From: Arthrobacter ipis
Lineage (GTDB): Bacteria; Actinomycetota; Actinomycetes; Actinomycetales; Micrococcaceae
Length of the DNA stretch: 64,000 nt
Assembly (NCBI RefSeq): GCF_014694315.1
Contig: NZ_JAAOXD010000001.1
Location: 565,059-629,058 of the forward strand
Direction of reading: 5' to 3'
The notes beneath the pieces were generated by a model. That model saw nothing but the letters and a program-made list of their open reading frames with translations. It did no database searches and was not told the DNA's origin. Below are positions 1-64,000 of this stretch, piece after piece; the stretch's first letter is position 1, and every line of letters starts with the position of its first letter. Made by a program: the position numbers and the translations under genes.

Positions 1-179
1 GGCCGGTGAGGTTCTGGTAAGCTTGATCGTTGTCTGGCAAGGCGCGGACGCACAATCCACCAAATTTCGTATTTGATGAGGTTATGCCTGTGCCCAGTAG
101 CAAAAGGCAGCGGTTGGCCGATGCTCTCCATCTTGGAGGCCAGTAACACTGACACACCGCAGATATTGGAAGGACACAA
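1..179 (+). other. Upstream region of rpsD
   Basis: The region has no supportable gene. Frame 1 reads two codons and then TGA at 7-9, which could be the last codons of an upstream gene cut by the window start, but this cannot be tested here. A weak promoter-like TTGATG at 73-78 has no good -10 partner. The rpsD ribosome-binding site is GGAAGGA at 168-174, just before the GTG start at 180. Confidence 0.35.
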
Positions 180-806
180 GTGGCTAACAACACTCGTGCT
201 CGCCGTACCGCACGCCTTTCGCGTGCACTCGGCATCGCTCTGACCCCCAAGGCCGCCAAGTACATGGAGCGCCGCCCGTACGGCCCCGGTGAGCATGGCC
301 GTGCCCGCAAGAAGCAGGACTCCGACTACGCCGTACGTCTGCGCGAAAAGCAGCGTCTGCGCGCACAGTACGGCATCCGCGAAGCCCAGATGACCCGTGC
401 CTTCGAAGAAGCACGCCGCACCAAGGGCCTGACCGGTGAAAACCTGATCGAACTGCTCGAAATGCGTCTCGACGCCCTCGTGCTGCGTGCAGGCTTCGCC
501 CGCACCATCGCCCAGGCCCGCCAGCTGGTTGTGCACCGCCACATCCTGGTTGACGGCATCCGCGTTGACCGCCCGTCGTTCCGCGTCGGCGAAGGCCAGC
601 TCGTCCACGTGCACAGCCGCAGCGAGACCATGGTCCCGCTCCAGGTTGCAGCAGCCGGCGCACACCGCGACGTCCTGCCCGCCGTTCCGGCCTACCTGGA
701 CGTCAAGCTGGACGCCCTGCAGGCCCGCCTGGTTCGCCGCCCGAAGCGCTCCGAGGTCCCCGTGACCTGCGAAGAGCAGCTCGTCGTCGAATTCTACGCA
801 CGCTAA
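180..806 (+). CDS. rpsD: 30S ribosomal protein S4
   Basis: Primary rRNA-binding protein of the small subunit that nucleates assembly of the 30S body and helps maintain decoding accuracy. The 208-aa product has the normal bacterial S4 length. It shows the basic N-terminal segment (residues 1-90, with the family run RRPYGPGEHG near 30) and the S4 RNA-binding domain around residues 92-155 (LEMRLDALVLRAGFA, then ARQLVVHRHILVDG). The start is GTG at 180, preceded by GGAAGGA. The conserved Cys cluster of zinc-binding S4 proteins is absent, so this is the C-minus form. It stands alone, outside the alpha operon, as is usual where the gene lies near alaS in Micrococcaceae. A strong terminator follows 18 nt after the stop, so it is probably a monocistronic unit. 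Confidence 0.97.
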   Translation: MANNTRARRTARLSRALGIALTPKAAKYMERRPYGPGEHGRARKKQDSDYAVRLREKQRLRAQYGIREAQMTRAFEEARRTKGLTGENLIELLEMRLDALVLRAGFARTIAQARQLVVHRHILVDGIRVDRPSFRVGEGQLVHVHSRSETMVPLQVAAAGAHRDVLPAVPAYLDVKLDALQARLVRRPKRSEVPVTCEEQLVVEFYAR

Positions 807-823
807 ATTCCGGCAGCGTATCC

Positions 824-857
824 AAAGAAGCCCGTGGCAAGCGCCGCGGGCTTCTTT
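824..857 (+). terminator. Intrinsic terminator of rpsD
   Basis: An 11-bp perfect outer stem AAAGAAGCCCG/CGGGCTTCTTT extends to 15 bp with TGGC/GCCG (one T-G wobble) and closes on a 4-nt loop. The right arm itself ends in TTCTTTGT, supplying the U-rich 3' end. It lies directly after rpsD and before the next gene. Confidence 0.9.
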
Positions 858-950
858 GTATGTAAGGTACTCGGGGGACATTTGCGGCTGCAGCAGTTTG
901 GCCGCCGCGCCCCGGTACGGTTCCACGGAGTTTCAAGGAGATGAACGTCT

Positions 951-1325
951 ATGTCTGGTGGCGATATTGCCGGCCTGATCGCGGCCGGGGTATTTGCGCT
1001 CCTGGTCCTGTTGCTTGCTGTGCCCATCCTCAAGCTGGGGCGGGTGTTCGACGAGGTCCGGACATCCATCCGCTCCATCAGCGACGGCGCCACCCCGCTC
1101 ATGGACGAGGTCACCGCGACGGTCTCCACCACCAACCAGCAGCTGAAGAAGGTGGATGGCATTGCCTCCAACGTTTCGGATGCCTCGGCCAACATCTCCG
1201 CGTTGTCCTCCCTCATGGCCGCGACCGTCGGTTCGCCGCTGATCAAGGTGGCCGCGTTCAGCTACGGCGTCCGTTCCGCGTTCGCCGCCCGCAAGAAGCC
1301 CGCCACCGGCCGCCGCAGCCGCTAA
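951..1325 (+). CDS. DUF948 domain-containing membrane protein
   Basis: Small protein of 124 aa with one N-terminal membrane segment (about residues 7-27, IAGLIAAGVFALLVLLLAVPIL). A predicted helical, coiled-coil-like stretch follows (residues 30-90, with Ser/Thr/Asp-rich heptads such as VRTSIRSISDGATPLMDEV), then a basic tail. This is the architecture of DUF948 proteins, whose function is unknown. The start is ATG at 951 with AAGGAG at 936-941. The ATG at 941 opens a different, out-of-frame shadow. It is followed after 18 nt by another small membrane protein, and the pair commonly sits between rpsD and alaS in Arthrobacter-type genomes, probably co-transcribed. Confidence 0.85.
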   Translation: MSGGDIAGLIAAGVFALLVLLLAVPILKLGRVFDEVRTSIRSISDGATPLMDEVTATVSTTNQQLKKVDGIASNVSDASANISALSSLMAATVGSPLIKVAAFSYGVRSAFAARKKPATGRRSR

Positions 1326-1343
1326 GCCCACCGGAGAACTGAA

Positions 1344-1574
1344 ATGAAACGACTTGTCTGGATGGGAATCGGCGTGGCCATCGGGGTCATCGCGTTCCGC
1401 AAGGTCACGGAGGCACAGTCCGCGCTCGGCCCCGAAGGCCTGAACCGGGCCGTGGGCCGGCTCGCCGACGGCGTCTACGACTTCGCCGACGCCGTCCGCG
1501 CCGGCATGCGCGAACGGGAAACGGACCTTCGCTCCGCGCTGGGTGTTGAATCCCAGGACCTCGTCCGCCGCTAA
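1344..1574 (+). CDS. Small hypothetical membrane protein
   Basis: A 76-aa protein with a short hydrophobic N-terminus (MKRLVWMGIGVAIGVIAFRKV) that could be a single membrane anchor. The soluble part is acidic and helical (LNRAVGRLADGVYDFADAVRAGMRERETDLRSALG). No family is recognised with certainty. It resembles the small proteins next to DUF948 genes upstream of alaS in actinobacteria. The start ATG at 1344 lies just after CCGGAGAAC (GGAG at about 1332). The 18-nt gap from the DUF948 gene suggests one transcript, and the two products may act together at the membrane (inference). Confidence 0.75.
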   Translation: MKRLVWMGIGVAIGVIAFRKVTEAQSALGPEGLNRAVGRLADGVYDFADAVRAGMRERETDLRSALGVESQDLVRR

Positions 1575-1680
1575 ACGCGCGAGAATTAAAACCTGCAGTG
1601 CCGTCCATTGCCGGGACTGCCTTTGAATCAAACTGTCACGCGCCGGCATGCGTGAACCAAGAAGGGTAAGTAATCAGCTC

Positions 1681-4359
1681 ATGAAGTCGCAGGAGATCAC
1701 AAAGCGCTGGGTCGATTTTTTCGTCAGCAAAGGCCACACGGCGGTTCCCTCCGCATCGCTGGTCTCCAGCGACCCCTCCCTGCTGTTCACGGTTGCCGGC
1801 ATGGTTCCGTTCATCCCGTACCTGACCGCGCGCGAGGAACCGCCCTACTCCCGGGCCACCAGCGTCCAGAAGTGCATCCGCACCGGTGACATTGAGGAAG
1901 TGGGTAAGACTGCCCGCCACGGCACCTTCTTCCAGATGTGCGGCAACTTCTCCTTCGGGGACTACTTCAAGGAAGACGCCATCAAGTTCGCCTGGGAGCT
2001 GCTCACCACGAGCGTCGCCGACGGCGGGTACGGACTCCCGCCTGAGCTGCTGTGGGTGACCGTCTACGAAGAGGACGACGAAGCCGAGCAACTCTGGCTC
2101 AAGAACACCGGAGTCCCCGCCGAGCGCATCCAGCGCATGGGCAAGTCGGACAACTACTGGTCCACCGGCCAGCCCGGCCCGGCCGGCCCCTGCTCGGAGA
2201 TCTACTACGACCGTGGCCCGGCCTACGGCGCCGAGGGCGGACCCATCGCCGACGAGAACCGGTACGTGGAGATCTGGAACCTCGTGTTCATGCAGTACCA
2301 GATCGACAACGTCCGCTCGAAGGTCGAGTTCGACATCATGGGCGAACTGCCCAAGAAGAACATCGACACCGGCCTGGGCATGGAACGCCTCGCGATGATC
2401 CTGCAGGACGTCGAGAACATGTACGAGACCGATCAGGTGCGCCCGGTCATTGACATGGCCGCCAAGCTCTCGGGCAGGGAATACACCTCCGCCGAGACCG
2501 AGGACGATCCCCACCACACCGATGACGTCCGCATGCGCGTTGTCGCCGACCACATCCGGTCCTCCCTGATGCTCATCGCCGACGGCGTCACGCCCTCGAA
2601 CGAAGGCCGCGGCTACGTGCTGCGACGCCTCATCCGCCGCGCGGTCCGCTCCATGCGCCTGCTCGGCGTGGAACAGGCCTGCCTGCCGGACCTGCTGCCC
2701 GCCTCGCGCGACGCCATGAAGGGCGTGTACCCCATCGTGGACACGGACTTCGACCGCATCAGCCGGATCGCCTACGCCGAAGAGAAGGCGTTCCTGCGCA
2801 CCATCGCCTCCGGCACCGCCCGCCTTGAGGATGCCGTCAACGAATCCAAGGCTGCCGGGCGTCCCCTCTCCGGCGCCGACGCGTTCGCGCTGCATGACAC
2901 CTACGGCTTCCCCATCGACCTGACGCTCGAAATGGCCGAGGAAGCCGGCCTGAAGGTGGACGAGCCCGAGTTCCGCAAGCTCATGCTCGAGCAGCGCCAG
3001 CGCGCCCAGGCCGACGCCAAGGGCAAGAAGGGCGGCCACGCCGACCTCTCCGCCTTCCAGGAGTTGCTGGCAGAAGGCGAAACCGTCTTCACCGGCTACA
3101 CCGACCTCGAGGGCGAGTCCCGGGTGCGCGGCATCCTCAGCCGCGGCAGCAAGGTCTCCCAGGCGGCCACCGGCGACGAGATCGAACTGGTGCTCGCCGA
3201 GACCCCGTTCTACGCCGAGGCCGGCGGCCAGGCAGCCGACACCGGCCTGATCACCGGTGACGGCTTCGTGGTCGAGGTTCTGGACGTCCAGCGTCCGATC
3301 AAGGGCCTGAGCGTGCACAAGGCCATCGTCCGCGAAGGCGAGATCGCCTCGGACGCACTGGTCCGCGCCGCGGTGGACCGCGAACGGCGGCACGCTGCAG
3401 AGCAGGCGCACACCGGCACGCACATCGTGCACGCGGCGCTGCACCAGATCCTCGGCCCGCAGGCCACCCAGCGCGGTTCGTTCAACAAGGCCGGGTACCT
3501 CCGGTTCGACTTCGCCTGGGGTGAAGGGCTGAGCGCCGCCACCAAGTCCGAGGTCGAGGAAGTCTCCAACCTCGCAATCCGCAACAACTTCCAGGTGGAC
3601 ACCAAGGTCATGGGCCTCGCCGAGGCCAAGGCCCTCGGCGCCATGGCGCTGTTCGGCGAAAACTACGGCAGCGAGGTCCGGGTTGTGGAGATCGACGGCG
3701 CGTGGTCCCGTGAGCTCTGCGGCGGCACCCACGTGTCCAACACCTCCCTGATCGGCAGCCTGTCCCTGCTCGGCGAGCAGTCCGTCGGATCCGGAAACCG
3801 CCGCGTCGAGGCGTTCGTCGGCATGGACGCCTTCCGGCACCTGGCCGCCGAACGCGCCCTCGTGACCGAACTCACCGAGATGCTCAAGGTGCCCTCCGGG
3901 CAGCTGGCGGACCGCATCTCCGCGACCCTTACCAAGCTGAAGGCCACGGAAAAGGAACTCGAGCGGCTCCGCAAGGAACAGCTCGCGGCCGCTGCGGCCC
4001 AGCTCGCCGGAACCGCCGTGGACGCCGCCGGCGTCCGGGTCATTGCGCACGACGCCGGCCAGGTCAGCGGTGCCGACGACATCCGTGGTCTCGCGTTGGA
4101 CCTGCGCAACCGGCTCGGCTCCGAAGCCGCCACGGTTGCCGTGGCCGGCGTCAGCAACGACCGCCCGGTCATCCTGGTGGCCACCAACGAAGCCGCCCGT
4201 GAAGCCGGAGTCAAGGCCGGCGCGCTGGTCCGGCTCGCCGCCGGAATCCTCGGCGGCGGCGGCGGCGGCAAGGACGACGTGGCCCAGGGCGGCGGCACCG
4301 ACTCCTCCAAAATCGGCGCCGCACTGTCCGCCGTCGTCGATGCCATCACCAGGCGCTAA
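1681..4359 (+). CDS. alaS: Alanine--tRNA ligase
   Basis: Class II aminoacyl-tRNA synthetase that charges tRNA-Ala and hydrolyses mischarged Ser/Gly-tRNA-Ala. I start it at ATG 1681 (MKSQEITKRWVDFF), which matches the family N-terminus, giving 892 aa. An in-frame ATG at 1648 has no ribosome-binding site, while AGAAGGG lies upstream of 1681. Visible parts are the catalytic domain (residues 1-240), the tRNA-recognition region, and the editing domain with metal ligands HTGTH near residue 577 and CGGTH near 680. The C-terminal DHHA1-type C-Ala domain ends in a Gly-rich stretch around 860. The gene precedes ruvX by 6 nt, the common actinobacterial alaS-ruvX-mltG order. Confidence 0.97.
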   Translation: MKSQEITKRWVDFFVSKGHTAVPSASLVSSDPSLLFTVAGMVPFIPYLTAREEPPYSRATSVQKCIRTGDIEEVGKTARHGTFFQMCGNFSFGDYFKEDAIKFAWELLTTSVADGGYGLPPELLWVTVYEEDDEAEQLWLKNTGVPAERIQRMGKSDNYWSTGQPGPAGPCSEIYYDRGPAYGAEGGPIADENRYVEIWNLVFMQYQIDNVRSKVEFDIMGELPKKNIDTGLGMERLAMILQDVENMYETDQVRPVIDMAAKLSGREYTSAETEDDPHHTDDVRMRVVADHIRSSLMLIADGVTPSNEGRGYVLRRLIRRAVRSMRLLGVEQACLPDLLPASRDAMKGVYPIVDTDFDRISRIAYAEEKAFLRTIASGTARLEDAVNESKAAGRPLSGADAFALHDTYGFPIDLTLEMAEEAGLKVDEPEFRKLMLEQRQRAQADAKGKKGGHADLSAFQELLAEGETVFTGYTDLEGESRVRGILSRGSKVSQAATGDEIELVLAETPFYAEAGGQAADTGLITGDGFVVEVLDVQRPIKGLSVHKAIVREGEIASDALVRAAVDRERRHAAEQAHTGTHIVHAALHQILGPQATQRGSFNKAGYLRFDFAWGEGLSAATKSEVEEVSNLAIRNNFQVDTKVMGLAEAKALGAMALFGENYGSEVRVVEIDGAWSRELCGGTHVSNTSLIGSLSLLGEQSVGSGNRRVEAFVGMDAFRHLAAERALVTELTEMLKVPSGQLADRISATLTKLKATEKELERLRKEQLAAAAAQLAGTAVDAAGVRVIAHDAGQVSGADDIRGLALDLRNRLGSEAATVAVAGVSNDRPVILVATNEAAREAGVKAGALVRLAAGILGGGGGGKDDVAQGGGTDSSKIGAALSAVVDAITRR

Positions 4360-4365
4360 CAAACC

Positions 4366-4965
4366 GTGACTTCTTCTGCTCAGCCGCACGTCCACCCCCG
4401 GGGCATCAAACTGGGGGTGGACGTGGGGACCGTCCGCGTTGGCGTCGCCATCTGCGACCGGGACGAGATCCTGGCCACACCGCTGAAGACTCTGGACCGC
4501 AATCCCAAGAAGAATTCGGACGTCCGGATCATTGCCGCCCTGGCAGCGGACCGGGGAGCCGTGCAGATATTTGTGGGCCTGCCGCGGACCATGAAAGGCG
4601 AGGAGCACGCCTCAGCCCGCATGGCCACGGAGTACGCACAGTTGCTGGCTGACGAGCTGGAGCGGGCCGGTTCGGACGTCCCGGTCCACCTGGTTGACGA
4701 GCGGCTCAGTACCGTCACGGCCCACCGCAACCTTCACGAAGCTGGCATGAGCAGCAAAAATCACCGTAAAGTGGTGGATCAGGTTGCGGCTGCGGGAATC
4801 TTGCAGCACGCCATCGACATGCAAAAAGCCAGGGGAACGGATGTGGGGAGCCGTGTGAGCGCTCCTCCCCGTACGGGGCTGCCCGGACACGCCGCCGCCG
4901 CTACTGCTGAACGGCCTGACCCGGAAAAGGAAACACGATCTTCAGAGGATGGAAAGCTACATTGA
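4366..4965 (+). CDS. ruvX: Holliday junction resolvase-like protein RuvX (YqgF)
   Basis: RNase H-fold nuclease of the YqgF/RuvX family, linked to 16S rRNA 5'-end processing and proposed to resolve Holliday junctions. The 199-aa protein has the expected order: first acidic strand GVDVGTVRVGVAICD (residues 17-31), GLPRTMKG, VDERLSTVTA with the conserved Asp-Glu, and DQVAAAGIL near residue 140. About 45 residues after the core form a polar, disordered extension not present in short family members. The start is GTG at 4366, 6 nt after alaS. Its stop TGA overlaps the TTG start of mltG (TTGA), indicating translational coupling. Confidence 0.93.
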   Translation: MTSSAQPHVHPRGIKLGVDVGTVRVGVAICDRDEILATPLKTLDRNPKKNSDVRIIAALAADRGAVQIFVGLPRTMKGEEHASARMATEYAQLLADELERAGSDVPVHLVDERLSTVTAHRNLHEAGMSSKNHRKVVDQVAAAGILQHAIDMQKARGTDVGSRVSAPPRTGLPGHAAAATAERPDPEKETRSSEDGKLH

Positions 4966-6686
4966 GCCCGGTCAATAGCGACGACTCCTCCGGCGACCCC
5001 TTCGCGGACGCCGGACGGCCCCTGACACGCAAGGAGATCCGCGCCCGCGAGAAGTCCGTTACCGCCGAGTCCGGCGATGACGTGCCCGAGCAGGCCTACG
5101 AATCCGGTGAAGAGGTGCACGTTGGAGTGGGCGCCGCACAGCGGACCGGGGCTTCGGCTTCGGACGCTCCTTCCGGTTCAGATGGTGCCCGGACTGCGGC
5201 AATAGCTACAGCCCCGGTAGCCGTTCCCGCCGCATCCCCCGTCCCGGAGGCCCACATTCCTGACGCACAGGTTCCCGCCGCCCAGGCCGTTCCCGCCGCT
5301 GAGGTTCCCGACGCTCCGCCGGTTCCGCCGACCATCCACGACCCCGCCGAACATGGGGACGCAGCCGATCATGGGGACGCAGCCGTGCACACGGATACTG
5401 CCACACACGAGGAAGCGGCATCCGGGGTTCATGGCGTCCAGTCGGAAGACGCTCCGCACTTTGCCGAGTTCGCCGCCGGCCACCATGAGGATGGCCACCA
5501 CTATGACATCCATCATGAGGCAGTAGGCCACGACACCTACGAGGAGCATGAGCACTACGAGCAACAGGCCGTGGGGCACCAGCTCCTGGCCGGCGCCGAA
5601 GATGTAGCCCCGGTGCCTCGGCCCTCCAAGAAAGTCCGGCGCCGGCGGCGCCTCGTGGCGTTGCTGCTGACGCTCGCGCTGTTCGTCACCGCCACCGTCG
5701 TCGGGGCGCAGTTCCTGAAACCGCTGCTCGGGAACGACAAGCCTGCCGACTTCCCCGGCCCCGGCGCCGGCCAGGTCAAGGTGTCGGTCGACCCGGGCGA
5801 AGGTCCGGTGTCCGTTGCTGCCAAGCTGGAAGACGCGAAGGTGGTGGCCAACGCCGAAACCTTCATGGTAGCCCTGACCGCCTCCGGCGGCACCCTGTCA
5901 CCCGGGGAGTACGACTTTAAACAGGAAATGAAGAACTCCGACGCCGTCTCCGTACTTCTCAATGAGGGACAGGCGAAGGTCATGTACTTCGCCCTCAGCG
6001 CAGGCCTGCGGATCGATGAATCCCTGCAGGCGATCTCCGAGGGCTCCGGTCTTTCGCTGGCGCAGCTGAAGGCACTCAGCGACGCGCCCAAGCAGTTCGG
6101 ACTGACGGCCAAGGCCAAGAACCTGGAAGGGTTCCTGGCGCCCGGCGAGTACCGTTTCCCGCTGGGAACCACCGCCAGGGAGATCCTCACCAAACTGGTG
6201 AAGACCACCCAGGATGAACTGAAGGCACAGGGCGTTACGGACGCCGCCAAGCAGTACGACGCCGTGACCGTTGCCAGCATCGTGCAGGCAGAGGGCGGCC
6301 AGGCCGAGTACAAGGACGTGGCGGGAGCCATCTACAACCGGCTGAAGCCCACCAACACCGAGACCAATGGCCTGATCCAGTCGGATGCCACAGTCACGTA
6401 CGGCCTCGGCAAGAAGACCTTCCACATCGACGAGGCCGAGAAGGCCGACAAGTCCAACCCGTACAACACGTACGCAATCCAGGGCCTGCCCGTGGGACCC
6501 ATCGGATCGCCGGGCAAGAATGCCATCGACGCGGCGGCCAAGCCGAACGACAACGACTACCTGTACTGGGTGACCATCAACCTCGACACCAAGGAGACGA
6601 AGTTCTCCAAGACGCTGGCCGAGCACAACGGCTACGTCGAGCAGTACAACGCCTGGTGCGAGGCCAACCCGGGCCGCTGCGTATGA
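4962..6686 (+). CDS. mltG: Endolytic murein transglycosylase MltG
   Basis: Membrane-anchored lytic transglycosylase that cleaves nascent glycan strands and releases them from the synthesis machinery. The 574-aa protein has a long, low-complexity cytoplasmic N-terminus (residues 1-225, rich in Ala, Pro, His, Glu, with His-rich runs near 165-200) and then RRRRR. A membrane helix follows at about 229-250. The extracytoplasmic YceG domain contains the catalytic region ASIVQAEGGQAEYKDVAGAIYNRL near 437-460 and NPYNTYAIQGLPVGPIGSPG near 505. The start is TTG 4962, overlapping the ruvX stop, with AGAGGATGGAAAG upstream. The unusually long N-terminus is common in actinobacterial MltG. Its stop overlaps the aroE start (ATGA). 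Confidence 0.93.
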   Translation: MSPVNSDDSSGDPFADAGRPLTRKEIRAREKSVTAESGDDVPEQAYESGEEVHVGVGAAQRTGASASDAPSGSDGARTAAIATAPVAVPAASPVPEAHIPDAQVPAAQAVPAAEVPDAPPVPPTIHDPAEHGDAADHGDAAVHTDTATHEEAASGVHGVQSEDAPHFAEFAAGHHEDGHHYDIHHEAVGHDTYEEHEHYEQQAVGHQLLAGAEDVAPVPRPSKKVRRRRRLVALLLTLALFVTATVVGAQFLKPLLGNDKPADFPGPGAGQVKVSVDPGEGPVSVAAKLEDAKVVANAETFMVALTASGGTLSPGEYDFKQEMKNSDAVSVLLNEGQAKVMYFALSAGLRIDESLQAISEGSGLSLAQLKALSDAPKQFGLTAKAKNLEGFLAPGEYRFPLGTTAREILTKLVKTTQDELKAQGVTDAAKQYDAVTVASIVQAEGGQAEYKDVAGAIYNRLKPTNTETNGLIQSDATVTYGLGKKTFHIDEAEKADKSNPYNTYAIQGLPVGPIGSPGKNAIDAAAKPNDNDYLYWVTINLDTKETKFSKTLAEHNGYVEQYNAWCEANPGRCV

Positions 6687-7543
6687 GCCTGCGGGCAGCC
6701 GTCCTGGGGCACCCCATAGGCCATTCGAAGTCACCGGCGCTCCACCTCGCCGCCTACGCGCGGCTCGGTGCGGACATCGGCTACAGCGCCATCGATGTGA
6801 CTGAAGAGTCACTGCCGGCGTTCATGGACTCCGTCCGTGCCGAGGCCGGCTGGCGGGGACTGTCCGTCACCATGCCGCTGAAGAAGGCCATGGTCTCGGA
6901 GGTGGACGAGGTCCGCGGTGTGGCCCGTGTCCTGGGCGTCATCAACACAGTGGTGTTCGAAGGTGCCGGGGAAGCCACCCGGCGGATCGGCTACAACACC
7001 GACGTGGCGGGGATCGTCAACGCCCTCCGCAACGCCGGGGCCAGCGACGCCCCCTCGGGCGTCATCCTGGGCGGCGGCGGAACCGCCGCCGCGGCAGTGG
7101 CTGCCCTACAGGAGCTTGGCGCGGTGTCCGTGGACCTGTACGTCCGGAACACCGCCCGGGCTGAAGAAGCCAAGGCCGCAGCCGGCGGGCTCGGCATGGA
7201 CATCACCGTCCATTCCCTCGAAGGTGCGGTCGAAGCGATGGCCGGTGCCGGCGTCGTAATCTCCACGCTGCCGCCGCGGGCGGCCGACGGGATGGCAACA
7301 GAGCTGGAAGCACTCGGGCGACGCACGGACGGCGTCCTGCTGGACGTCGCGTATGATCCCTGGCCCAGCCGGATTGCCGCCGCGTGGCACGCCGGAGGCG
7401 GAGCAGTGGTTCCAGGCCTTGAGATGCTGCTCTACCAGGCGGTGGAGCAGGTCCGGCATTTCACCGGCCTTGCAGAGGCCGGCAGTGCCGACGTCATAGA
7501 TGTGATGTGCGACGCAGTCGGGGCACCCCGGCGGGTGTCCTGA
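6683..7543 (+). CDS. aroE: Shikimate dehydrogenase (NADP+)
   Basis: Reduces 3-dehydroshikimate to shikimate in the common aromatic pathway. The 286-aa protein begins at ATG 6683 ([18 protein letters not shown]), overlapping the mltG stop by 4 nt. Longer in-frame starts lie inside mltG and are unlikely. Substrate-binding motifs are [10 protein letters not shown] (residues 8-17), the catalytic-Lys segment TMPLKKA (about 64-70) and NTDVAG (about 107-112). The nucleotide-binding glycine-rich loop [13 protein letters not shown] lies around 131-143. Together with aroC, aroK and aroB downstream it gives four of the seven shikimate pathway steps in one run of genes. Confidence 0.95.
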
Positions 7544-7569
7544 CCGCCAGACATGGCAGGATGGTTTTT

Positions 7570-8768
7570 ATGTTGCGTTGGTTGACCGCCGGTGAGTCCC
7601 ATGGCCCGGCACTGGTCGGAATAATTGAAGGCGTCCCCGCAGGTGTGGAACTCACCAGCGGGCAGATCGCCGATGCCCTCGCCCGCCGGCGGCTCGGCTA
7701 CGGCCGCGGGGCACGGATGAAGTTTGAGCAGGACGTCGTCACGATCCTCGGCGGTGTCCGCCACGGCATTACCCAGGGCGGCCCCGTCGCCATCCAGGTG
7801 GGCAACACCGAATGGCCCAAGTGGGAACAGATCATGTCAGCCGATCCGGTGGCCCCCGAGGAACTCGAGGGACAGGCCCGCAACGCCCCGCTGACCCGGC
7901 CGCGCCCGGGGCACGCCGACTTTACCGGCATGCAGAAGTACGGCTTCGACGAGGCCCGTCCCGTGCTTGAGCGCGCCAGCGCCCGGGAAACCGCCACGCG
8001 TGTTGCCATGGGCACTGTTGCCGCGCAGTTCCTGAAGCACCTTGGCATTGAGCTTGTCAGCCACACTGTCTCCATCGCGAGTGTCGCCGTTCCCGAGGGC
8101 AGGCCGCTGCCTTTGCCGGACAACGTGATCGCGCTTGACGCCGATCCGCTGCGCTGCTTCGACCGGGAAACGTCCGACGCCATGGTTGCGGAGGTGGACG
8201 CCGCCCACAAGGAAGGCGAAACCCTCGGCGGCGTGGTGGAGGTTCTCGCCTACGGACTGCCCCCTGGACTCGGCAGCTACGTCCACTGGGACCGCCGCCT
8301 CGATTCCCGCCTGGCCGCTGCCCTGATGGGCATCCAGGCCATCAAGGGCGTTGAGGTGGGCGACGGTTTCCTCACCGCCGCACGCCGCGGGTCCGCAGCC
8401 CACGACGAGATCGTCAAGGAAGCCGACGGCAGGATCATCCGCACCAGCAACCGCGCCGGCGGCATCGAAGGCGGCATGAGCATCGGCGACGTCCTGCGCG
8501 TCCGGGCCGCCATGAAGCCCATCGCTACCGTGCCGCGCGCCCTGAAGACCATCGACATCAGCACCGGTGAGGCGGCCAAGGCACACCACCAGCGCTCGGA
8601 CGTCTGTGCGGTTCCGGCTGCCGGTGTGGTGGCGGAGGCCATGGTTGCGCTGGTCCTGGCTGAGGCCGTGACCGAAAAGTTCGGCGGCGACTCCGTGGCC
8701 GAGACCGCCCGCAACATCAGGGGCTACCTCGAGAGCATTCCGGCGTCGCTGGATACGATCGGACTCTA

Positions 8769-8769
<1 letters not shown>
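7570..8769 (+). CDS. aroC: Chorismate synthase
   Basis: FMN-dependent lyase that converts 5-enolpyruvylshikimate-3-phosphate to chorismate, the last shared aromatic step. The product is 399 aa from ATG 7570 ([12 protein letters not shown]), the family N-terminus. AGGA at 7558-7561 is correctly spaced for it, whereas ATG 7561 overlaps that site. Signature segments are [18 protein letters not shown] (residues 8-25), [20 protein letters not shown] near 113-132 and [13 protein letters not shown] near 295-307. The gap after aroE is 26 nt, and the stop overlaps the aroK GTG start (TAGTG). Confidence 0.97.
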
Positions 8770-10494
<1,725 letters not shown>

Positions 10495-10495
<1 letters not shown>

Positions 10496-11013
10496 TGCGC
10501 GACGACCAGGGCGGAACAATCGAGTGGCCCGACGGCGGGTTCCCGGGGATCCGGGTCAACCCGGAAACGCTGCTTCCTGAAATCGTCAACGAAGAGGCAT
10601 GCGCCGCCGCGCTCGAGGCGTCCACCGACCCCGCCGAACGGGTCCTGGTGCTGCTCGTGGAGGGGCACGCGGCCGACGCCGCCGAGCTGCTGGCAGAGGC
10701 CCGCTACAAGGACCCCGAGTCGTTCAGGCTCCGGGCCTACGAAGCGGATGTCCTGCGCGTGGCCCACCGCTACGACCGCGCCATTGAACTCTTCCGGCAG
10801 CTCCTCGGAGAGGCGCACGGCACGGCCAACGAGGCCCTTGCCCAGCAGTACCTCGGACGGACGCACTTCGTTGCAGGGAACATCGGGGCCGCGGTGGAAT
10901 CCTTCGCCCGGGCGCTGGACCTGCGCGTTGCCCAGTCCGCCGATGCTGCCCTCATCTATTCCTCAACGGTGGCGCTGCAGCGGGCGCGGAACGTCCTCGA
11001 ACTGGCCTCCTGA
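10495..11013 (+). CDS. TPR-like tetratricopeptide protein downstream of aroB
   Basis: A 172-aa soluble protein. Residues 30-170 read as paired amphipathic helices of tetratricopeptide type. Examples are [45 protein letters not shown], then [31 protein letters not shown], with the small/aromatic spacing of TPRs. No catalytic motif is visible, so a scaffold or protein-binding role is likely (inference). The start ATG 10495 overlaps the aroB stop by one base, indicating coupling with the shikimate genes. Two 22-nt direct repeats follow the stop at 11016-11037 and 11038-11057, the first containing a 7-bp hairpin at 11020-11036. Confidence 0.75.
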
Positions 11014-11091
11014 CGGGTCCTCCGGCTGCGCCGGAGCGGTCCTCCGGCCGCGCCGCCAGACGGCCCCGAAAACCGTGCCTGCCTTTTCCGC

Positions 11092-11097
11092 TAGAAT
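11092..11097 (+). promoter_or_regulatory. Candidate -10 element for efp-nusB
   Basis: TAGAAT matches the actinobacterial -10 consensus (TANNNT). It lies about 100 nt upstream of efp in the 187-nt gap after the TPR-like gene. No good -35 is visible 16-18 nt upstream. It would separate efp-nusB from the aro genes transcriptionally. Confidence 0.4.
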
Positions 11098-11200
11098 AGT
11101 TTCTGGATTTTTGATAACTACACGCTGGCGCGCCGTTCGGCATGCCTGCTTGATATACGGCCGGCAGCCAGAACCAGTCAGACACAACCAGAGGAAACCA

Positions 11201-11764
11201 GTGGCAACCACAAACGACATCAAGAACGGAACTGTCCTGAAGCTTGAGGGCCAGCTCTGGAACGTCATCGAGTTCCAGCACGTCAAGCCGGGCAAGGGTG
11301 GCGCGTTCGTGCGCACCAAGATGCGCAATGTCATGTCCGGCAAGGTCGTCGACAAGACCTTCAACGCCGGCCTCAAGATTGAAACCGCCACCGTGGACCG
11401 CCGCGACTACCAGTACCTGTACCAGGACGGCGCCGACTTCGTCTTCATGGACACCTCGGACTACGACCAGATCACCGTTTCCGGCGCCACGGTGGGCGAC
11501 GCCACCAACTTCATGCTGGAAAACCAGATGGTCAACATCGCCATCCACGAAGGCAACCCGCTGTACATCGAGCTGCCGCCGAGCGTTGTCCTTGAAATCA
11601 CCTACACCGAACCGGGCCTGCAGGGCGACCGCTCCTCCGCCGGCACCAAGCCCGCCACCCTGGAGACGGGCTACGAGATCCAGGTACCCCTGTTCGTCGA
11701 GAACAACACCAAGGTCAAGGTCGACACCCGCGACGGCAGCTACCTGGGCCGGGTCAGCGAGTAG
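11201..11764 (+). CDS. efp: Elongation factor P
   Basis: Binds between the P and E sites of the ribosome and relieves stalling at proline runs. The 187-aa protein starts at GTG 11201 ([19 protein letters not shown]) behind AGAGGAA. It has the three beta-barrel layout: KOW-like domain I (1-65), then the two OB domains. The tip loop that reaches the P-site tRNA reads KPGKGGAF with Lys near residue 33. Many bacteria modify this position, but no modification enzyme gene is seen in this window, and related actinobacterial factors are reported to work with an unmodified lysine. The stop TAG overlaps the nusB GTG start. Confidence 0.96.
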
Positions 11765-12174
11765 TGAGCGCCCGCGGTAAAGCCCGCAACAGGGCTCTTG
11801 AGGTCCTCTTCGAAGCCGAGCAGCGCTCTGTCTCGGCCTTCGACGTGCTGCGTGCGCGCCGCGAGAGGACCGACCAGATCGTCAATCCGTATACCCTTGA
11901 GATCGTTGAAGGTGTGGTGTCGATGCAGGCCACCATCGACGAATTCCTGGAGACCTACTCGCAGGGCTGGACCCTTGAGCGGATGCCGTCCGTAGACCGC
12001 ATCATCCTGCGGATCGGCACCTGGGAGCTGCTCTACAACGACGACGTTCCCGACGGCGTCGCCGTCAGCGAAGCTGTCGCTCTGGCCAAGACGCTCTCCA
12101 CCGACGAGTCGCCGTCGTTCATCAACGGCCTCCTGGGACGCCTTCAGCAGCTGAAGCCGTCCCTGCTCGCCTGA
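11764..12174 (+). CDS. nusB: Transcription antitermination factor NusB
   Basis: RNA-binding subunit of the rRNA antitermination complex, partner of NusE/S10. The 136-aa protein has the all-helical NusB pattern from SARGKARNRALEVLFEAEQR to VPDGVAVSEAVALAKTLSTDESPSFINGLLGRL, the latter being the conserved C-terminal motif (about residues 95-127). The start is GTG 11764, overlapping the efp stop. A strong hairpin follows 16 nt after the stop, so efp-nusB is probably the end of the transcript. Confidence 0.95.
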   Translation: MSARGKARNRALEVLFEAEQRSVSAFDVLRARRERTDQIVNPYTLEIVEGVVSMQATIDEFLETYSQGWTLERMPSVDRIILRIGTWELLYNDDVPDGVAVSEAVALAKTLSTDESPSFINGLLGRLQQLKPSLLA

Positions 12175-12190
12175 GCCGAGTATGTACTGC

Positions 12191-12230
12191 GCAGAAAGCC
12201 CCTGCCGGGTTCCCGGCAGGGGCTTTCTGC
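12191..12230 (+). terminator. Perfect 19-bp hairpin after nusB
   Basis: The left arm starts GCAGAAAGCCCC and the right arm ends GGGGCTTTCTGC. The 19-nt arms are perfectly complementary and separated by only TT. There is no T-tract beyond the right arm, though GCTTTCTGC gives some U content. It lies between convergent nusB and prsW and could act on nusB transcripts. Confidence 0.75.
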
Positions 12231-12254
12231 GTCGCCAGTGCTGTTGGACCGGAC

Positions 12255-12342
12255 CTTACTGCTGGACGGTTCTATACTGCTCCACTGTTCTTTACTGCTA
12301 GACGGTCTTTACTGCTGCACTGTTCTTTACTGCTGCACTGCG
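12255..12342 (-). repeat. Five-unit 17-18 nt tandem array at the 3' end of prsW
   Basis: Five imperfect units of the form CTTTACTGCTGCACTGTT start at 12255, 12272, 12290, 12307 and 12325. Units 1 and 3 end in GGACGGTT/AGACGGT and units 2 and 4 in CCACTGTT/GCACTGTT, so a roughly 35-nt dimer is also visible. The fifth unit overlaps the last codons and stop of prsW (complement CAGCAGTAA). Units 1, 3 and 4 repeat that TAA past the gene, and unit 2 gives TAG. Confidence 0.85.
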
Positions 12343-13571
12343 GCCCTGAGTTCGGTCAGGCGGCGCAGCTGCTGCACCTCGTCCTGCTGGTGGGACGGCA
12401 CATCCCTGCCGCTGAGGATCCGCTGCCGGGTGAAGGCCAGGCGCGTCGCGGCCTTGACGAACTCCTTCATCTGATCGGCCCGGTTGTAGGACCCCGCCCA
12501 GCGCACAGCCTGCCGGCGGCCTCCGGGAGTGGACAGCAGCTCCACCTCGGCCGGCGCGAACCATCCCGCGGCGGCGTACTCCTGGAGGCGCTGCCGGGTG
12601 AGGCGTGTTTCCGCGACCCGCAGCACCACGATGCAGGCCACAGCGAGCAGGAAGATCGGGACCTGCACCAGCACGTACTGGGCGAGGAAATCCTGTCCCA
12701 TGCTGTTCCACCTGTTGTGCAGGATCATGGCGGGAACCAGGCCCACGAAGAAGGCGAGCAGGGAGACGCCGGAATGCCAGCGCCGCGCGGCCAGGCCCAT
12801 GATCAGGCCGGTGGTCCCGGTGAAGATGGCGTGCGCGAACGGCGACATCACCCCGCGCAGGAAGAAGATCTGGACAAGGTCGCTGCCGGGCGTGCTGGAC
12901 TCGGCGATCGCCCGGCCGAAGTACAGGATGTTCTCGGTGAAGGCAAAGCCGCCCGCGATGGTGAAGGCAAACACCACCCCGTCCACGGGGCCGTCAAAGT
13001 TCCGGCGGGCGAAGAGCAGAAGCAGCAGCAGGCCAAGCGATTTCGCGAATTCCTCCACCACCGGCGCCTGCACGGTGGTCATGAAATCGCGGAAGGACGC
13101 CTCATCGGTGGCCGGGGCCGCGAGGGCGAAGACCGGCTGAATGAGCAGTGTCACGGCAATGGACACGGCCGCGCCCCAGGTGAAGGCAAACAGCAGCAGG
13201 CGCTTTGGCTCGGGTTCCCAGCGGTCAATGACGGCGACGGCGAACAGCACAGCCGCCAGCGGGATGAGGGACGCGACAAAACCGATGGCGAAGCCGGTGA
13301 CGCCGGTGCTGGACAGGAGGAACGGCACCACGAGGAAAAGGCTGACGAAGGCGAGGATCCCGCCGCCCACCACGAGTCCCAGGGTCCCTGCCCCCGGGCG
13401 GGCGGCCACGGTGGACGCGGCCTCCGGGATGACCTGGTACACGGCGGCGCCGCGGTGCCCCGGCGCCGGCCGGTAGTTCTGCAGCTGGACGTGGCCCATC
13501 CAGCTGGGATTCGCGGGCTGCCCGTTGAACTCAGGTCCGGGGAACTGCCTCTGCTGCGGGTTCATCGACAT
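12327..13571 (-). CDS. PrsW family intramembrane metalloprotease
   Basis: Polytopic membrane protein of 414 aa in the PrsW/CAAX-protease-like superfamily (PrsW cleaves anti-sigma factor RsiW in Bacillus). After a polar N-terminus of about 75 residues come some eight membrane segments. The family's catalytic signatures are present: EEFAKSLG (double Glu, about residue 163), FAFTENILYFGR (about 206) and HAIFTGTTGLIMG (about 241). A roughly 100-aa cytoplasmic C-terminal tail is unusual and basic. The substrate is unknown. The start is ATG 13571, and the 3' end runs into a tandem array. It is convergent with nusB and divergent from pyrR. Confidence 0.88.
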   Translation of the reverse strand: MSMNPQQRQFPGPEFNGQPANPSWMGHVQLQNYRPAPGHRGAAVYQVIPEAASTVAARPGAGTLGLVVGGGILAFVSLFLVVPFLLSSTGVTGFAIGFVASLIPLAAVLFAVAVIDRWEPEPKRLLLFAFTWGAAVSIAVTLLIQPVFALAAPATDEASFRDFMTTVQAPVVEEFAKSLGLLLLLLFARRNFDGPVDGVVFAFTIAGGFAFTENILYFGRAIAESSTPGSDLVQIFFLRGVMSPFAHAIFTGTTGLIMGLAARRWHSGVSLLAFFVGLVPAMILHNRWNSMGQDFLAQYVLVQVPIFLLAVACIVVLRVAETRLTRQRLQEYAAAGWFAPAEVELLSTPGGRRQAVRWAGSYNRADQMKEFVKAATRLAFTRQRILSGRDVPSHQQDEVQQLRRLTELRAAVQQ

Positions 13572-13678
13572 AGACAGAGCCTATGTGCCCCGCTGTGGGC
13601 AACAAAGCACAGGGCTACAAGAAGCCGCACCGTGTGACGGACGACGCCCTCTGCCGCGGCCGGGGGCAGGCGCCCGTG

Positions 13679-13740
13679 TGGTAATTTTGGAAGGCAAATG
13701 TTCCTTTTTTAATTCCGTCCCGTGAGGCGGGGAAAGGGGA
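13679..13740 (+). promoter_or_regulatory. pyr operon leader: extended -10 and PyrR-binding loop
   Basis: TGGTAATTT at 13679-13687 is an extended -10 (TGN-TANNNT). About 30 nt downstream, TCCCGTGAGGC at 13718-13728 fits the known PyrR loop consensus UCCNGNGAGGY exactly. Flanking TTCC (13713-13716) can pair with GGAA (13731-13734), or CCTTT (13703-13707) with AAAGG (13733-13737). Either would bury the pyrR ribosome-binding site AAAGGGGAGA. No intrinsic terminator is seen, which suggests translational repression by PyrR rather than attenuation, as reported for Mycobacterium smegmatis. Confidence 0.75.
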
Positions 13741-13748
13741 GACGAGCG

Positions 13749-14333
13749 ATGACTTCTGTCACGCAGGCACCGGTTCCGGCCAGGGTTGTTCTCAACCAGG
13801 CGGACATTGACCGTGCCCTCACTCGTATCGCCCATGAAATCCTTGAGGCCAACAAGGGCTCCCAGGACCTGGTGCTGCTGGGCATTCCCCGCCGCGGCTA
13901 CCCGCTTGCGGTCCGGCTCGCCCAGAAAATCGCCGCCGCCGATCCCGCCGTGGACGCCGCCGCCATCGTCGGCCAGCTGGACGTCACCATGTTCCGGGAC
14001 GACCTTTCCCACCAGCCCACACGGCCGCCGCACCGTACACAGCTGCCGCTGACGGGCATCGACAACAAGGTGGTCGTGCTGATCGACGACGTCCTGTACT
14101 CCGGCCGGACCATCCGCGCCGCCCTGGACGCGCTCGTGGACCTCGGCCGGCCGCGGATTGTGCGCCTGGCCGTCCTGATTGACCGGGGCCACCGCGAACT
14201 TCCCATCCGCGCCGACCACGTGGGCAAGAACCTGCCCACGTCCTCGGCCGAAAAGGTCCGGGTCCGGCTCGAGGAGACCGACGCCGTCGACGGCCAGACG
14301 GTCAACGAAGTGGTAATCGAGGGCGGCGCATGA
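13749..14333 (+). CDS. pyrR: PyrR: pyr operon RNA-binding regulator / uracil phosphoribosyltransferase
   Basis: Binds pyr mRNA when UMP/UTP is abundant and may also make UMP from uracil and PRPP. The 194-aa protein starts at ATG 13749 (MTSVTQAP) with AAGGGGAG 6-8 nt upstream. An in-frame ATG at 13722 would sit inside the PyrR loop and is rejected. The PRPP loop [13 protein letters not shown] is near residues 107-119, and [10 protein letters not shown] near 43-52 is typical of PyrR. The stop overlaps the pyrB ATG by 3 nt. It is first in a seven-gene operon and probably controls its own translation through the leader loop. Confidence 0.95.
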
Positions 14334-15325
14334 AGCACCTGCTCTCCACCGAAGACCTCAGCCTGGCCAACGCCGTCCGCATCCTCGACACCGCCGAAGA
14401 GATGTCGAGCGTGGGGGAGCGCGAGGTCAAGAAGCTTCCCGCCCTGCGCGGACGGACCGTGGTGAACCTCTTTTTCGAGGATTCCACCAGGACCCGCATT
14501 TCCTTCGAAGCCGCAGCCAAGCGGCTCTCCGCCGACGTCATCAACTTCGCCGCCAAGGGATCGTCGGTCTCCAAGGGCGAGTCCCTCAAGGACACCGCCC
14601 AGACGCTGTCCGCCATGGGTGCTGACGCCGTCGTGATCCGCCACTGGGCCTCCGGTGCACCGCACCGGCTGGCGGCCACGGACTGGATCGACGCCGCAGT
14701 CATCAACGCCGGCGACGGCACCCACGAACACCCCACCCAGGCACTGCTGGACGCATTCACCATGCGGCGGCACTGGACCAAGCTCTCCGGCCTGCCCTCC
14801 ACGGGGGCGGACCTGCGCGGCATGCGCGTCGCCATCGCCGGCGATGTCCTGCACTCCCGCGTGGCGCGGTCCAACGTCTGGCTCCTGCGCACGCTCGGCG
14901 CCGACGTCACCCTGGTGGCGCCACCCACACTGCTGCCCATCGGCGTCGAACGCTGGCCTTGCAGCATCAGCTACGACATGGACGAGACGCTTGAAAAGGG
15001 CGTCGACGCGGTGATGATGCTCCGCGTCCAGGGCGAGCGGATGAACGCCTCGTTCTTCCCGTCCACCAGGGAGTACTCCCGCCGGTGGGGTTTCGACGAC
15101 AACAGGCTCCGTGCGCTGGACAGCCTGGGCCTGAAGGACACCATCATCATGCACCCCGGTCCCATGAACCGGGGCCTGGAAATTTCCGCGGCCGCCGCCG
15201 ATTCGCCCCGTTCCACCGTGCTCGCGCAGGTGAAGAACGGCGTGTCGATCCGCATGGCCGCCCTGTATTTGCTGCTCTCCGGGGATACCCGTGAACCAGC
15301 CGCCACCCTGAAGGAGAGCAGCTGA
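14330..15325 (+). CDS. pyrB: Aspartate carbamoyltransferase catalytic subunit
   Basis: Joins carbamoyl phosphate and aspartate to N-carbamoyl-aspartate, the committed pyrimidine step. The 331-aa protein shows the carbamoyl-phosphate motif [12 protein letters not shown] (about residues 49-60), [10 protein letters not shown] near 135 and [11 protein letters not shown] near 276. No pyrI regulatory subunit gene is present, so allosteric control of the E. coli type is not expected. ATG 14330 overlaps pyrR (ATGA) and the stop overlaps the ATG of pyrC (TGATG). Confidence 0.97.
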
Positions 15326-16686
15326 TGGCTGAAGAAACCACGTACCTTATCCGCGGTGCAGCGATCCTTGGCGGCGACGCCGAGGACCTGCTCATCCGCG
15401 ACGGCGTCATCGCGGCACGCGGTGCCGACCTGTCGCAGACGGACACAGCAGCCGGCGCCACCGAGATCGACGCCGACGGCCTCGTCGCGCTGCCGGGCAT
15501 GGTGGACGTCCACACGCACCTCCGCGAACCGGGCCGCGAAGACGCCGAAACCGTGGAAACCGGCACCCGCGCCGCAGCTCTCGGCGGCTTCACGGCCGTG
15601 CACGCCATGGCCAACAGCACCCCGGTGGCGGACACCGCCGGCGTTGTGGAGCAGGTGTACAGCCTGGGCCGTGCCGCCGGCTGGGTGGACGTCCGCCCGG
15701 TGGGGGCCGTCACTGTGGGTCTTGCCGGCGAGCAGCTCGCCGAACTCGGCGCGATGCACGACTCCCGCGCCCAGGTCCGCATGTTCTCCGACGACGGCAT
15801 CTGCGTCCATGATCCCGTCCTGATGCGCCGCGCCCTTGAGTACGTCAAGGCGTTCGACGGCGTCGTGGCCCAGCACGCGCAGGAACCGCGCCTCACCGCC
15901 GGTGCCCAGATGAACGAAGGCGAAGTGTCCGCGGTCCTCGGCCTGACCGGCTGGCCGGCAGTGGCCGAGGAAAGCATCATCGCCCGCGACGTCCTGCTTG
16001 CCCAGCACGTAGGCTCCCGGCTGCACGTCTGCCACGTGTCCACCGCAGGCTCGGTCGAGATCATCCGCTGGGCCAAGAGCCGCGGCATCAACGTCACCGC
16101 CGAAGTGACCCCGCACCACCTGCTGCTCACCGATGACCTGGTCCGCAGCTACGACCCCGTCTACAAGGTCAACCCGCCGCTGCGCACCAACGACGACGTC
16201 CAGGCCCTGCGCGCGGCCCTCGCCGACGGCACCATCGACGTCGTCGGAACCGACCACGCCCCGCACCCGAGCGAGCACAAGGAATGCGAGTGGGCGCAGG
16301 CGGCCATGGGCATGACGGGGCTGGAAACTGCGCTGTCCGTGGTCCAGCACGCCATGATCGAGACCGGCCTGATGACCTGGGCCGACTTCGCCAGGGTCAC
16401 CTCCACTTCGCCGGCCGGCATCGGGCGGCTCACGGACCAGGGCCGGCCGCTCGAAAAGGGCGAACCCGCCAACATTGTCCTTGTGGATCCCGGGGCACGC
16501 TGGACCGTGGACCCTTCCGCGATGGCCACCATGGGGCGCAACTCGCCGTTCCGCGGTATGGAACTCCCGGGCAAGGTGGTGGCCACGTTTTTCAAGGGCC
16601 ACCCCACGGTTCTGGATGGCAAGCTCAACACGCCCTACCGCTACCCCTCGGAAGCGCCGGTTGCCGGCGCGGCAGGTGCCTACTGA
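15325..16686 (+). CDS. pyrC: Dihydroorotase
   Basis: Zinc amidohydrolase that closes N-carbamoyl-aspartate to dihydroorotate. The 453-aa protein is the long class I type. Metal-binding [10 protein letters not shown] is near residues 60-69, followed by the substrate region [18 protein letters not shown] is near 234 with a metal His, and [11 protein letters not shown] is near 311 with the catalytic Asp. The two expected active-site His pairs are intact, so it is likely the functional enzyme. One-base overlap with pyrB and with the next gene shows tight coupling. Confidence 0.96.
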
Positions 16687-17204
16687 TGGAAAAAGTCCTT
16701 CCCGGACTTGCGATGCTGGCGGTGGTCGCCGTCGTTTTTGTCCTGATCTGGATCGGCTGGCGCAACCGGCTCCGGCGGCAGTCTGACATCGAACAGCTGC
16801 CCGCGGTTCCGGCCGGGCTGGGCGAGCCGCTGGTTTCGGCGGACGGCCAGTACGTGGCCTCCACCACAGCGGGGGACTGGCTGGACAGGATTGCCGTGCA
16901 CGGCCTCGGCATCCGCACCAACGCGCAGATCTCCATCCACCCGGAGGGCGTGCTTTTGGACCGCTCCGGCGCGCGGCCGCTGTTCATCCCGGCGTCCTCG
17001 CTGGCCGGTGTTCGGCAGGACAGCGGGATGGCCGGTAAATTCGTGGAAAAGGACGGGCTGCTGATCCTCAGCTGGACGCTAGGAGCCCACGCGCTGGACA
17101 CCGGCTTCCGCACCCGCCGCGCCGCGGACAAGCCGGCCGTCCTTCAACAACTTCAGGAAATGATCTCCCCAGGCCCCCAGGCAGGTGCCCATAGTGGAAA
17201 GTAA
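16686..17204 (+). CDS. PH-like domain membrane protein within the pyr operon
   Basis: A 172-aa protein with one N-terminal membrane helix (residues 4-24, [22 protein letters not shown]). A cytoplasmic-looking beta-rich domain follows (about 55-150, with [46 protein letters not shown]) of pleckstrin-homology-like type. A counterpart lies at the same place between pyrC and carA in mycobacteria (Rv1382 region). It has no known step in pyrimidine synthesis, and its conserved position suggests a role tied to the operon. ATG 16686 overlaps the pyrC stop. Confidence 0.8.
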
Positions 17205-17208
17205 TAAA

Positions 17209-18545
17209 GTGACGGAAACCGAAGTGACAGTAAACGCAGGAACTGCGCCGCAGGCCGCAGCATCCGCCCCCGCCGTCCTGGTGCTCGAAGACGGCCGCAT
17301 CTTCCGCGGCCGCAGCTACGGCGCGCAGGGCACCGCCCTGGGGGAAGCGGTCTTCGCCACCGGCATGACCGGCTACCAGGAGACCATTACCGACCCGTCC
17401 TACGCACGCCAGCTGGTGGTGCAGACGGCCCCGCACATCGGCAACACCGGTGTGAACAGCGAGGACGCCGAGTCCCGCCGCATCTGGGTGGCCGGCTACA
17501 TCGTCCGTGACGCCGCCCGCCGCCCGTCCAACTGGCGCTCTGAGCGGTCTCTCGACTCCGAGCTCGTCGAGCAGGGCATTGTCGGCATCCAGGGCGTGGA
17601 CACCCGGGCCATCACCCGCCACCTGCGCGAGCACAAGACTATGCGCGCGGGCATCTTCTCCGGCGAGGCCGCCAAGGCCACGGACAAGGAACTCGTCGAC
17701 GCCGTGCTCGCCAGTGAGCCGATGGAAGGCGCCCGGCTGGCCGAGGAAGTCAGCATCGACGAAGCCTACGTGGTGGAGCCGAAAGACCACGGGTGGGACG
17801 GCGACGCGCGCTTCAGCATCGCGGCGATCGACCTCGGCATCAAGTCCATGACGCCGGTGCGCTTCGCCGAGCGCGGCGTCCGCGTGCACGTGCTGCCCGC
17901 CACGGCCACCATCGACGACGTCAAGGCCGTCAGCCCCGACGGTTTCTTCATGTCCAACGGCCCCGGCGACCCCGCCACCGCGGACAACCAGGTCAAGCTG
18001 CTCCGCACCGTCCTGGACGAGAAGCTGCCGTACTTCGGCATCTGCTTCGGCAACCAGGTCCTGGGCCGCGCCCTCGGCTTCGGCACCTACAAGCTGCGTT
18101 ACGGCCACCGCGGCATCAACCAGCCCGTCATGGACCGCCGCACGGGCAAGGTGGAGATCACCTCGCAGAACCACGGCTTCGCCGTCGACGCCCCGCTGGA
18201 CGGCCCCACCAACGCGCCGGAAGAGCGCTACGGACGGGTTGAGGTCAGCCACGTCAGCCTGAACGACGAGGTCGTGGAAGGCCTGGCCTGCCTGGACATC
18301 CCGGCCTTCTCCGTCCAGTACCACCCGGAAGCCGCCGCCGGCCCGCACGACGCTGCCTACCTCTTCGACCGTTTCATCGAGCTGATGGAAGGCACTCGCG
18401 ACGGCCGCACCGCCAACCTGTCCAAGGAACCGGTGGACGCCCAGCACCCCGCAGAGGCCCAGGCGACTCCGGCCCAGCAAAACGGCGCCCAGCAGAACGG
18501 CGCCGAGCCGAACACGACTGACAACAAGACTGAGGACAAGAAGTA

Positions 18546-18546
<1 letters not shown>
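17209..18546 (+). CDS. carA: Carbamoyl-phosphate synthase small subunit
   Basis: Glutamine amidotransferase subunit that feeds ammonia to CarB. I start it at GTG 17209 because GGAAAG at 17196-17201 is correctly spaced. GTG 17185 and 17194 are in frame but would overlap the previous gene without a clear site. This gives 445 aa. The N-terminal CPSase domain has [17 protein letters not shown], and the GATase domain has the nucleophile in [10 protein letters not shown] (Cys near 279) and [11 protein letters not shown] (His near 372). A Gln/Asn/Pro-rich tail of about 45 residues follows the catalytic domain and is not needed by the family. The stop overlaps the carB ATG by one base. Confidence 0.95.
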
Positions 18547-21882
<3,336 letters not shown>

Positions 21883-21890
<8 letters not shown>

Positions 21891-22743
21891 GGCGACTCCA
21901 GGGACCGGCCGGGAGTCGTTCGGCTCCCGGCTGGGCCGGGCCATGGCGGACCGCGGTCCGCTGTGTGTCGGGATTGATCCCCACCCTGCGCTTCTGGCCA
22001 GCTGGAGCCTGAACGACGACGTCGCCGGTCTGAGGCGCTTTTCGCTCACCGCACTGGAGGCCGTTGCATCGCTTGCTGCCGCGGTCAAGCCGCAGGTGGC
22101 GCTGTACGAACGGCACGGGTCTGCCGGAATGGCAGTCCTCGAAGAGGTACTCGCCACCGCCCGGGACGAGGGCGTGCTGACCATCGCCGACGCGAAGCGC
22201 GGCGACATCGGGTCCACCATGGCCGCATACGCCGACGCCTGGCTCCGGGACGGCTCTGCCCTCGCCGCCGATTCCGTGACGCTGAGCCCGTACCTGGGTT
22301 TCGAGTCGCTCCGGCCGGCACTGGATCTCGCTGCCGACCACGGCCGGGGCGTGTTTGTCCTGGCGCTGACCTCCAACCCGGAGGGAGCTTCGGTGCAGCA
22401 CGTGGGCGGAAGCGATTCAGTGGCACGCCGGATTGTCCAGGCCGCCGCGGGGGAGAACGAACGCTACTCCGGCGCCATGGGCTCAGTGGGCCTCGTGGTG
22501 GGAGCCACTGTGGGCACGGCTCTGGCGGACCTGCAGCTTGACCTGGGTACCGTCCGCGGGCCGATCCTGGCCCCGGGCCTGGGCGCGCAGGGGGCGACAC
22601 CCGCAGACCTGCGGAAGACCTTCGGCGCCGCCTATCCCCAGGTTTTGGGAACGTCCAGCCGGGACATCCTCAAGGCAGGCCCGGGCGTACGGGAGCTGAC
22701 CGCGGCGGCGGAGCGCACCCTCGCCGGACTCCGCTCGGAATAG
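21883..22743 (+). CDS. pyrF: Orotidine 5'-phosphate decarboxylase (type 2)
   Basis: Last step of UMP synthesis. The 286-aa protein is the longer type 2 form found in actinobacteria. The active-site signature [15 protein letters not shown] is near residues 103-117, with the catalytic Lys/Asp pattern. [12 protein letters not shown] is near 27, and the phosphate-binding end [14 protein letters not shown] is near 228. ATG 21883 lies inside the end of carB. No pyrD or pyrE is present, so those genes must be elsewhere. A possible promoter for the next gene follows the stop. Confidence 0.95.
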
Positions 22744-22747
22744 TCCA

Positions 22748-22777
22748 TTGATTTCTCCGGCCGGCAGGGAGTAGGTT
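22748..22777 (+). promoter_or_regulatory. Candidate promoter for mihF
   Basis: TTGATT (22748-22753) and TAGGTT (22772-22777) are separated by 18 nt, directly after the pyrF stop and about 70 nt upstream of the mihF start. It would give mihF and gmk expression independent of the pyr operon. Assigned by eye only. Confidence 0.35.
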
Positions 22778-22847
22778 CAGGACAAATCCGTGGCTGCTCC
22801 AACGCCGCCGGCCCCGGATCCGTTGGCTGACCCCAGGGGAATTGACC

Positions 22848-23165
22848 GTGAGTTTGCGACCCTTGTCTCCGCAGGAACGTTCCGACGCACTCAGGAAGGC
22901 CGCGGCGGCAAGGGCTGCCAGGGCCTCGGCCAAAGAGCGGCTCAAATCCGGAGAGCTCACCGTGGCCCAGATCCTGGACTCCGGCGGCACCGAGGAGGCC
23001 ATAGCGCGCATGCGCGTTTCGGAACTCCTCGAGGCCTTGCCGGGGATCGGGAAGGTCCGGGCCGCAGCCATCATGGACAGCCTCGGCATCGCCGCGTCCC
23101 GTCGGGTCCGGGGCCTGGGCATCCACCAGCGCCGGGCGCTGGTAGATTTTATGAACGAGAAATAG
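22848..23165 (+). CDS. mihF: Integration host factor, actinobacterial type (mIHF)
   Basis: Nucleoid-associated DNA-binding protein of actinobacteria, needed in mycobacteria for phage L5 integration and chromosome organisation. The 105-aa protein begins at GTG 22848 with AGGGGA 7 nt upstream; TTG 22842 lies too close to that site. The N-terminal helix is Ala/Lys/Arg-rich ([21 protein letters not shown]). The conserved core [35 protein letters not shown] (shown here in part) holds the helix-two-turn-helix. Conserved neighbours pyrF and gmk support the call. Confidence 0.95.
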
Positions 23166-23208
23166 CTTTATCCGAACAGAGTCATCTGTAGACCGTCCAA
23201 AGGAATAC

Positions 23209-23805
23209 GTGAGCAACAAACCCGGACTGACAGTCCTCGCTGGTCCTACGGCTGTTGGCAAAGGCACCGTGTCCACCTATATCCGCGACACTTATCCCGA
23301 GGTCTGGCTGTCCGTCTCGGCCACCACCCGGGCCCCGCGGCCCGGTGAGATCGACGGCGTGCACTACTACTTCAAGTCCAAGGAAGAGTTTGAGTCCCTT
23401 GTGGCCGCCGGTGAATTCCTTGAATGGGCAGTGGTGCACGGACAAAACACCTACGGGACCCTGAAGAGCACCGTCAACGAGGCCATTGCCGAAGGCCGGT
23501 CGGTGCTGCTGGAGATCGACCTGCAGGGCGCACGCCAGGTCAAGCAGGCCGTTCCGGATGCACAGTTCGTGTTCCTGGCACCGCCCAGCTGGGAAGAACT
23601 GGTGCGCCGGCTGGTGGGCCGGGGCACCGAATCTGCCGAGGAACAGCAGCGCCGGCTGGAAACCGGTAAAGTAGAACTTGCTGCTGAACCGGAGTTCGAC
23701 CACACCGTCATCAATGACGACGTCCGCCGGGCAGCGGACGAGCTTGTTTCACTCATGGGGCTGACCCCGCACCCGCGCCAGACGCAGACGCCGTCAGCCC
23801 GTTAG
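23209..23805 (+). CDS. gmk: Guanylate kinase
   Basis: Phosphorylates GMP to GDP with ATP. The 198-aa protein has the P-loop [11 protein letters not shown] (residues 12-22), the GMP-binding segment [21 protein letters not shown] (shown for recognition; about 36-56) and [13 protein letters not shown] near 101-113. The P-loop reads AVGKGT where many family members have GAGKST; the essential Lys is kept. The start is GTG 23209 behind AAAGGA. It precedes rpoZ by 15 nt, the widespread gmk-rpoZ-coaBC order. Confidence 0.95.
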
Positions 23806-23820
23806 AAATTTGGAGAATTC

Positions 23821-24081
23821 GTGTCCACGAACCTTGAAGGCATCATCAACCCGCCGATCGATTCGCTGCTCGAGGCGGCTGATTCCAAGTACGGCCTGGT
23901 GATCTTCGGTGCCAAGCGTGCACGCCAGATCAACGCGTACTACGCCCAGCTGCATGAGGGCCTGTTCGAGTATGTCGGCCCGCTGGTCGACACCAAGCTG
24001 AACGAGAAGTCGCTGTCCATCGCCCTGCGCGAGATCAACGAGGGCAAGCTGGTTTCCACGCCGATCGAAGCTGCAGAGTAA
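23821..24081 (+). CDS. rpoZ: RNA polymerase omega subunit
   Basis: Small subunit that helps fold and hold the beta' subunit. The 86-aa protein shows the family pattern [30 protein letters not shown] (residues 8-37, shown in part) with the conserved Lys/Arg-Ala-Arg-Gln-Ile motif. The start is GTG 23821 with GGAGAA upstream. Nine bases at its stop (GCAGAGTAA, 24073-24081) are repeated 14 nt later at 24087-24095, giving a second out-of-frame TAA. Confidence 0.95.
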
Positions 24082-24121
24082 CTTCCGCAGAGTAAACAGA
24101 CTGCCTGCTGACGGAGTTCAC

Positions 24122-25351
24122 GTGCGCATAGTCCTCGGAGTCGGGGGAGGGATCGCCGCTTACAAGGTGGCATCGCTCCTCCGGCTTTTTACTGAAACCG
24201 GTCATGACGTCACCGTCATCCCCACGGAAGCAGCCACCCGATTTGTCGGCGTGGCCACCTGGGAGGCGTTGTCGGGCAACCCGGTGACCAACAGCGTCTT
24301 CGACGACGTCGACCAAGTGAAGCACGTCCGGCTCGGCCACGAGGCAGACCTGATCGTGGTTGCACCGGCCACAGCCGACCTCCTGGCCCGTGCCGCCACC
24401 GGCCAAGCCAACGACCTGCTCACCAACACGCTGCTCATGGCGCGCGGCCCGGTGCTGTTCGCCCCTGCCATGCACACTGAGATGTGGCAGCATGCGGCGA
24501 CCCAGGCCAACGTCGAGACGCTGCGCAGCCGCGGCGTGGCGGTCCTGGAACCCGCGAGCGGCCGGCTGACCGGCAGCGATTCCGGCCCCGGACGCCTGCC
24601 CGAGCCGGAAGCCATTTTCGAAGCGGCCATGGCATTGGCACACGGCCTCCAGGTGGACGCCCCGCTGTCCGGCCGCACCGTAACCATCAGCGCCGGCGGC
24701 ACCCGGGAGCCCCTGGACCCCGTCCGGTTCCTCGGCAACCGCTCCTCCGGCAAGCAGGGCGTGGCGCTGGCCGCCGCCGCCCGCGACGCCGGAGCCACCG
24801 TGCGGCTCGTAGCCGCCCACATGGAGGTGCCCGCCCCGGCGGGTGTCGAACTGATCGCCGTCGAAACTGCACTGCAGCTCCGTGAAGTCATGCTGGCAGC
24901 GGCGGCCGGGTCCGACGTCGTCATCATGGCGGCGGCGGTGGCCGACTTCCGGCCGGCGGAGGTTTCCGGAAGCAAAATCAAGAAGCGGGACGACACCGCC
25001 GACCCCGTCATCACGCTGGTACGCAACCCCGACATCCTGCAAGAGCTCGTGGAAGTCCGTGACGCCGCGGGCAGCAGCCAGCTCGTGGTGGGCTTTGCCG
25101 CCGAGACTGGCGATGAGCAGGGCGATGTGCTGTCCTACGCCGAGGCGAAACTGAAGCGCAAGGGCTGCGACCTGCTGGTGGTGAACCACGTGGGCGCTGA
25201 CAAGGTGTTCGGCCAGGACAACAACTCCGTGGTCATCCTGTCGCGGGCCGGTTCCGAACCCCAGTCGGCGTCCGGCTCCAAGCAGGACGTCGCCGCCATT
25301 GTCATTGACCGCGTCGGCTCCGAACTAAGCCGGGTCTTTCCGCGAACCTGA
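24122..25351 (+). CDS. coaBC: Bifunctional phosphopantothenoylcysteine decarboxylase / phosphopantothenate--cysteine ligase
   Basis: Carries out two consecutive steps of coenzyme A synthesis. The 409-aa protein has the FMN-dependent CoaC part (residues 1-185) with GVGGGIAAYKVASLL, catalytic His in HVRLGHEADLIVVAPATAD near 62-80, and the substrate motif PAMHTEMW near 116. The CoaB part follows with SAGGTREPLDPVRFLGNRSSGKQG (about 192-215), AAAVADFRP near 276 and the CTP-site KIKK. The start is GTG 24122. It lies 40 nt after rpoZ and before metK. Confidence 0.96.
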   Translation: MRIVLGVGGGIAAYKVASLLRLFTETGHDVTVIPTEAATRFVGVATWEALSGNPVTNSVFDDVDQVKHVRLGHEADLIVVAPATADLLARAATGQANDLLTNTLLMARGPVLFAPAMHTEMWQHAATQANVETLRSRGVAVLEPASGRLTGSDSGPGRLPEPEAIFEAAMALAHGLQVDAPLSGRTVTISAGGTREPLDPVRFLGNRSSGKQGVALAAAARDAGATVRLVAAHMEVPAPAGVELIAVETALQLREVMLAAAAGSDVVIMAAAVADFRPAEVSGSKIKKRDDTADPVITLVRNPDILQELVEVRDAAGSSQLVVGFAAETGDEQGDVLSYAEAKLKRKGCDLLVVNHVGADKVFGQDNNSVVILSRAGSEPQSASGSKQDVAAIVIDRVGSELSRVFPRT

Positions 25352-25427
25352 TGGGCGTAAGCAACGTCTCCTTAGCATGGGGACACACGCCGCCGCCCCG
25401 CCGTTTGCCAACCAGTAAGGTAGTTGA

Positions 25428-26663
25428 GTGACTTTACCGCTGCACATTCCAGAATCCCACGGGTCCGCACCCGCCGCGCTTCGGCTCTTCACCTCGGAGT
25501 CGGTCACTGAAGGGCACCCGGACAAGATCTGTGACCAGATCAGTGATGCGATCCTGGACGCCCTGCTGGACAAGGACCCCGAGTCCCGCGTCGCCGTCGA
25601 GACCATGGCCACCACCGGCTTGGTCCACGTGGCCGGCGAAGTGACCACCGACGCGTACGTCGAAATTCCGCAGATTGTCCGCGAGACCATCCTGGGCATC
25701 GGTTACGACTCCTCGGCCAACGGCTTCGACGGCGCACGCTGCGGCGTTTCCGTGTCCATCGGGCAGCAGTCCAACGACATCGCCGGCGGCGTCTTCAATT
25801 CCCTGGAGGCCCGCGAAGGCCGCCAGGAGGACGACTACGACCTGCAGGGCGCCGGCGACCAGGGCCTGATGTTCGGCTACGCCAGCGACGAGACCCCGTC
25901 CTACATGCCCACGCCGATCTGGATCGCGCACCGTCTCTCGGAGCGGCTCACCGAGGTCCGCAAGAACGGCGAACTCGCCTACCTCCGTCCGGACGGCAAG
26001 ACCCAGGCCACCATCGGGTACGACGGCGACCGGCCGGTTTCCGTGGAAACCGTCGTGATCTCCAGCCAGCACGCCGACGGCTTCAGCCTCGACCAGCTTC
26101 GGGCTGACCTCGCGACGCACGTCATTGACCCCGTCCTCGCCCTCGCGGACCTCGACATTTCGCGCACCAACAACATCCTGAACCCCGCTGGCGCCTTCGT
26201 GATCGGCGGCCCGGTGGGCGACGCCGGACTCACCGGCCGCAAGATCATCGTGGACACCTACGGCGGCATGGCCCGGCACGGCGGCGGCGCCTTCTCCGGC
26301 AAGGACCCGTCCAAGGTGGACCGCTCCGCGGCGTACGCCATGCGGTGGGTTGCCAAGAACGTGGTGGCCGCCGGACTCGCCAAGCGCGCCGAGATCCAGA
26401 TCGCCTACGCGATCGGCCAGGCCCGCCCGGTGGGAACCTACGTCGAGACGTTCGGGACCGAGACCGTGGACCCGGCAAAGATCAGCGCCGCGATTGCGGA
26501 AATTTTCGACCTGCGCCCGCGCGCCATCATCGACGCCCTCGACCTCAAGCGTCCCATCTACGCCAAGACCGCAGCTCACGGCCACTTCGGCCGCGACGAT
26601 CCGGACTTCACCTGGGAGCGCCTGGACCGCGTGGACGACCTGAAGGCGTACTTCAACGCCTGA
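25428..26663 (+). CDS. metK: S-adenosylmethionine synthetase
   Basis: Forms S-adenosylmethionine from methionine and ATP. The 411-aa protein has [20 protein letters not shown] (residues 21-40), the ATP motif [12 protein letters not shown] (about 141) and the P-loop-like [19 protein letters not shown] (about 285-303). The start GTG 25428 gives an N-terminus some 18 residues longer than the shortest homologs, which is usual in actinobacteria. The 76-nt gap upstream shows no SAM riboswitch-like structure by eye. Confidence 0.97.
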
Positions 26664-26750
26664 ACCGTCCCGTCCGTGGCCATCAGCAGCCGGGAAATGT
26701 CAGACCCGTGTGATTGGCTGATGAGTAACCCAGGACGGAGGTGAAGCGCC

Positions 26751-26840
26751 ATGTCTTCTAACGGCACTTCTTCAAGCGCAATGTCTTCAAACGGCATGCC
26801 TTCAAGTGCGATGTCTTCGAGCGGCACGTCTTCGCATCCC
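26751..26840 (+). repeat. Six 15-nt tandem units coding the PriA N-terminus
   Basis: Six 15-nt units, each close to ATGTCTTCAAACGGC, run without gaps from the start codon. Pairs of units make three decapeptides, MSSNGTSSSA, MSSNGMPSSA and MSSSGTSSHP. The array lies inside the coding frame just after a strong GGAGGTGA ribosome-binding site. Confidence 0.9.
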
Positions 26841-28961
26841 ACGCCGGAGCCGTTGCAGCTGTCACTGCTGCAGGGGTTCCCGGCCACGGCCAGGACCGCT
26901 GGCGGCCCGCCGCTGGCCGCCGTCTGCCCGGTTGCGCGCGTGCTCATTGAGTCGCCGCTGCCGCACCTGGACCGGCCGTTCGACTACAGCGTGCCCGCCG
27001 AACTGGATGATGACGCCCAGCCGGGCGTCCGCGTCCGGGTCAAGTTCAGCGGCCAGGAACTCGGCGGGTACATCCTGGACCGGGTTGAGGAGTCCGACGC
27101 CGGCCAGCCCCTCGTCCCGCTGCACAAGGTCGTCTCACCGGTCGCCGTCCTGACCCCCGCCATGCAGGAGCTCACCGGGCGGGTGGCTGCACGCTACGCG
27201 GGCACCGTCAGCGATGTGCTCCGCGTGGCCATCCCGCCGCGGGTGGTCAAGGTGGAGAAGGAATTTGCCGGCGCCGAACCGGCCGCTTCTGCTGAACCGG
27301 CAACGCAGGCCCCGGCGGACCACGACCTGTCCGGCTCCGCGTGGACCAGGTACCGGAACGGCGCCGCTTTCCTCCGCCATCTCGCATCGGGAGGCTCGCC
27401 CCGGGCTGCCCTCAGTGCCCTGCAGGGGTTCGGCCCGGACGGCTGGCCGGGGCTCATTGCGGACGCTGTGGCGGCGGTCCGGCAATCCGGACGTGGCGCC
27501 GTCGTCGTCGTTCCCGACTACCGCGACCTCGACCGGGTCCAGACAGCCCTCGAGGACATCCTGCCCGCCGAAGACGTTGCCCGGCTGACGGCCGACGACG
27601 GCCAAACACCCCGGTACCGCAACTATCTCAGGATCCTCAAGGGCACGGCGGGCGTCGCCGTGGGCACCCGCTCGGCGGCCTATGCCCCCGTGCGGAACCT
27701 GGGTCTCGTGGTGTGCTGGGACGACGGCGACGACCTGCACGTGGAGCAGCGTTCCCCGTACGCGCACACCCGCGAGGTGCTGCTGCTGCGTGCCGGGCAG
27801 GAGGGGGCTGCCTGCCTGCTGGCCGGGCACGCGCGGAGCACCGAAGTGCAGCGGTTGGTGGACGCCGGCTGGGCGATGCCCGTGGACGCCGAACGCACGG
27901 TGCTCCGCCGTACTGTTCCCCGGGTCCTCAACACCGCGGACAGCTTTGAGCAGGAGCGCGACCCGCTCGCCCGGCTGGCCAGGCTGCCGGGGGCGGCGTG
28001 GCGCACCGCCAAGGAGGCCCTCGAACGCGGCCCGGTCCTGGTGCAGGTTGCCCGTGCTGGCTATGCGCCGTCGCTGGCGTGCGAAACCTGCCGGGAACCC
28101 GCACGCTGCCCGTCCTGCCAGGGGCCGCTCGCCATCGCAGGCAGCGCAGCTGTGCCTCAATGCCGCTGGTGTTCGACGCCGGCACCTACCTGGCGCTGCG
28201 CGCACTGCCACGGCACCCGGCTGCGCCGCGGTGCGGCCGGTGTACTCCGCACGGCGGAGGAATTGGGCCGGGCGTTTCCCGGCAAGGCCGTGGTGACGTC
28301 CTCCGGGCAGAACGTCAAGGCCACGGTGCCGGATGCCGGCGCGCTGGTGGTGGCCACGGTGGGTGCCGAACCCGTGGCGCCGGGCGGATACGCCGCGGCG
28401 CTGCTGCTCGATGGCGATTCACTGCTGCGCCGGGAGAACCTCCGCGCGGGCGAAGACGCCGTGCGGCGCTGGTTCAATGCCGCTGCCCTGGTCCGGCCGG
28501 CCACCGAGGGCGGGCTGGTCGTCATCACCGCGGACGACACTGCCGCCGTCGGAGCATTGCTGCGGTGGGACCCTTCGGGCTATGCCCAGCGGGAGCTGGG
28601 CCTGCGCACTGAGCTGCAGCTGCCCCCGGCGGTGAGGGTCGCCGCCGTCACCGGCGGCAGCACCGCCGTCGGCCACTTCACCGCCTCAGCCACAAAGCTA
28701 CTGGCCGCCGAGGGAGTGGAGCTGCGCATTGCGGGCCCGGCGCCGCTGCTTCAGACGGCAAGCATCCAGACCCCGAGCACCCCGACACCGGGCGCTCAGG
28801 CACCGGGCTCGGAAAACGTGGACGTGCGCACGCTGCTGTTCATCCCGTACGCGCAGGCCGCCACCGTGACCAGGGTGCTTCGGGCTGCGAAAGCCGCAGG
28901 GGCGGCGAAGCGAACCGAGGACCCGGTGCAGCTGCGGCTCGACGGCGTTGACGTGCTCTAG
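26751..28961 (+). CDS. priA: Primosomal protein N' PriA, helicase-motif-lacking actinobacterial form
   Basis: Replication-restart protein of 736 aa. The N-terminal 3'-DNA-binding domain is clear (VARVLIESPLPHLDRPFDYSVPAEL near residues 63-87, VRVKFSGQELGGYILDR). The zinc-binding Cys pairs are intact (CETCREPARCPSC near 444-456, CRWCSTPAPTWRCAHC). The Walker A and DEEH boxes of true PriA are missing: the DEEH position reads CWDDGDDLHVEQR. This matches the known actinobacterial PriA group thought to lack helicase activity. ATG 26751 is supported by GGAGGTGA, so the Ser-rich decapeptide repeats at residues 1-30 are translated. It is convergent with the glycosyltransferase gene. Confidence 0.92.
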   Translation: MSSNGTSSSAMSSNGMPSSAMSSSGTSSHPTPEPLQLSLLQGFPATARTAGGPPLAAVCPVARVLIESPLPHLDRPFDYSVPAELDDDAQPGVRVRVKFSGQELGGYILDRVEESDAGQPLVPLHKVVSPVAVLTPAMQELTGRVAARYAGTVSDVLRVAIPPRVVKVEKEFAGAEPAASAEPATQAPADHDLSGSAWTRYRNGAAFLRHLASGGSPRAALSALQGFGPDGWPGLIADAVAAVRQSGRGAVVVVPDYRDLDRVQTALEDILPAEDVARLTADDGQTPRYRNYLRILKGTAGVAVGTRSAAYAPVRNLGLVVCWDDGDDLHVEQRSPYAHTREVLLLRAGQEGAACLLAGHARSTEVQRLVDAGWAMPVDAERTVLRRTVPRVLNTADSFEQERDPLARLARLPGAAWRTAKEALERGPVLVQVARAGYAPSLACETCREPARCPSCQGPLAIAGSAAVPQCRWCSTPAPTWRCAHCHGTRLRRGAAGVLRTAEELGRAFPGKAVVTSSGQNVKATVPDAGALVVATVGAEPVAPGGYAAALLLDGDSLLRRENLRAGEDAVRRWFNAAALVRPATEGGLVVITADDTAAVGALLRWDPSGYAQRELGLRTELQLPPAVRVAAVTGGSTAVGHFTASATKLLAAEGVELRIAGPAPLLQTASIQTPSTPTPGAQAPGSENVDVRTLLFIPYAQAATVTRVLRAAKAAGAAKRTEDPVQLRLDGVDVL

Positions 28962-28980
28962 GGCCCTGACGTGCTCTGAC
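28949..28980 (+). repeat. 18-nt duplication across the priA stop codon
   Basis: TGACGTGCTCTAG at 28949-28961, which ends in the priA stop, is repeated 18 nt later as TGACGTGCTCTGA. A second in-frame stop (TGA 28977) thus backs up the TAG at 28959. It is a minimal, two-copy version of the gene-end arrays seen elsewhere in the window. Confidence 0.75.
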
Positions 28981-29012
28981 GATTCGACGTCGGCCGGTTG
29001 GGGGCTGCCCGG

Positions 29013-30089
29013 TTACCGGCGGCGGAGTGCCATGACTTCTGCCGCCACGTCCACTAGCTGGCGGGCGGATTCGTCCCAGCTGAACTGCTGCGCCCGTGCA
29101 ACCGACCGCCGCGACACGTCCTGCCAGTGCTGCCGGTCGCCGAGGCTACGGACGGCGGCGGCGAACTCCGTCGCCGACTCCGGATCGACGTAGGCGGCGG
29201 TGTCCGCCCCCACCTCGCGGAAGATCGGAATGTCGCTGGCGATCACCGGTGTGCCCAGCGCCATCGCCTCTACCAGGGGCAGACCATAGCCTTCGGCCTT
29301 GGACAGGGTGACCAGCGCGGTAGTTCGGTTGAGGAGCGCCGTGTATTCGTCGTCGGTGACACCGTTATGGAACACCACGTTGGCTCCGGAGGGGATCTGC
29401 GCTTCAAGCTCGGCGCGGCGGTGCGGGGTGACCCGGCTGAGCAGGTGCAGGGTGTAGTCAGGCAGTTCGGCCATCCCGGCGAGCATGGTTTCGACGTTCT
29501 TGTAGGGCATGAATGAACCCATGTAGAGCAGCGTCTTCTCCGGCACCGCCGCCGGGTCGCGGGGCTGCTGGGCCGGCTGCGGAGCGTTGCTGACGATGCG
29601 CACCGGACGGCTGGTCAGGCGGTACTTGGCCATCAGCGCCTCCGTGGTCCTGCTGATGGTGGCGACGACGTCGGCCCGGTTCAGCAGCAGGCGCTGGGGC
29701 CAGAACGCCTTGTGGTACAGGCGCCACAGGATCCGGACCGGGGCCGGCAGGAAGCCCGGAGGTGCCGGGTGTTCGTAATAGATGAGGTCGTGCAGGGTGA
29801 GCACCAGGCCGTACTTGCGTCCCCACGTGCCCATCGTCTGCATGGGGCAGACCACCACGTCGGCGCCGAGCTGATTGACCTTCCGGGCCACGAATAGCTC
29901 GGCGGGGGAGAGCGGGCTGCTGATCAGCGTGTACGGAACGTCGGGAAGCAGGGCGAGTTGCCGCAGATCGCTGATGAGCATGGACACATCGGCGATCTTT
30001 GAGACGGCGGCAATGAGGCTGGAGCCGTAGCGGCTGATCCCGTCATGGTGGTCCGTCCGGGTGAAACGGGCATCGATGACTATCTTCAC
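29013..30089 (-). CDS. Glycosyltransferase family 4 (GT-B fold)
   Basis: A 358-aa protein with the two Rossmann-like halves of GT-B enzymes. The acceptor half opens MKIVIDARFTRTDHHDGISRY with the Gly-rich loop. The donor half has LLYMGSFMPYKNVETML near residue 193 and the EX7E-type nucleotide-sugar motif EGYGLPLVEAMALGTPVIASD near 270. Sugar donor and acceptor cannot be told from sequence. Its start overlaps the stop of the upstream alpha/beta hydrolase gene by 4 nt, so the two are coupled, with the aldo/keto reductase gene just upstream. A role in a cell-surface or small-molecule glycoside is possible but unproven. Confidence 0.88.
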   Translation of the reverse strand: MKIVIDARFTRTDHHDGISRYGSSLIAAVSKIADVSMLISDLRQLALLPDVPYTLISSPLSPAELFVARKVNQLGADVVVCPMQTMGTWGRKYGLVLTLHDLIYYEHPAPPGFLPAPVRILWRLYHKAFWPQRLLLNRADVVATISRTTEALMAKYRLTSRPVRIVSNAPQPAQQPRDPAAVPEKTLLYMGSFMPYKNVETMLAGMAELPDYTLHLLSRVTPHRRAELEAQIPSGANVVFHNGVTDDEYTALLNRTTALVTLSKAEGYGLPLVEAMALGTPVIASDIPIFREVGADTAAYVDPESATEFAAAVRSLGDRQHWQDVSRRSVARAQQFSWDESARQLVDVAAEVMALRRR

Positions 30090-31015
30090 GCGGGGTGGTC
30101 CTTAAGGAATCGGCGGATGAATCCTGCGGCAGGTTCTGGCGTTTCGTAGTGGATCAGGTGGCCGACGCCCGGGATGACGTCCAGCGTTGCGTCCGGAAGC
30201 AGCCCGGCCAGGCGGTGCTGGTCCCGCAGCAGGGCGATTTCATCCTTTTCGCCGGCGATGAGCAGCACGGGCAGGGTGAGCCTGGGCGCGACTTCGGCCA
30301 CGTTGCTGCTGACGGACGCCGTGAACGATTCCAACAGGCTGTCCCGGTTGGCGAACGCACTGAAGTACGCGTGGTGCTGGCCGTGGATGAACCGCAGCAG
30401 GTCCTTGTCCTTCGTTTTCGCCATGGCCATGCTCATCACCCGCACGATGAGGGGGCTGCGGAGCAAGGCCAGTCCAAGTGGGCGGGGGAGACGCGCGGAG
30501 AGGCGGTAGTACAGAACGGCCAGCCGGGTCATGAGGCCTTTGGGGCCTTCGAGCGCGGGCGACGCGATGGGATTGACCAGGATTAGCGGGCGGACCGCGT
30601 CCGGATGCGCTGCTACGAAATGGGCGGCCACGATGGAGCCAAAGGAGTGTCCCAGCAATACGGTGTCCGGCCCGAGTCCGAGCGCCGCCATGAAGTCGCT
30701 GATGAACCTTCCGTAGCGCTCCACGCTGTGGGCGGCGTCGGTGAATGCTCCGGAGCTGCCAAACCCGGGAAGGTCCGGCATGATCAGGCGCATCTCGGGC
30801 AGCTGGTCGGCCACCCGCAGCAGACCGTGGTGGTCGCCGCGGAAGCCGTGGATGACCAGGATGCTCCGGGTGTCAGCCGTGGTCTTTTCGGGTTCGTAGA
30901 CCCAGTAGGCAACGTTGCTGCCCGCCAGTTGCACAGTGGATGCACGGGTGCGGGCGGCGAGTCCGCTGCTGACGAAGGATGGTGCTGTAGCGGGCTCGGA
31001 GTCGGCTGTTCTCAT
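30086..31015 (-). CDS. Alpha/beta hydrolase
   Basis: A 309-aa alpha/beta hydrolase. The N-terminal oxyanion region is LVIHGFRGDHHG (residues 53-64). The nucleophile elbow is LLGHSFGSIVA with Ser near 124, and the catalytic His is in GVGHLIHYETP near 286. An acidic member is likely in GEKDEIALL near 256. No signal peptide or membrane segment is evident, so it is probably cytoplasmic. The substrate is unknown. It starts 13 nt after the aldo/keto reductase gene and overlaps the glycosyltransferase gene, which suggests a three-gene transcript. Confidence 0.88.
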   Translation of the reverse strand: MRTADSEPATAPSFVSSGLAARTRASTVQLAGSNVAYWVYEPEKTTADTRSILVIHGFRGDHHGLLRVADQLPEMRLIMPDLPGFGSSGAFTDAAHSVERYGRFISDFMAALGLGPDTVLLGHSFGSIVAAHFVAAHPDAVRPLILVNPIASPALEGPKGLMTRLAVLYYRLSARLPRPLGLALLRSPLIVRVMSMAMAKTKDKDLLRFIHGQHHAYFSAFANRDSLLESFTASVSSNVAEVAPRLTLPVLLIAGEKDEIALLRDQHRLAGLLPDATLDVIPGVGHLIHYETPEPAAGFIRRFLKDHPA

Positions 31016-31028
31016 GTGCTGGGGAGTC

Positions 31029-31898
31029 CTAGTTAACGTTGTCGGGGTGGGAGCCTGTGCGGTGGCCGCGCTCCAGGGCTTCGATGTCCGTCATGTCCAG
31101 CGCTGAGAGCTCGAAGCCGAAGACGTCTAGGTTCTCGCGGATCCTGGCGGCGGAGCTTGCCTTCGGGATGGTGACGTTGCCCAGCTGCAGCTGCCATCGC
31201 AGGATAATCTGTGCGGCGCTCACCTTGTGCTCGGCCGCGAGGGCGCCGATAACGGGATCCTCCAGCACCTGGCCGCGGCCCAGCGGGCTCCACGCCTCGG
31301 TGAGGATTCCCAGCCCGGCGTGCTTCTCCCGGAGCTCGGCCTGCTGCAGCCACGGATGCAGTTCAATCTGGTTCACGGCCGGCACTACCTCGGCTGTTTC
31401 CAGCAGTTGGTCCAGGTGCTGGGGCTGGAAGTTGGACACGCCGATGGCACGGACCTTGCCCTCGCGGTACAGCGTTTCCATGGCCCGGTACGTTTCCTGG
31501 AACAGTCCCCGCTTCGCGCACGGCCAGTGGATAAGGTACATGTCCACGTATTCCAGCCCGAGGTTGATCATGGACCTGTCGAAAGCCCGCAGCGTCGCGT
31601 CGTAGCCGTGGTCGTCGTTCCACACCTTGGTGGTGATGAAGAGGTCCTCGCGCGAGGTCCCGGGTGCGGCCTCGCCGGAACCGCCGGTGACGGCTTCCGC
31701 GGCGAACACCTCGACAAGGCCGCGCGCCACCCCAGACTCATTCCCGTACATGGCCGCAGTATCGAAATGACGGTACCCGGCTCCCAGGGCCGTGGCCACC
31801 AGGTTGGCGGTGTCTTTCGGTGCAACCTTGTAAAGCCCGAAACCCAACTGGTCGATCAGCACGCCGTTGTTCAGGCGGAGCCGGGGTGAGGTAGTCAT
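31029..31898 (-). CDS. Aldo/keto reductase
   Basis: NADPH-dependent oxidoreductase of 289 aa with the AKR catalytic tetrad visible: Asp and Tyr in DTAAMYGNE (about residues 45-53), Lys in FITTKVWND (about 91), and His in YLIHWPCAK (about 126). GVSNFQPQHLDQLL near 156 and the C-terminal coenzyme motif TIPKASSAARIRENLD near 255 are typical. It resembles the 2,5-diketo-gluconate reductase/plant-stress group, but the substrate is not assignable. It is first of a likely three-gene minus-strand unit with the hydrolase and glycosyltransferase. Confidence 0.92.
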   Translation of the reverse strand: MTTSPRLRLNNGVLIDQLGFGLYKVAPKDTANLVATALGAGYRHFDTAAMYGNESGVARGLVEVFAAEAVTGGSGEAAPGTSREDLFITTKVWNDDHGYDATLRAFDRSMINLGLEYVDMYLIHWPCAKRGLFQETYRAMETLYREGKVRAIGVSNFQPQHLDQLLETAEVVPAVNQIELHPWLQQAELREKHAGLGILTEAWSPLGRGQVLEDPVIGALAAEHKVSAAQIILRWQLQLGNVTIPKASSAARIRENLDVFGFELSALDMTDIEALERGHRTGSHPDNVN

Positions 31899-31987
31899 GG
31901 TTACGACTCTACCGATACCGCGACGCGCCGCGGGTGACCGGCAGGCGCAGTTTCAGTCCCGGCGCCGGCCCGGCCCGAGGAGAACGG

Positions 31988-32350
31988 TCAGCCCCAGCAG
32001 AGGCAGAAGGGGTGGCCGGCGGGGTCCGCGTAGACCTGGAAGCCTTCCGCGGAGGTGATGTCCTCGGCGGGCTTCAGCAGGCGCGCACCCAGGGACAGGG
32101 CCTCATCGTGGGCAGACGCGACGTCCTCAACGTACAGGTCCAGATGGATCTGCTGTGGGTTCCCGTCCGGCCATTCCGGCGGCACGTGGTTGGGTGCGAG
32201 TTGAAAGCCCAGGCGCGGTTTCCCGTCGACACTGACGGTGTGCCAGTCATCCTCTGCGTCCACGGTGCCGCCCAGCAGGCCGGCCCAGAAGGCGCTCTCG
32301 GCCGGAAGGTCGGGGGCGTCGAACACAACGATCTCTCTGGTGATTTTCAT
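31988..32350 (-). CDS. VOC family protein (glyoxalase/bleomycin resistance-like)
   Basis: A 120-aa single vicinal-oxygen-chelate domain with two beta-alpha-beta-beta-beta modules. I start it at ATG 32350 (MKITREIVVFDAPDLPAESAFW), which has AAGGATG upstream; the longer reading frame has no such site. Metal-ligand-type residues appear in QIHLDLYVEDVASAHDEAL and the terminal DPAGHPFCLCWG. Members act as glyoxalases, dioxygenases or resistance proteins, so the function is open. It lies between the aldo/keto reductase and the SorC-type regulator, with gaps of about 90 nt on each side. Confidence 0.85.
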   Translation of the reverse strand: MKITREIVVFDAPDLPAESAFWAGLLGGTVDAEDDWHTVSVDGKPRLGFQLAPNHVPPEWPDGNPQQIHLDLYVEDVASAHDEALSLGARLLKPAEDITSAEGFQVYADPAGHPFCLCWG

Positions 32351-32435
32351 GCGGTCATCCTTGCATGGCCGCCGCGATTTTCCGAGAGCCTCACACCAGT
32401 TTTCGTCGGGTGGGTCCTGGCTGGCAGGGCGTCGC

Positions 32436-33398
32436 TCAGTTCCCGTTCTTAAAGCTGACCAGGCGCCGCGCCGAGGCCTCATCGAGGATCAGATCCGTGG
32501 CCAGCCCGGCCACCAGCGCCCCCCGGAGCCCATTGATCTTTGACGCGCCGGAGACCACGCAGATCCGCCGGCGTACCTGGCGCAGTTGGTCCAGGGAAGG
32601 TCCGGTGGAGCGTTCATTCAGCGTGATGCCGTCAGAGGAGCCGTCGCCTCGGAAGAAGACCGTGGCCACGTCACCGACGACGTCGGACTTCGCCAGCGTG
32701 ACCAGGTCGTCCTCGTCGAGGTAGCCGCCGGCGTACACGTGGCTCGGGTAGTCGGCATCCACCGAACCCACGCCAAAGATCGCAATGCTCATGCGGGACT
32801 GCAGGTCGAGGATGCGCTGCACGCTCCGCTCATTCCACATCGCGGTCTTCGTGGCGGCATGGTCGAAGAAGGCCGGTACGGGAAACTGTTCAACCCGGGC
32901 CCCGTAGGCGCTGCCGAAGCGCCGCATGATGTCGCTGGCGTAGGTGATGCCGGTGGTCTGCATGTTGCCCGCGCCGTTCAGCTGCACCACCACGCTGTCG
33001 TGGGTGATCTTGCGCGTCAGATGCCGGCTCACGGCGCTGAGGGTCGAGCCCCAAGCCACGCCGATGATGGCGTTGGAGTCCACGAGCGGTCCGATGGTGC
33101 GCGCGGCCTGCATGGCCACGCGGTCCAGCGTCTCCGCCTCGTTCAGGGTGTCCAGGACGGGCACCACGTGCACATCCACCTTGTACTGCGCCCGGATCAA
33201 CCGCTCCAGTTCCGGCCCTGTGTCATGCGGACTGCGGATCTGGATCTGCACCAGGCCGGTCTCCCGCGCCGTCGAGAGCAGCCGGGAAACCGTGGAGCGG
33301 GAGGTCCGTAATTCCCGTGCGATGGCGTCCATAGTGAGGTCCTGCATGTAGTAAAGCTGGGCGGCGCGCAGCGCTTCGGAATGTCGGGGACGGGGCAT
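32436..33398 (-). CDS. SorC/DeoR-type sugar-binding transcriptional regulator (glycerol gene neighbour)
   Basis: A 320-aa regulator with an N-terminal helix-turn-helix (residues 8-55, YYMQDLTMDAIARELRTSRSTVSRLL) and a large effector-binding domain of the SorC/CggR type. The latter includes VGVAWGSTLSAVSRHL in the DNA form GVAWGSTLS near 110, VYAGGYLDEDDLVTL near 220 and a phosphosugar-like ICVVSGASKINGLRGAL. The start is ATG 33398 with GGAACG upstream; the longer frame to 33662 would run across the glpD promoter. It is divergent from glpD-glpF-glpK, so it likely controls that operon with glycerol-3-phosphate or a related phosphosugar as effector (inference). Confidence 0.88.
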   Translation of the reverse strand: MPRPRHSEALRAAQLYYMQDLTMDAIARELRTSRSTVSRLLSTARETGLVQIQIRSPHDTGPELERLIRAQYKVDVHVVPVLDTLNEAETLDRVAMQAARTIGPLVDSNAIIGVAWGSTLSAVSRHLTRKITHDSVVVQLNGAGNMQTTGITYASDIMRRFGSAYGARVEQFPVPAFFDHAATKTAMWNERSVQRILDLQSRMSIAIFGVGSVDADYPSHVYAGGYLDEDDLVTLAKSDVVGDVATVFFRGDGSSDGITLNERSTGPSLDQLRQVRRRICVVSGASKINGLRGALVAGLATDLILDEASARRLVSFKNGN

Positions 33399-33425
33399 GC
33401 ATCGTTCCGTTCTGCACGTTTGTGC

Positions 33426-33473
33426 ATAGTGCTTGACGTTATTTTCCAATAATTCAAACAATAGTGGTGAACG
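33426..33473 (+). promoter_or_regulatory. glpD promoter with overlapping operator-like repeats
   Basis: TTGACG (33433-33438) and AACAAT (33457-33462), 18 nt apart, form a plausible promoter toward glpD. The interval 33433-33457 is an imperfect palindrome centred on TTATT-TTCC-AATAA, with TTGACG and TTCAA as outer arms. A 13-nt direct repeat, ATAGTGCTTGACG and ATAGTGGTGAACG (10 of 13 matches), flanks it at 33426 and 33461. These are candidate sites for the divergent SorC-type regulator. Confidence 0.6.
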
Positions 33474-33537
33474 GTCCCGCACCATCCGGTGTGCGGCCTG
33501 CAACAAGCCATTACGAACCAAACCCAAAGGAGCAGAT

Positions 33538-35310
33538 TTGGGACTCAAGGATTCATCCGGCCATACCAACAGCGCTGCTGCACCGGGTGTAGAACGCAAG
33601 TCCGTCTCCCGGCTGCGCCGGCGCCCCAGCGCCCGGGTACTGATCGTCGGTGGCGGCATCAACGGCGTCGGAACGTTCCGCGACCTTGCCCTGCAGGGCG
33701 TCGACGTGGCGCTCGTGGAGCGCGGCGATTACTGCCAGGGCGCCAGCGGCGCCTCGTCGCACATGATTCACGGCGGCATCCGTTATCTGGAAAACGGCGA
33801 GTTCCGGCTGGTCCGGGAGTCCGTGGTTGAGCGCAACAGGCTCCTGCGTATAGCACCCCACTACGTCAAGCCGCTGCAGACCACCATTCCGATCTTCAGC
33901 ACATTCTCCGGTGTGCTTGCCGCCCCCCTGCGGTTCCTGACCCATAAGCAGCAGGGCAAGCCCAAGGAGCGGGGCGCGTTCCTGATCAAGCTGGGACTCA
34001 GCCTCTATGACTCCTTCTCCCGCGACGGCGGCAGCGTTCCGCGCCACCAGTTCCGCACACGGCACAAGGCGCTGGCGGAACTCCCGATGCTGCACCCCGG
34101 CGTCAAATACACGGCCACCTACTTCGACGCGTCGGTGCACAACCCCGAGCGTCTCACCCTGGACGTCCTGCAGGACGGCGAGAAGGCGGGCGGCCGGGCC
34201 AGCAACTACCTGTCCCTGGTGTCCGTCAGCTCCAACGCAGACGGATCCAGCACCGCGCGTCTCCGTGACGAGCTAACCGGTGAGGAGTTCAGCTTCACTG
34301 CGGACGTCATCGTCAACACCACCGGCGCGTGGGTGGACCTCACCAACCAGGCCATGGGTGTGCCCACCACGTTCATGGGCGGGACGAAGGGCTCACACAT
34401 CGTCCTTGACCACCCCGGCCTGCTCGCTGCCTGCGACGGACGAGAAATCTTCTTCGAGCACACCGACGGCCGGATTGTCCTGATCTATCCCATGGGCGAC
34501 CGCGTGCTGGTAGGAACCACCGACGTCGACGCCGACATGTCGGAAGACGCCGTCTGCACCGACGGTGAGATCGACTACTTCTTCGAGCTAATTGGCCACG
34601 TCTTTCCTGACATCGCCGTGAACCGCGGACAGATCGTCTACACGTTCTCGGGCGTGCGTCCGCTGCCGCGGCACGACGCCACCCAGCCCGGGTTCGTGTC
34701 GCGGGACTACCGCATCGAACGGCGCGGCCCGGAAGCGGGCCCCCGGGAGGGCGGCGCCGTCGTGCTCAGCCTGGTGGGCGGCAAGTGGACCACCTTCCGC
34801 GCCCTGGCCGAACACCTTGCCGACGACGTCCTCGCCGAACTGGGAACCGAACGGAAGATTTCGACGGCGAAGCTCGCCATCGGCGGCGGCGCCGGGTTCC
34901 CGGACAGCGAAGCCGGGATCCAGAAGTGGATCAAGGCCCACATGACACCCACGCGCGACGCCGACCGGACAGCCGGTCTCCTCACAAGGTACGGCACCCG
35001 CGCCGGGGAAGTCATCAGCTACCTCGACGCCGGACACGACCGCCTGCTGCGCTCCACCCGGGAGTTGAGCGTCAGGGAACTGCAGTTCATGGCCGCGCAC
35101 GAACAGGTCGGGCACCTCGTGGACGTGCTGATCCGGCGCACCTCGCTCGCGTTCCGCGGCCTGGTCACCGGCGAGCTGCTGAACGAAGTGGCCGAGGCCT
35201 TGGCCGGGCCGCTCGGCTGGGATGCGGCAAGGGTTGCCGCCGAGATCAACCACGCCCAGGAGGTGCTGAAGCGATACCACGGCGTCGAGGTCCACAGCCT
35301 CGTCGCTTAG
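33538..35310 (+). CDS. glpD: Aerobic glycerol-3-phosphate dehydrogenase
   Basis: FAD enzyme at the membrane that oxidises glycerol-3-phosphate to dihydroxyacetone phosphate and passes electrons to quinone. I use TTG 33538 with AAAGGAG 4-10 nt upstream, giving 590 aa; upstream in-frame codons run through the promoter. The dinucleotide fold VLIVGGGINGVGTFRDLALQ is near residues 33-52. The family motifs GASSHMIHGGIRYLE and the C-terminal DAO_C domain (about 440-560) are visible. First gene of glpD-glpF-glpK. The 64-nt leader contains a 6-bp hairpin (33477-33496). Confidence 0.93.
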   Translation: MGLKDSSGHTNSAAAPGVERKSVSRLRRRPSARVLIVGGGINGVGTFRDLALQGVDVALVERGDYCQGASGASSHMIHGGIRYLENGEFRLVRESVVERNRLLRIAPHYVKPLQTTIPIFSTFSGVLAAPLRFLTHKQQGKPKERGAFLIKLGLSLYDSFSRDGGSVPRHQFRTRHKALAELPMLHPGVKYTATYFDASVHNPERLTLDVLQDGEKAGGRASNYLSLVSVSSNADGSSTARLRDELTGEEFSFTADVIVNTTGAWVDLTNQAMGVPTTFMGGTKGSHIVLDHPGLLAACDGREIFFEHTDGRIVLIYPMGDRVLVGTTDVDADMSEDAVCTDGEIDYFFELIGHVFPDIAVNRGQIVYTFSGVRPLPRHDATQPGFVSRDYRIERRGPEAGPREGGAVVLSLVGGKWTTFRALAEHLADDVLAELGTERKISTAKLAIGGGAGFPDSEAGIQKWIKAHMTPTRDADRTAGLLTRYGTRAGEVISYLDAGHDRLLRSTRELSVRELQFMAAHEQVGHLVDVLIRRTSLAFRGLVTGELLNEVAEALAGPLGWDAARVAAEINHAQEVLKRYHGVEVHSLVA

Positions 35311-35368
35311 CGGGAAACCGTCCTTCAAACACGCGAAGGACTGACAACAGAAAATAGAGGAGTCAAAG

Positions 35369-36115
35369 ATGTCTCTTGGATTGGTTTTTCTTTCCGAAGT
35401 TTTCGGAACCGCCATGCTGACCCTGCTGGGTTGCGGTGTGGTGGCCAACGTTGCGCTCAAAGGCACGAAGGGCAACAACGGGGGATTCCTGATGGTTACG
35501 TGGGGGTGGGGGATCGCCGTCTTCGCCGGCGTCTATGTCGCTGCCCGATCGGGATCGCACCTGAACCCGGCCGTCACGCTGGGCCTTCTCGTGAACGGCA
35601 AACCGGAGTATGCGACGGGCGTTCCAGTGGACTTTGCCTCCACGCTCACTTACTTCGGCGGAGAGCTTACCGGCGCATTCCTTGGCGCCGTGGTCACCTG
35701 GCTGGCGCACAAGCAGCATTTCGACGCCGAACCCGAGCCCGCGAACAAACTCGGCGTCTTCTCCACCGGCCCGGCGATCCGCTCCACGCCTTGGAACCTG
35801 ATCACGGAAATCATCGGCACGTTTGTTCTTGTCTTCGTCATCCTCACCTTCGGCGGGACGCCGTCGGGGCTTGGCCCGTTGGCGGTGGCGCTTCTGGTCG
35901 TCGGCATCGGCGTGTCCCTGGGCGGACCCACCGGCTACGCCATCAACCCCGCGCGGGATCTCGGTCCCCGCATCGCGCACGCCGTCCTGCCCATCAAGGG
36001 CAAGGGGTCCAGTGACTGGAGCTACTCCTGGATCCCGGTGGTCGGCCCACTCATCGGCGGCACGCTGGCCGGCCTTGTAGGGCTGCTTCCCATCGTGTTC
36101 ACGGCGGCCACCTGA
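35369..36115 (+). CDS. glpF: Glycerol uptake facilitator (aquaglyceroporin, MIP family)
   Basis: Membrane channel of 248 aa with six membrane helices and two half-helices. The first NPA box is SHLNPAVTLG near residue 66 and the second is INPARDLGPR near 192. The Asp directly after NPAR is the mark of glycerol facilitators rather than pure water channels. It lies between glpD (58-nt gap, ribosome-binding site GAGGAG) and glpK, which phosphorylates the imported glycerol and keeps it in the cell. Confidence 0.94.
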   Translation: MSLGLVFLSEVFGTAMLTLLGCGVVANVALKGTKGNNGGFLMVTWGWGIAVFAGVYVAARSGSHLNPAVTLGLLVNGKPEYATGVPVDFASTLTYFGGELTGAFLGAVVTWLAHKQHFDAEPEPANKLGVFSTGPAIRSTPWNLITEIIGTFVLVFVILTFGGTPSGLGPLAVALLVVGIGVSLGGPTGYAINPARDLGPRIAHAVLPIKGKGSSDWSYSWIPVVGPLIGGTLAGLVGLLPIVFTAAT

Positions 36116-36214
36116 ACTGCCGCGTATTTTTCTAGCCCCTGCGCCACCCATTTCCGAAACCACATCCAATAACCACATCTGCTAACACGCAAGCACAACG
36201 ACAAGGACGTCATC

Positions 36215-37729
36215 ATGAGCCAATACGTAATCGCCATCGATCAGGGCACCACCAGCACCCGCGCCATCGTCTTCGACCAGAGCGGCAACATCGTGTCCTC
36301 CGGCCAGATGGAACACGAGCAGATTTTCCCGCAGGCCGGCTGGGTGGAGCACAGCCCCACGGAGATCTGGGACAACACCCGCGAGGTGATCGGTTCCGCG
36401 CTGTCCAAGGCGAACCTGACGCGGCACGACATCGCCGCCGTCGGCATCACCAACCAGCGCGAAACAGCGGTGGTCTGGGACAAGACCACCGGCAAGCCGA
36501 TCTACAACGCGATCGTGTGGCAGGACACCCGGACCCAGCCCATCGTGGATGAACTGGCGCGGGACGGGGGAGCGGACCGGTTCAAGCAGAAGGTGGGGCT
36601 GCCGCTGGCAACGTACTTCTCCGGGACCAAGATCAAGTGGATCCTGGACAACGTCGACGGCGCCCGGGAGAAGGCCGAGGCCGGGGACCTGGTGTTCGGC
36701 AACACCGACTGCTGGGTGCTGTGGAACCTCACTGGCGGGGTGGACGGTGGAGTGCACGTCACCGATGTCACCAACGCCTCCAGGACCATGTTCATGGACC
36801 TGGACACGCTGCAGTGGGACGAGGAGATCCTGCGCATTTTCGGAGTGCCGGCGTCCATGATGCCCGCTATCAAGTCCTCCTCCGAGGTCTACGGCACGGT
36901 CCACACCTCGCAGCTGCTGCGGGAGGTGCCGGTGGCGGGTATCCTCGGAGACCAGCAGGCGGCCACCTTCGGCCAGGCGGCGTTCGAGACCGGTGAAGCG
37001 AAGAACACCTACGGTACCGGGTGCTTCCTGATCTTCAACACGGGTGAGGAGATCGTCCACTCGAAGAACGGGCTGCTCACCACGGTCGGTTACAAGCTGG
37101 GCGACGCGGCCCCGCACTATGCGCTGGAAGGGTCGATCGCTGTCACCGGTTCGCTCATCCAGTGGCTGCGCGACAACCTGAACATGATCAGCAGCGCTCC
37201 CGAGGTCGAGTCCCTCGCCGCTTCAGTGAAGGACAACGGTGGCGTGTACATCGTGCCCGCGTTCTCCGGGCTCTTCGCGCCCTACTGGCGCTCGGATGCA
37301 CGCGGCGCCATCGTGGGCCTGACCCGCTTCGTGAACAAGAGCCACATTGCCAGGGCCGCGCTTGAGGCCACCGCCTTCCAGACCCGCGAGGTTTTGGATG
37401 CAGTCAACGCCGACTCGGGCGTTCCGCTCACGGAACTGAAGGTCGACGGCGGCATGGTCGCCAACGATGCCCTGATGCAGTTCCAGGCGGACATCCTCGG
37501 CGTCCCGGTTATCCGCCCGAAGGTAGTGGAAACCACCGCGCTGGGCGCAGCGTACGCGGCGGGCCTCGCCGTCGGTTTCTGGAAGGACCTTGGCGAGCTG
37601 TCCGCCAACTGGTCCGAGGACAAGCGCTGGGAGCCGAACCTGGATACCGAGGAGCGGGAACGGCAGCTGCGGCTCTGGAAGAAGGCCGTCACCAAGTCCA
37701 TGGACTGGGTCGACGAGGACGTTCGGTAG
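36215..37729 (+). CDS. glpK: Glycerol kinase
   Basis: ATP-dependent phosphorylation of glycerol to glycerol-3-phosphate. The 504-aa FGGY kinase has [16 protein letters not shown] (residues 6-21), WQDTRT near 102, [25 protein letters not shown] (shown in part, near 246-270) and the FGGY signature around 360-380. It has the normal family length. It is last of glpD-glpF-glpK. The 99-nt gap before it holds a doubled CCACATC (36161 and 36174 region) but no clear promoter. Strong hairpins follow its stop. Confidence 0.96.
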
Positions 37730-37745
37730 TTCTCACTATTAGTGG

Positions 37746-37836
37746 GGGGCCGCCTCACCTTCGCGAGGAAGGCGGCCCCTGCCCCGCCCGCTTCGCGGTG
37801 CCCACCACACCATGGGCGAGGGGCCGCCTTCCTCGC
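37746..37836 (+). terminator. Two mutually exclusive hairpins after glpK
   Basis: The first hairpin, 37746-37779, has a 10-bp stem GGGGCCGCCT/AGGCGGCCCC plus an inner CCT/AGG. The second uses the same middle segment 37763-37780 paired perfectly over 18 bp with 37819-37836, leaving a 38-nt loop. Both cannot form together. The first is the likely rapid terminator for glpK, although no T-tract follows. Confidence 0.7.
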
Positions 37837-37933
37837 TCTCCCTGAAACGTCACCGAAGTGTTCGTTCACGTAGGCCTGGCTCGTTGGTGTCCGAGGCTGG
37901 GTGTGCCGGGAGGGGATGGGGGTAGGGGTGCGC

Positions 37934-37939
37934 TAAAGT
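37934..37939 (+). promoter_or_regulatory. -10 element for the leuS leader
   Basis: TAAAGT ends 6 nt before the ATG of the leader peptide at 37946, the spacing expected when transcription starts on the ATG itself. The -35 region is not recognisable. Confidence 0.5.
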
Positions 37940-37945
37940 AGGTGT

Positions 37946-37972
37946 ATGCGTGCGATCCTTCTGCTTAGCTAG
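37946..37972 (+). CDS. leuS leader peptide MRAILLLS
   Basis: Eight-codon ORF reading MRAILLLS and ending in TAG at 37970. Three consecutive leucine codons (CTT CTG CTT) follow an Ile codon, the content expected of a leucine-sensing leader for leucyl-tRNA synthetase. The ORF probably starts a leaderless transcript, given TAAAGT 6 nt upstream. Downstream lie a 7-bp stem (CCGCTTG 37973-37979 with CGAGCGG 38004-38010) and a terminator hairpin. Ribosome stalling on the Leu codons would be expected to change that folding and let leuS be transcribed. The peptide itself need have no function. Confidence 0.7.
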
Positions 37973-38013
37973 CCGCTTGGTATCCCGAACAAATACGGAT
38001 TATCGAGCGGCCG

Positions 38014-38036
38014 CCCCTCCATGTCGAGGGGCTTTT
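38014..38036 (+). terminator. leuS attenuator terminator
   Basis: CCCCTC (38014-38019) pairs with GAGGGG (38026-38031) around a 6-nt loop, followed by CTTTT. It lies between the leader ORF and leuS. An upstream stem at 37973-38010, containing ATCC/GGAT as inner pairing, ends only 3 nt before it. Its fold could be changed by ribosome position on the leader peptide. Confidence 0.7.
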
Positions 38037-38100
38037 GTGTGTCCGGGGAGACCTTCCCGGCGGGCGGCGGGGATCAGACCGTTATGACAGGACAGAGGTC

Positions 38101-40650
38101 ATGACAGAACAGAAGAGGGCAGCAGTGAGCGTTCAGCCGGAGACCGAAACCGGAACAGCAGCAGGTGGAGCCGAGACGCCCGAAGAGGGCGCGTACAGCT
38201 TCGCGGCAATGGAGGCCCGGTGGCCGCAGGTGTGGGAAGACCTGAAGGTCTTCACCCCCGCCGACGACGGTTCCCGGGAGCGCCGCTACGTCCTGGACAT
38301 GTTCCCCTACCCGTCCGGCGACCTTCACATGGGCCACGCCGAAGCGTTCGCCATGGGTGACGTGGTGGCTCGCTACCTGCGCCAGCAGGGATACGACGTG
38401 CTGCACCCGATCGGCTGGGACTCCTTCGGGCTCCCCGCGGAAAACGCGGCCATCAAGCGCAACGCCCACCCGAGCGAGTGGACCTACGCCAACATCGACA
38501 CCCAGGCCGCCTCCTTCAAGCGTTACGCCATCTCCGCAGACTGGTCGCGCCGGCTGCACACTTCCGACCCGGAGTACTACCGCTGGACGCAGTGGCTGTT
38601 CAAGCGCTTCTACGAACGGGGCCTCGCTTACCGCAAGGACTCACCGGTCAACTGGTGCCCCAAGGACCTGACCGTGCTGGCCAACGAGCAGGTTGTCAAC
38701 GGCGCCTGCGAACGCTGCGGCACGGCCGTGACCAAGAAGTCGCTGAACCAGTGGTACTTCAAGATCACCGACTACGCCGACCGCTTGCTGGAGGACATGA
38801 CCGAGCTGCAGGGGCATTGGCCCGAGCGGGTACTGGCGATGCAGCGAAACTGGATCGGCCGCTCGGAAGGCGCCCATGTCCGGTTCGTGATCGAGGCATC
38901 TGACGGACGTGCCGAGCGCGAAGTCACAGTCTTCACCACCCGTCCGGACACCTTGCACGGGGCCACGTTCTTCGTGGTGGCCGCGGACGCGCACCTGGCC
39001 CTGGACCTGGTTACGCCTGAACACCACGACGCACTCATGGCCTACCGTGAAAAGGTCAAGGCCCTTTCGGACATCGAACGCCAGTCCACCGAGCGTGAAA
39101 AGACCGGTGTGTTCACCGGCCGCTACGCCATCAATCCCCTTAACGGTGAGAAGCTGCCCGTCTGGGCAGCGGACTACGTCCTGGCCGACTACGGCACGGG
39201 CGCCATCATGGCCGTCCCGGCGCACGACCAGCGTGACCTCGACTTCGCCAAGGAGTTCGGCCTGCCTGTGCGCGCGGTGCTGGACACCGGTGAGGAGGAT
39301 CCCGCCGTCTCGGGTAAGGCAACAGCGGGCGAGGGCACACTGATCAACTCTGGTGCGCTCGACGGCCTTCCCAAAGCAGAGGCCATTCCGGCGGCCATCG
39401 AAATCCTGGGCAAGCAGGGCACGGGGGAGAAGTTCGTGAACTTCCGGCTGCGTGACTGGCTCCTGAGCCGCCAGCGCTTCTGGGGCACCCCGATCCCGAT
39501 CATTCACTGTGCCGAGTGCGGCGAAGTACCGGTACCCGACGAACAACTGCCGGTGACGCTGCCCGAGGACCTGCGGGGTGAGGCGCTGTCCCCGAGGGGC
39601 ACTTCGCCCCTGGCCGCAGCCGCCGAATGGGTCAACGTCGAGTGCCCGAACTGCGGACGTGCCGCCCAGCGGGACACGGACACCATGGACACCTTCGTGG
39701 ACTCGTCCTGGTACTTCCTGCGTTTCGTCTCCCCGCAGTACACAGAGGGTCCGTTCGATCCGGAAAAGATCAACGAATGGATGCCGGTGGGACAGTACGT
39801 GGGTGGCGTGGAGCACGCGATCCTGCACCTGCTGTACGCCCGCTTCTTTACCAAAGTCATTCACGACATGGGCCTGTTGGCGGCGGATGAGCCCTTCAGC
39901 GCCCTGCTCAACCAGGGGCAGGTCCTGAACGGCGGCAAGGCCATGAGCAAGTCGCTGGGCAACGGCGTGGACCTGGGCGAGCAGCTGGACAAGTACGGCG
40001 TCGACGCCGTCCGGCTCACCATGATCTTCGCTTCCCCACCCGAGGACGACGTCGACTGGGCGGACGTTTCGCCGTCGGGCTCCGCCAAGTTCCTGGCCCG
40101 CGCCTGGCGCCTCGGCCAGGACGTCTCAAGCGCCCCGGGGGTTGACTTCAGCACCGGTGACCGCGCGCTGCGCTCGGTCACGCACAGGACCATCGCCGAC
40201 GCTGCGGAGCTGCTGGACAACAACAAGTTCAACGTCGTGGTGGCCAAGCTGATGGAGCTGGTCAACGCCACCCGCAAGACCATCGACTCCGGTGCCGGCG
40301 GCGCGGATCCGGCCGTGCGTGAAGCTGCCGAGGCAGTGGCCGTCATCCTCAGCCTCTTTGCGCCCTACACGGCGGAAGACCTGTGGAACGTCCTGGGGCA
40401 CCCGGCGTCGGTGGCCAACGCGGGTTGGCCTTCGCATGACGAGTCCCTTCTGGTGCAGGAGACCATCACCGCGGTGGTTCAGGTCCAGGGCAAGGTCAGG
40501 GACCGGCTCGAGGTTTCACCGGCCATCTCCGAGGACGAGCTGCGCGAGCTTGCGCTGGCCTCCGAGAATGTCCAGCGCGCCCTCGACGGCCGGGGCATCC
40601 GGACCGTGATCGTGCGGGCACCTAAACTGGTGAACATCGTCCCGGCCTAG
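38101..40650 (+). CDS. leuS: Leucine--tRNA ligase
   Basis: Class Ia synthetase that charges tRNA-Leu. The 849-aa product starts at ATG 38101 ([10 protein letters not shown]) behind AGAGG; the frame to 38035 would begin in the terminator. Catalytic motifs are [15 protein letters not shown] (HIGH-type, about residues 69-83) and AMSKSLGNG (KMSKS-type, about 613). The CP1 editing domain contains [12 protein letters not shown] near 279. Zinc-binding Cys are seen in [22 protein letters not shown]. It has a roughly 40-aa extra N-terminal polar segment. Likely regulated by the leader-peptide attenuator upstream, and followed by a 9-bp hairpin. Confidence 0.97.
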
Positions 40651-40695
40651 CAAGGTCATTTGAGTAGCCCGGGGGCGAGCGACTGGACGGGCTCT

Positions 40696-40718
40696 GGCCG
40701 CCGGCCTTGCCGGCGGCC
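40696..40718 (+). terminator. Hairpin after leuS
   Basis: GGCCGCCGG and CCGGCGGCC pair perfectly over 9 bp around CCTTG. No T-tract follows. It lies 46 nt past the leuS stop and just upstream of the ribosome-binding site of the DegV gene. Confidence 0.55.
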
Positions 40719-40745
40719 GGAAACAACTGCAGGGGGAGTGCCGTG

Positions 40746-41786
40746 ATGGACCGCGAACCGGCAGCCTGGCTGTGGTTGAAGGAGCATCTGGTCCGTCTCC
40801 GCCAGGCCACCAGGCCGGGCCATGTCCCGCCCACTGGCGAGCCCGCCGTCGTCGTCCGTACCGCAGTGGTGACGGATTCCGCTGCCGCTTTGCCCGCCGA
40901 CTGGGTGCGGGCCTTCTCCATCAACGGCCGGTTGGCCGTCATTCCAATGCCCGTCATGGTGGGCGAGGAGATCTACGGCGAGGGCGAGGACGACATCACC
41001 GGGACCATCGCCGTGGCCATGGCTGCCGCGACGCCGGTTAAGACCTCCCGCCCGTCGCCGGGACAGTTTGAACAGGCTTATCTGGCCGCCGAACGGCAGG
41101 GCTTCGAGTCCGTCGTATCCATCCACATCTCCGGTGGCCTCTCCGGCACCGCTGATGCGGCCCGCCTGGCGGCCGGCCGGGTCAGGATCCCCGTCGAGGT
41201 GCTGGACACCCGCACCGTCGGAATGGCGCAGGGACTCGCCGTCCAGAGTGCCGTGGTGGCAGCGGCGGACGGCCGCGGTGCCGGCGAGGTGCGCCGGCTC
41301 GCCGAGGAGCGCGCGGCAAGAACCAAGGTCTATTTCTATGTGCCCAGCCTGGAGCAGTTGCGGCGCGGCGGACGCATCGGCGCAGCAGCTTCGCTGGTCG
41401 GAGCCATGCTGTCCATCAAGCCGATTCTCGCGGTCGACGGCGGCAAGATCGTTCCGCTGGAAAAAGTCCGTTCCGCGGCGAAAGCCATCGCCCGGCTTGA
41501 GGAGATCGTGGTGGCGGAGGCCGCGGGCCGGTCACTGGGGGAGGCGAGGCTGGCCATCCACCATTTCGGCAACCGGCCCGAGGCCGAGATGCTCGCGGCC
41601 CGGCTGGCAGCGAAACTCCCGGCCTGCCCGCCGGCGCAGATCAGCTCATTGCCAGCCGTACTGGCGGCCCACGCCGGGCTTGGGGTCCTCGCCGTGATCG
41701 TGGGGGAGAGCAGCTCGTCCGTGGCCGGTTGCCTCGCCGCCCCGTCCAAGGCAGCTGGCACCGGGGGTACTGAGCCCGCCACCTAG
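40746..41786 (+). CDS. DegV family fatty-acid-binding protein
   Basis: A 346-aa protein of the DegV fold, a family that binds fatty acids (FakB-like partners of a fatty acid kinase in some bacteria). The N-terminal strand-loop VRTAVVTDSAAALPADW (about residues 38-54) is the family start. RPSPGQFEQAY near 101, SIHISGGLSGTADAARLA near 121 and the RRGGRIGAAASLVGAMLSIKPIL segment (shown in part) near 210 are conserved. ATG 40746 is 7 nt after AGGGGGAG, which is better spaced than GTG 40743. No fatty acid kinase A gene lies nearby, so lipid use is inferred from the family. Confidence 0.9.
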   Translation: MDREPAAWLWLKEHLVRLRQATRPGHVPPTGEPAVVVRTAVVTDSAAALPADWVRAFSINGRLAVIPMPVMVGEEIYGEGEDDITGTIAVAMAAATPVKTSRPSPGQFEQAYLAAERQGFESVVSIHISGGLSGTADAARLAAGRVRIPVEVLDTRTVGMAQGLAVQSAVVAAADGRGAGEVRRLAEERAARTKVYFYVPSLEQLRRGGRIGAAASLVGAMLSIKPILAVDGGKIVPLEKVRSAAKAIARLEEIVVAEAAGRSLGEARLAIHHFGNRPEAEMLAARLAAKLPACPPAQISSLPAVLAAHAGLGVLAVIVGESSSSVAGCLAAPSKAAGTGGTEPAT

Positions 41787-41879
41787 GCCACGCAGGCTGC
41801 ACTTGATGCGGCCGGGCCAGCACTATGCCGCGTTTCTGCGATGCGGCGTTTTGTCGGTGCCCCCCTGTCATGCTGTGGG

Positions 41880-42450
41880 AAAGCACAACGCAGCAGTTGC
41901 GGAGACGTTAGAGGCCATTGGAGCCTCCGCTCTTTCACTGGCTGCTGAGCTCCGTCGGCGGCTGGTCCGGGTCCGGCGGGCGTGGATTTGCTGCCGGATG
42001 AGGCGGAATGTCTGCAGGATGAGGCGGATCCGCTGGGGGATCTGGCGATGGCGTGCCTGGGCGGGCTGGCTGGGGTGGCTGGGCGGGCTGGCTGGGATGG
42101 AGGCGCGGCTGGCGGCGGTGAAGGTGCATCTCGCCGCCGGCTTTTCCGCGGCGGAGGGGGCCATGACTCCGCCTGGCACGTCCGCGCAGGACCGCACCGT
42201 CCGGAAGATGTCGGTGACCGCGGAGGTTGCTGGCGCGCTGACTGTCAGTGAGGGGTCGGCGGAGCGGTTGCTGGTTGAATCCGTCAGACTGACCAGGGAT
42301 CTGCCGTTGGCGCTGGGCGCGCTGGGGTCAGGAACACTGTCGTGGCAGCACGCGCGGATCCTGTGTGATGAGACCGAGGGGCTGGATCCTGCGGCTGCGG
42401 CGGCGTTTGAGGCGCACTTCCTGGACCCGGATGCCACTTGTCATGGCTAG
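41880..42450 (+). pseudogene. Truncated and frameshifted DUF222/HNH endonuclease (13E12-like) remnant
   Basis: The reading runs from about ETLEAIGASALSLAAEL (frame of 41803) and shifts frame near 41982 to DLLPDEAECLQDEADPLGDLAMACLGGLAG. It shifts back near 42080 to GMEARLAAVKVHLAAGFSAAEGA and continues to SAQDRTVRKMSVTAEVAGALTVSEGSAERLL, ARILCDETEGLDPAAAAAFEAHFLDPDA. This is the N-terminal DUF222 domain of the multi-copy HNH family common in Arthrobacter and mycobacteria. It stops at TAG 42448 just after LDPDA, so the whole HNH nuclease half is missing. No function is expected. Confidence 0.8.
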
Positions 42451-42501
42451 CAGAGCCTGCCCGCCGGTAGTACAGTCTCCCCACCGAGCAAGGAGGCTCC
42501 C

Positions 42502-42687
42502 ATGTCCATGCAAGTCCACCACGTCGCCCAGTTGGACAGGGATGTGGCCGAGGAAGTCACGAAATGGATGAAGTACCTGAAAGGGCAGGTGACCAGCGTG
42601 CAGTTCCTCACCACCACGATCCCTGATCCCAAGGAACCGGAGAAGTGGCGCGTGCAGTACGAGGCCTACATCACCTATCAGAGGTAG
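42502..42687 (+). CDS. Hypothetical protein, 61 aa
   Basis: Short soluble acidic/basic mixed protein, MSMQVHHVAQLDRDVAEEV at its start, with a predicted helix (residues 10-28) followed by two or three strands (TSVQFLTTTIPD, KWRVQYEAYITYQR). No family is recognised. Support for a real gene is the ideal ribosome-binding site AAGGAGG at 42490-42496, 5 nt before ATG, and balanced amino-acid use. It stands alone just after the DUF222 remnant and before comEA. A possible small RNA- or nucleotide-binding fold is only a guess. Confidence 0.65.
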   Translation: MSMQVHHVAQLDRDVAEEVTKWMKYLKGQVTSVQFLTTTIPDPKEPEKWRVQYEAYITYQR

Positions 42688-42758
42688 TGGCGCTATCCAC
42701 ATGGCGCAATCCACATAGGGCGAGACGGTACTGTCGGGAAGGCTGACCGTTTCCTACC

Positions 42759-43859
42759 GTGGTGGATATGTCACGCCGGACCGCTGGAGCCTCAGCCAGC
42801 GCTCAGGCGCGCGTTGGCGAGGGGCGCCCGGGCGCGGGGCGCTCCGCGGGACGTGGCCCCGTGGGAGAGAAAGCAACAGATGGGCGGGCGGCAAGAAGGC
42901 TGGCAGCCACGCTCGGACCGCCTGCTAGGCCTGGCCTTTCCTGGGATGAAGAGAAGGATCCGCCGCCGGGCGGTGGCCCCTCGGGGCTGCTCGAGACGGG
43001 AACGGGAGGCGGCTTTGCCTACGGCCGGCAGGCCGGTTCCTCCGGGTCTTCCGTGTCCGGCCAAGTGGCCGAACCGCGGTTCCGCTGGCGCCTGGGCATC
43101 CGTGCCGCGGTGTTGGTGGGCGTGCTGTCGCTGATTGCCGGAGCCTTGCTCTGGTGGCAGCTGGCTGCCAACGGTCCTGTTGTCCTTCCCCTCAGCTCAG
43201 TCACCCACGACGCGGCGGGAAAATCTGCCCCCGGCACACACGGTCCGGAGGGCAACGACCCGGAAAGCAAGGGCCTGGAGAATGACAGCACAGTTAGCAG
43301 TGGGCCAGACAGTGACGGGAAGGCCGCTGACGGCAAAGACGGGACTGGGACGGCGGCCGTGAACGTTGTGGTGCACGTCGCCGGAGCGGTGAAGAAGGCC
43401 GGAGTGGTCCGGCTCCCGCGGGGAAGCAGGGTACACGAGGCCATCGCCGCCGCCGGGGGCGCCAGCCCGGAGGCCGATCTCGACCGCCTCAACCTCGCCT
43501 CCCCCCTGGAAGACGGCCAAAAAATCTCCGTACCCCGCCGCGGCGAGGCGGCACCGGCTGGCACGTCCGGTGCCGCGCAAGCGGACAAATCCGGCGCGGC
43601 CGGCACGTCAGGAGCGGAGGCTGCCGAAGCGGATGGAACCGGCGGGCCTGCAGGCGACGGTGCCGGCGGCAAGATTAACCTCAACACCGCCACCGTGGAA
43701 GAACTGGGTGAGCTGCCGAGGGTCGGCCCGGTGCTGGCCCAGCGCATCGTCGACTGGCGCACGCAGCAGGGCCCCTTCAAGTCACCCGAGGAACTGGACG
43801 CCGTCGACGGAGTCGGCCCCAAAATGCTTGAAACATTGCTTCCGCTGGTGACCGTCTGA
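42759..43859 (+). CDS. comEA: ComEA family DNA-uptake protein
   Basis: Membrane-anchored DNA receptor of the natural-transformation machinery. The 366-aa form has a disordered cytoplasmic N-terminus (1-108) and one membrane helix (about 112-132, AAVLVGVLSLIAGALLWW). Acidic spacers and a SLBB domain follow (about 205-258, VVVHVAGAVKKAGVVRLPRG). The C-terminal paired helix-hairpin-helix lies around 305-364 (KINLNTATVEELGELPRVGPVLAQRI). The start is unsettled: GTG 42759, GTG 42762 and ATG 42768 are all in frame, and the nearest site GGGAAGG (42736-42742) is far upstream. comEC follows with a 1-nt gap. Confidence 0.9.
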   Translation: MVDMSRRTAGASASAQARVGEGRPGAGRSAGRGPVGEKATDGRAARRLAATLGPPARPGLSWDEEKDPPPGGGPSGLLETGTGGGFAYGRQAGSSGSSVSGQVAEPRFRWRLGIRAAVLVGVLSLIAGALLWWQLAANGPVVLPLSSVTHDAAGKSAPGTHGPEGNDPESKGLENDSTVSSGPDSDGKAADGKDGTGTAAVNVVVHVAGAVKKAGVVRLPRGSRVHEAIAAAGGASPEADLDRLNLASPLEDGQKISVPRRGEAAPAGTSGAAQADKSGAAGTSGAEAAEADGTGGPAGDGAGGKINLNTATVEELGELPRVGPVLAQRIVDWRTQQGPFKSPEELDAVDGVGPKMLETLLPLVTV

Positions 43860-43860
43860 C

Positions 43861-45807
43861 ATGGATAGCAGGAATGAACGCGTGCCCAGCCGATGGCACC
43901 GCTATGTCCAGGCGGCCGTGGATTTCCCAAGGCTCGACTTCACGCAGGGTGAAAATTTCTCCAGCGATTCCGCCACTGCTGATTCCTTGCCGTCACAGCC
44001 TCCGGCCCGGCCCGGTCCCGCGAGTGCCCTCAGCCGGAGGATCCGCGCTGACATCCGCCGTCGTCTGCTGCCGGACGGACAGGACGTGGCCGCAACCGAA
44101 CCGAACCGGCGCCGGACCGACCTTCGCCTTGCCCCGGCGGCCGTGCTGGTGTGGGCAGCCACCGTTGCCGGGCCGTGGCTAACACCGGGGATTCTTCTGA
44201 TTGTGTGGGGCAGTCTCGCCGCGTGCGCCGGAGTGCTGCTCGCCATGCTTCTGCGGAGGAAGAAAGCCGAAGGACGCTGGCGGCGCAGTTTGCTGACCAC
44301 CCTGACGGCAGCACTCATGCTTGCCGCGGCCTCGACCGCACATTCGGCAGTGTCGTCATCCCAGCGCCACGACGAGCAGGTGGCAGGACCCATCGCCGCG
44401 CGTGCATCAGCCGTGGCAGAAGTCGGGATCACCGGGGCGCCCCGTGCCCTCAAGACACCAGGCCCCTCCGGGCGTGCCGAACGCTGGGCAGTGGCTGCGG
44501 TGGTCCGGTCCTTGACGTCGGGCGGCCAGGTAATGCACGCGCATCTGCCGGTGGTCATCATCGGCGGGCAGGAGTGGCAGCACACCGGCACCGGCCAATT
44601 GTTTCGGGTCACCGGAAAGCTCCGGCCTCCGGACCCGGGCCGGGTGGAGGCGGCGATCCTGACGGCGTCATCCCCGCCCGTCCAGCTCGCGGCATCGCAG
44701 GATTGGCAGCAGGCGCCGGCCGCTCTGGGCAAGCGGTTCGCCGCAGCCGCCGCCTGGCTGGCCCCCGACTCGAGGGGCCTCCTCCCGGGCATGGTCACGG
44801 GCGACACCGGCGGCCTGAGCGAGGAGCTCGAGGCAGCCATGAAAACCGTGGGCCTGACTCACCTGACGGCGGTGTCCGGCGCCAACTGCAGTCTGATACT
44901 CGGCGCTCTGCTGTTGGCGGCACGCTCGCTGCGCCTCGCCAGGACTCCGGCCGCAGCCGTCGCCCTCGCGGGCCTGGGCCTGTTCGTCCTCATGGTTGGT
45001 CCTGATGCGAGCGTGCTCAGGGCATCGCTGATGGGTGCGATTGCTTTGGCATCTCTTTCAGGCGGCCGGGCCGGCCGCGGACTGAGTTTCCTTTGCCTGA
45101 CCGTGATGGCCTTGCTGCTCGTGGAGCCGGAACTGGGGGTCAGCTTGGGCTTCCTGCTCTCCGTGCTGGCCACGCTGGGGATCATTGTGCTGGGACGCGG
45201 CATCATGGGCTGGTTTCCGCCGAGCGTACCGCGCTGGGCGGCGGCAGCTGTTGCCGTTCCCCTATCAGCCCAGGTGCTCTGCGGCCCCGTCATTGTGGTG
45301 CTGCAGCCACAGTTTTCCACCTACTCGCTGCTGGCCAACGTGCTTGTTGCCCCTCTCGTGGCACCCGTCACCATCATGGGCACGGCGGCCGTGGCACTTC
45401 TGCCCCTCGTGCCATGGCTAGCGGCGGTACTGATCGGCGTGGCCGGGTTCTTTGCCGGTGGTGTGGCAGCCATTGCCAGGTTTACCGCTGGTCTTCCCGG
45501 CGCCGCACCGCCTTGGCCGGAGGGCGTGTTCGGGTTGCTGACCATGCTGCTGTTCTCCATGGTGACATTGCTCGCCGTGTGGACGGCTGCCCATCCTGCC
45601 CGGACCGTCAAGATGGTCTTCGCCGCTCACGCAGGCACCGTCCGCCTCCTTGACCGGCTGCCGGAGGCCAGGTTCCGCCGCGGCGGCCCGGGTGACCATG
45701 GGAGACTTAGAGTCTGCAATCTGAACCCCGGGAGGAATCACCAGTGGCCGCTGCCCAGCAACGACCGAAGACGCCGGCCGCCAATTCGGCGAGCTGGCGG
45801 GACGTAA
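43861..45807 (+). CDS. comEC: ComEC/Rec2 competence channel protein, without metallo-beta-lactamase domain
   Basis: Polytopic membrane protein of 648 aa that forms the DNA-uptake channel in transformable bacteria. A polar N-terminus of about 75 residues precedes two or three helices. An extracytoplasmic OB-like part follows (about 175-290), then the competence domain with the signature LTAVSGANCSLI near 334-345 and some seven helices to about residue 585. The C-terminal metallo-beta-lactamase-type nuclease domain of long ComEC is absent. The last 40 residues are Arg/Pro-rich, run into the start of holA and look like readthrough. With comEA and holA it forms the conserved competence-replication cluster. 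Confidence 0.88.
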   Translation: MDSRNERVPSRWHRYVQAAVDFPRLDFTQGENFSSDSATADSLPSQPPARPGPASALSRRIRADIRRRLLPDGQDVAATEPNRRRTDLRLAPAAVLVWAATVAGPWLTPGILLIVWGSLAACAGVLLAMLLRRKKAEGRWRRSLLTTLTAALMLAAASTAHSAVSSSQRHDEQVAGPIAARASAVAEVGITGAPRALKTPGPSGRAERWAVAAVVRSLTSGGQVMHAHLPVVIIGGQEWQHTGTGQLFRVTGKLRPPDPGRVEAAILTASSPPVQLAASQDWQQAPAALGKRFAAAAAWLAPDSRGLLPGMVTGDTGGLSEELEAAMKTVGLTHLTAVSGANCSLILGALLLAARSLRLARTPAAAVALAGLGLFVLMVGPDASVLRASLMGAIALASLSGGRAGRGLSFLCLTVMALLLVEPELGVSLGFLLSVLATLGIIVLGRGIMGWFPPSVPRWAAAAVAVPLSAQVLCGPVIVVLQPQFSTYSLLANVLVAPLVAPVTIMGTAAVALLPLVPWLAAVLIGVAGFFAGGVAAIARFTAGLPGAAPPWPEGVFGLLTMLLFSMVTLLAVWTAAHPARTVKMVFAAHAGTVRLLDRLPEARFRRGGPGDHGRLRVCNLNPGRNHQWPLPSNDRRRRPPIRRAGGT

Positions 45808-46757
45808 CCCCTGCGGCGGTCGTCCTGATCACGGGTCCCGAGGAGTACCTCGGCATCCGGGCGATGGACCGTGTCCGGACGCAGGTACGGGCGGCCTCAC
45901 CCGACGTGGAAGTGACCAGGCTCGCCGCCGGCGCGTACGAGGCCGGAGCGCTGGCCATGAATGTCAGCCCGTCACTGTTCGGTGAGAACAAGCTGATCGA
46001 GGTGGACGGCCTCGAATCGATGAACGATGCCTTCCTGACGGACGCGCTGACGTACCTCAAACACGTGGAACAGGACGCTGTCCTCGTGCTCCGGCACGGC
46101 GGCGGAACCCGCGGCAAGAAGCTCCTCGATGCCGTGAAGGCCGGGGGATGGCCGACTGTCGACTGCCAGCCGCTGAAGAAGGATGCGGAAAAGACCGCAT
46201 TTGTCGCGGCGGAGTTCAAGGCCGCCGGCAGGCGGATCACCCCGGAGGCAGTCCAGTCGCTGGTCAACGCGGTCGGCGCCAACCTGTCAGAGCTGGCGGC
46301 GGCCTGCAGCCAGCTCATTGCCGACGCCTCAACTGGCGTTGATGCTGACATGGTCGACCGCTACTACGGCGGAAGGGTGGAGGCCACGGCGTTCAAGGTG
46401 GCGGACGCCGCCATGGCCGGCAACGGTCCTGTGGCCCTGTCCACACTCCGGCACGCGCTGGCGACGGGCGCCGATCCGGTACCGCTGGTGGCGGCATTGG
46501 CAGCCAAGCTGCGGACCGTGGCCAAGGTCGCCGGCGCGAAAGGATCATCGGCGCAGATCGCGAAGCAGCTGGGCATGCAGCCCTGGCTGGTGGAGCAGGC
46601 GCAGCGGGACGTCCGGAGGTGGACGCCGGAGGGCCTGGCCCGGTCCATCCAGGTCACGGCTGAAGCCGATGCGCAGGTCAAGGGACTTTCCCGCGATCCG
46701 GTCTACGCCGTCGAACACGCCGTCACGGTCATTGCGGCCGCCGCCCGCGGCCGTTAA
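45744..46757 (+). CDS. holA: DNA polymerase III delta subunit
   Basis: Clamp-loader subunit that opens the sliding clamp. The 337-aa protein shows the HolA pattern: VVLITGPEEYLGIRAMDRV near residues 24-42, LTYLKHVEQDAVLVLRHGGGTRGKKLLDAV, and C-terminal helical domain with KQLGMQPWLVEQAQRDVRRW near 274. It starts at GTG 45744, strongly supported by GGGAGGAA 6 nt upstream, and overlaps the last 64 nt of comEC in another frame. Five 17-20 nt repeats follow its stop. Confidence 0.94.
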   Translation: MAAAQQRPKTPAANSASWRDVTPAAVVLITGPEEYLGIRAMDRVRTQVRAASPDVEVTRLAAGAYEAGALAMNVSPSLFGENKLIEVDGLESMNDAFLTDALTYLKHVEQDAVLVLRHGGGTRGKKLLDAVKAGGWPTVDCQPLKKDAEKTAFVAAEFKAAGRRITPEAVQSLVNAVGANLSELAAACSQLIADASTGVDADMVDRYYGGRVEATAFKVADAAMAGNGPVALSTLRHALATGADPVPLVAALAAKLRTVAKVAGAKGSSAQIAKQLGMQPWLVEQAQRDVRRWTPEGLARSIQVTAEADAQVKGLSRDPVYAVEHAVTVIAAAARGR

Positions 46758-46768
46758 CGCTTCCCCCG

Positions 46769-46860
46769 GCTTGTAGACCCGAGCCAGCTTGTAGACCCGG
46801 CCAGCTTGTGGACCCGGGTCAGCTTGAAGGCTCGGGCCGAGCTTGTAGGCTCGGGGACAA
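46769..46860 (+). repeat. Five-unit 17-20 nt tandem array between holA and the next gene
   Basis: Imperfect units built on GCTTGTAGACCCGAGCCA start at about 46770, 46788, 46805, 46823 and 46841. TAG or TGA occurs in units 1, 2, 4 and 5. The array begins 12 nt after the holA stop and ends just before the ribosome-binding site of the 348-aa gene. Confidence 0.8.
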
Positions 46861-46870
46861 GGGGGCGGTT

Positions 46871-47917
46871 GTGACTGATGATCTGTTGAGCGGTCCGCGA
46901 GGGCGCCGGTTCTGCCTCGGCGTTCTCACAGCAGCGCGCCCGGAAATTTGGACCCTGGCTGCCAGAGCCGCGGAATATCCCCAGGATCATGGACTTGCTC
47001 GCGAACTGGCCGAGGCGCTCCGCGGCCCGGCATCCGTAGCGGCCGCTGAATCAGCTGGTGGCGAGGTGCTGCTGGCTGGCCTCACCGAGGCGGTCGACAC
47101 CGCGCGTTACTGGCAGCATCCTGACGAAACTGACGTCCTCCTCGCACAGCCCGGCATCCGGTTGGCTTTGGGCCTGGTCGCCCATGCCTTGGCTGACTCC
47201 CTTGCCGCATGGTGGGGTCCCGGGTTCCTGGACCGGGACCGGCAGTGCTTTGTGCAGTGGACCGACGAACGTATAGGTCTGCCGCCGGATTTCCGCGGGT
47301 CAGCCAGAAGGCTGGCCGATTGGAAGGCGGCCGCCCTCGCCGACGAGCGCCAGGCTGCAAAACGGCCAGAGAACCCGGCCGCCAACTGGGGCGGCTGGTG
47401 GTGGTCCACGCCGCGACCATCCGAACTGCTGACGACCACCCGGAGCATGCCGGAACTCGGTGCCACTGGTCTCCTGCTCGTCGAGGACGGCCTTGGGTGG
47501 AAGCAGGCCACCGTCTGGCCGCTCCTAACGCGGCCGGACTCCCGCGTGTATGAGATCGATGGCCCGGCGGCGTGGACCTGGCTGGCGGCGCGGTACCCAA
47601 TGGACGTCAGCCTCTCCAAACGCCACGACTGGTGGCGGACCACAGGGATCGCCGGTCCCTGGTTGGTTCCCGATTGGTCTGCCGTTGCTGCCAACTACGA
47701 CGGCGTCCATCTCACCCTCTGGGGATACCTCACCACCGCCGGACTCGCCTTTGCCGCAAGGCCATCCGCCGGACCGTCAGTTGCAGTGCTTGAGCGGACA
47801 GTACTGGCGGGCTGGGATCCCGACGAGACCTACTGGCTCAACGACGTCCTCACGCCGGGCGCCGCGCCCTCGAACTGGCGCAGTGACGGGTACGGTCGCT
47901 GGTCAAGCCAGTGTTGA
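46871..47917 (+). CDS. Hypothetical protein, 348 aa, Trp-rich
   Basis: No family recognised. From GTG 46871 (AAGGGGG 5 nt upstream) the 348-aa product has no signal peptide or membrane helix. It is rich in Trp (clusters NWGGWWWSTPRPSELL near residue 175 and KRHDWWRTTGIAGPW near 256), with alternating helical and beta-like parts. The N-terminal third is Ala/Glu/Leu helical (ARELAEALRGPASVAAAESAG). Base and codon use resemble neighbours, so a recent transfer is not suggested. It lies between two repeat arrays, converges on rpsT and has its stop region reiterated downstream. It could be a lineage-specific cytoplasmic protein. Confidence 0.75.
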   Translation: MTDDLLSGPRGRRFCLGVLTAARPEIWTLAARAAEYPQDHGLARELAEALRGPASVAAAESAGGEVLLAGLTEAVDTARYWQHPDETDVLLAQPGIRLALGLVAHALADSLAAWWGPGFLDRDRQCFVQWTDERIGLPPDFRGSARRLADWKAAALADERQAAKRPENPAANWGGWWWSTPRPSELLTTTRSMPELGATGLLLVEDGLGWKQATVWPLLTRPDSRVYEIDGPAAWTWLAARYPMDVSLSKRHDWWRTTGIAGPWLVPDWSAVAANYDGVHLTLWGYLTTAGLAFAARPSAGPSVAVLERTVLAGWDPDETYWLNDVLTPGAAPSNWRSDGYGRWSSQC

Positions 47918-47924
47918 ACCAGAC

Positions 47925-48000
47925 GAGTCTTGATCCAAACAAGCCTTGATCCAAACAAGCCTTGATCCAGATAAGTCTTGATCCATACAGTGTTGTACCA
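47925..48000 (+). repeat. 16-nt tandem array after the 348-aa gene
   Basis: Four full units near AAGCCTTGATCCAAAC start at 47925, 47941, 47957 and 47973, followed by a shortened unit AGTGTTGTACCA. Each full unit carries TTGATCC, close to the gene's own stop region GTTGAACC at 47914-47921. TGA falls at 47915, 47931, 47947, 47963 and 47979, which covers all three frames. Confidence 0.85.
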
Positions 48001-48075
48001 GACAGAAGTGGTCCAGACAGAAGTGGTCCAGACAGAAGTGGTCCGAACAGAAGTGGTCCGGACAGAAGTGGTCCG
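48001..48075 (+). repeat. Five 15-nt near-perfect tandem units
   Basis: Units GACAGAAGTGGTCCA or GACAGAAGTGGTCCG start at 48001, 48016, 48031, 48046 and 48061 and differ at only two positions. A decayed sixth (GACAGGGCGGTCA) follows. There are no spacers, so this is not CRISPR. It joins the 16-nt array upstream and another array downstream. Confidence 0.9.
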
Positions 48076-48136
48076 GACAGGGCGGTCAGCCTCAGCAGCC
48101 CGGGCAGCCGGCCCGAGGGCCGGAGTCCGGAGTCCG

Positions 48137-48217
48137 CCGTCGGGAGTCCCGCCGTGGGACGTTCAAGCCGCCGTCGGACGTTTAAGCGTCGGAGGTTAAA
48201 GCCGTCGGAAGTTAAAT
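48137..48217. repeat. Third tandem array between the 348-aa gene and rpsT
   Basis: Imperfect units of 15-19 nt near CCGTCGGACGTTTAAG begin at about 48137, 48152, 48171, 48186 and 48202. The last ends next to the rpsT terminator. Confidence 0.7.
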
Positions 48218-48222
48218 GAGAA

Positions 48223-48249
48223 GTGGCCGGCACCAATGGTGCCGGCCAC
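48223..48249 (-). terminator. rpsT terminator
   Basis: GTGGCCGGCACC and GGTGCCGGCCAC form a perfect 12-bp stem around AAT. Read on the minus strand, the rpsT strand, it is followed by TTCTCATTTAAC, a moderately T-rich stretch. It lies 30 nt past the rpsT stop. Confidence 0.85.
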
Positions 48250-48278
48250 AAGCATCAGTTCAGTTGAACTGGAAAACC

Positions 48279-48539
48279 TTAGAGTGCGTTGACCTTCTTG
48301 GAGATCGCCGACTTGCGGTTTGCAGCGTTGTTCTTGTGCAGAACACCCTTGCTGACAGCCTTGTCCAGCTTACGGCTGGCAGAAACGAGCGCAGTAGTAG
48401 CAGCTTCCTTGTCGGAGGACTCAACAGCGGTGTTGACGGCGCGGATGGCCGTCTTCAGCTCGGACTTGACTGCGTTGTTGCGCAGGCGAGCCTTCTCGTT
48501 GGTCAGGATGCGCTTCTTCTGGGACTTGATATTTGCCAC
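48279..48539 (-). CDS. rpsT: 30S ribosomal protein S20
   Basis: Helical, strongly basic protein of 86 aa that binds 16S r[22 protein letters not shown] at residues 3-21 is the family N-terminus, and [15 protein letters not shown] ends the protein as usual. The start is GTG 48539 with AAGAGAG upstream. It is transcribed opposite to its neighbours, alone, with its own terminator, and is adjacent to holA and lepA as in many bacteria. Confidence 0.96.
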
Positions 48540-48724
48540 GTGTGAACTCTCTTTGTAATGCGGAAATGGTCTAGAGGGCTTTCAAGCTGGCCTTGACTGA
48601 GCGGCGTGGGGATACCTATGGCGGCCAGCCATCAGTGACCGTCGACCTGCACGGACACACAGCTATAAATATTAGCAGGCCGGGGCCATGTGTGGCCATT
48701 CCGGGTACGGACGGCGCGCCGCAG

Positions 48725-49270
48725 TCATGTCCAGCCGTGCAGCCGACGCAACTCGTCCGCCACCAGCCTAAACTTCTTCCGGTCCAGCACGGACCCCTCG
48801 CGCCGGATGTCGGCCGGATGGATCTGCAGGACGCGGTCCAGCTTGGCCTCGCTGGGGCGGCCCTGCCTGTCCCACGTCCCTGTGCCGATATCCACGTAGT
48901 CACGGCGGCCGTGGGGGTGGCCGTCATGATCCTTGCTGGTCAGCATCAGACCCAGCAGATACCTCCCGCGGCTGCCGACCAGGAGAACCGGCCGGTCCTT
49001 GCCCCGCGAATGGTCCTCTTCGAAGGGAACCCACGTCCACACGATCTCGCCGGGGTCCGGGCGCCCGTCCGGGGAGGGGGAGTACTGCAGCGTCGCCGTA
49101 CCGGTGAAGTCGCCCGGGTAGGTACCTGTGACGCCGGCCGGGGGCCGGGGTGCGTTTCCGGACCTGCCCCGGGCGGGCGCCGCAGTTCGGGCCGCCGGTT
49201 GCCTCAGCACGCCGAGGAAGCGGAGCGATGCACGGACGGCGCCGCCGATGGAGGAGAAGTTCAAAGCCAT
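48725..49270 (-). CDS. PemK/MazF-like (type II toxin family) protein without visible antitoxin
   Basis: A 181-aa protein whose C-terminal two thirds match the PemK/MazF fold. The family entry motif PGEIVWTWVPFEEDHSRGKDRPVLLV lies near residues 73-98 (shown over its length in parts: PGEIVWTW, GKDRPVLLV). LGLMLTSKDHD is near 106. MazF proteins are sequence-specific RNases. The first 70 residues, Arg/Ala-rich, are an extra segment not in typical toxins. No antitoxin ORF lies beside it. ATG 49270 (MALNFSS) follows TAGGG; GTG 49279 is an alternative start. It is divergent from lepA. Confidence 0.78.
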   Translation of the reverse strand: MALNFSSIGGAVRASLRFLGVLRQPAARTAAPARGRSGNAPRPPAGVTGTYPGDFTGTATLQYSPSPDGRPDPGEIVWTWVPFEEDHSRGKDRPVLLVGSRGRYLLGLMLTSKDHDGHPHGRRDYVDIGTGTWDRQGRPSEAKLDRVLQIHPADIRREGSVLDRKKFRLVADELRRLHGWT

Positions 49271-49449
49271 GCGGGCCACCCTACCCTCGGCCTTCGGAGC
49301 CGCCGGACCTCCGGGTGTGCAGGCCTCTCAAAATGTACTGCCAGCGCCCGGGACGTGGGAGACTAGAGGTTCAGATATGCGGCAGGCAGCAGGATGGCAG
49401 GAGTTCAGCCTGAGCAACGCCGCTGAAATGCCAACAGTAAGGACCCTGC

Positions 49450-51303
49450 GTGTCTCCCATGGCCCGCACCGCCCCGGTGCCCGCCGCGACAGATCCGGCC
49501 ATCATTCGGAATTTCTGCATCATCGCGCACATTGACCACGGTAAGTCCACCCTGGCCGACCGCATGCTGCAGTTCACCGGCGTCGTGCAGTCCCGCGACA
49601 TGAAGGCCCAGTATCTGGACCGCATGGATATCGAGCGAGAGCGCGGCATCACCATCAAGTCCCAGGCTGTCCGCATGCCCTGGGAACTGGGCGGTGTGAA
49701 CTACGCGCTGAACATGATCGACACCCCGGGCCACGTGGACTTCACCTACGAGGTGTCCCGTTCCCTTGCCGCCTGCGAAGGTGCGGTTCTGCTGGTGGAC
49801 GCCGCGCAGGGCATCGAGGCCCAGACGCTGGCCAACCTGTACCTGGCGATGGAAAACGATCTCACCATCATCCCGGTCCTGAACAAGATCGACCTGCCGG
49901 CCGCCCAGCCGGAGAAGTACGCCGCCGAACTGGCCAGCCTGATCGGCGGCGATCCTGAGGACGTGCTGCTGGTCTCCGGCAAGACCGGCGTGGGCGTCGA
50001 GGCGCTGCTGGACAAGATCGTGCGCGACCTGCCCGCACCCGTCGGCGACCCGGACGCACCTGCCCGGGCCATGATCTTCGACTCCGTCTACGACACCTAC
50101 CGCGGCGTGGTCACTTACGTCCGTGTGGTGGACGGCATGCTGCACCCGCGTGAGCGCATCCAGATGATGTCCACCAAGGCCAGCCACGAGCTCCTGGAAA
50201 TCGGCGTCAGCTCCCCGGAGCCGACGCCCTCCAAGGGCCTCGGCGTCGGCGAGGTGGGCTACCTCATCACCGGAGTGAAGGACGTCCGCCAGTCGAAGGT
50301 GGGCGACACCGTCACCAATCTCGCCAAGCCCGCGTCGGAATCACTGAGCGGCTACGCGGATCCCAAGCCGATGGTGTTCTCGGGCCTCTACCCCCTCGAC
50401 GGCACCGACTACCCGGTACTGCGCGACGCGCTGGACAAGCTCAAGCTCAACGACGCAGCCCTGATCTACGAACCGGAAACCTCCGCGGCCCTCGGCTTCG
50501 GCTTCCGCGTGGGCTTCCTCGGTCTTCTGCACCTGGAGATTGTCCGTGAACGCCTTGAACGCGAATTCAACCTGGACCTGATCTCCACGGCGCCCAACGT
50601 GGTCTACGAGGTCACGCTCGAGGACAAGAACGTGATCACTGTGACGAACCCCAGCGAGTTCCCCTCAGGGAAGATCAACGAGGTCCGCGAACCCATGGTG
50701 GCCGCGACAATCCTCGCCCCCAACGAGTTCGTCGGCGCCATCATGGAGCTCTGCCAGGGCCGCCGCGGCGTCATGCGCGGCATGGACTACCTGTCCGAGG
50801 ACCGGGTGGAACTGCGGTACTGGATGCCGCTGGCCGAGATCGTCTTCGACTTCTTCGACCTGCTCAAATCCAAGACGCGCGGCTACGCCTCGCTGGACTG
50901 GAAGGCCGACGGCGAACAGGTCGCCGACCTGGTCAAGGTGGACATCCTGCTCCAGGGCGAACAGGTGGACGCCTTCAGCGCCATCACCCACAAGGACAAG
51001 GCCTACGCCTACGGTGTGATGATGACCGGCAAGCTGCGCGAGCTCATCCCGCGCCAGCAGTTCGAAGTGCCGATCCAGGCGGCCATCGGGTCCCGGATCA
51101 TCGCCCGTGAGTCCATCCGCGCCATCCGCAAGGACGTTCTCGCCAAGTGCTACGGCGGCGACATCTCCCGTAAGCGCAAACTGCTGGAAAAGCAGAAGGA
51201 AGGCAAGAAGCGCATGAAGATGGTGGGGCGCGTGGAAGTGCCGCAGGAAGCCTTCATCGCAGCCCTGACTACCGACGAATCCAAGGACAAGGCCAAGAAG
51301 TAG
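49450..51303 (+). CDS. lepA: Elongation factor 4 (LepA)
   Basis: Translational GTPase at the membrane that acts on stalled or assembling ribosomes. The 617-aa protein has G1 [13 protein letters not shown] (residues 26-38), the switch region [14 protein letters not shown]3 DTPGHVDF near 95 and G4 NKIDLP near 146. Domains II, III and V follow, and the unique LepA C-terminal domain ends in [19 protein letters not shown] 49450 has TAAGGA 6 nt upstream and is preferred to ATG 49459. hemW follows after 36 nt. Confidence 0.97.
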
Positions 51304-51339
51304 TGACGACCGTGGCCGGAACCTCCGGAGGCCGCACCC

Positions 51340-52569
51340 ATGCCTAGCGTTCTTCCCCTGGGCGACCCCGCACCGTCGGACGGCCTGCTGCCGCAGCAGG
51401 CCGCGGAGGGTGCGGCCGCCCGGGCCTTCGGGCTCTACGTGCACATCCCGTTCTGCGCCGTGCGCTGCGGTTACTGCGACTTCAACACCTACACCGCAAC
51501 CGAGCTCGGCGGCGGCGCGTCCCAGGACGCATACGCCTCCACCGCCATCTCGGAAGTGGACTTTGCCGCGCGGGTCCTGAAGGAATCGGGGCTGCCCGCC
51601 CGGAAGCTGGGCACCGTCTTTTTCGGCGGCGGCACGCCCACGCTCCTGCCGGCAGAGGACCTGGCCAGAATTCTTCGCGCCGCCATAGACACGTGGGGGA
51701 TCGAACCCGGCGCCGAGGTGACCACCGAGGCCAACCCGGACTCCGTCACGCCGGAATCCCTGCAGCTGCTTGCCGATGCAGGCTTCACGCGGGTGTCCTT
51801 CGGCATGCAGTCCGCCGTGCCCCACGTGCTGAAGGTCCTGGACCGAACCCACACGCCGAGCCGTGTTCCGCTCGTGGTGCAGTGGGCGCGCGACGCCGGG
51901 CTCGCCGTCAGCCTGGACCTGATCTACGGAACGCCGGGGGAGTCCCTCGAGGACTGGCGCTTTTCGCTCGAAACCGCCCTGTCGTACCAGCCGGACCACA
52001 TCAGCGCCTACGCGCTGATCATCGAGGACGGCACCAAGCTCGCCGCCCAGATCCGCCGCGGCGAAGTTCCCGGAATCGACGACGACGACCATGCCGACAA
52101 GTACGAACTCGCCGATAAGATGATCACCGACGCCGGCCTGCACTGGTACGAGGTCAGCAACTGGTCCGCGACGCCGGAGCAGGCGTGCCGCCACAACCTC
52201 GCCTACTGGCGCGGGGATGACTGGTGGGGCATCGGCCCGGGAGCGCACTCGCACATGGGCGGGGTGCGCTGGTGGAACGTCAAGCACCCCACCGCCTATG
52301 CCGGACGGCTCGGCTCAGGCGTCTCGCCGGCGGCAGGGCGGGAAACGCTCGATGCCGAAACCCGGGGCGTCGAAAAGGTCATGCTGGAAGCCCGGCTTTT
52401 CTCGGGGCTCGAGACCGCTGCCCTGTCGCCGGCTGGCAGGAAGGCCGTGGCCGGACTGATCGCGGACGGCCTCGTGGTGCCCGAGGACGCCTTCCAGGGC
52501 CGCCTGGTTCTCACGCTGAAGGGCCGCCTCCTGGCGGATGCCGTGGTCCGCAGGATCCTGCCGGACTAG
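51340..52569 (+). CDS. hemW: Radical SAM protein HemW (heme chaperone, formerly annotated coproporphyrinogen III oxidase-like)
   Basis: A 409-aa radical SAM protein. The 4Fe-4S motif is CAVRCGYC with Cys 39, 43 and 46, preceded by LYVHIPF. GGGTPTLLP near residue 94, SFGMQS near 152 and the C-terminal HemN_C-like domain complete the HemW layout. The longer cysteine motif of true HemN (CxxxCxxCxC) is absent, since Phe follows Asp after Cys 46, which favours HemW. HemW inserts or transfers heme in several bacteria. The start is ATG 51340 with CGGAGG upstream. It converges on the DUF4870 gene across a long palindrome. Confidence 0.92.
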   Translation: MPSVLPLGDPAPSDGLLPQQAAEGAAARAFGLYVHIPFCAVRCGYCDFNTYTATELGGGASQDAYASTAISEVDFAARVLKESGLPARKLGTVFFGGGTPTLLPAEDLARILRAAIDTWGIEPGAEVTTEANPDSVTPESLQLLADAGFTRVSFGMQSAVPHVLKVLDRTHTPSRVPLVVQWARDAGLAVSLDLIYGTPGESLEDWRFSLETALSYQPDHISAYALIIEDGTKLAAQIRRGEVPGIDDDDHADKYELADKMITDAGLHWYEVSNWSATPEQACRHNLAYWRGDDWWGIGPGAHSHMGGVRWWNVKHPTAYAGRLGSGVSPAAGRETLDAETRGVEKVMLEARLFSGLETAALSPAGRKAVAGLIADGLVVPEDAFQGRLVLTLKGRLLADAVVRRILPD

Positions 52570-52591
52570 CCACGACAACAGACAAAGCAAC

Positions 52592-52661
52592 GCGAGGTCA
52601 GTTACAGCCCAATCCGCCAAGGATATTGGGCTGTAACTCCCCGCCCGCACCCTAACCTCGC
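52592..52661. repeat. Interrupted long palindrome between hemW and the DUF4870 gene
   Basis: The inner arms AGTTACAGCCCAAT (52600-52613) and ATTGGGCTGTAACT (52625-52638) are perfectly complementary over 14 bp with an 11-nt loop. The outer arms GCGAGGT (52592-52598) and ACCTCGC (52655-52661) pair over 7 bp. On the left the two arm parts are separated by one base, but on the right by 16 nt, as if a 16-nt segment had been inserted. It may serve as a bidirectional terminator; there is no T-tract. Confidence 0.8.
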
Positions 52662-52707
52662 AAGCTCGGCCAGGGAACCCTGCGGGCGTGGGCCCACTTA
52701 GCTCTGG

Positions 52708-53127
52708 TTACTTGATCCAGCGGAGGTTGTACGGGTACCGGTGCGGCTGGCCCTTGTTGACGTGGACACCGGCGGACACTGCGAAGCAGGTCAGCGCAAT
52801 CCAGATGAGTGTGGCCAGGACGGCGAACAGATTGCCGACGACGGGAAGCAGCACCAGCAGGTTGGCCACGAAGGCCGCAATCGTCGGCGGCAACGTGAAG
52901 TTGAGGGCTTCCTTGGACTCCTGCGCGGTGAACGGACCGCGGTCGCGGAAGATGAGGTAAATCAACAGGGCCGGAACACAGCCGAGAATGCCGCCGAAGT
53001 GCGCCAGGGTGGCCCACTGCCGGTCCTCGCTGGCGGTGAGCGGAAGCGCATTCGCCGGAACGCCATGGTACTGGGGCAGGTCCTGGCCGGACTGTGGGTC
53101 CCTGCGGTCGTGAGCGTCTTGTGCCAC
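52708..53127 (-). CDS. DUF4870 domain-containing membrane protein
   Basis: A 139-aa protein in the DUF4870 (Tic20-like) group. Its N-terminus is polar (1-35), followed by ASEDRQWATLAHFGGILGCVPALLIYLIF with the first helix (about 40-60), the conserved QESKEALNF motif near 68-76, then two helices (about 82-122) and a short tail ending PYNLRWIK. The function is unknown. I start at GTG 53127 (AQDAHDRRD) because AAGGAAGA lies directly upstream; the longer frame lacks a site. It is followed by the interrupted palindrome. Confidence 0.85.
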   Translation of the reverse strand: MAQDAHDRRDPQSGQDLPQYHGVPANALPLTASEDRQWATLAHFGGILGCVPALLIYLIFRDRGPFTAQESKEALNFTLPPTIAAFVANLLVLLPVVGNLFAVLATLIWIALTCFAVSAGVHVNKGQPHRYPYNLRWIK

Positions 53128-53265
53128 GGTGTCTTCCTTAAGCTTGCGTTGGTGCGATAGTGCCTTGGCGCCGGGGCCGCGGTGCGGTGCCGCCGTACCA
53201 AGGATACCGGGCCGTAGGGGCAACCGCGGGCTCAACGCCGAACCAGGGGAGCGTAGCGATCGAAA

Positions 53266-54120
53266 TTAGGGCACTGTTAGGAAATCGATGACCTCTTCCA
53301 CCCGGCCCAGCAGGGCGGGCTCAAGGTCGGCGTAGGTGCGCACGGCGCCGAGGAGCTTCTGCCAGCCGAGGCCGACGTCCTCCTTGGTCTCGTGCGGCCA
53401 GCCGAAAGCGGTGAGGATACCGGTCTTCCAGTCCGTACCGCGCGGCACCACGGGCCACTGCGGAATGCCGAGCACCGAGGGCCGGATCGCCTGCCAGACG
53501 TCGACGTACGGGTGGCCTACGATCAGTACATTCCCGGCGGCACCGGGGGACGCCATTACGGCGTCGGCGATCCTGGACTCCTTGGAATTTGGGACCAGAT
53601 GGTCCACCAGAACGCCCAGCCTGCGGCCGGGGCCGGGGCGGAAGGAGGCGACGGCCGCCGTCAGGTCATCGATGCCGTGCAGGGGCTCGACGACGATGCC
53701 CTCCACCCGGAGGTCGTCGCCCCAGACTTTTTCCACGAGTTCTGCATCGTGCTTGCCTTCAACCCAGATCCGGCTGGCCTTGGCCACCTGCGCGCGCTGC
53801 CCTTCCACTCGCACCGAACCCGAGGCCGTCCGTCCGGCCGTGCCCGATCCTGCGGGCTTCGCCTTGGGGGCCGGGGGCATCAGGCGGATCGGCTGGCCGT
53901 CCAGGAGGAATCCGAAACCAAGCTTGAAGGACCGGGATTTTCCGCGGCGGTCTTCGAGCGCCACGACGTGCATGCCGCCGGATTTCTCCACGCGGGTCAC
54001 TGCGCCCACCCAGCCGGACTGGACGTCCTCGAGCACCATGCCGCGCTCGACGGGTACCTCGGGCAGGCTCTTCTTCGCCGGCGCTGTCATGTCCTGCGGG
54101 CCCCAGGTCTGGTACTGCAT
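53266..54120 (-). CDS. DUF3097 domain-containing protein
   Basis: A 284-aa actinobacterial protein of unknown function. From ATG 54120 (MQYQTWGPQD) it shows PVERGMVLEDVQSGWVGAVTRVEK (about residues 22-45), a DUF3097-type N-terminal beta domain. The region KASRIWVEGKHDAELVEKVWGDDLRVEGIVVEPL (in parts) near 112-145 resembles a Toprim-like fold with its Glu. LVDHLVPNSKESRIADAV and GHPYVDVWQAIRP follow. A Toprim-related nucleic-acid role is plausible but unproven. Its start faces the CIRCE element and hrcA across a 210-nt divergent gap. Confidence 0.85.
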   Translation of the reverse strand: MQYQTWGPQDMTAPAKKSLPEVPVERGMVLEDVQSGWVGAVTRVEKSGGMHVVALEDRRGKSRSFKLGFGFLLDGQPIRLMPPAPKAKPAGSGTAGRTASGSVRVEGQRAQVAKASRIWVEGKHDAELVEKVWGDDLRVEGIVVEPLHGIDDLTAAVASFRPGPGRRLGVLVDHLVPNSKESRIADAVMASPGAAGNVLIVGHPYVDVWQAIRPSVLGIPQWPVVPRGTDWKTGILTAFGWPHETKEDVGLGWQKLLGAVRTYADLEPALLGRVEEVIDFLTVP

Positions 54121-54245
54121 TCGTTCACCGCTCTGCACTAGGAAGGAGCCGCTCCGGCCGCGGGCATGCCACCGGGGGACAGGCGCCCGGAATTTCGCCC
54201 GGAGCGGTACCAATGCTAACAACGCGGCGACTCATATTAGACTTG

Positions 54246-54272
54246 TTAGCACTTAGGCATGTCGAGTGCTAA
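54246..54272. promoter_or_regulatory. CIRCE operator upstream of hrcA-dnaJ
   Basis: TTAGCACTT, nine bases, GAGTGCTAA: one mismatch from the CIRCE consensus TTAGCACTC-N9-GAGTGCTAA. HrcA is known to bind this element. A nearby TGCTAACA (54214-54221) forms an extra inverted pair with TGTTAGCA (54244-54251), and a CATATT -10-like box lies at 54232-54237. hrcA therefore probably represses its own operon with dnaJ and rsmE. Confidence 0.93.
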
Positions 54273-54331
54273 CCACAGCGTTTACGGGCGGGACTAACGC
54301 CGGGGCGGTAACGGCCAAAAGGAGGTGGACT

Positions 54332-55345
54332 GTGAGCGAACCACGGAAGCTTGAGGTGCTGCGCGCCATCGTGGAGGACTATGTCCATTCCCGCGAACCG
54401 GTCGGCTCCAAGGCTCTGGTGGAGCGGCACCATCTGGGAGTCTCCAGCGCCACCATCCGCAACGACATGGCGGCTCTGGAGGACGAGGGCCTCATCACGG
54501 CCCCGCACACCAGCGCAGGCAGGATTCCCACGGACAAGGGTTACCGCCTGTTCGTCGACCAGATTTCGGCGGTCAAGCCGCTCTCGCCGGCGGAGAAGCG
54601 TGCCATTCAGACCCTGCTCGAGGGGTCAGAGGACCTTGACGACGTCCTGGACCGGACGGCGCGGCTCCTGTCCCAGCTGACCAACCAGGTCGCCGTCGTG
54701 CAGTACCCGCACCTGAGCCGCGCCGTGGTCCGGCACATCGAATTCGTGCTGCTGGCGCCGCGGAAGGTGCTGATCGTGCTGATCGCCGATTCCGGCAAGG
54801 TCGACCAGCGCGTCGTCGACGCCGGACAGGACCTGTCAGACGACACCCTTGCCGCTTTGCGCACCCGGTTCCTTACTGGTGTGGCCGGAACTCCGGTGGC
54901 CATCCTGCCCCAGCACCTGGCCGCCGTCGTGGCCGGCTGCACGCCCGCCGAGCGCCCCGTGGCCATGGCCCTGGGCAAGGGACTGGAGGGCCTGTCCCAC
55001 AACAGCCGGGAAGACCGCATGGTCCTGGCCGGAACGGCCAACCTGGCGCGGTCCAACGTGGACTTCCCGCTCAGCATTGGGCCTGTCCTTGAGGCCCTTG
55101 AGGAGCAGGTGGTAATGCTGCGGCTCCTGAGCGACATGGCACAGGATCCGCGCGGCGTGGCCGTCAGCATTGGCCGCGAAAACCCCTACGACGGGCTGGC
55201 CGAGGCGTCGGTGGTGGCCACCGGCTACGGCCCCGACGCCACCGCCAAGGTGGGTATCCTTGGCCCCACCCGGATGGACTATCCCACCACCATGGCCGCC
55301 GTCCGCGCGGTGGCCCGCTACCTTTCGAGGATTCTGGGCCCGTGA
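54332..55345 (+). CDS. hrcA: Heat-inducible transcription repressor HrcA
   Basis: Repressor of class I heat-shock genes, binding CIRCE. The 337-aa protein has the N-terminal winged helix ([37 protein letters not shown], in parts, residues 8-45) and [15 protein letters not shown] near 66-80. The C-terminal GAF-like domain follows. GTG 54332 lies 5 nt after AAAGGAGGT, one of the best ribosome-binding sites in the window, so the longer frame from 54266 (which starts inside CIRCE) is rejected. dnaJ follows after 58 nt. Confidence 0.96.
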
Positions 55346-55403
55346 CCGCACGCCCCGGACATCCTTTGACCACAGGCAGTACAACCAGGAAGAGATACGA
55401 ACT

Positions 55404-56531
55404 TTGAGCAGCCACTACGACGTTCTTGGAGTCTCCGCTGAAGCCACCGGCGAGGAGATCAAAAAGGCCTACCGAAAGCTGGCCCGCTCGCTTCACCCGG
55501 ACGTCAACCCCGGGGAAGACGCCGCCGAACGGTTCAAGGCCGTTACCCACGCCTATGAGGTGCTGTCCGATCCGCAGAAGCGCAGGGTCTACGACACCAC
55601 CGGCAATGAGAACGGGACGGACAACGGCTTTGGCGGCGGCGGTTATGCCGGCCAGGGCTTCGCGTTCCAGGACATCTTCGACACCTTCTTCGGCGCCGGC
55701 GGCACCTCTGGCCCCGCGTCCCGCGTCCGCCGCGGCCAGGACGCGCTCATCAGCGTGCGGATCGACCTGCGCGATGCCGTCTTCGGCGTCAACAAGAAGC
55801 TGGAAGTGGACACGGCCGTCACCTGCCCCACCTGCGAAGGGTCCTGCTGCCGCGAGGGCAGCCACCCGGAACGCTGCGACATCTGCGGCGGCAGTGGCCA
55901 GGTGCAGCGGGCGGTCCGTTCCATCCTCGGCCAGGTCATGACCGCCGCTCCCTGCGGCTCGTGCGAGGGCTTCGGCACCGTCATCAAGGACCCCTGCAAC
56001 GAGTGCAGCGGCCAGGGCCGCATCCGCAGCCGCCGCTCCCTGACCATCAAGGTCCCGGCCGGTGTGGCCACCGGCACGCGGATCCAGCTCTCCGGCCAAG
56101 GCGAGGCCGGCCCCGCGGGCGGACCGTCCGGCGACCTCTACGTGGAAATCCGCGTCAACAACGACCCCACATATGTCCGCGAGGGCGACGATCTCCACGC
56201 GACGCTGAACATTCCCATGACCGCCGCTGCCCTCGGCACGGAAGTGAACCTGGAAACCTTCGACGGCAAGCAGGAGATCGACGTCAAGGCGGGCACCCAG
56301 TCCGGAGAGATCATCACCCTGCGCGGCCTCGGCGTCACCCACCTGCGCGGCTACGGCCGCGGCGACCTCAAGGTCCACCTGCAGGTGGAAACGCCTTCCA
56401 AGCTCGACCCCGCCCAGGAGGACCTGCTCCGGCAGCTGGCCAAGCTCCGCGGTGAGCAGTTCTCGGAGGGCAAGCTCGCGGCCGGCGGCGGTGTCTTCGC
56501 CAAGCTGCGGGACCGCCTCGGTAACCTGTAG
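55404..56531 (+). CDS. dnaJ: Chaperone protein DnaJ (HrcA-linked, DnaJ2-type)
   Basis: Co-chaperone that delivers substrates to DnaK. The 375-aa protein has the J domain (residues 1-66, with HPD in SLHPDVNPG near 32), a short Gly/Phe region (70-105), four zinc-finger repeats (140-205) and two substrate-binding beta domains. The repeats read [24 protein letters not shown] and CNECSGQG; the first ends in Cys where Gly is usual, and another Cys follows. The start is TTG 55404 with AGGAAGAG upstream. Linkage to hrcA rather than dnaK-grpE marks it as the second actinobacterial DnaJ. Confidence 0.95.
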
Positions 56532-56533
56532 CG

Positions 56534-57304
56534 GTGAGCAACCCCGTATTCTTCACCCCGGCCGGCGCGCTGGACAGCACTGTTCCCGGTTCGCTGTTCG
56601 TCCTGGACGGTGCCGAGGCCCGGCACGCGGTCACCGTGAAGCGCCTGGCGGTGGGGGAGCAGGTTGACATGGCTGACGGCGCCGGCAAGCGCATCACCGG
56701 AACCGTGACGGAAGCTGCCCCCGCCGAGCTGACGGTCGAATGCGCCTCCGTCAGTGTGGAACCGCGGCCGGATATCCGCCTCGTTCTGGTGCAGGCCCTT
56801 GCCAAAGGTGACCGGGACGAATTGGCGATCGAAACCGCCACGGAGCTGGGCATCGACGCAGTAATTCCGTGGCAGTCGGAACGCTCCATCGTCCGCTGGA
56901 AGGGTGACCGGGCAGCAAAGGCGCACGGCAAGTGGCAGTCCGCCGTCACGGCCGCCGCCAAGCAGGCGCGCCGCGCCTGGATTCCCGAGGTGAGGCCCGC
57001 CGTCGACACCCGGGCGCTGGCCAAGGAAGTGGCGGACGCCGGCCTTGCCGTGATTCTGCACGAAGACGCGGTGACACCGCTGCGGCGGGTCCTGGGCAAG
57101 TGGTCGGAGGAGCGTCAGGAGGCGTCGGACCCCGGCGAGGTCCTCCTCATCGTTGGTCCCGAAGGGGGCATCAGCCCCCGCGAGGTCACCAGGCTGTGCA
57201 GCGCCGGGGCGGTCACGGCGCTGCTGGGACCGCACGTCCTGCGGTCATCGACGGCGGGACCGGCCGGCGTCGTGGTGGCCAGCGACGTCCTGGGCCGGTG
57301 GTAA
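56534..57304 (+). CDS. rsmE: 16S rRNA (uracil1498-N3)-methyltransferase RsmE
   Basis: SPOUT methyltransferase that modifies U1498 of 16S rRNA using SAM. The 256-aa protein has a PUA-like N-terminal part (residues 1-75) and the trefoil-knot C-terminus. Motifs are ALAKGDRDELAIETATELGID near 88-108, the SAM loop LLIVGPEGGISPREV near 202-216 and LGPHVLRSSTAGPAGV near 233-248. The start is GTG 56534, 2 nt after dnaJ. The stop lies in the first unit of a tandem array. Co-transcription with hrcA-dnaJ is expected. Confidence 0.95.
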   Translation: MSNPVFFTPAGALDSTVPGSLFVLDGAEARHAVTVKRLAVGEQVDMADGAGKRITGTVTEAAPAELTVECASVSVEPRPDIRLVLVQALAKGDRDELAIETATELGIDAVIPWQSERSIVRWKGDRAAKAHGKWQSAVTAAAKQARRAWIPEVRPAVDTRALAKEVADAGLAVILHEDAVTPLRRVLGKWSEERQEASDPGEVLLIVGPEGGISPREVTRLCSAGAVTALLGPHVLRSSTAGPAGVVVASDVLGRW

Positions 57305-57366
57305 TCCATACGGATGGTAAATCCAGGCCGCTGGTGAGTCCAGGCTGCAGGTAACTTCAGCCACCG
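57300..57366 (+). repeat. Four-unit 16-17 nt tandem array at the rsmE stop
   Basis: Units GGTAATCCATACGGAT, GGTAAATCCAGGCCGCT, GGTGAGTCCAGGCTGCA and GGTAACTTCAGCCACCG start at 57300, 57316, 57333 and 57350. The first contains the rsmE stop TAA (57302). Later units give TAA 57318, TGA 57335 and TAA 57352, so all three frames are stopped. Confidence 0.85.
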
Positions 57367-57387
57367 AACGGTTCGCTGACGGGACCG

Positions 57388-58305
57388 CTAGCGAACAGTG
57401 AACCCCCGTGAGTCCACGTTGAGTTCGTCCTCGGGCTTACCCGGGCCGCTCTGGGAGACGCGCACCTCGTAGTTGCCGGGCGCAAGGTTCACGGTGATGC
57501 CGAAGACCCCGGACGCGGCGGGATCCGCTGCGGCCGTGGCTTCCCCGGTCAGGTAGCTTTCCTTGTCGCCGTTGTCCTGGACCTTGAGGATTCGCCAGTG
57601 GAGTTTGCCGTTGGGGACGGTGCTTCGTCCGGCGATCTTGACCCGTCCGTCGCCGACTTCGGTGCCCTGCTGCGGATCGATGATCCACACCGGTGCCACC
57701 ATTCCGACGCTGCGGGACGTGGGGGCACCGAGCTTCACATGTTTGAACGCCAGGTAATCGGTGTGCCCGTCCACCAGGATCACCACTTCGATCTGCTGGC
57801 CGGAGTCGATCAGGCCCGAGCTGGCCCCGGCGGCCGTCGCGGTGTAGACCAGTTGCTGGATGGCCCGCTGGGCCATGTCAGCGTCGAGGTTGCTGTTGAA
57901 GGCATCCGCGGAAACGTCCACGGTAATGACATTGGTGCCCGAGATCGACGTCGCGAGGTTCTTGGGGTTCTGCCACGGCGTGAAGTAGTCCGGATCCAGC
58001 GGCGTCTCCGACATCATGGCCCGCAGGGCGCGCGTGATCGGGTTCTCATCGTCCGGAACGTCGCGGAACTCGCGGTACAGGAAGACGTTGCTGTTGCTTC
58101 GCCCGATCCAGTAAACGGGCGCCTTGTTCGAGGACTGCGTTGTTTCCAGCGGCGCGCTGGTAGTCGGAACGCCGTCCGTGCCGGCGGCCCGGCGGGACGA
58201 GGAGGTCGGAGAGTTGGCGGATGTCACCGCAGGATCGGGATCGGCAATGCATCCGGACAGCAGCAGGGCAGCCGGGAGCAGCGCGGACAGCAGCACGGAG
58301 CGCAT
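57388..58305 (-). CDS. GerMN domain lipoprotein with Gmad2 immunoglobulin-like domain
   Basis: Secreted lipoprotein of 305 aa. The signal peptide ends in the lipobox LLSGC with Cys 19. A Ser/Thr-rich linker follows, then a GerMN (sporulation/germination-type) domain around residues 65-190 (VFLYREFRDVPDD, VDVSADAFNSNL, QQLVYTATAA). The C-terminal Gmad2 domain spans about 205-305 (APVWIIDPQQGTEVGDGRVKIAG, GNYEVRVSQSGPG). In non-sporulating actinobacteria such proteins sit on the outer face of the membrane, function unknown, sometimes next to two-component genes. It is convergent with rsmE. Confidence 0.9.
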   Translation of the reverse strand: MRSVLLSALLPAALLLSGCIADPDPAVTSANSPTSSSRRAAGTDGVPTTSAPLETTQSSNKAPVYWIGRSNSNVFLYREFRDVPDDENPITRALRAMMSETPLDPDYFTPWQNPKNLATSISGTNVITVDVSADAFNSNLDADMAQRAIQQLVYTATAAGASSGLIDSGQQIEVVILVDGHTDYLAFKHVKLGAPTSRSVGMVAPVWIIDPQQGTEVGDGRVKIAGRSTVPNGKLHWRILKVQDNGDKESYLTGEATAAADPAASGVFGITVNLAPGNYEVRVSQSGPGKPEDELNVDSRGFTVR

Positions 58306-58649
58306 CCGCGGTACTTTCCGGCCCGGAGTTCCTGGCTGACTGATGCTGGCGATCCCTTCGAATGAGCAGTGCTTGCGGGCACGCCGGACCGTTGCCGGCG
58401 GGCTCCTTGTCCAGCATTACACGAGACTTTGGGGCACACTGTGCCTTTCGGGGCAGGCGGCCGAACTGCAACGGGAACGATATGAGGCCGATACAAAGTT
58501 GATATCTAATTGCGGGAACGCGTTACAGAATTGCGGTCCGCCGTGACCTTTCCGGACGGCAGGCCAGGGCGTCCGCTGGCGTAAGATGTGAAGACACAAT
58601 TGAGTTATTTTTCCGAACTGGAGGGAACTTAAGGCCCCAGGCCGTCACC
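58306..58649. other. 344-nt divergent intergenic region upstream of phoH
   Basis: No gene is supported here. TTGATA at 58499-58504 and a good -10-like TAAGAT at 58582-58587 are visible on the plus strand but not in a correctly spaced pair. GGAGGG at 58620-58625 lies 24 nt before the chosen phoH ATG, which is farther than usual. On the minus strand I see no convincing promoter for the lipoprotein gene. Confidence 0.4.
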
Positions 58650-59750
58650 ATGACTGAATCAGCAAACGGAAAGCGCCGCCTCAATACGGGGGACCGCACC
58701 ACGGGCGAATTCCCCCATACTCTCCCCGGTGTCCGGACGGAGGTGGTCATCTTCGATAACTCTGATCAGATGGTGCAGTCGCTGGGCAGCCACGACGAGG
58801 CCCTCCGCTTCATCGAGGACCAGTTCCCGGCCGTCAGTTTCCACGTCCGCGGCAACGAACTCTCCATCAACGGACCCGCGGCCGATGTTCCGCGGATCAT
58901 GCGCCTGCTCCACGAGGTCCGGGGGCTCGTGGCCCGCGGCACGGTGATCACGCCGGCAGTGCTCCAGCAACTGGTGTCGCTGCTCCGCAGCCAGTCCCTG
59001 CAGAACCCGGTCGAGGTGCTGACCCACGACATCCTGTCCAGCCGCGGCAAGACCATCCGGCCCAAAACACTGAACCAGAAGAACTATGTGGACGCCATCG
59101 ACGCGAACACGGTGATCTTCGGGATCGGTCCCGCCGGTACCGGCAAGACCTACTTGGCGGTGGCCAAGGCGGTGCAGGCCCTGCAGCAGAAGGAAGTCAG
59201 CCGGATCATCCTCACCCGTCCCGCCGTCGAAGCGGGCGAACGGCTGGGTTTCCTCCCCGGCACGCTCAGCGACAAGATCGACCCGTACCTGCGGCCGCTG
59301 TACGACGCGCTGCACGACATGATGGACCCCGAGTCCATTCCCCGGCTGATGGCGGCCGGAACCATCGAGGTCGCTCCGCTGGCCTACATGAGGGGCCGGA
59401 CGCTGAACGACGCCTTCATCATCCTCGACGAGGCGCAGAACACCACGCCGGAACAGATGAAGATGTTCCTGACCCGCCTCGGCTTCGGCTCCAAGATGGT
59501 GGTCACCGGCGACGTGACGCAGGTGGACCTTCCGTTCGGAACCCGCTCCGGCCTGCGCATTGTTGAGGAAATCCTCACCGGAATTGACGACGTCAGCTTC
59601 TCCGTTCTGGACGCCACCGACGTGGTCCGCCACCGTCTGGTGGGGGATATCGTCAACGCCTACGGCATCTGGGACGAAGCACAACGCAACCGGGTCAAGC
59701 ATTCCGTTCCCCGGGAACGACGGGAGAGCACGCATGAGCATCGAAGTTAA
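58650..59750 (+). CDS. phoH: PhoH family ATPase
   Basis: P-loop NTPase of 366 aa. An N-terminal single-strand-nucleic-acid-binding-type domain (about residues 30-115) precedes the PhoH core: Walker A GPAGTGKTYLAVAKAV near 160-175, TRPAVEAGERLGFLPG near 191, Walker B FIILDEAQN near 257-265 and TGDVTQVDLP near 287. PhoH-like proteins are linked to RNA metabolism, and the constant neighbour ybeY supports this. ATG 58650 is the only good start, but the nearest Shine-Dalgarno-like GGAGGG is 24 nt upstream. It overlaps ybeY by 17 nt. Confidence 0.94.
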   Translation: MTESANGKRRLNTGDRTTGEFPHTLPGVRTEVVIFDNSDQMVQSLGSHDEALRFIEDQFPAVSFHVRGNELSINGPAADVPRIMRLLHEVRGLVARGTVITPAVLQQLVSLLRSQSLQNPVEVLTHDILSSRGKTIRPKTLNQKNYVDAIDANTVIFGIGPAGTGKTYLAVAKAVQALQQKEVSRIILTRPAVEAGERLGFLPGTLSDKIDPYLRPLYDALHDMMDPESIPRLMAAGTIEVAPLAYMRGRTLNDAFIILDEAQNTTPEQMKMFLTRLGFGSKMVVTGDVTQVDLPFGTRSGLRIVEEILTGIDDVSFSVLDATDVVRHRLVGDIVNAYGIWDEAQRNRVKHSVPRERRESTHEHRS

Positions 59751-60207
59751 CAACGAATCCGGCATCCAGGTGGACGAACCCCGGCTGGTGGCCTTGGCAC
59801 GCTTTATCTTCGAGCAGCTGTACATCCATCCGCAGGCGGAACTGTCCATTCTGCTGGTGGACGAGCCGGCCATGGAGAAGCTGCACATCGAGCTCATGGA
59901 TGAGCCGGGAGCCACCGACGTGCTCTCAGTCCCCATGGATGAGCTGACCCCGGGAACCCCGGACAAGCCCACCCCGCAGGGAATGCTTGGCGACATCGCG
60001 ATCTGCCCGCAAGTAGCCGAGGTCCAGGCCCGCAACGCCGGGCACTCCACGCAGGACGAGATGCTGCTGCTGACCACGCACGGAATCCTCCACCTGCTCG
60101 GCTATGACCATGCCGAACCGGAGGAGAAGGCAGAAATGTTCGGCCTGCAGCGCGAACTGCTGACGGCATTCACCGGCAAAGAAGCACCGGCCGAGACCAC
60201 CCAGTGA
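59734..60207 (+). CDS. ybeY: Endoribonuclease YbeY
   Basis: Zinc-dependent RNase for 16S rRNA 3'-end maturation and ribosome quality control. The 157-aa protein starts at ATG 59734 (MSIEVNNESG) with CGGGAGAG upstream, and overlaps phoH by 17 nt. The metal-binding HGILHLLGYDH (residues 116-126) is intact, and ATDVLSVPMDE near 67 is conserved. Its stop overlaps the GTG start of the next gene by 4 nt. The order phoH-ybeY-CNNM-era is common in bacteria. Confidence 0.96.
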   Translation: MSIEVNNESGIQVDEPRLVALARFIFEQLYIHPQAELSILLVDEPAMEKLHIELMDEPGATDVLSVPMDELTPGTPDKPTPQGMLGDIAICPQVAEVQARNAGHSTQDEMLLLTTHGILHLLGYDHAEPEEKAEMFGLQRELLTAFTGKEAPAETTQ

Positions 60208-61547
60208 CCTCCCTGCTCCTTGTCTGCATGGCGCTGGCGTTTCTCGGTGCCGCAGCGCTGCTGACTGCTGCCGAGGCGGCGTTCAGCTTTCTTCCGCGCC
60301 ACGACGCCGAACAGGCGGTGCAGGGTAGCCGGGGGCCGGCGCTGCGGAGGATCCTGGATCAGCCGATGACGCACATGCGTGCCCTGCGTTTCTGGCGGAT
60401 CTGGTTCGAGACGGCCTCCGCGGTGGCCGTGGCTGTGCTCCTCTACAGCGTGCTGGACAACGTCTGGCTGGCCGGCCTGGCCGCGACAGGCATCATGGCG
60501 GTCCTCGGGTTTGTGCTGGTGGGCGTCTCGCCGCGCCAGCTGGGCCGCTCGCATCCGGCCGGCGTGGCGCAGTACTCTGCGTCACTGGTCCGGTTCCTTG
60601 CCTGGATACTCGGCCCGATCCCCGCGTGGCTGGTCCGGCTGGGCAGTGCCGTGGCCCCGGGTTCGCCCAACGGTGACGACTCGTACTTCAGCGAGGAGGA
60701 GTTCCGCGAACTGGTTGACCGGGCCACTGAGTCGGACATGATCGAGGACAATGAGGCAGAACTCATCCAGTCCGTGTTCGAGTTCGGCGACACCCTGGTC
60801 CGCGCCGTCATGGTGCCCCGGACTGACATCCTGACCATCGACGCCGGTTCAAGCCTGCACAGCGCGATGGCTCTGTTCCTGCGGTCGGGGTATTCCAGGA
60901 TCCCTGTCATCGGGGAGAGCACAGACCAGATCCTGGGCATCATCTACCTCAAGGATGTGGCCGCCGCGATCCACGGCATGGATCCGGAGGCCGAACCTCC
61001 CATAGTGGACGTGCTGGCCCGCGAGGTCCGCTACGTGCCGGATTCCAAGCCGGTAAGCGACCTCCTGCGGGAACTCCAGAAGGAATCCACGCACGTGGCC
61101 ATCGTCATCGACGAGTACGGCGGGACGGCAGGGCTGGTGACGCTGGAGGACCTCATCGAAGAGCTGGTCGGCGAAATCGTCGATGAATACGATTCTGAGG
61201 GCGCCGCCGTCGTCGACCTCGGCGACGGCACGTACCGGGTGAGCGCCCGGATGGGGATCGACGACCTCGGTGAGCTGTTCGGCATCGAACTGGACGACGA
61301 CGAGGTGGACACCGTGGGCGGCCTGCTGGCCAAGGCCCTCGGCCGGGTCCCGATCGTGGGCAGTGCCGTGGATATCGACGGCGTTTCGCTGCGCGCCGAG
61401 CGGCTCGAGGGCCGCCGGAACCGCGTCAGCCACATCATTGCGGGCGCCGCGCCGAAAGGCCCCGTTCCAAACAATACTGACCTTGAAGAACTTCTCGACG
61501 AGGCCGAATCAATGCAACAGGGAGTTCCACGTGAGCAAGCAGAATAA
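60204..61547 (+). CDS. CNNM/CorC-type (HlyC/DUF21) membrane protein with CBS pair
   Basis: A 447-aa membrane protein. The DUF21/CNNM transmembrane domain (residues 1-150, three to four helices, ending near TYFSEEEF-like DDSYFSEEEFRELVD) is followed by two CBS domains around 205-330 (MVPRTDILTID, SRIPVIGES, VAIVIDEYGGTAGLVTLEDLIEEL). The CorC_HlyC domain, about 350-430, closes the protein. Related CNNM proteins transport or regulate Mg2+; the hemolysin label in databases is historical. GTG 60204 overlaps ybeY. It overlaps era by 17 nt. Confidence 0.9.
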   Translation: MTSLLLVCMALAFLGAAALLTAAEAAFSFLPRHDAEQAVQGSRGPALRRILDQPMTHMRALRFWRIWFETASAVAVAVLLYSVLDNVWLAGLAATGIMAVLGFVLVGVSPRQLGRSHPAGVAQYSASLVRFLAWILGPIPAWLVRLGSAVAPGSPNGDDSYFSEEEFRELVDRATESDMIEDNEAELIQSVFEFGDTLVRAVMVPRTDILTIDAGSSLHSAMALFLRSGYSRIPVIGESTDQILGIIYLKDVAAAIHGMDPEAEPPIVDVLAREVRYVPDSKPVSDLLRELQKESTHVAIVIDEYGGTAGLVTLEDLIEELVGEIVDEYDSEGAAVVDLGDGTYRVSARMGIDDLGELFGIELDDDEVDTVGGLLAKALGRVPIVGSAVDIDGVSLRAERLEGRRNRVSHIIAGAAPKGPVPNNTDLEELLDEAESMQQGVPREQAE

Positions 61548-62490
61548 GGCCGACGGCGGCGAACCGTTCGGCGGGTACCACGCCGGATTCTCGGTGCTGG
61601 TGGGCCGGCCCAATGCCGGCAAGTCCACCCTCACCAACGCGCTGGTGGGCAAGAAGGTGGCCATCACGTCCGCCAAGCCCCAGACCACGCGGCACACAAT
61701 CCGCGGAATCGTCCACCGCGAGGACGCCCAGCTGATCCTCGTGGACACCCCCGGCCTGCACCGGCCCCGCACACTGCTGGGCAAGCGTCTTAACGACCTC
61801 GTTGCCGACACGCTTTCAGAGGTGGACGCGATCGGGTTCTGCATCCCTGCCAACGAGAAGATCGGCCCCGGTGACAAGTTCATCGCCGCCCAGCTTGCCG
61901 CCGTGGGGCGCAAGCCGGTGATTGCCCTCGTCACCAAGACCGACCTGGTGGACCGGCAGGCCCTGACGGAGCAACTGCTGGCCGTCGCCGAGCTCGGCAG
62001 GGAAGTGCTGGGCGAGGAAGGCTGGAAGGACATCGTTCCGGTCTCGGCCGCGGACGGGTTCCAGGTGGGCACGGTGGCGGACGTCCTGATCAGCCACATG
62101 CCGCCGTCGCCGCCGCTCTATCCGGACGGCGAGCTGACCGATGAGCCCGAGGCCGTCATGGTGGCCGAACTCATCCGCGAGGCTGCGCTGGAGGGTGTGC
62201 GCGACGAGCTGCCGCACTCACTGGCCGTGGTGGTCGAGGAGATCGTTCCCCGGGAGGGCCGGACCGAGGACAACCCGCTCCTCGACGTCCGCGTCAACCT
62301 CTACGTGGAGCGCCCTTCCCAGAAGGCCATCATTATCGGCAAGGGAGGAAGCCGCCTGCGGGAGGTCGGCACCAACGCGCGGAAGGGCATTGAGGCGCTC
62401 CTGGGCACCCGCATCTACCTCGACCTGCACGTCAAGGTGGCCAAGGACTGGCAGCGCGATCCCAAGCAGTTGGTGAAGCTCGGGTTCTGA
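61531..62490 (+). CDS. era: GTPase Era
   Basis: GTPase for 16S rRNA 3'-end maturation and 30S assembly. The 319-aa protein starts at GTG 61531 (SKQNKADGGEPFGG) with AGGGAG 6 nt upstream, inside the end of the CNNM gene. Motifs are G1 GRPNAGKS (about residues 25-32), the switch TTRHTIRG, G3 DTPGLHRP near 72 and G4 TKTDLV near 133. The KH domain at about 235-310 has IIGKGGSRLREVGTNAR. With ybeY it joins two factors of the same rRNA step in one operon. Confidence 0.96.
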   Translation: MSKQNKADGGEPFGGYHAGFSVLVGRPNAGKSTLTNALVGKKVAITSAKPQTTRHTIRGIVHREDAQLILVDTPGLHRPRTLLGKRLNDLVADTLSEVDAIGFCIPANEKIGPGDKFIAAQLAAVGRKPVIALVTKTDLVDRQALTEQLLAVAELGREVLGEEGWKDIVPVSAADGFQVGTVADVLISHMPPSPPLYPDGELTDEPEAVMVAELIREAALEGVRDELPHSLAVVVEEIVPREGRTEDNPLLDVRVNLYVERPSQKAIIIGKGGSRLREVGTNARKGIEALLGTRIYLDLHVKVAKDWQRDPKQLVKLGF

Positions 62491-62617
62491 CCCGCCGACG
62501 CCAGCGCGCCAAGGCTAACGCCTGCGCGCCGGGCCGGGAAGGCCGGATGTCCGGTGTTTTCCCAGAAACGGCTACTAAAATAGGCCGGATCCCATTTTTT
62601 CGAGGAAGGTACACCCT

Positions 62618-64000
62618 GTGGTGCGACGCCGCGACAACCGCGCCCAAGGACCGGGCACACCCGCCCGTTCCGAGCCAGCTGCCCGGCATGCCGAGGACGC
62701 CCGGCTGGGCGCTGCCCGGCACCTGAACGTCCGCCACATGCCCGCGTGGCTCAAGGTGACCACCGCCGTGGTTGCTGTGGTCCTGGCCGGCGGCCTCGCT
62801 TTTGCCGGCTACTGGTACTTCAGGCTGCAGTCCAACATCTCCACTGCCGCGCTCGGTGCCGGAAGCAGCCACACCGACGCCACGGACGATGCCACCGGCA
62901 GGCTGCAGATCCTGATCCTGGGGTCCGACACCCGCGACGGCAAGAACTCGAATTACGGCAGTACCGAGGATTCCACCGGCTACGGCAATTCCGACGTCAT
63001 GATGCTCATGGACATCTCGGAGGACAACAAGCGGGTCAACGTGATCAGCTTCCCCCGCGACCTGTTGGTGGACATCCCCAAGTGCACCGACCAAAAGACC
63101 GGCAAGCAGTACCCGGCCCGCAGCGGCATCATGATCAACGAAGCCATGAAGGAGGCCGGCATCGGCTGCGCGGTGGACACCGTCAACAAGCTGACGGGCA
63201 TGGAGATTGACCACTTCATGATGGCCGACTTCAACGCCGTCAAGGAACTGTCGAACGCCGTGGGCGGCGTCGAGGTGTGCATCAGCGACGCCGTCTACGA
63301 CCCCGACTCGCGGCTGAAGTTGCCCAAGGGAACATCCCAGGTACAGGGCGAACAGGCCCTCGCCTTCCTCCGCACCCGCCACGCGTTCGCTGACGGCGGC
63401 GACCTCGGCCGCATCAGGGCCCAGCAGGGCTTCCTGTCGTCCCTGACCCGCAAGATCAAGGATGACGGCACCCTCTCCAACCCGGCGCGGCTCCTGAACA
63501 TCGCCGACGTCATCACCAAGAACCTCACCGTCGACGACGGGCTCGCCTCGGTACCGGCGATGGTCACCATCGGCAACCGGCTGAAGACGATCGACGTCGG
63601 CAAGGTCGCCTTTGTGGCGACACCGACCGTCCCTGCGGCCAGCGATCCCAACCGGCTCGAAGCTGCGCAGCCGGCCGCCTCGCAGCTGTTCGCCGCTCTG
63701 CGGAAGGACGTCGACCTGACCGACCCGGACGGGAAGGAAACCCCGTCGCCGTCGGCCACGCCCAAGCCTTCGGCGAGCTCCACGCCGTCGGCCACACCCA
63801 AGCCCACAGCGACGGCGGCGCCGTATGACAAGGCGCTGCAGCCCATCACCGTGGCAAACGGAACCGGTTCGCCCACCCGGACCCAGGAAATCGTTGAGGC
63901 CGTGGTGGCCGGCGGCTTCACCCAGGTGGGGCAGTTGGAGGCCGACACCACTACAAAGACCATGGTGTACTACGGACCCGAGTTCGCGGATGTCGCCGCC
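62618..64000 (+). CDS. LytR-CpsA-Psr (LCP) family protein with LytR C-terminal domain (partial, runs off the window)
   Basis: The open frame from GTG 62618 (AGGAAGG 8 nt upstream; GTG 62621 is an alternative) continues to the window end without a stop, 461 codons so far. It has a polar cytoplasmic N-terminus and a membrane helix (about residues 44-68). The LCP phosphotransferase domain includes ILILGSDTRDG, SFPRDLLVDIP, FNAVKELSNAVGGVEV and GEQALAFLRTRHA with the conserved Arg residues. A Pro/Ser/Thr linker (about 365-405) follows and then the start of a LytR_C domain. LCP proteins attach wall polymers such as teichoic acid or arabinogalactan to peptidoglycan. The gene starts 127 nt after era. 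Confidence 0.92.
   Translation, partial: MVRRRDNRAQGPGTPARSEPAARHAEDARLGAARHLNVRHMPAWLKVTTAVVAVVLAGGLAFAGYWYFRLQSNISTAALGAGSSHTDATDDATGRLQILILGSDTRDGKNSNYGSTEDSTGYGNSDVMMLMDISEDNKRVNVISFPRDLLVDIPKCTDQKTGKQYPARSGIMINEAMKEAGIGCAVDTVNKLTGMEIDHFMMADFNAVKELSNAVGGVEVCISDAVYDPDSRLKLPKGTSQVQGEQALAFLRTRHAFADGGDLGRIRAQQGFLSSLTRKIKDDGTLSNPARLLNIADVITKNLTVDDGLASVPAMVTIGNRLKTIDVGKVAFVATPTVPAASDPNRLEAAQPAASQLFAALRKDVDLTDPDGKETPSPSATPKPSASSTPSATPKPTATAAPYDKALQPITVANGTGSPTRTQEIVEAVVAGGFTQVGQLEADTTTKTMVYYGPEFADVAA

Follow-up and report, generated by a model that had tools for sequence, protein, structure and literature searches.

A conserved leucine leader upstream of leuS in Arthrobacter ipis, a probable ribosome-mediated transcription attenuator

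The leucyl-tRNA synthetase gene leuS of A. ipis is preceded by a short leader rich in Leu codons that is real and conserved beyond what chance would produce. As judged from sequence and predicted structure, this leader is very probably a ribosome-mediated transcription attenuator that couples leuS to the supply of charged tRNA-Leu, in which the first of two hairpins, referred to here as P1, would serve as the antiterminator of the leucine-starved state.

Architecture and conservation of the leuS leader

All elements of the leader lie on the forward strand of the window, the 64-kb stretch of DNA that was analysed. A -10 box, TAAAGT (37934-37939), stands 6 nt upstream of the start codon of an eight-codon, presumably leaderless ORF encoding MRAILLLS (37946-37972; ATG CGT GCG ATC CTT CTG CTT AGC TAG). 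This arrangement, including the three consecutive Leu codons, had been pointed out in the initial annotation and can be read directly in the sequence. The three putative control codons, CTT CTG CTT (Leu5-Leu7, 37958-37966), are assigned on the basis of conservation, geometry and codon usage, and the last of them, the CTT at 37964-37966, ends 5 nt before P1. Folding and covariation place the 5' arm of P1 at 37972-37982, its first base being the last base of the stop codon, and the 3' arm, the proposed antiterminator of the leucine-starved state, at 38001-38011. In the fold of the window leader P1 thus comprises 11 bp, G-U pairs included, together with an inner 3-bp stem, rather than the 7 bp originally described. 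A single nucleotide (38012) separates P1 from the stem of an intrinsic terminator, likewise defined by folding and covariation, whose 5' arm GCCCCTC (38013-38019) pairs across a CATGTC loop with the 3' arm GAGGGGC (38026-38032); the U-run TTTT brings the element to its end at 38036. The GC hairpin with its T-run noted earlier is therefore in place ahead of leuS (38125-40650), the identity of which is given by TIGR00396 (E 7.4e-289). The gene likely starts at the GTG at 38125, judging from an SD-like GAGGG upstream.

Neither the fold nor the arrangement of this leader is common in comparable sequence. The segment 37946-38036 folds at -41.4 kcal/mol, against a shuffle mean of -26.1 kcal/mol (z -4.75), and 1 of 200 shuffles folded as well. 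The pattern of a TANNNT box, six nucleotides and a short ORF starting with ATG or GTG and containing three Leu residues in a row occurs once on the two strands of the 64-kb window, at 37946, and is absent from all 40 dinucleotide-shuffled versions of it.

The leader is widespread among relatives. Of the 198 genomes examined from the genus, A. ipis itself included, 195 contain a DNA match to 37928-38040. For the family we sampled 149 genomes and fetched the DNA upstream of leuS for 102; the leader was found at 79 of these loci, representing 20 of 31 genera, and the remaining 23 were without such a leader. Altogether 179 of 248 examined stretches carry it, a total that includes near-duplicates as well as 29 loci from the genus picked by similarity to the leader itself; many of the loci are closely related, and these counts do not represent independent events.

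Conservation of the Leu codons among relatives, on which the initial annotation had made its reading depend, is clear from the 170 distinct leaders. At the last control position, which ends about 5 nt ahead of P1, Leu is found in 145 of 164 cases; the codon before it is Leu in 139 of 164 and the third, counting upstream, in 131 of 158, while the codon upstream of all three is Leu in just 5 of 157. The run of Leu residues is thus kept as the other residues vary, for example in MHNFLLLT, MIAVLLLS, METTLLLR and MFAQLLLT; the last Leu varies slightly less than the other two, with LQL, LVL, LPL, LEL, QLL, ALL and ELL occurring as variants. This retention lends support to the earlier proposal that leucine-charged tRNA may be sensed by ribosome stalling. 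CTT is the last leader Leu codon in 45 of 52 named loci and accounts for 3.4% of the 2784 Leu codons in the leuS coding sequences of the same species; a rare codon at the last Leu position would sharpen sensing.

The element has been lost or altered in some lineages, as is evident from the 23 family loci that are without the leader and from two deviating kinds. At three loci of a single genus (L126, L129 and L133) the leader reads MAYFLG*, with one Leu codon and P1 missing, and the terminator stem begins approximately where P1 normally does. Glutamicibacter-type leaders also have one Leu codon, mostly CTA; at L060, L061, L177, L182, L189, L200 and L207 it is CTA, followed by a short P1 that lies 8-9 nt past it.

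Two loci call for separate comment. An apparent Trp leader, MQTWG, before leuS at L234 resulted from the choice of the wrong ORF, and the genus count is unaffected; by eye, the actual leader is MHFLLLLS, with TATAGT 7 nt before its ATG. A record titled Sporosarcina beigongshangi (L050) contains the leader and a leuS resembling that of Arthrobacter (89% identical across the query), and is probably a mislabelled assembly.

Abutting hairpins and the leaderless start

The spacing of the two hairpins relative to the Leu codons was examined in 163 of the 170 distinct leaders by folding only the stretch bounded by the last Leu codon and the terminator, seven being set aside because they lack a Leu codon or offer too short a stretch. 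The distance from the last Leu codon to P1 is exactly 5 nt in 126 of the 163 leaders and 4-6 nt in 143; shuffled segments give 12.9%. P1 and the terminator are separated by 0-3 nt in 162 of 163 leaders versus 58.5% of shuffles, and the mean segment energy is -21.4 kcal/mol versus -11.3 kcal/mol in shuffles. The minimum-energy fold contains P1 and the terminator together in 160 of the 163 leaders, with no pairs shared between them, and a base-paired, mutually exclusive antiterminator was not found in these folds of the Leu-to-terminator segment, a point that the initial annotation does not make.

In the A. ipis leader the stop codon overlaps the start of P1, and leaders in which this is not the case help to identify what fixes the position of the hairpin. 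The stop codon has been lost in L048, L123, L132 and L137 (MSALELSQPR), where the ORF continues through P1, and in most leaders of the Streptosporangiaceae, Actinomadura and Streptomyces types the ORF likewise runs through the 5' arm of P1, with the stop downstream. In most leaders whose stop is lost or downstream, the distance from Leu to P1 is still 5 or 6 nt, exceptions including L098 (8 nt), L249 (3 nt), and L092 and L154, for which a Leu codon further along had been counted as the last. P1 is therefore positioned relative to the Leu codon rather than the stop. In leaders that stop with TAA (L051, L192 and L193), P1 opens with an A-U pair instead of G-C. Pairing of the Leu codons with the 3' arm of P1 was also considered; it is seen at five loci (L034, L035, L041, L046 and L120), is not general and was taken as incidental.

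Covariation among leuS leaders had been named as a check on the initial reading, and both hairpins do covary. In a plain MAFFT alignment of 37 diverse leaders, hand-picked from the first 70 of 89 listed, 95.8% of cells are paired and 11 of 15 pairs show two-sided changes. None of five covariation measures was reached by any of 500 shuffles, and sliding the partner by 1-3 columns, as a control, reduced pairing to 40-58%. RNAalifold, given no structure, returned the same two helices, P1 and the terminator.

Evidence on the start of the leader comes in part from a search that knew nothing of promoters or Leu codons. This finder, which looks for abutting hairpins near leuS only, yielded 144 distinct tandems from 219 stretches; 92 of the tandems have a Leu codon 5 nt before P1 and 52 do not. 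Among 87 leaders from this promoter-blind set with the Leu codon and an in-frame start, the distance from a TANNNT box to the start is 6 nt in 64 and 7 nt in 15, and all other distances from 2 to 25 nt together account for 9 boxes. Our other leader finder demanded a -10 at 6 or 7 nt, which makes its own spacing counts circular. SD-like cores precede the leader start in 5 of 137 leaders, in a set chosen by its -10. In addition, the LeuL2 leader of S. lividans TK24 (MRAVRLLLSEPR) is reported to be transcribed leaderless and to be followed by a hairpin and a U stretch (PMC8079986). Because of the spacing between -10 and start, the rarity of SD cores and this leaderless counterpart, transcription likely starts at or near 37946, that is, at the leader ATG, so that the earlier suggestion of a leaderless leader gains support.

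Proposed mechanism and competing explanations

These features lead us to a model in which the ribosome on the leader decides the fate of the transcript. If the leader ATG is the transcript start, a ribosome would load directly on the transcript end. When leucyl-tRNA is ample, it would clear the three Leu codons, reach the stop codon and enter P1; with P1 blocked by the ribosome, the terminator would fold and transcription would stop ahead of leuS. When leucyl-tRNA is short, the ribosome would wait at a Leu codon, positioned just before P1 even on the last one, and P1, whose first pair lies 5 nt past that codon, could fold. P1, standing against the base of the terminator (1 nt away in A. ipis), would then hinder its closure in the RNA polymerase exit channel and permit readthrough into leuS.

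The elements themselves, their conservation, their geometry and the covariation of both hairpins are observed; the leaderless start, the polarity of the switch and the action of P1 by abutment are the parts of this model that we infer. The polarity is suggested by the leaders in which the ORF runs through the 5' arm of P1: there, translation past the Leu codons would melt P1 and stalling would spare it, so that P1 would belong to the starved state. Since a synthetase gene should rise on starvation, a structure of the starved state should act as an antiterminator. Given the footprint of a ribosome, having the last Leu codon in the A site would bring the mRNA entry roughly to where P1 begins; P1 could therefore remain folded with a ribosome paused at any of the three Leu codons and would be melted once it advances. 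With the last of these codons in the A site, a paused ribosome may already be in contact with the bases at the start of P1. For the step by which P1 would prevent termination, abutment without classical mutually exclusive pairing is our candidate; exclusion at the polymerase exit channel is proposed because the two helices share no pairs and coexist in folds, and it would explain the near-constant gap of 0-3 nt.

The same leader and the same sensing of leucine could also operate with P1 favouring termination, as an anti-antiterminator or pause hairpin that a ribosome stalled on the Leu codons disrupts, the 3' arm of P1 then forming a weak antiterminator with the 5' arm of the terminator. We regard this as unlikely, even though P1 and the terminator do coexist in folds and the base of P1 might be masked by a ribosome stalled with its A site on the last Leu codon. 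The C. glutamicum ilvBNC model does include an antiantiterminator hairpin (PMC11857589); none was seen in the fold of the window leader. What weighs against this polarity are the leaders whose ORF extends through the 5' arm of P1, in which ordinary translation in rich medium would melt P1 and so give the wrong response; moreover, the hairpin between the 3' arm of P1 and the terminator arm is short and, from an uncounted inspection of the leader sequences by eye, not kept. Far less probable is a constitutive arrangement, in which a small ORF and a terminator fix a basal level of leuS and the Leu codons serve translation speed without any sensing. Some lineages do keep the terminator with few Leu codons, as this would allow, but three tandem Leu codons retained among varying flanks, at a near-constant distance from P1, speak against it, and the occurrence of Ile codons before cimA and ilvA and of Ile, Leu and Val codons before ilvB (see below) fits sensing of the pathway's own amino acid.

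Regulation by a T-box, or by another leader that binds tRNA or a metabolite, deserves mention since aminoacyl-tRNA synthetase genes of Gram-positive bacteria often use T-boxes, as described for the Firmicutes (PMC1262725). We consider it hardly credible here: the leader is about 90 nt long with two plain hairpins, and Rfam gave no match at gathering score, to T-boxes or otherwise, anywhere in the 64-kb window. With permissive filters, the sole match up to E 1 within 37900-38130 was to an unrelated sRNA family (E 0.2, far below gathering score), leaving no T-box model among the matches; the absence of a T-box from the initial annotation accordingly holds for the window. Across 11 leader loci the only match at gathering score was one tRNA, and 20 of the 23 family leuS stretches in which no leader was recognised (L223, L224 and L227 being the other three) gave none at that score.

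Relation to known attenuators and occurrence at other genes

Attenuators of leuS consisting of a leader ORF, an antiterminator and a terminator have been predicted for S. avermitilis and S. coelicolor (Seliverstov et al. 2005, PMC1262725), cases that the initial annotation does not mention. Going by sequence and structure, the A. ipis leader is a member of this published Streptomyces/LeuL2 kind. Common to both are a Leu-rich short ORF, a hairpin and a terminator with a U-run before leuS, and a relationship in sequence and structure is provided by R1, a covariance model built from 37 leuS leaders, none of them from the family designated f25. In f25 genomes R1 gives matches with E values from 1.3e-6 to 2.9e-12. 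The f25 leaders found with it include some whose peptide is identical to the published LeuL2, MRAVRLLLSEPR (L263, L279 and L281), as is that of L249; because this peptide occurs there, we take f25 to be the Streptomyces family. The two differ in that the ORF of the Streptomyces type runs through P1, whereas MRAILLLS* stops right at it, and in the host, here a member of the Micrococcaceae. For the Streptomyces leaders, the text compared mentions neither the almost constant 5-nt spacing seen here nor the absence of pairs common to P1 and the terminator.

It is well established for the trp, his and leu attenuators of E. coli that the position of the ribosome on control codons decides termination. 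The leuS leader would follow the same principle, but unlike these systems it has no SD on the leader ORF and no base-sharing antiterminator was found; antiterminator and terminator structures that share bases, as in the classical trp type, are not what is observed, the two helices coexisting in 160 of 163 leaders. The LEU element of leuA is described as a pseudoknot that base pairs Leu codons with the leuA Shine-Dalgarno (PMC1262725); the present leader differs in that its gene is leuS and a covarying terminator is present.

Further parallels are the ilvBNC attenuators of C. glutamicum, C. ulcerans (the ilvB-II motif) and M. tuberculosis, which likewise have a branched-chain uORF and an intrinsic terminator, the antiterminator forming on ribosome stalling (PMC11857589, PMC10272879, PMC13236596). 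The C. glutamicum leader is described as nearly leaderless, with CUU as a control codon and an overlap of 3 nt only between antiterminator and terminator, and mutations in its terminator stem raise expression 7-8 fold (PMC11857589). In an M. tuberculosis ilvB1 reporter, replacement of LVVI by Ala codons abolishes induction (PMC13236596). Both results favour the general scheme for related leaders, without bearing on the abutment step; the ilvBNC attenuators serve another gene with other codons, whereas the leuS leader has a gap of 0-3 nt and no overlap in pairs.

Beyond the family, R1 matches 138 of 296 class genomes at E <= 0.001, the gene downstream (leuS or another branched-chain gene) having been checked for part of these matches only. 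Its distribution in the other families of the same order is patchy, with a match in 4 and no match in 20 of the genomes listed. Of 119 genomes sampled from the phylum, 12 have an R1 match; 6 of these lie outside the class, and in two of the six it stands in front of leuS (L335 and L336). A further R1 match, L337, has Leu and Ile codons and tandem hairpins, and by eye a later frame there resembles prephenate dehydratase.

In the A. ipis genome itself, R1 finds two places at E <= 1, the leuS leader (E 1.1e-12) and one before ilvB (E 1.4e-5; 1501-1590 of L252, or G000:C1:262483-262572). The ilvB leader encodes MIFVTVGTVVVLTKRVAP*, with a CTT 5 nt before P1 and P1 2 nt from the terminator. Twenty further R1 places in other genomes, hand-picked mostly from weaker matches, precede the citramalate synthase gene cimA (8), ilvB (6), ilvA (4) and leuS (2) as assigned by eye, the ilvA locus L288 by its leader alone. 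NCBIfam agreed for cimA in 3, ilvA in 2 and ilvB in 2 of the 20, as well as for the A. ipis ilvB; all of these cut proteins scored below the NCBIfam curated cut-offs except the A. ipis ilvB, which matched TIGR00118.

The control codons at these genes change with the gene. All 8 cimA leaders end their control codons in ATT (e.g. MQRTAIIIP*), and the 4 ilvA leaders (L288, L290, L292 and L297) have a single Ile codon, ATT, in MAIT* with the same P1-terminator layout, the gene downstream of L290 and L297 being threonine ammonia-lyase by NCBIfam. Among the 6 ilvB leaders, five contain ILVL or ILVV, and another ilvB leader, L344, encodes MRTRILVLGKRVG, the IlvL peptide of S. lividans as published (PMC8079986). 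The control codon in covariance-model matches is partly biased, the models themselves containing that codon. The cimA leaders with Ile codons ending in ATT (L282, L283, L285, L289, L293, L298, L299, L301 and some of L304-L333) often start with GTG, and several seem to have CANNNT in place of TANNNT as their -10, from an uncounted inspection by eye. Leaders of cimA and ilvA were not found in the literature searched; Lopatovskaya et al. 2010 (Mol Biol 44:128) may list more actinobacterial leuS, ilv and cimA attenuators.

A second model, R2, was built from 14 such leaders; with a cut-off of E <= 1e-4 it has matches in 175 of 246 genomes of the class. We then have, from R1 and R2 together, 61 checked loci: the two of A. 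ipis, the 29 further best R1 matches and the 30 best R2 matches, some of which are R2 training places. By tblastn, 60 of the 61 precede leuS (29), cimA (20) or ilvB (11), and one is unplaced. Downstream of the 29 leuS leaders the enzyme is of two strongly different kinds, with 15 and 14 loci respectively, the diverged kind with the same Leu leader being found at L255-L259, L261-L263, L265, L266, L276, L277, L279 and L281. Leader and enzyme type are therefore not tied to each other.

These observations lend themselves, tentatively and with some doubt on our part, to the idea that the leuS leader exemplifies a portable attenuator cassette of the Actinomycetota whose codons are exchanged according to the gene and whose P1 would prevent termination by abutment, unlike a switch with a shared strand. 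If this is true, the cassette would consist of a leaderless mini-ORF, a last control codon that is mostly rare and U-ending, 5 nt, P1, 0-3 nt and the terminator, with Leu codons used before leuS of both kinds, Ile codons before cimA and ilvA, and Ile, Leu and Val codons before ilvB. The leaders described here extend a regulator predicted in two Streptomyces species to leuS of 20 of 31 sampled Micrococcaceae genera and of several other families. Their precise layout offers a way to test how termination can be prevented by a hairpin that has no bases in common with the terminator, and the exchange of codons among leuS, cimA, ilvA and ilvB would make the cassette a natural set of amino-acid sensors.
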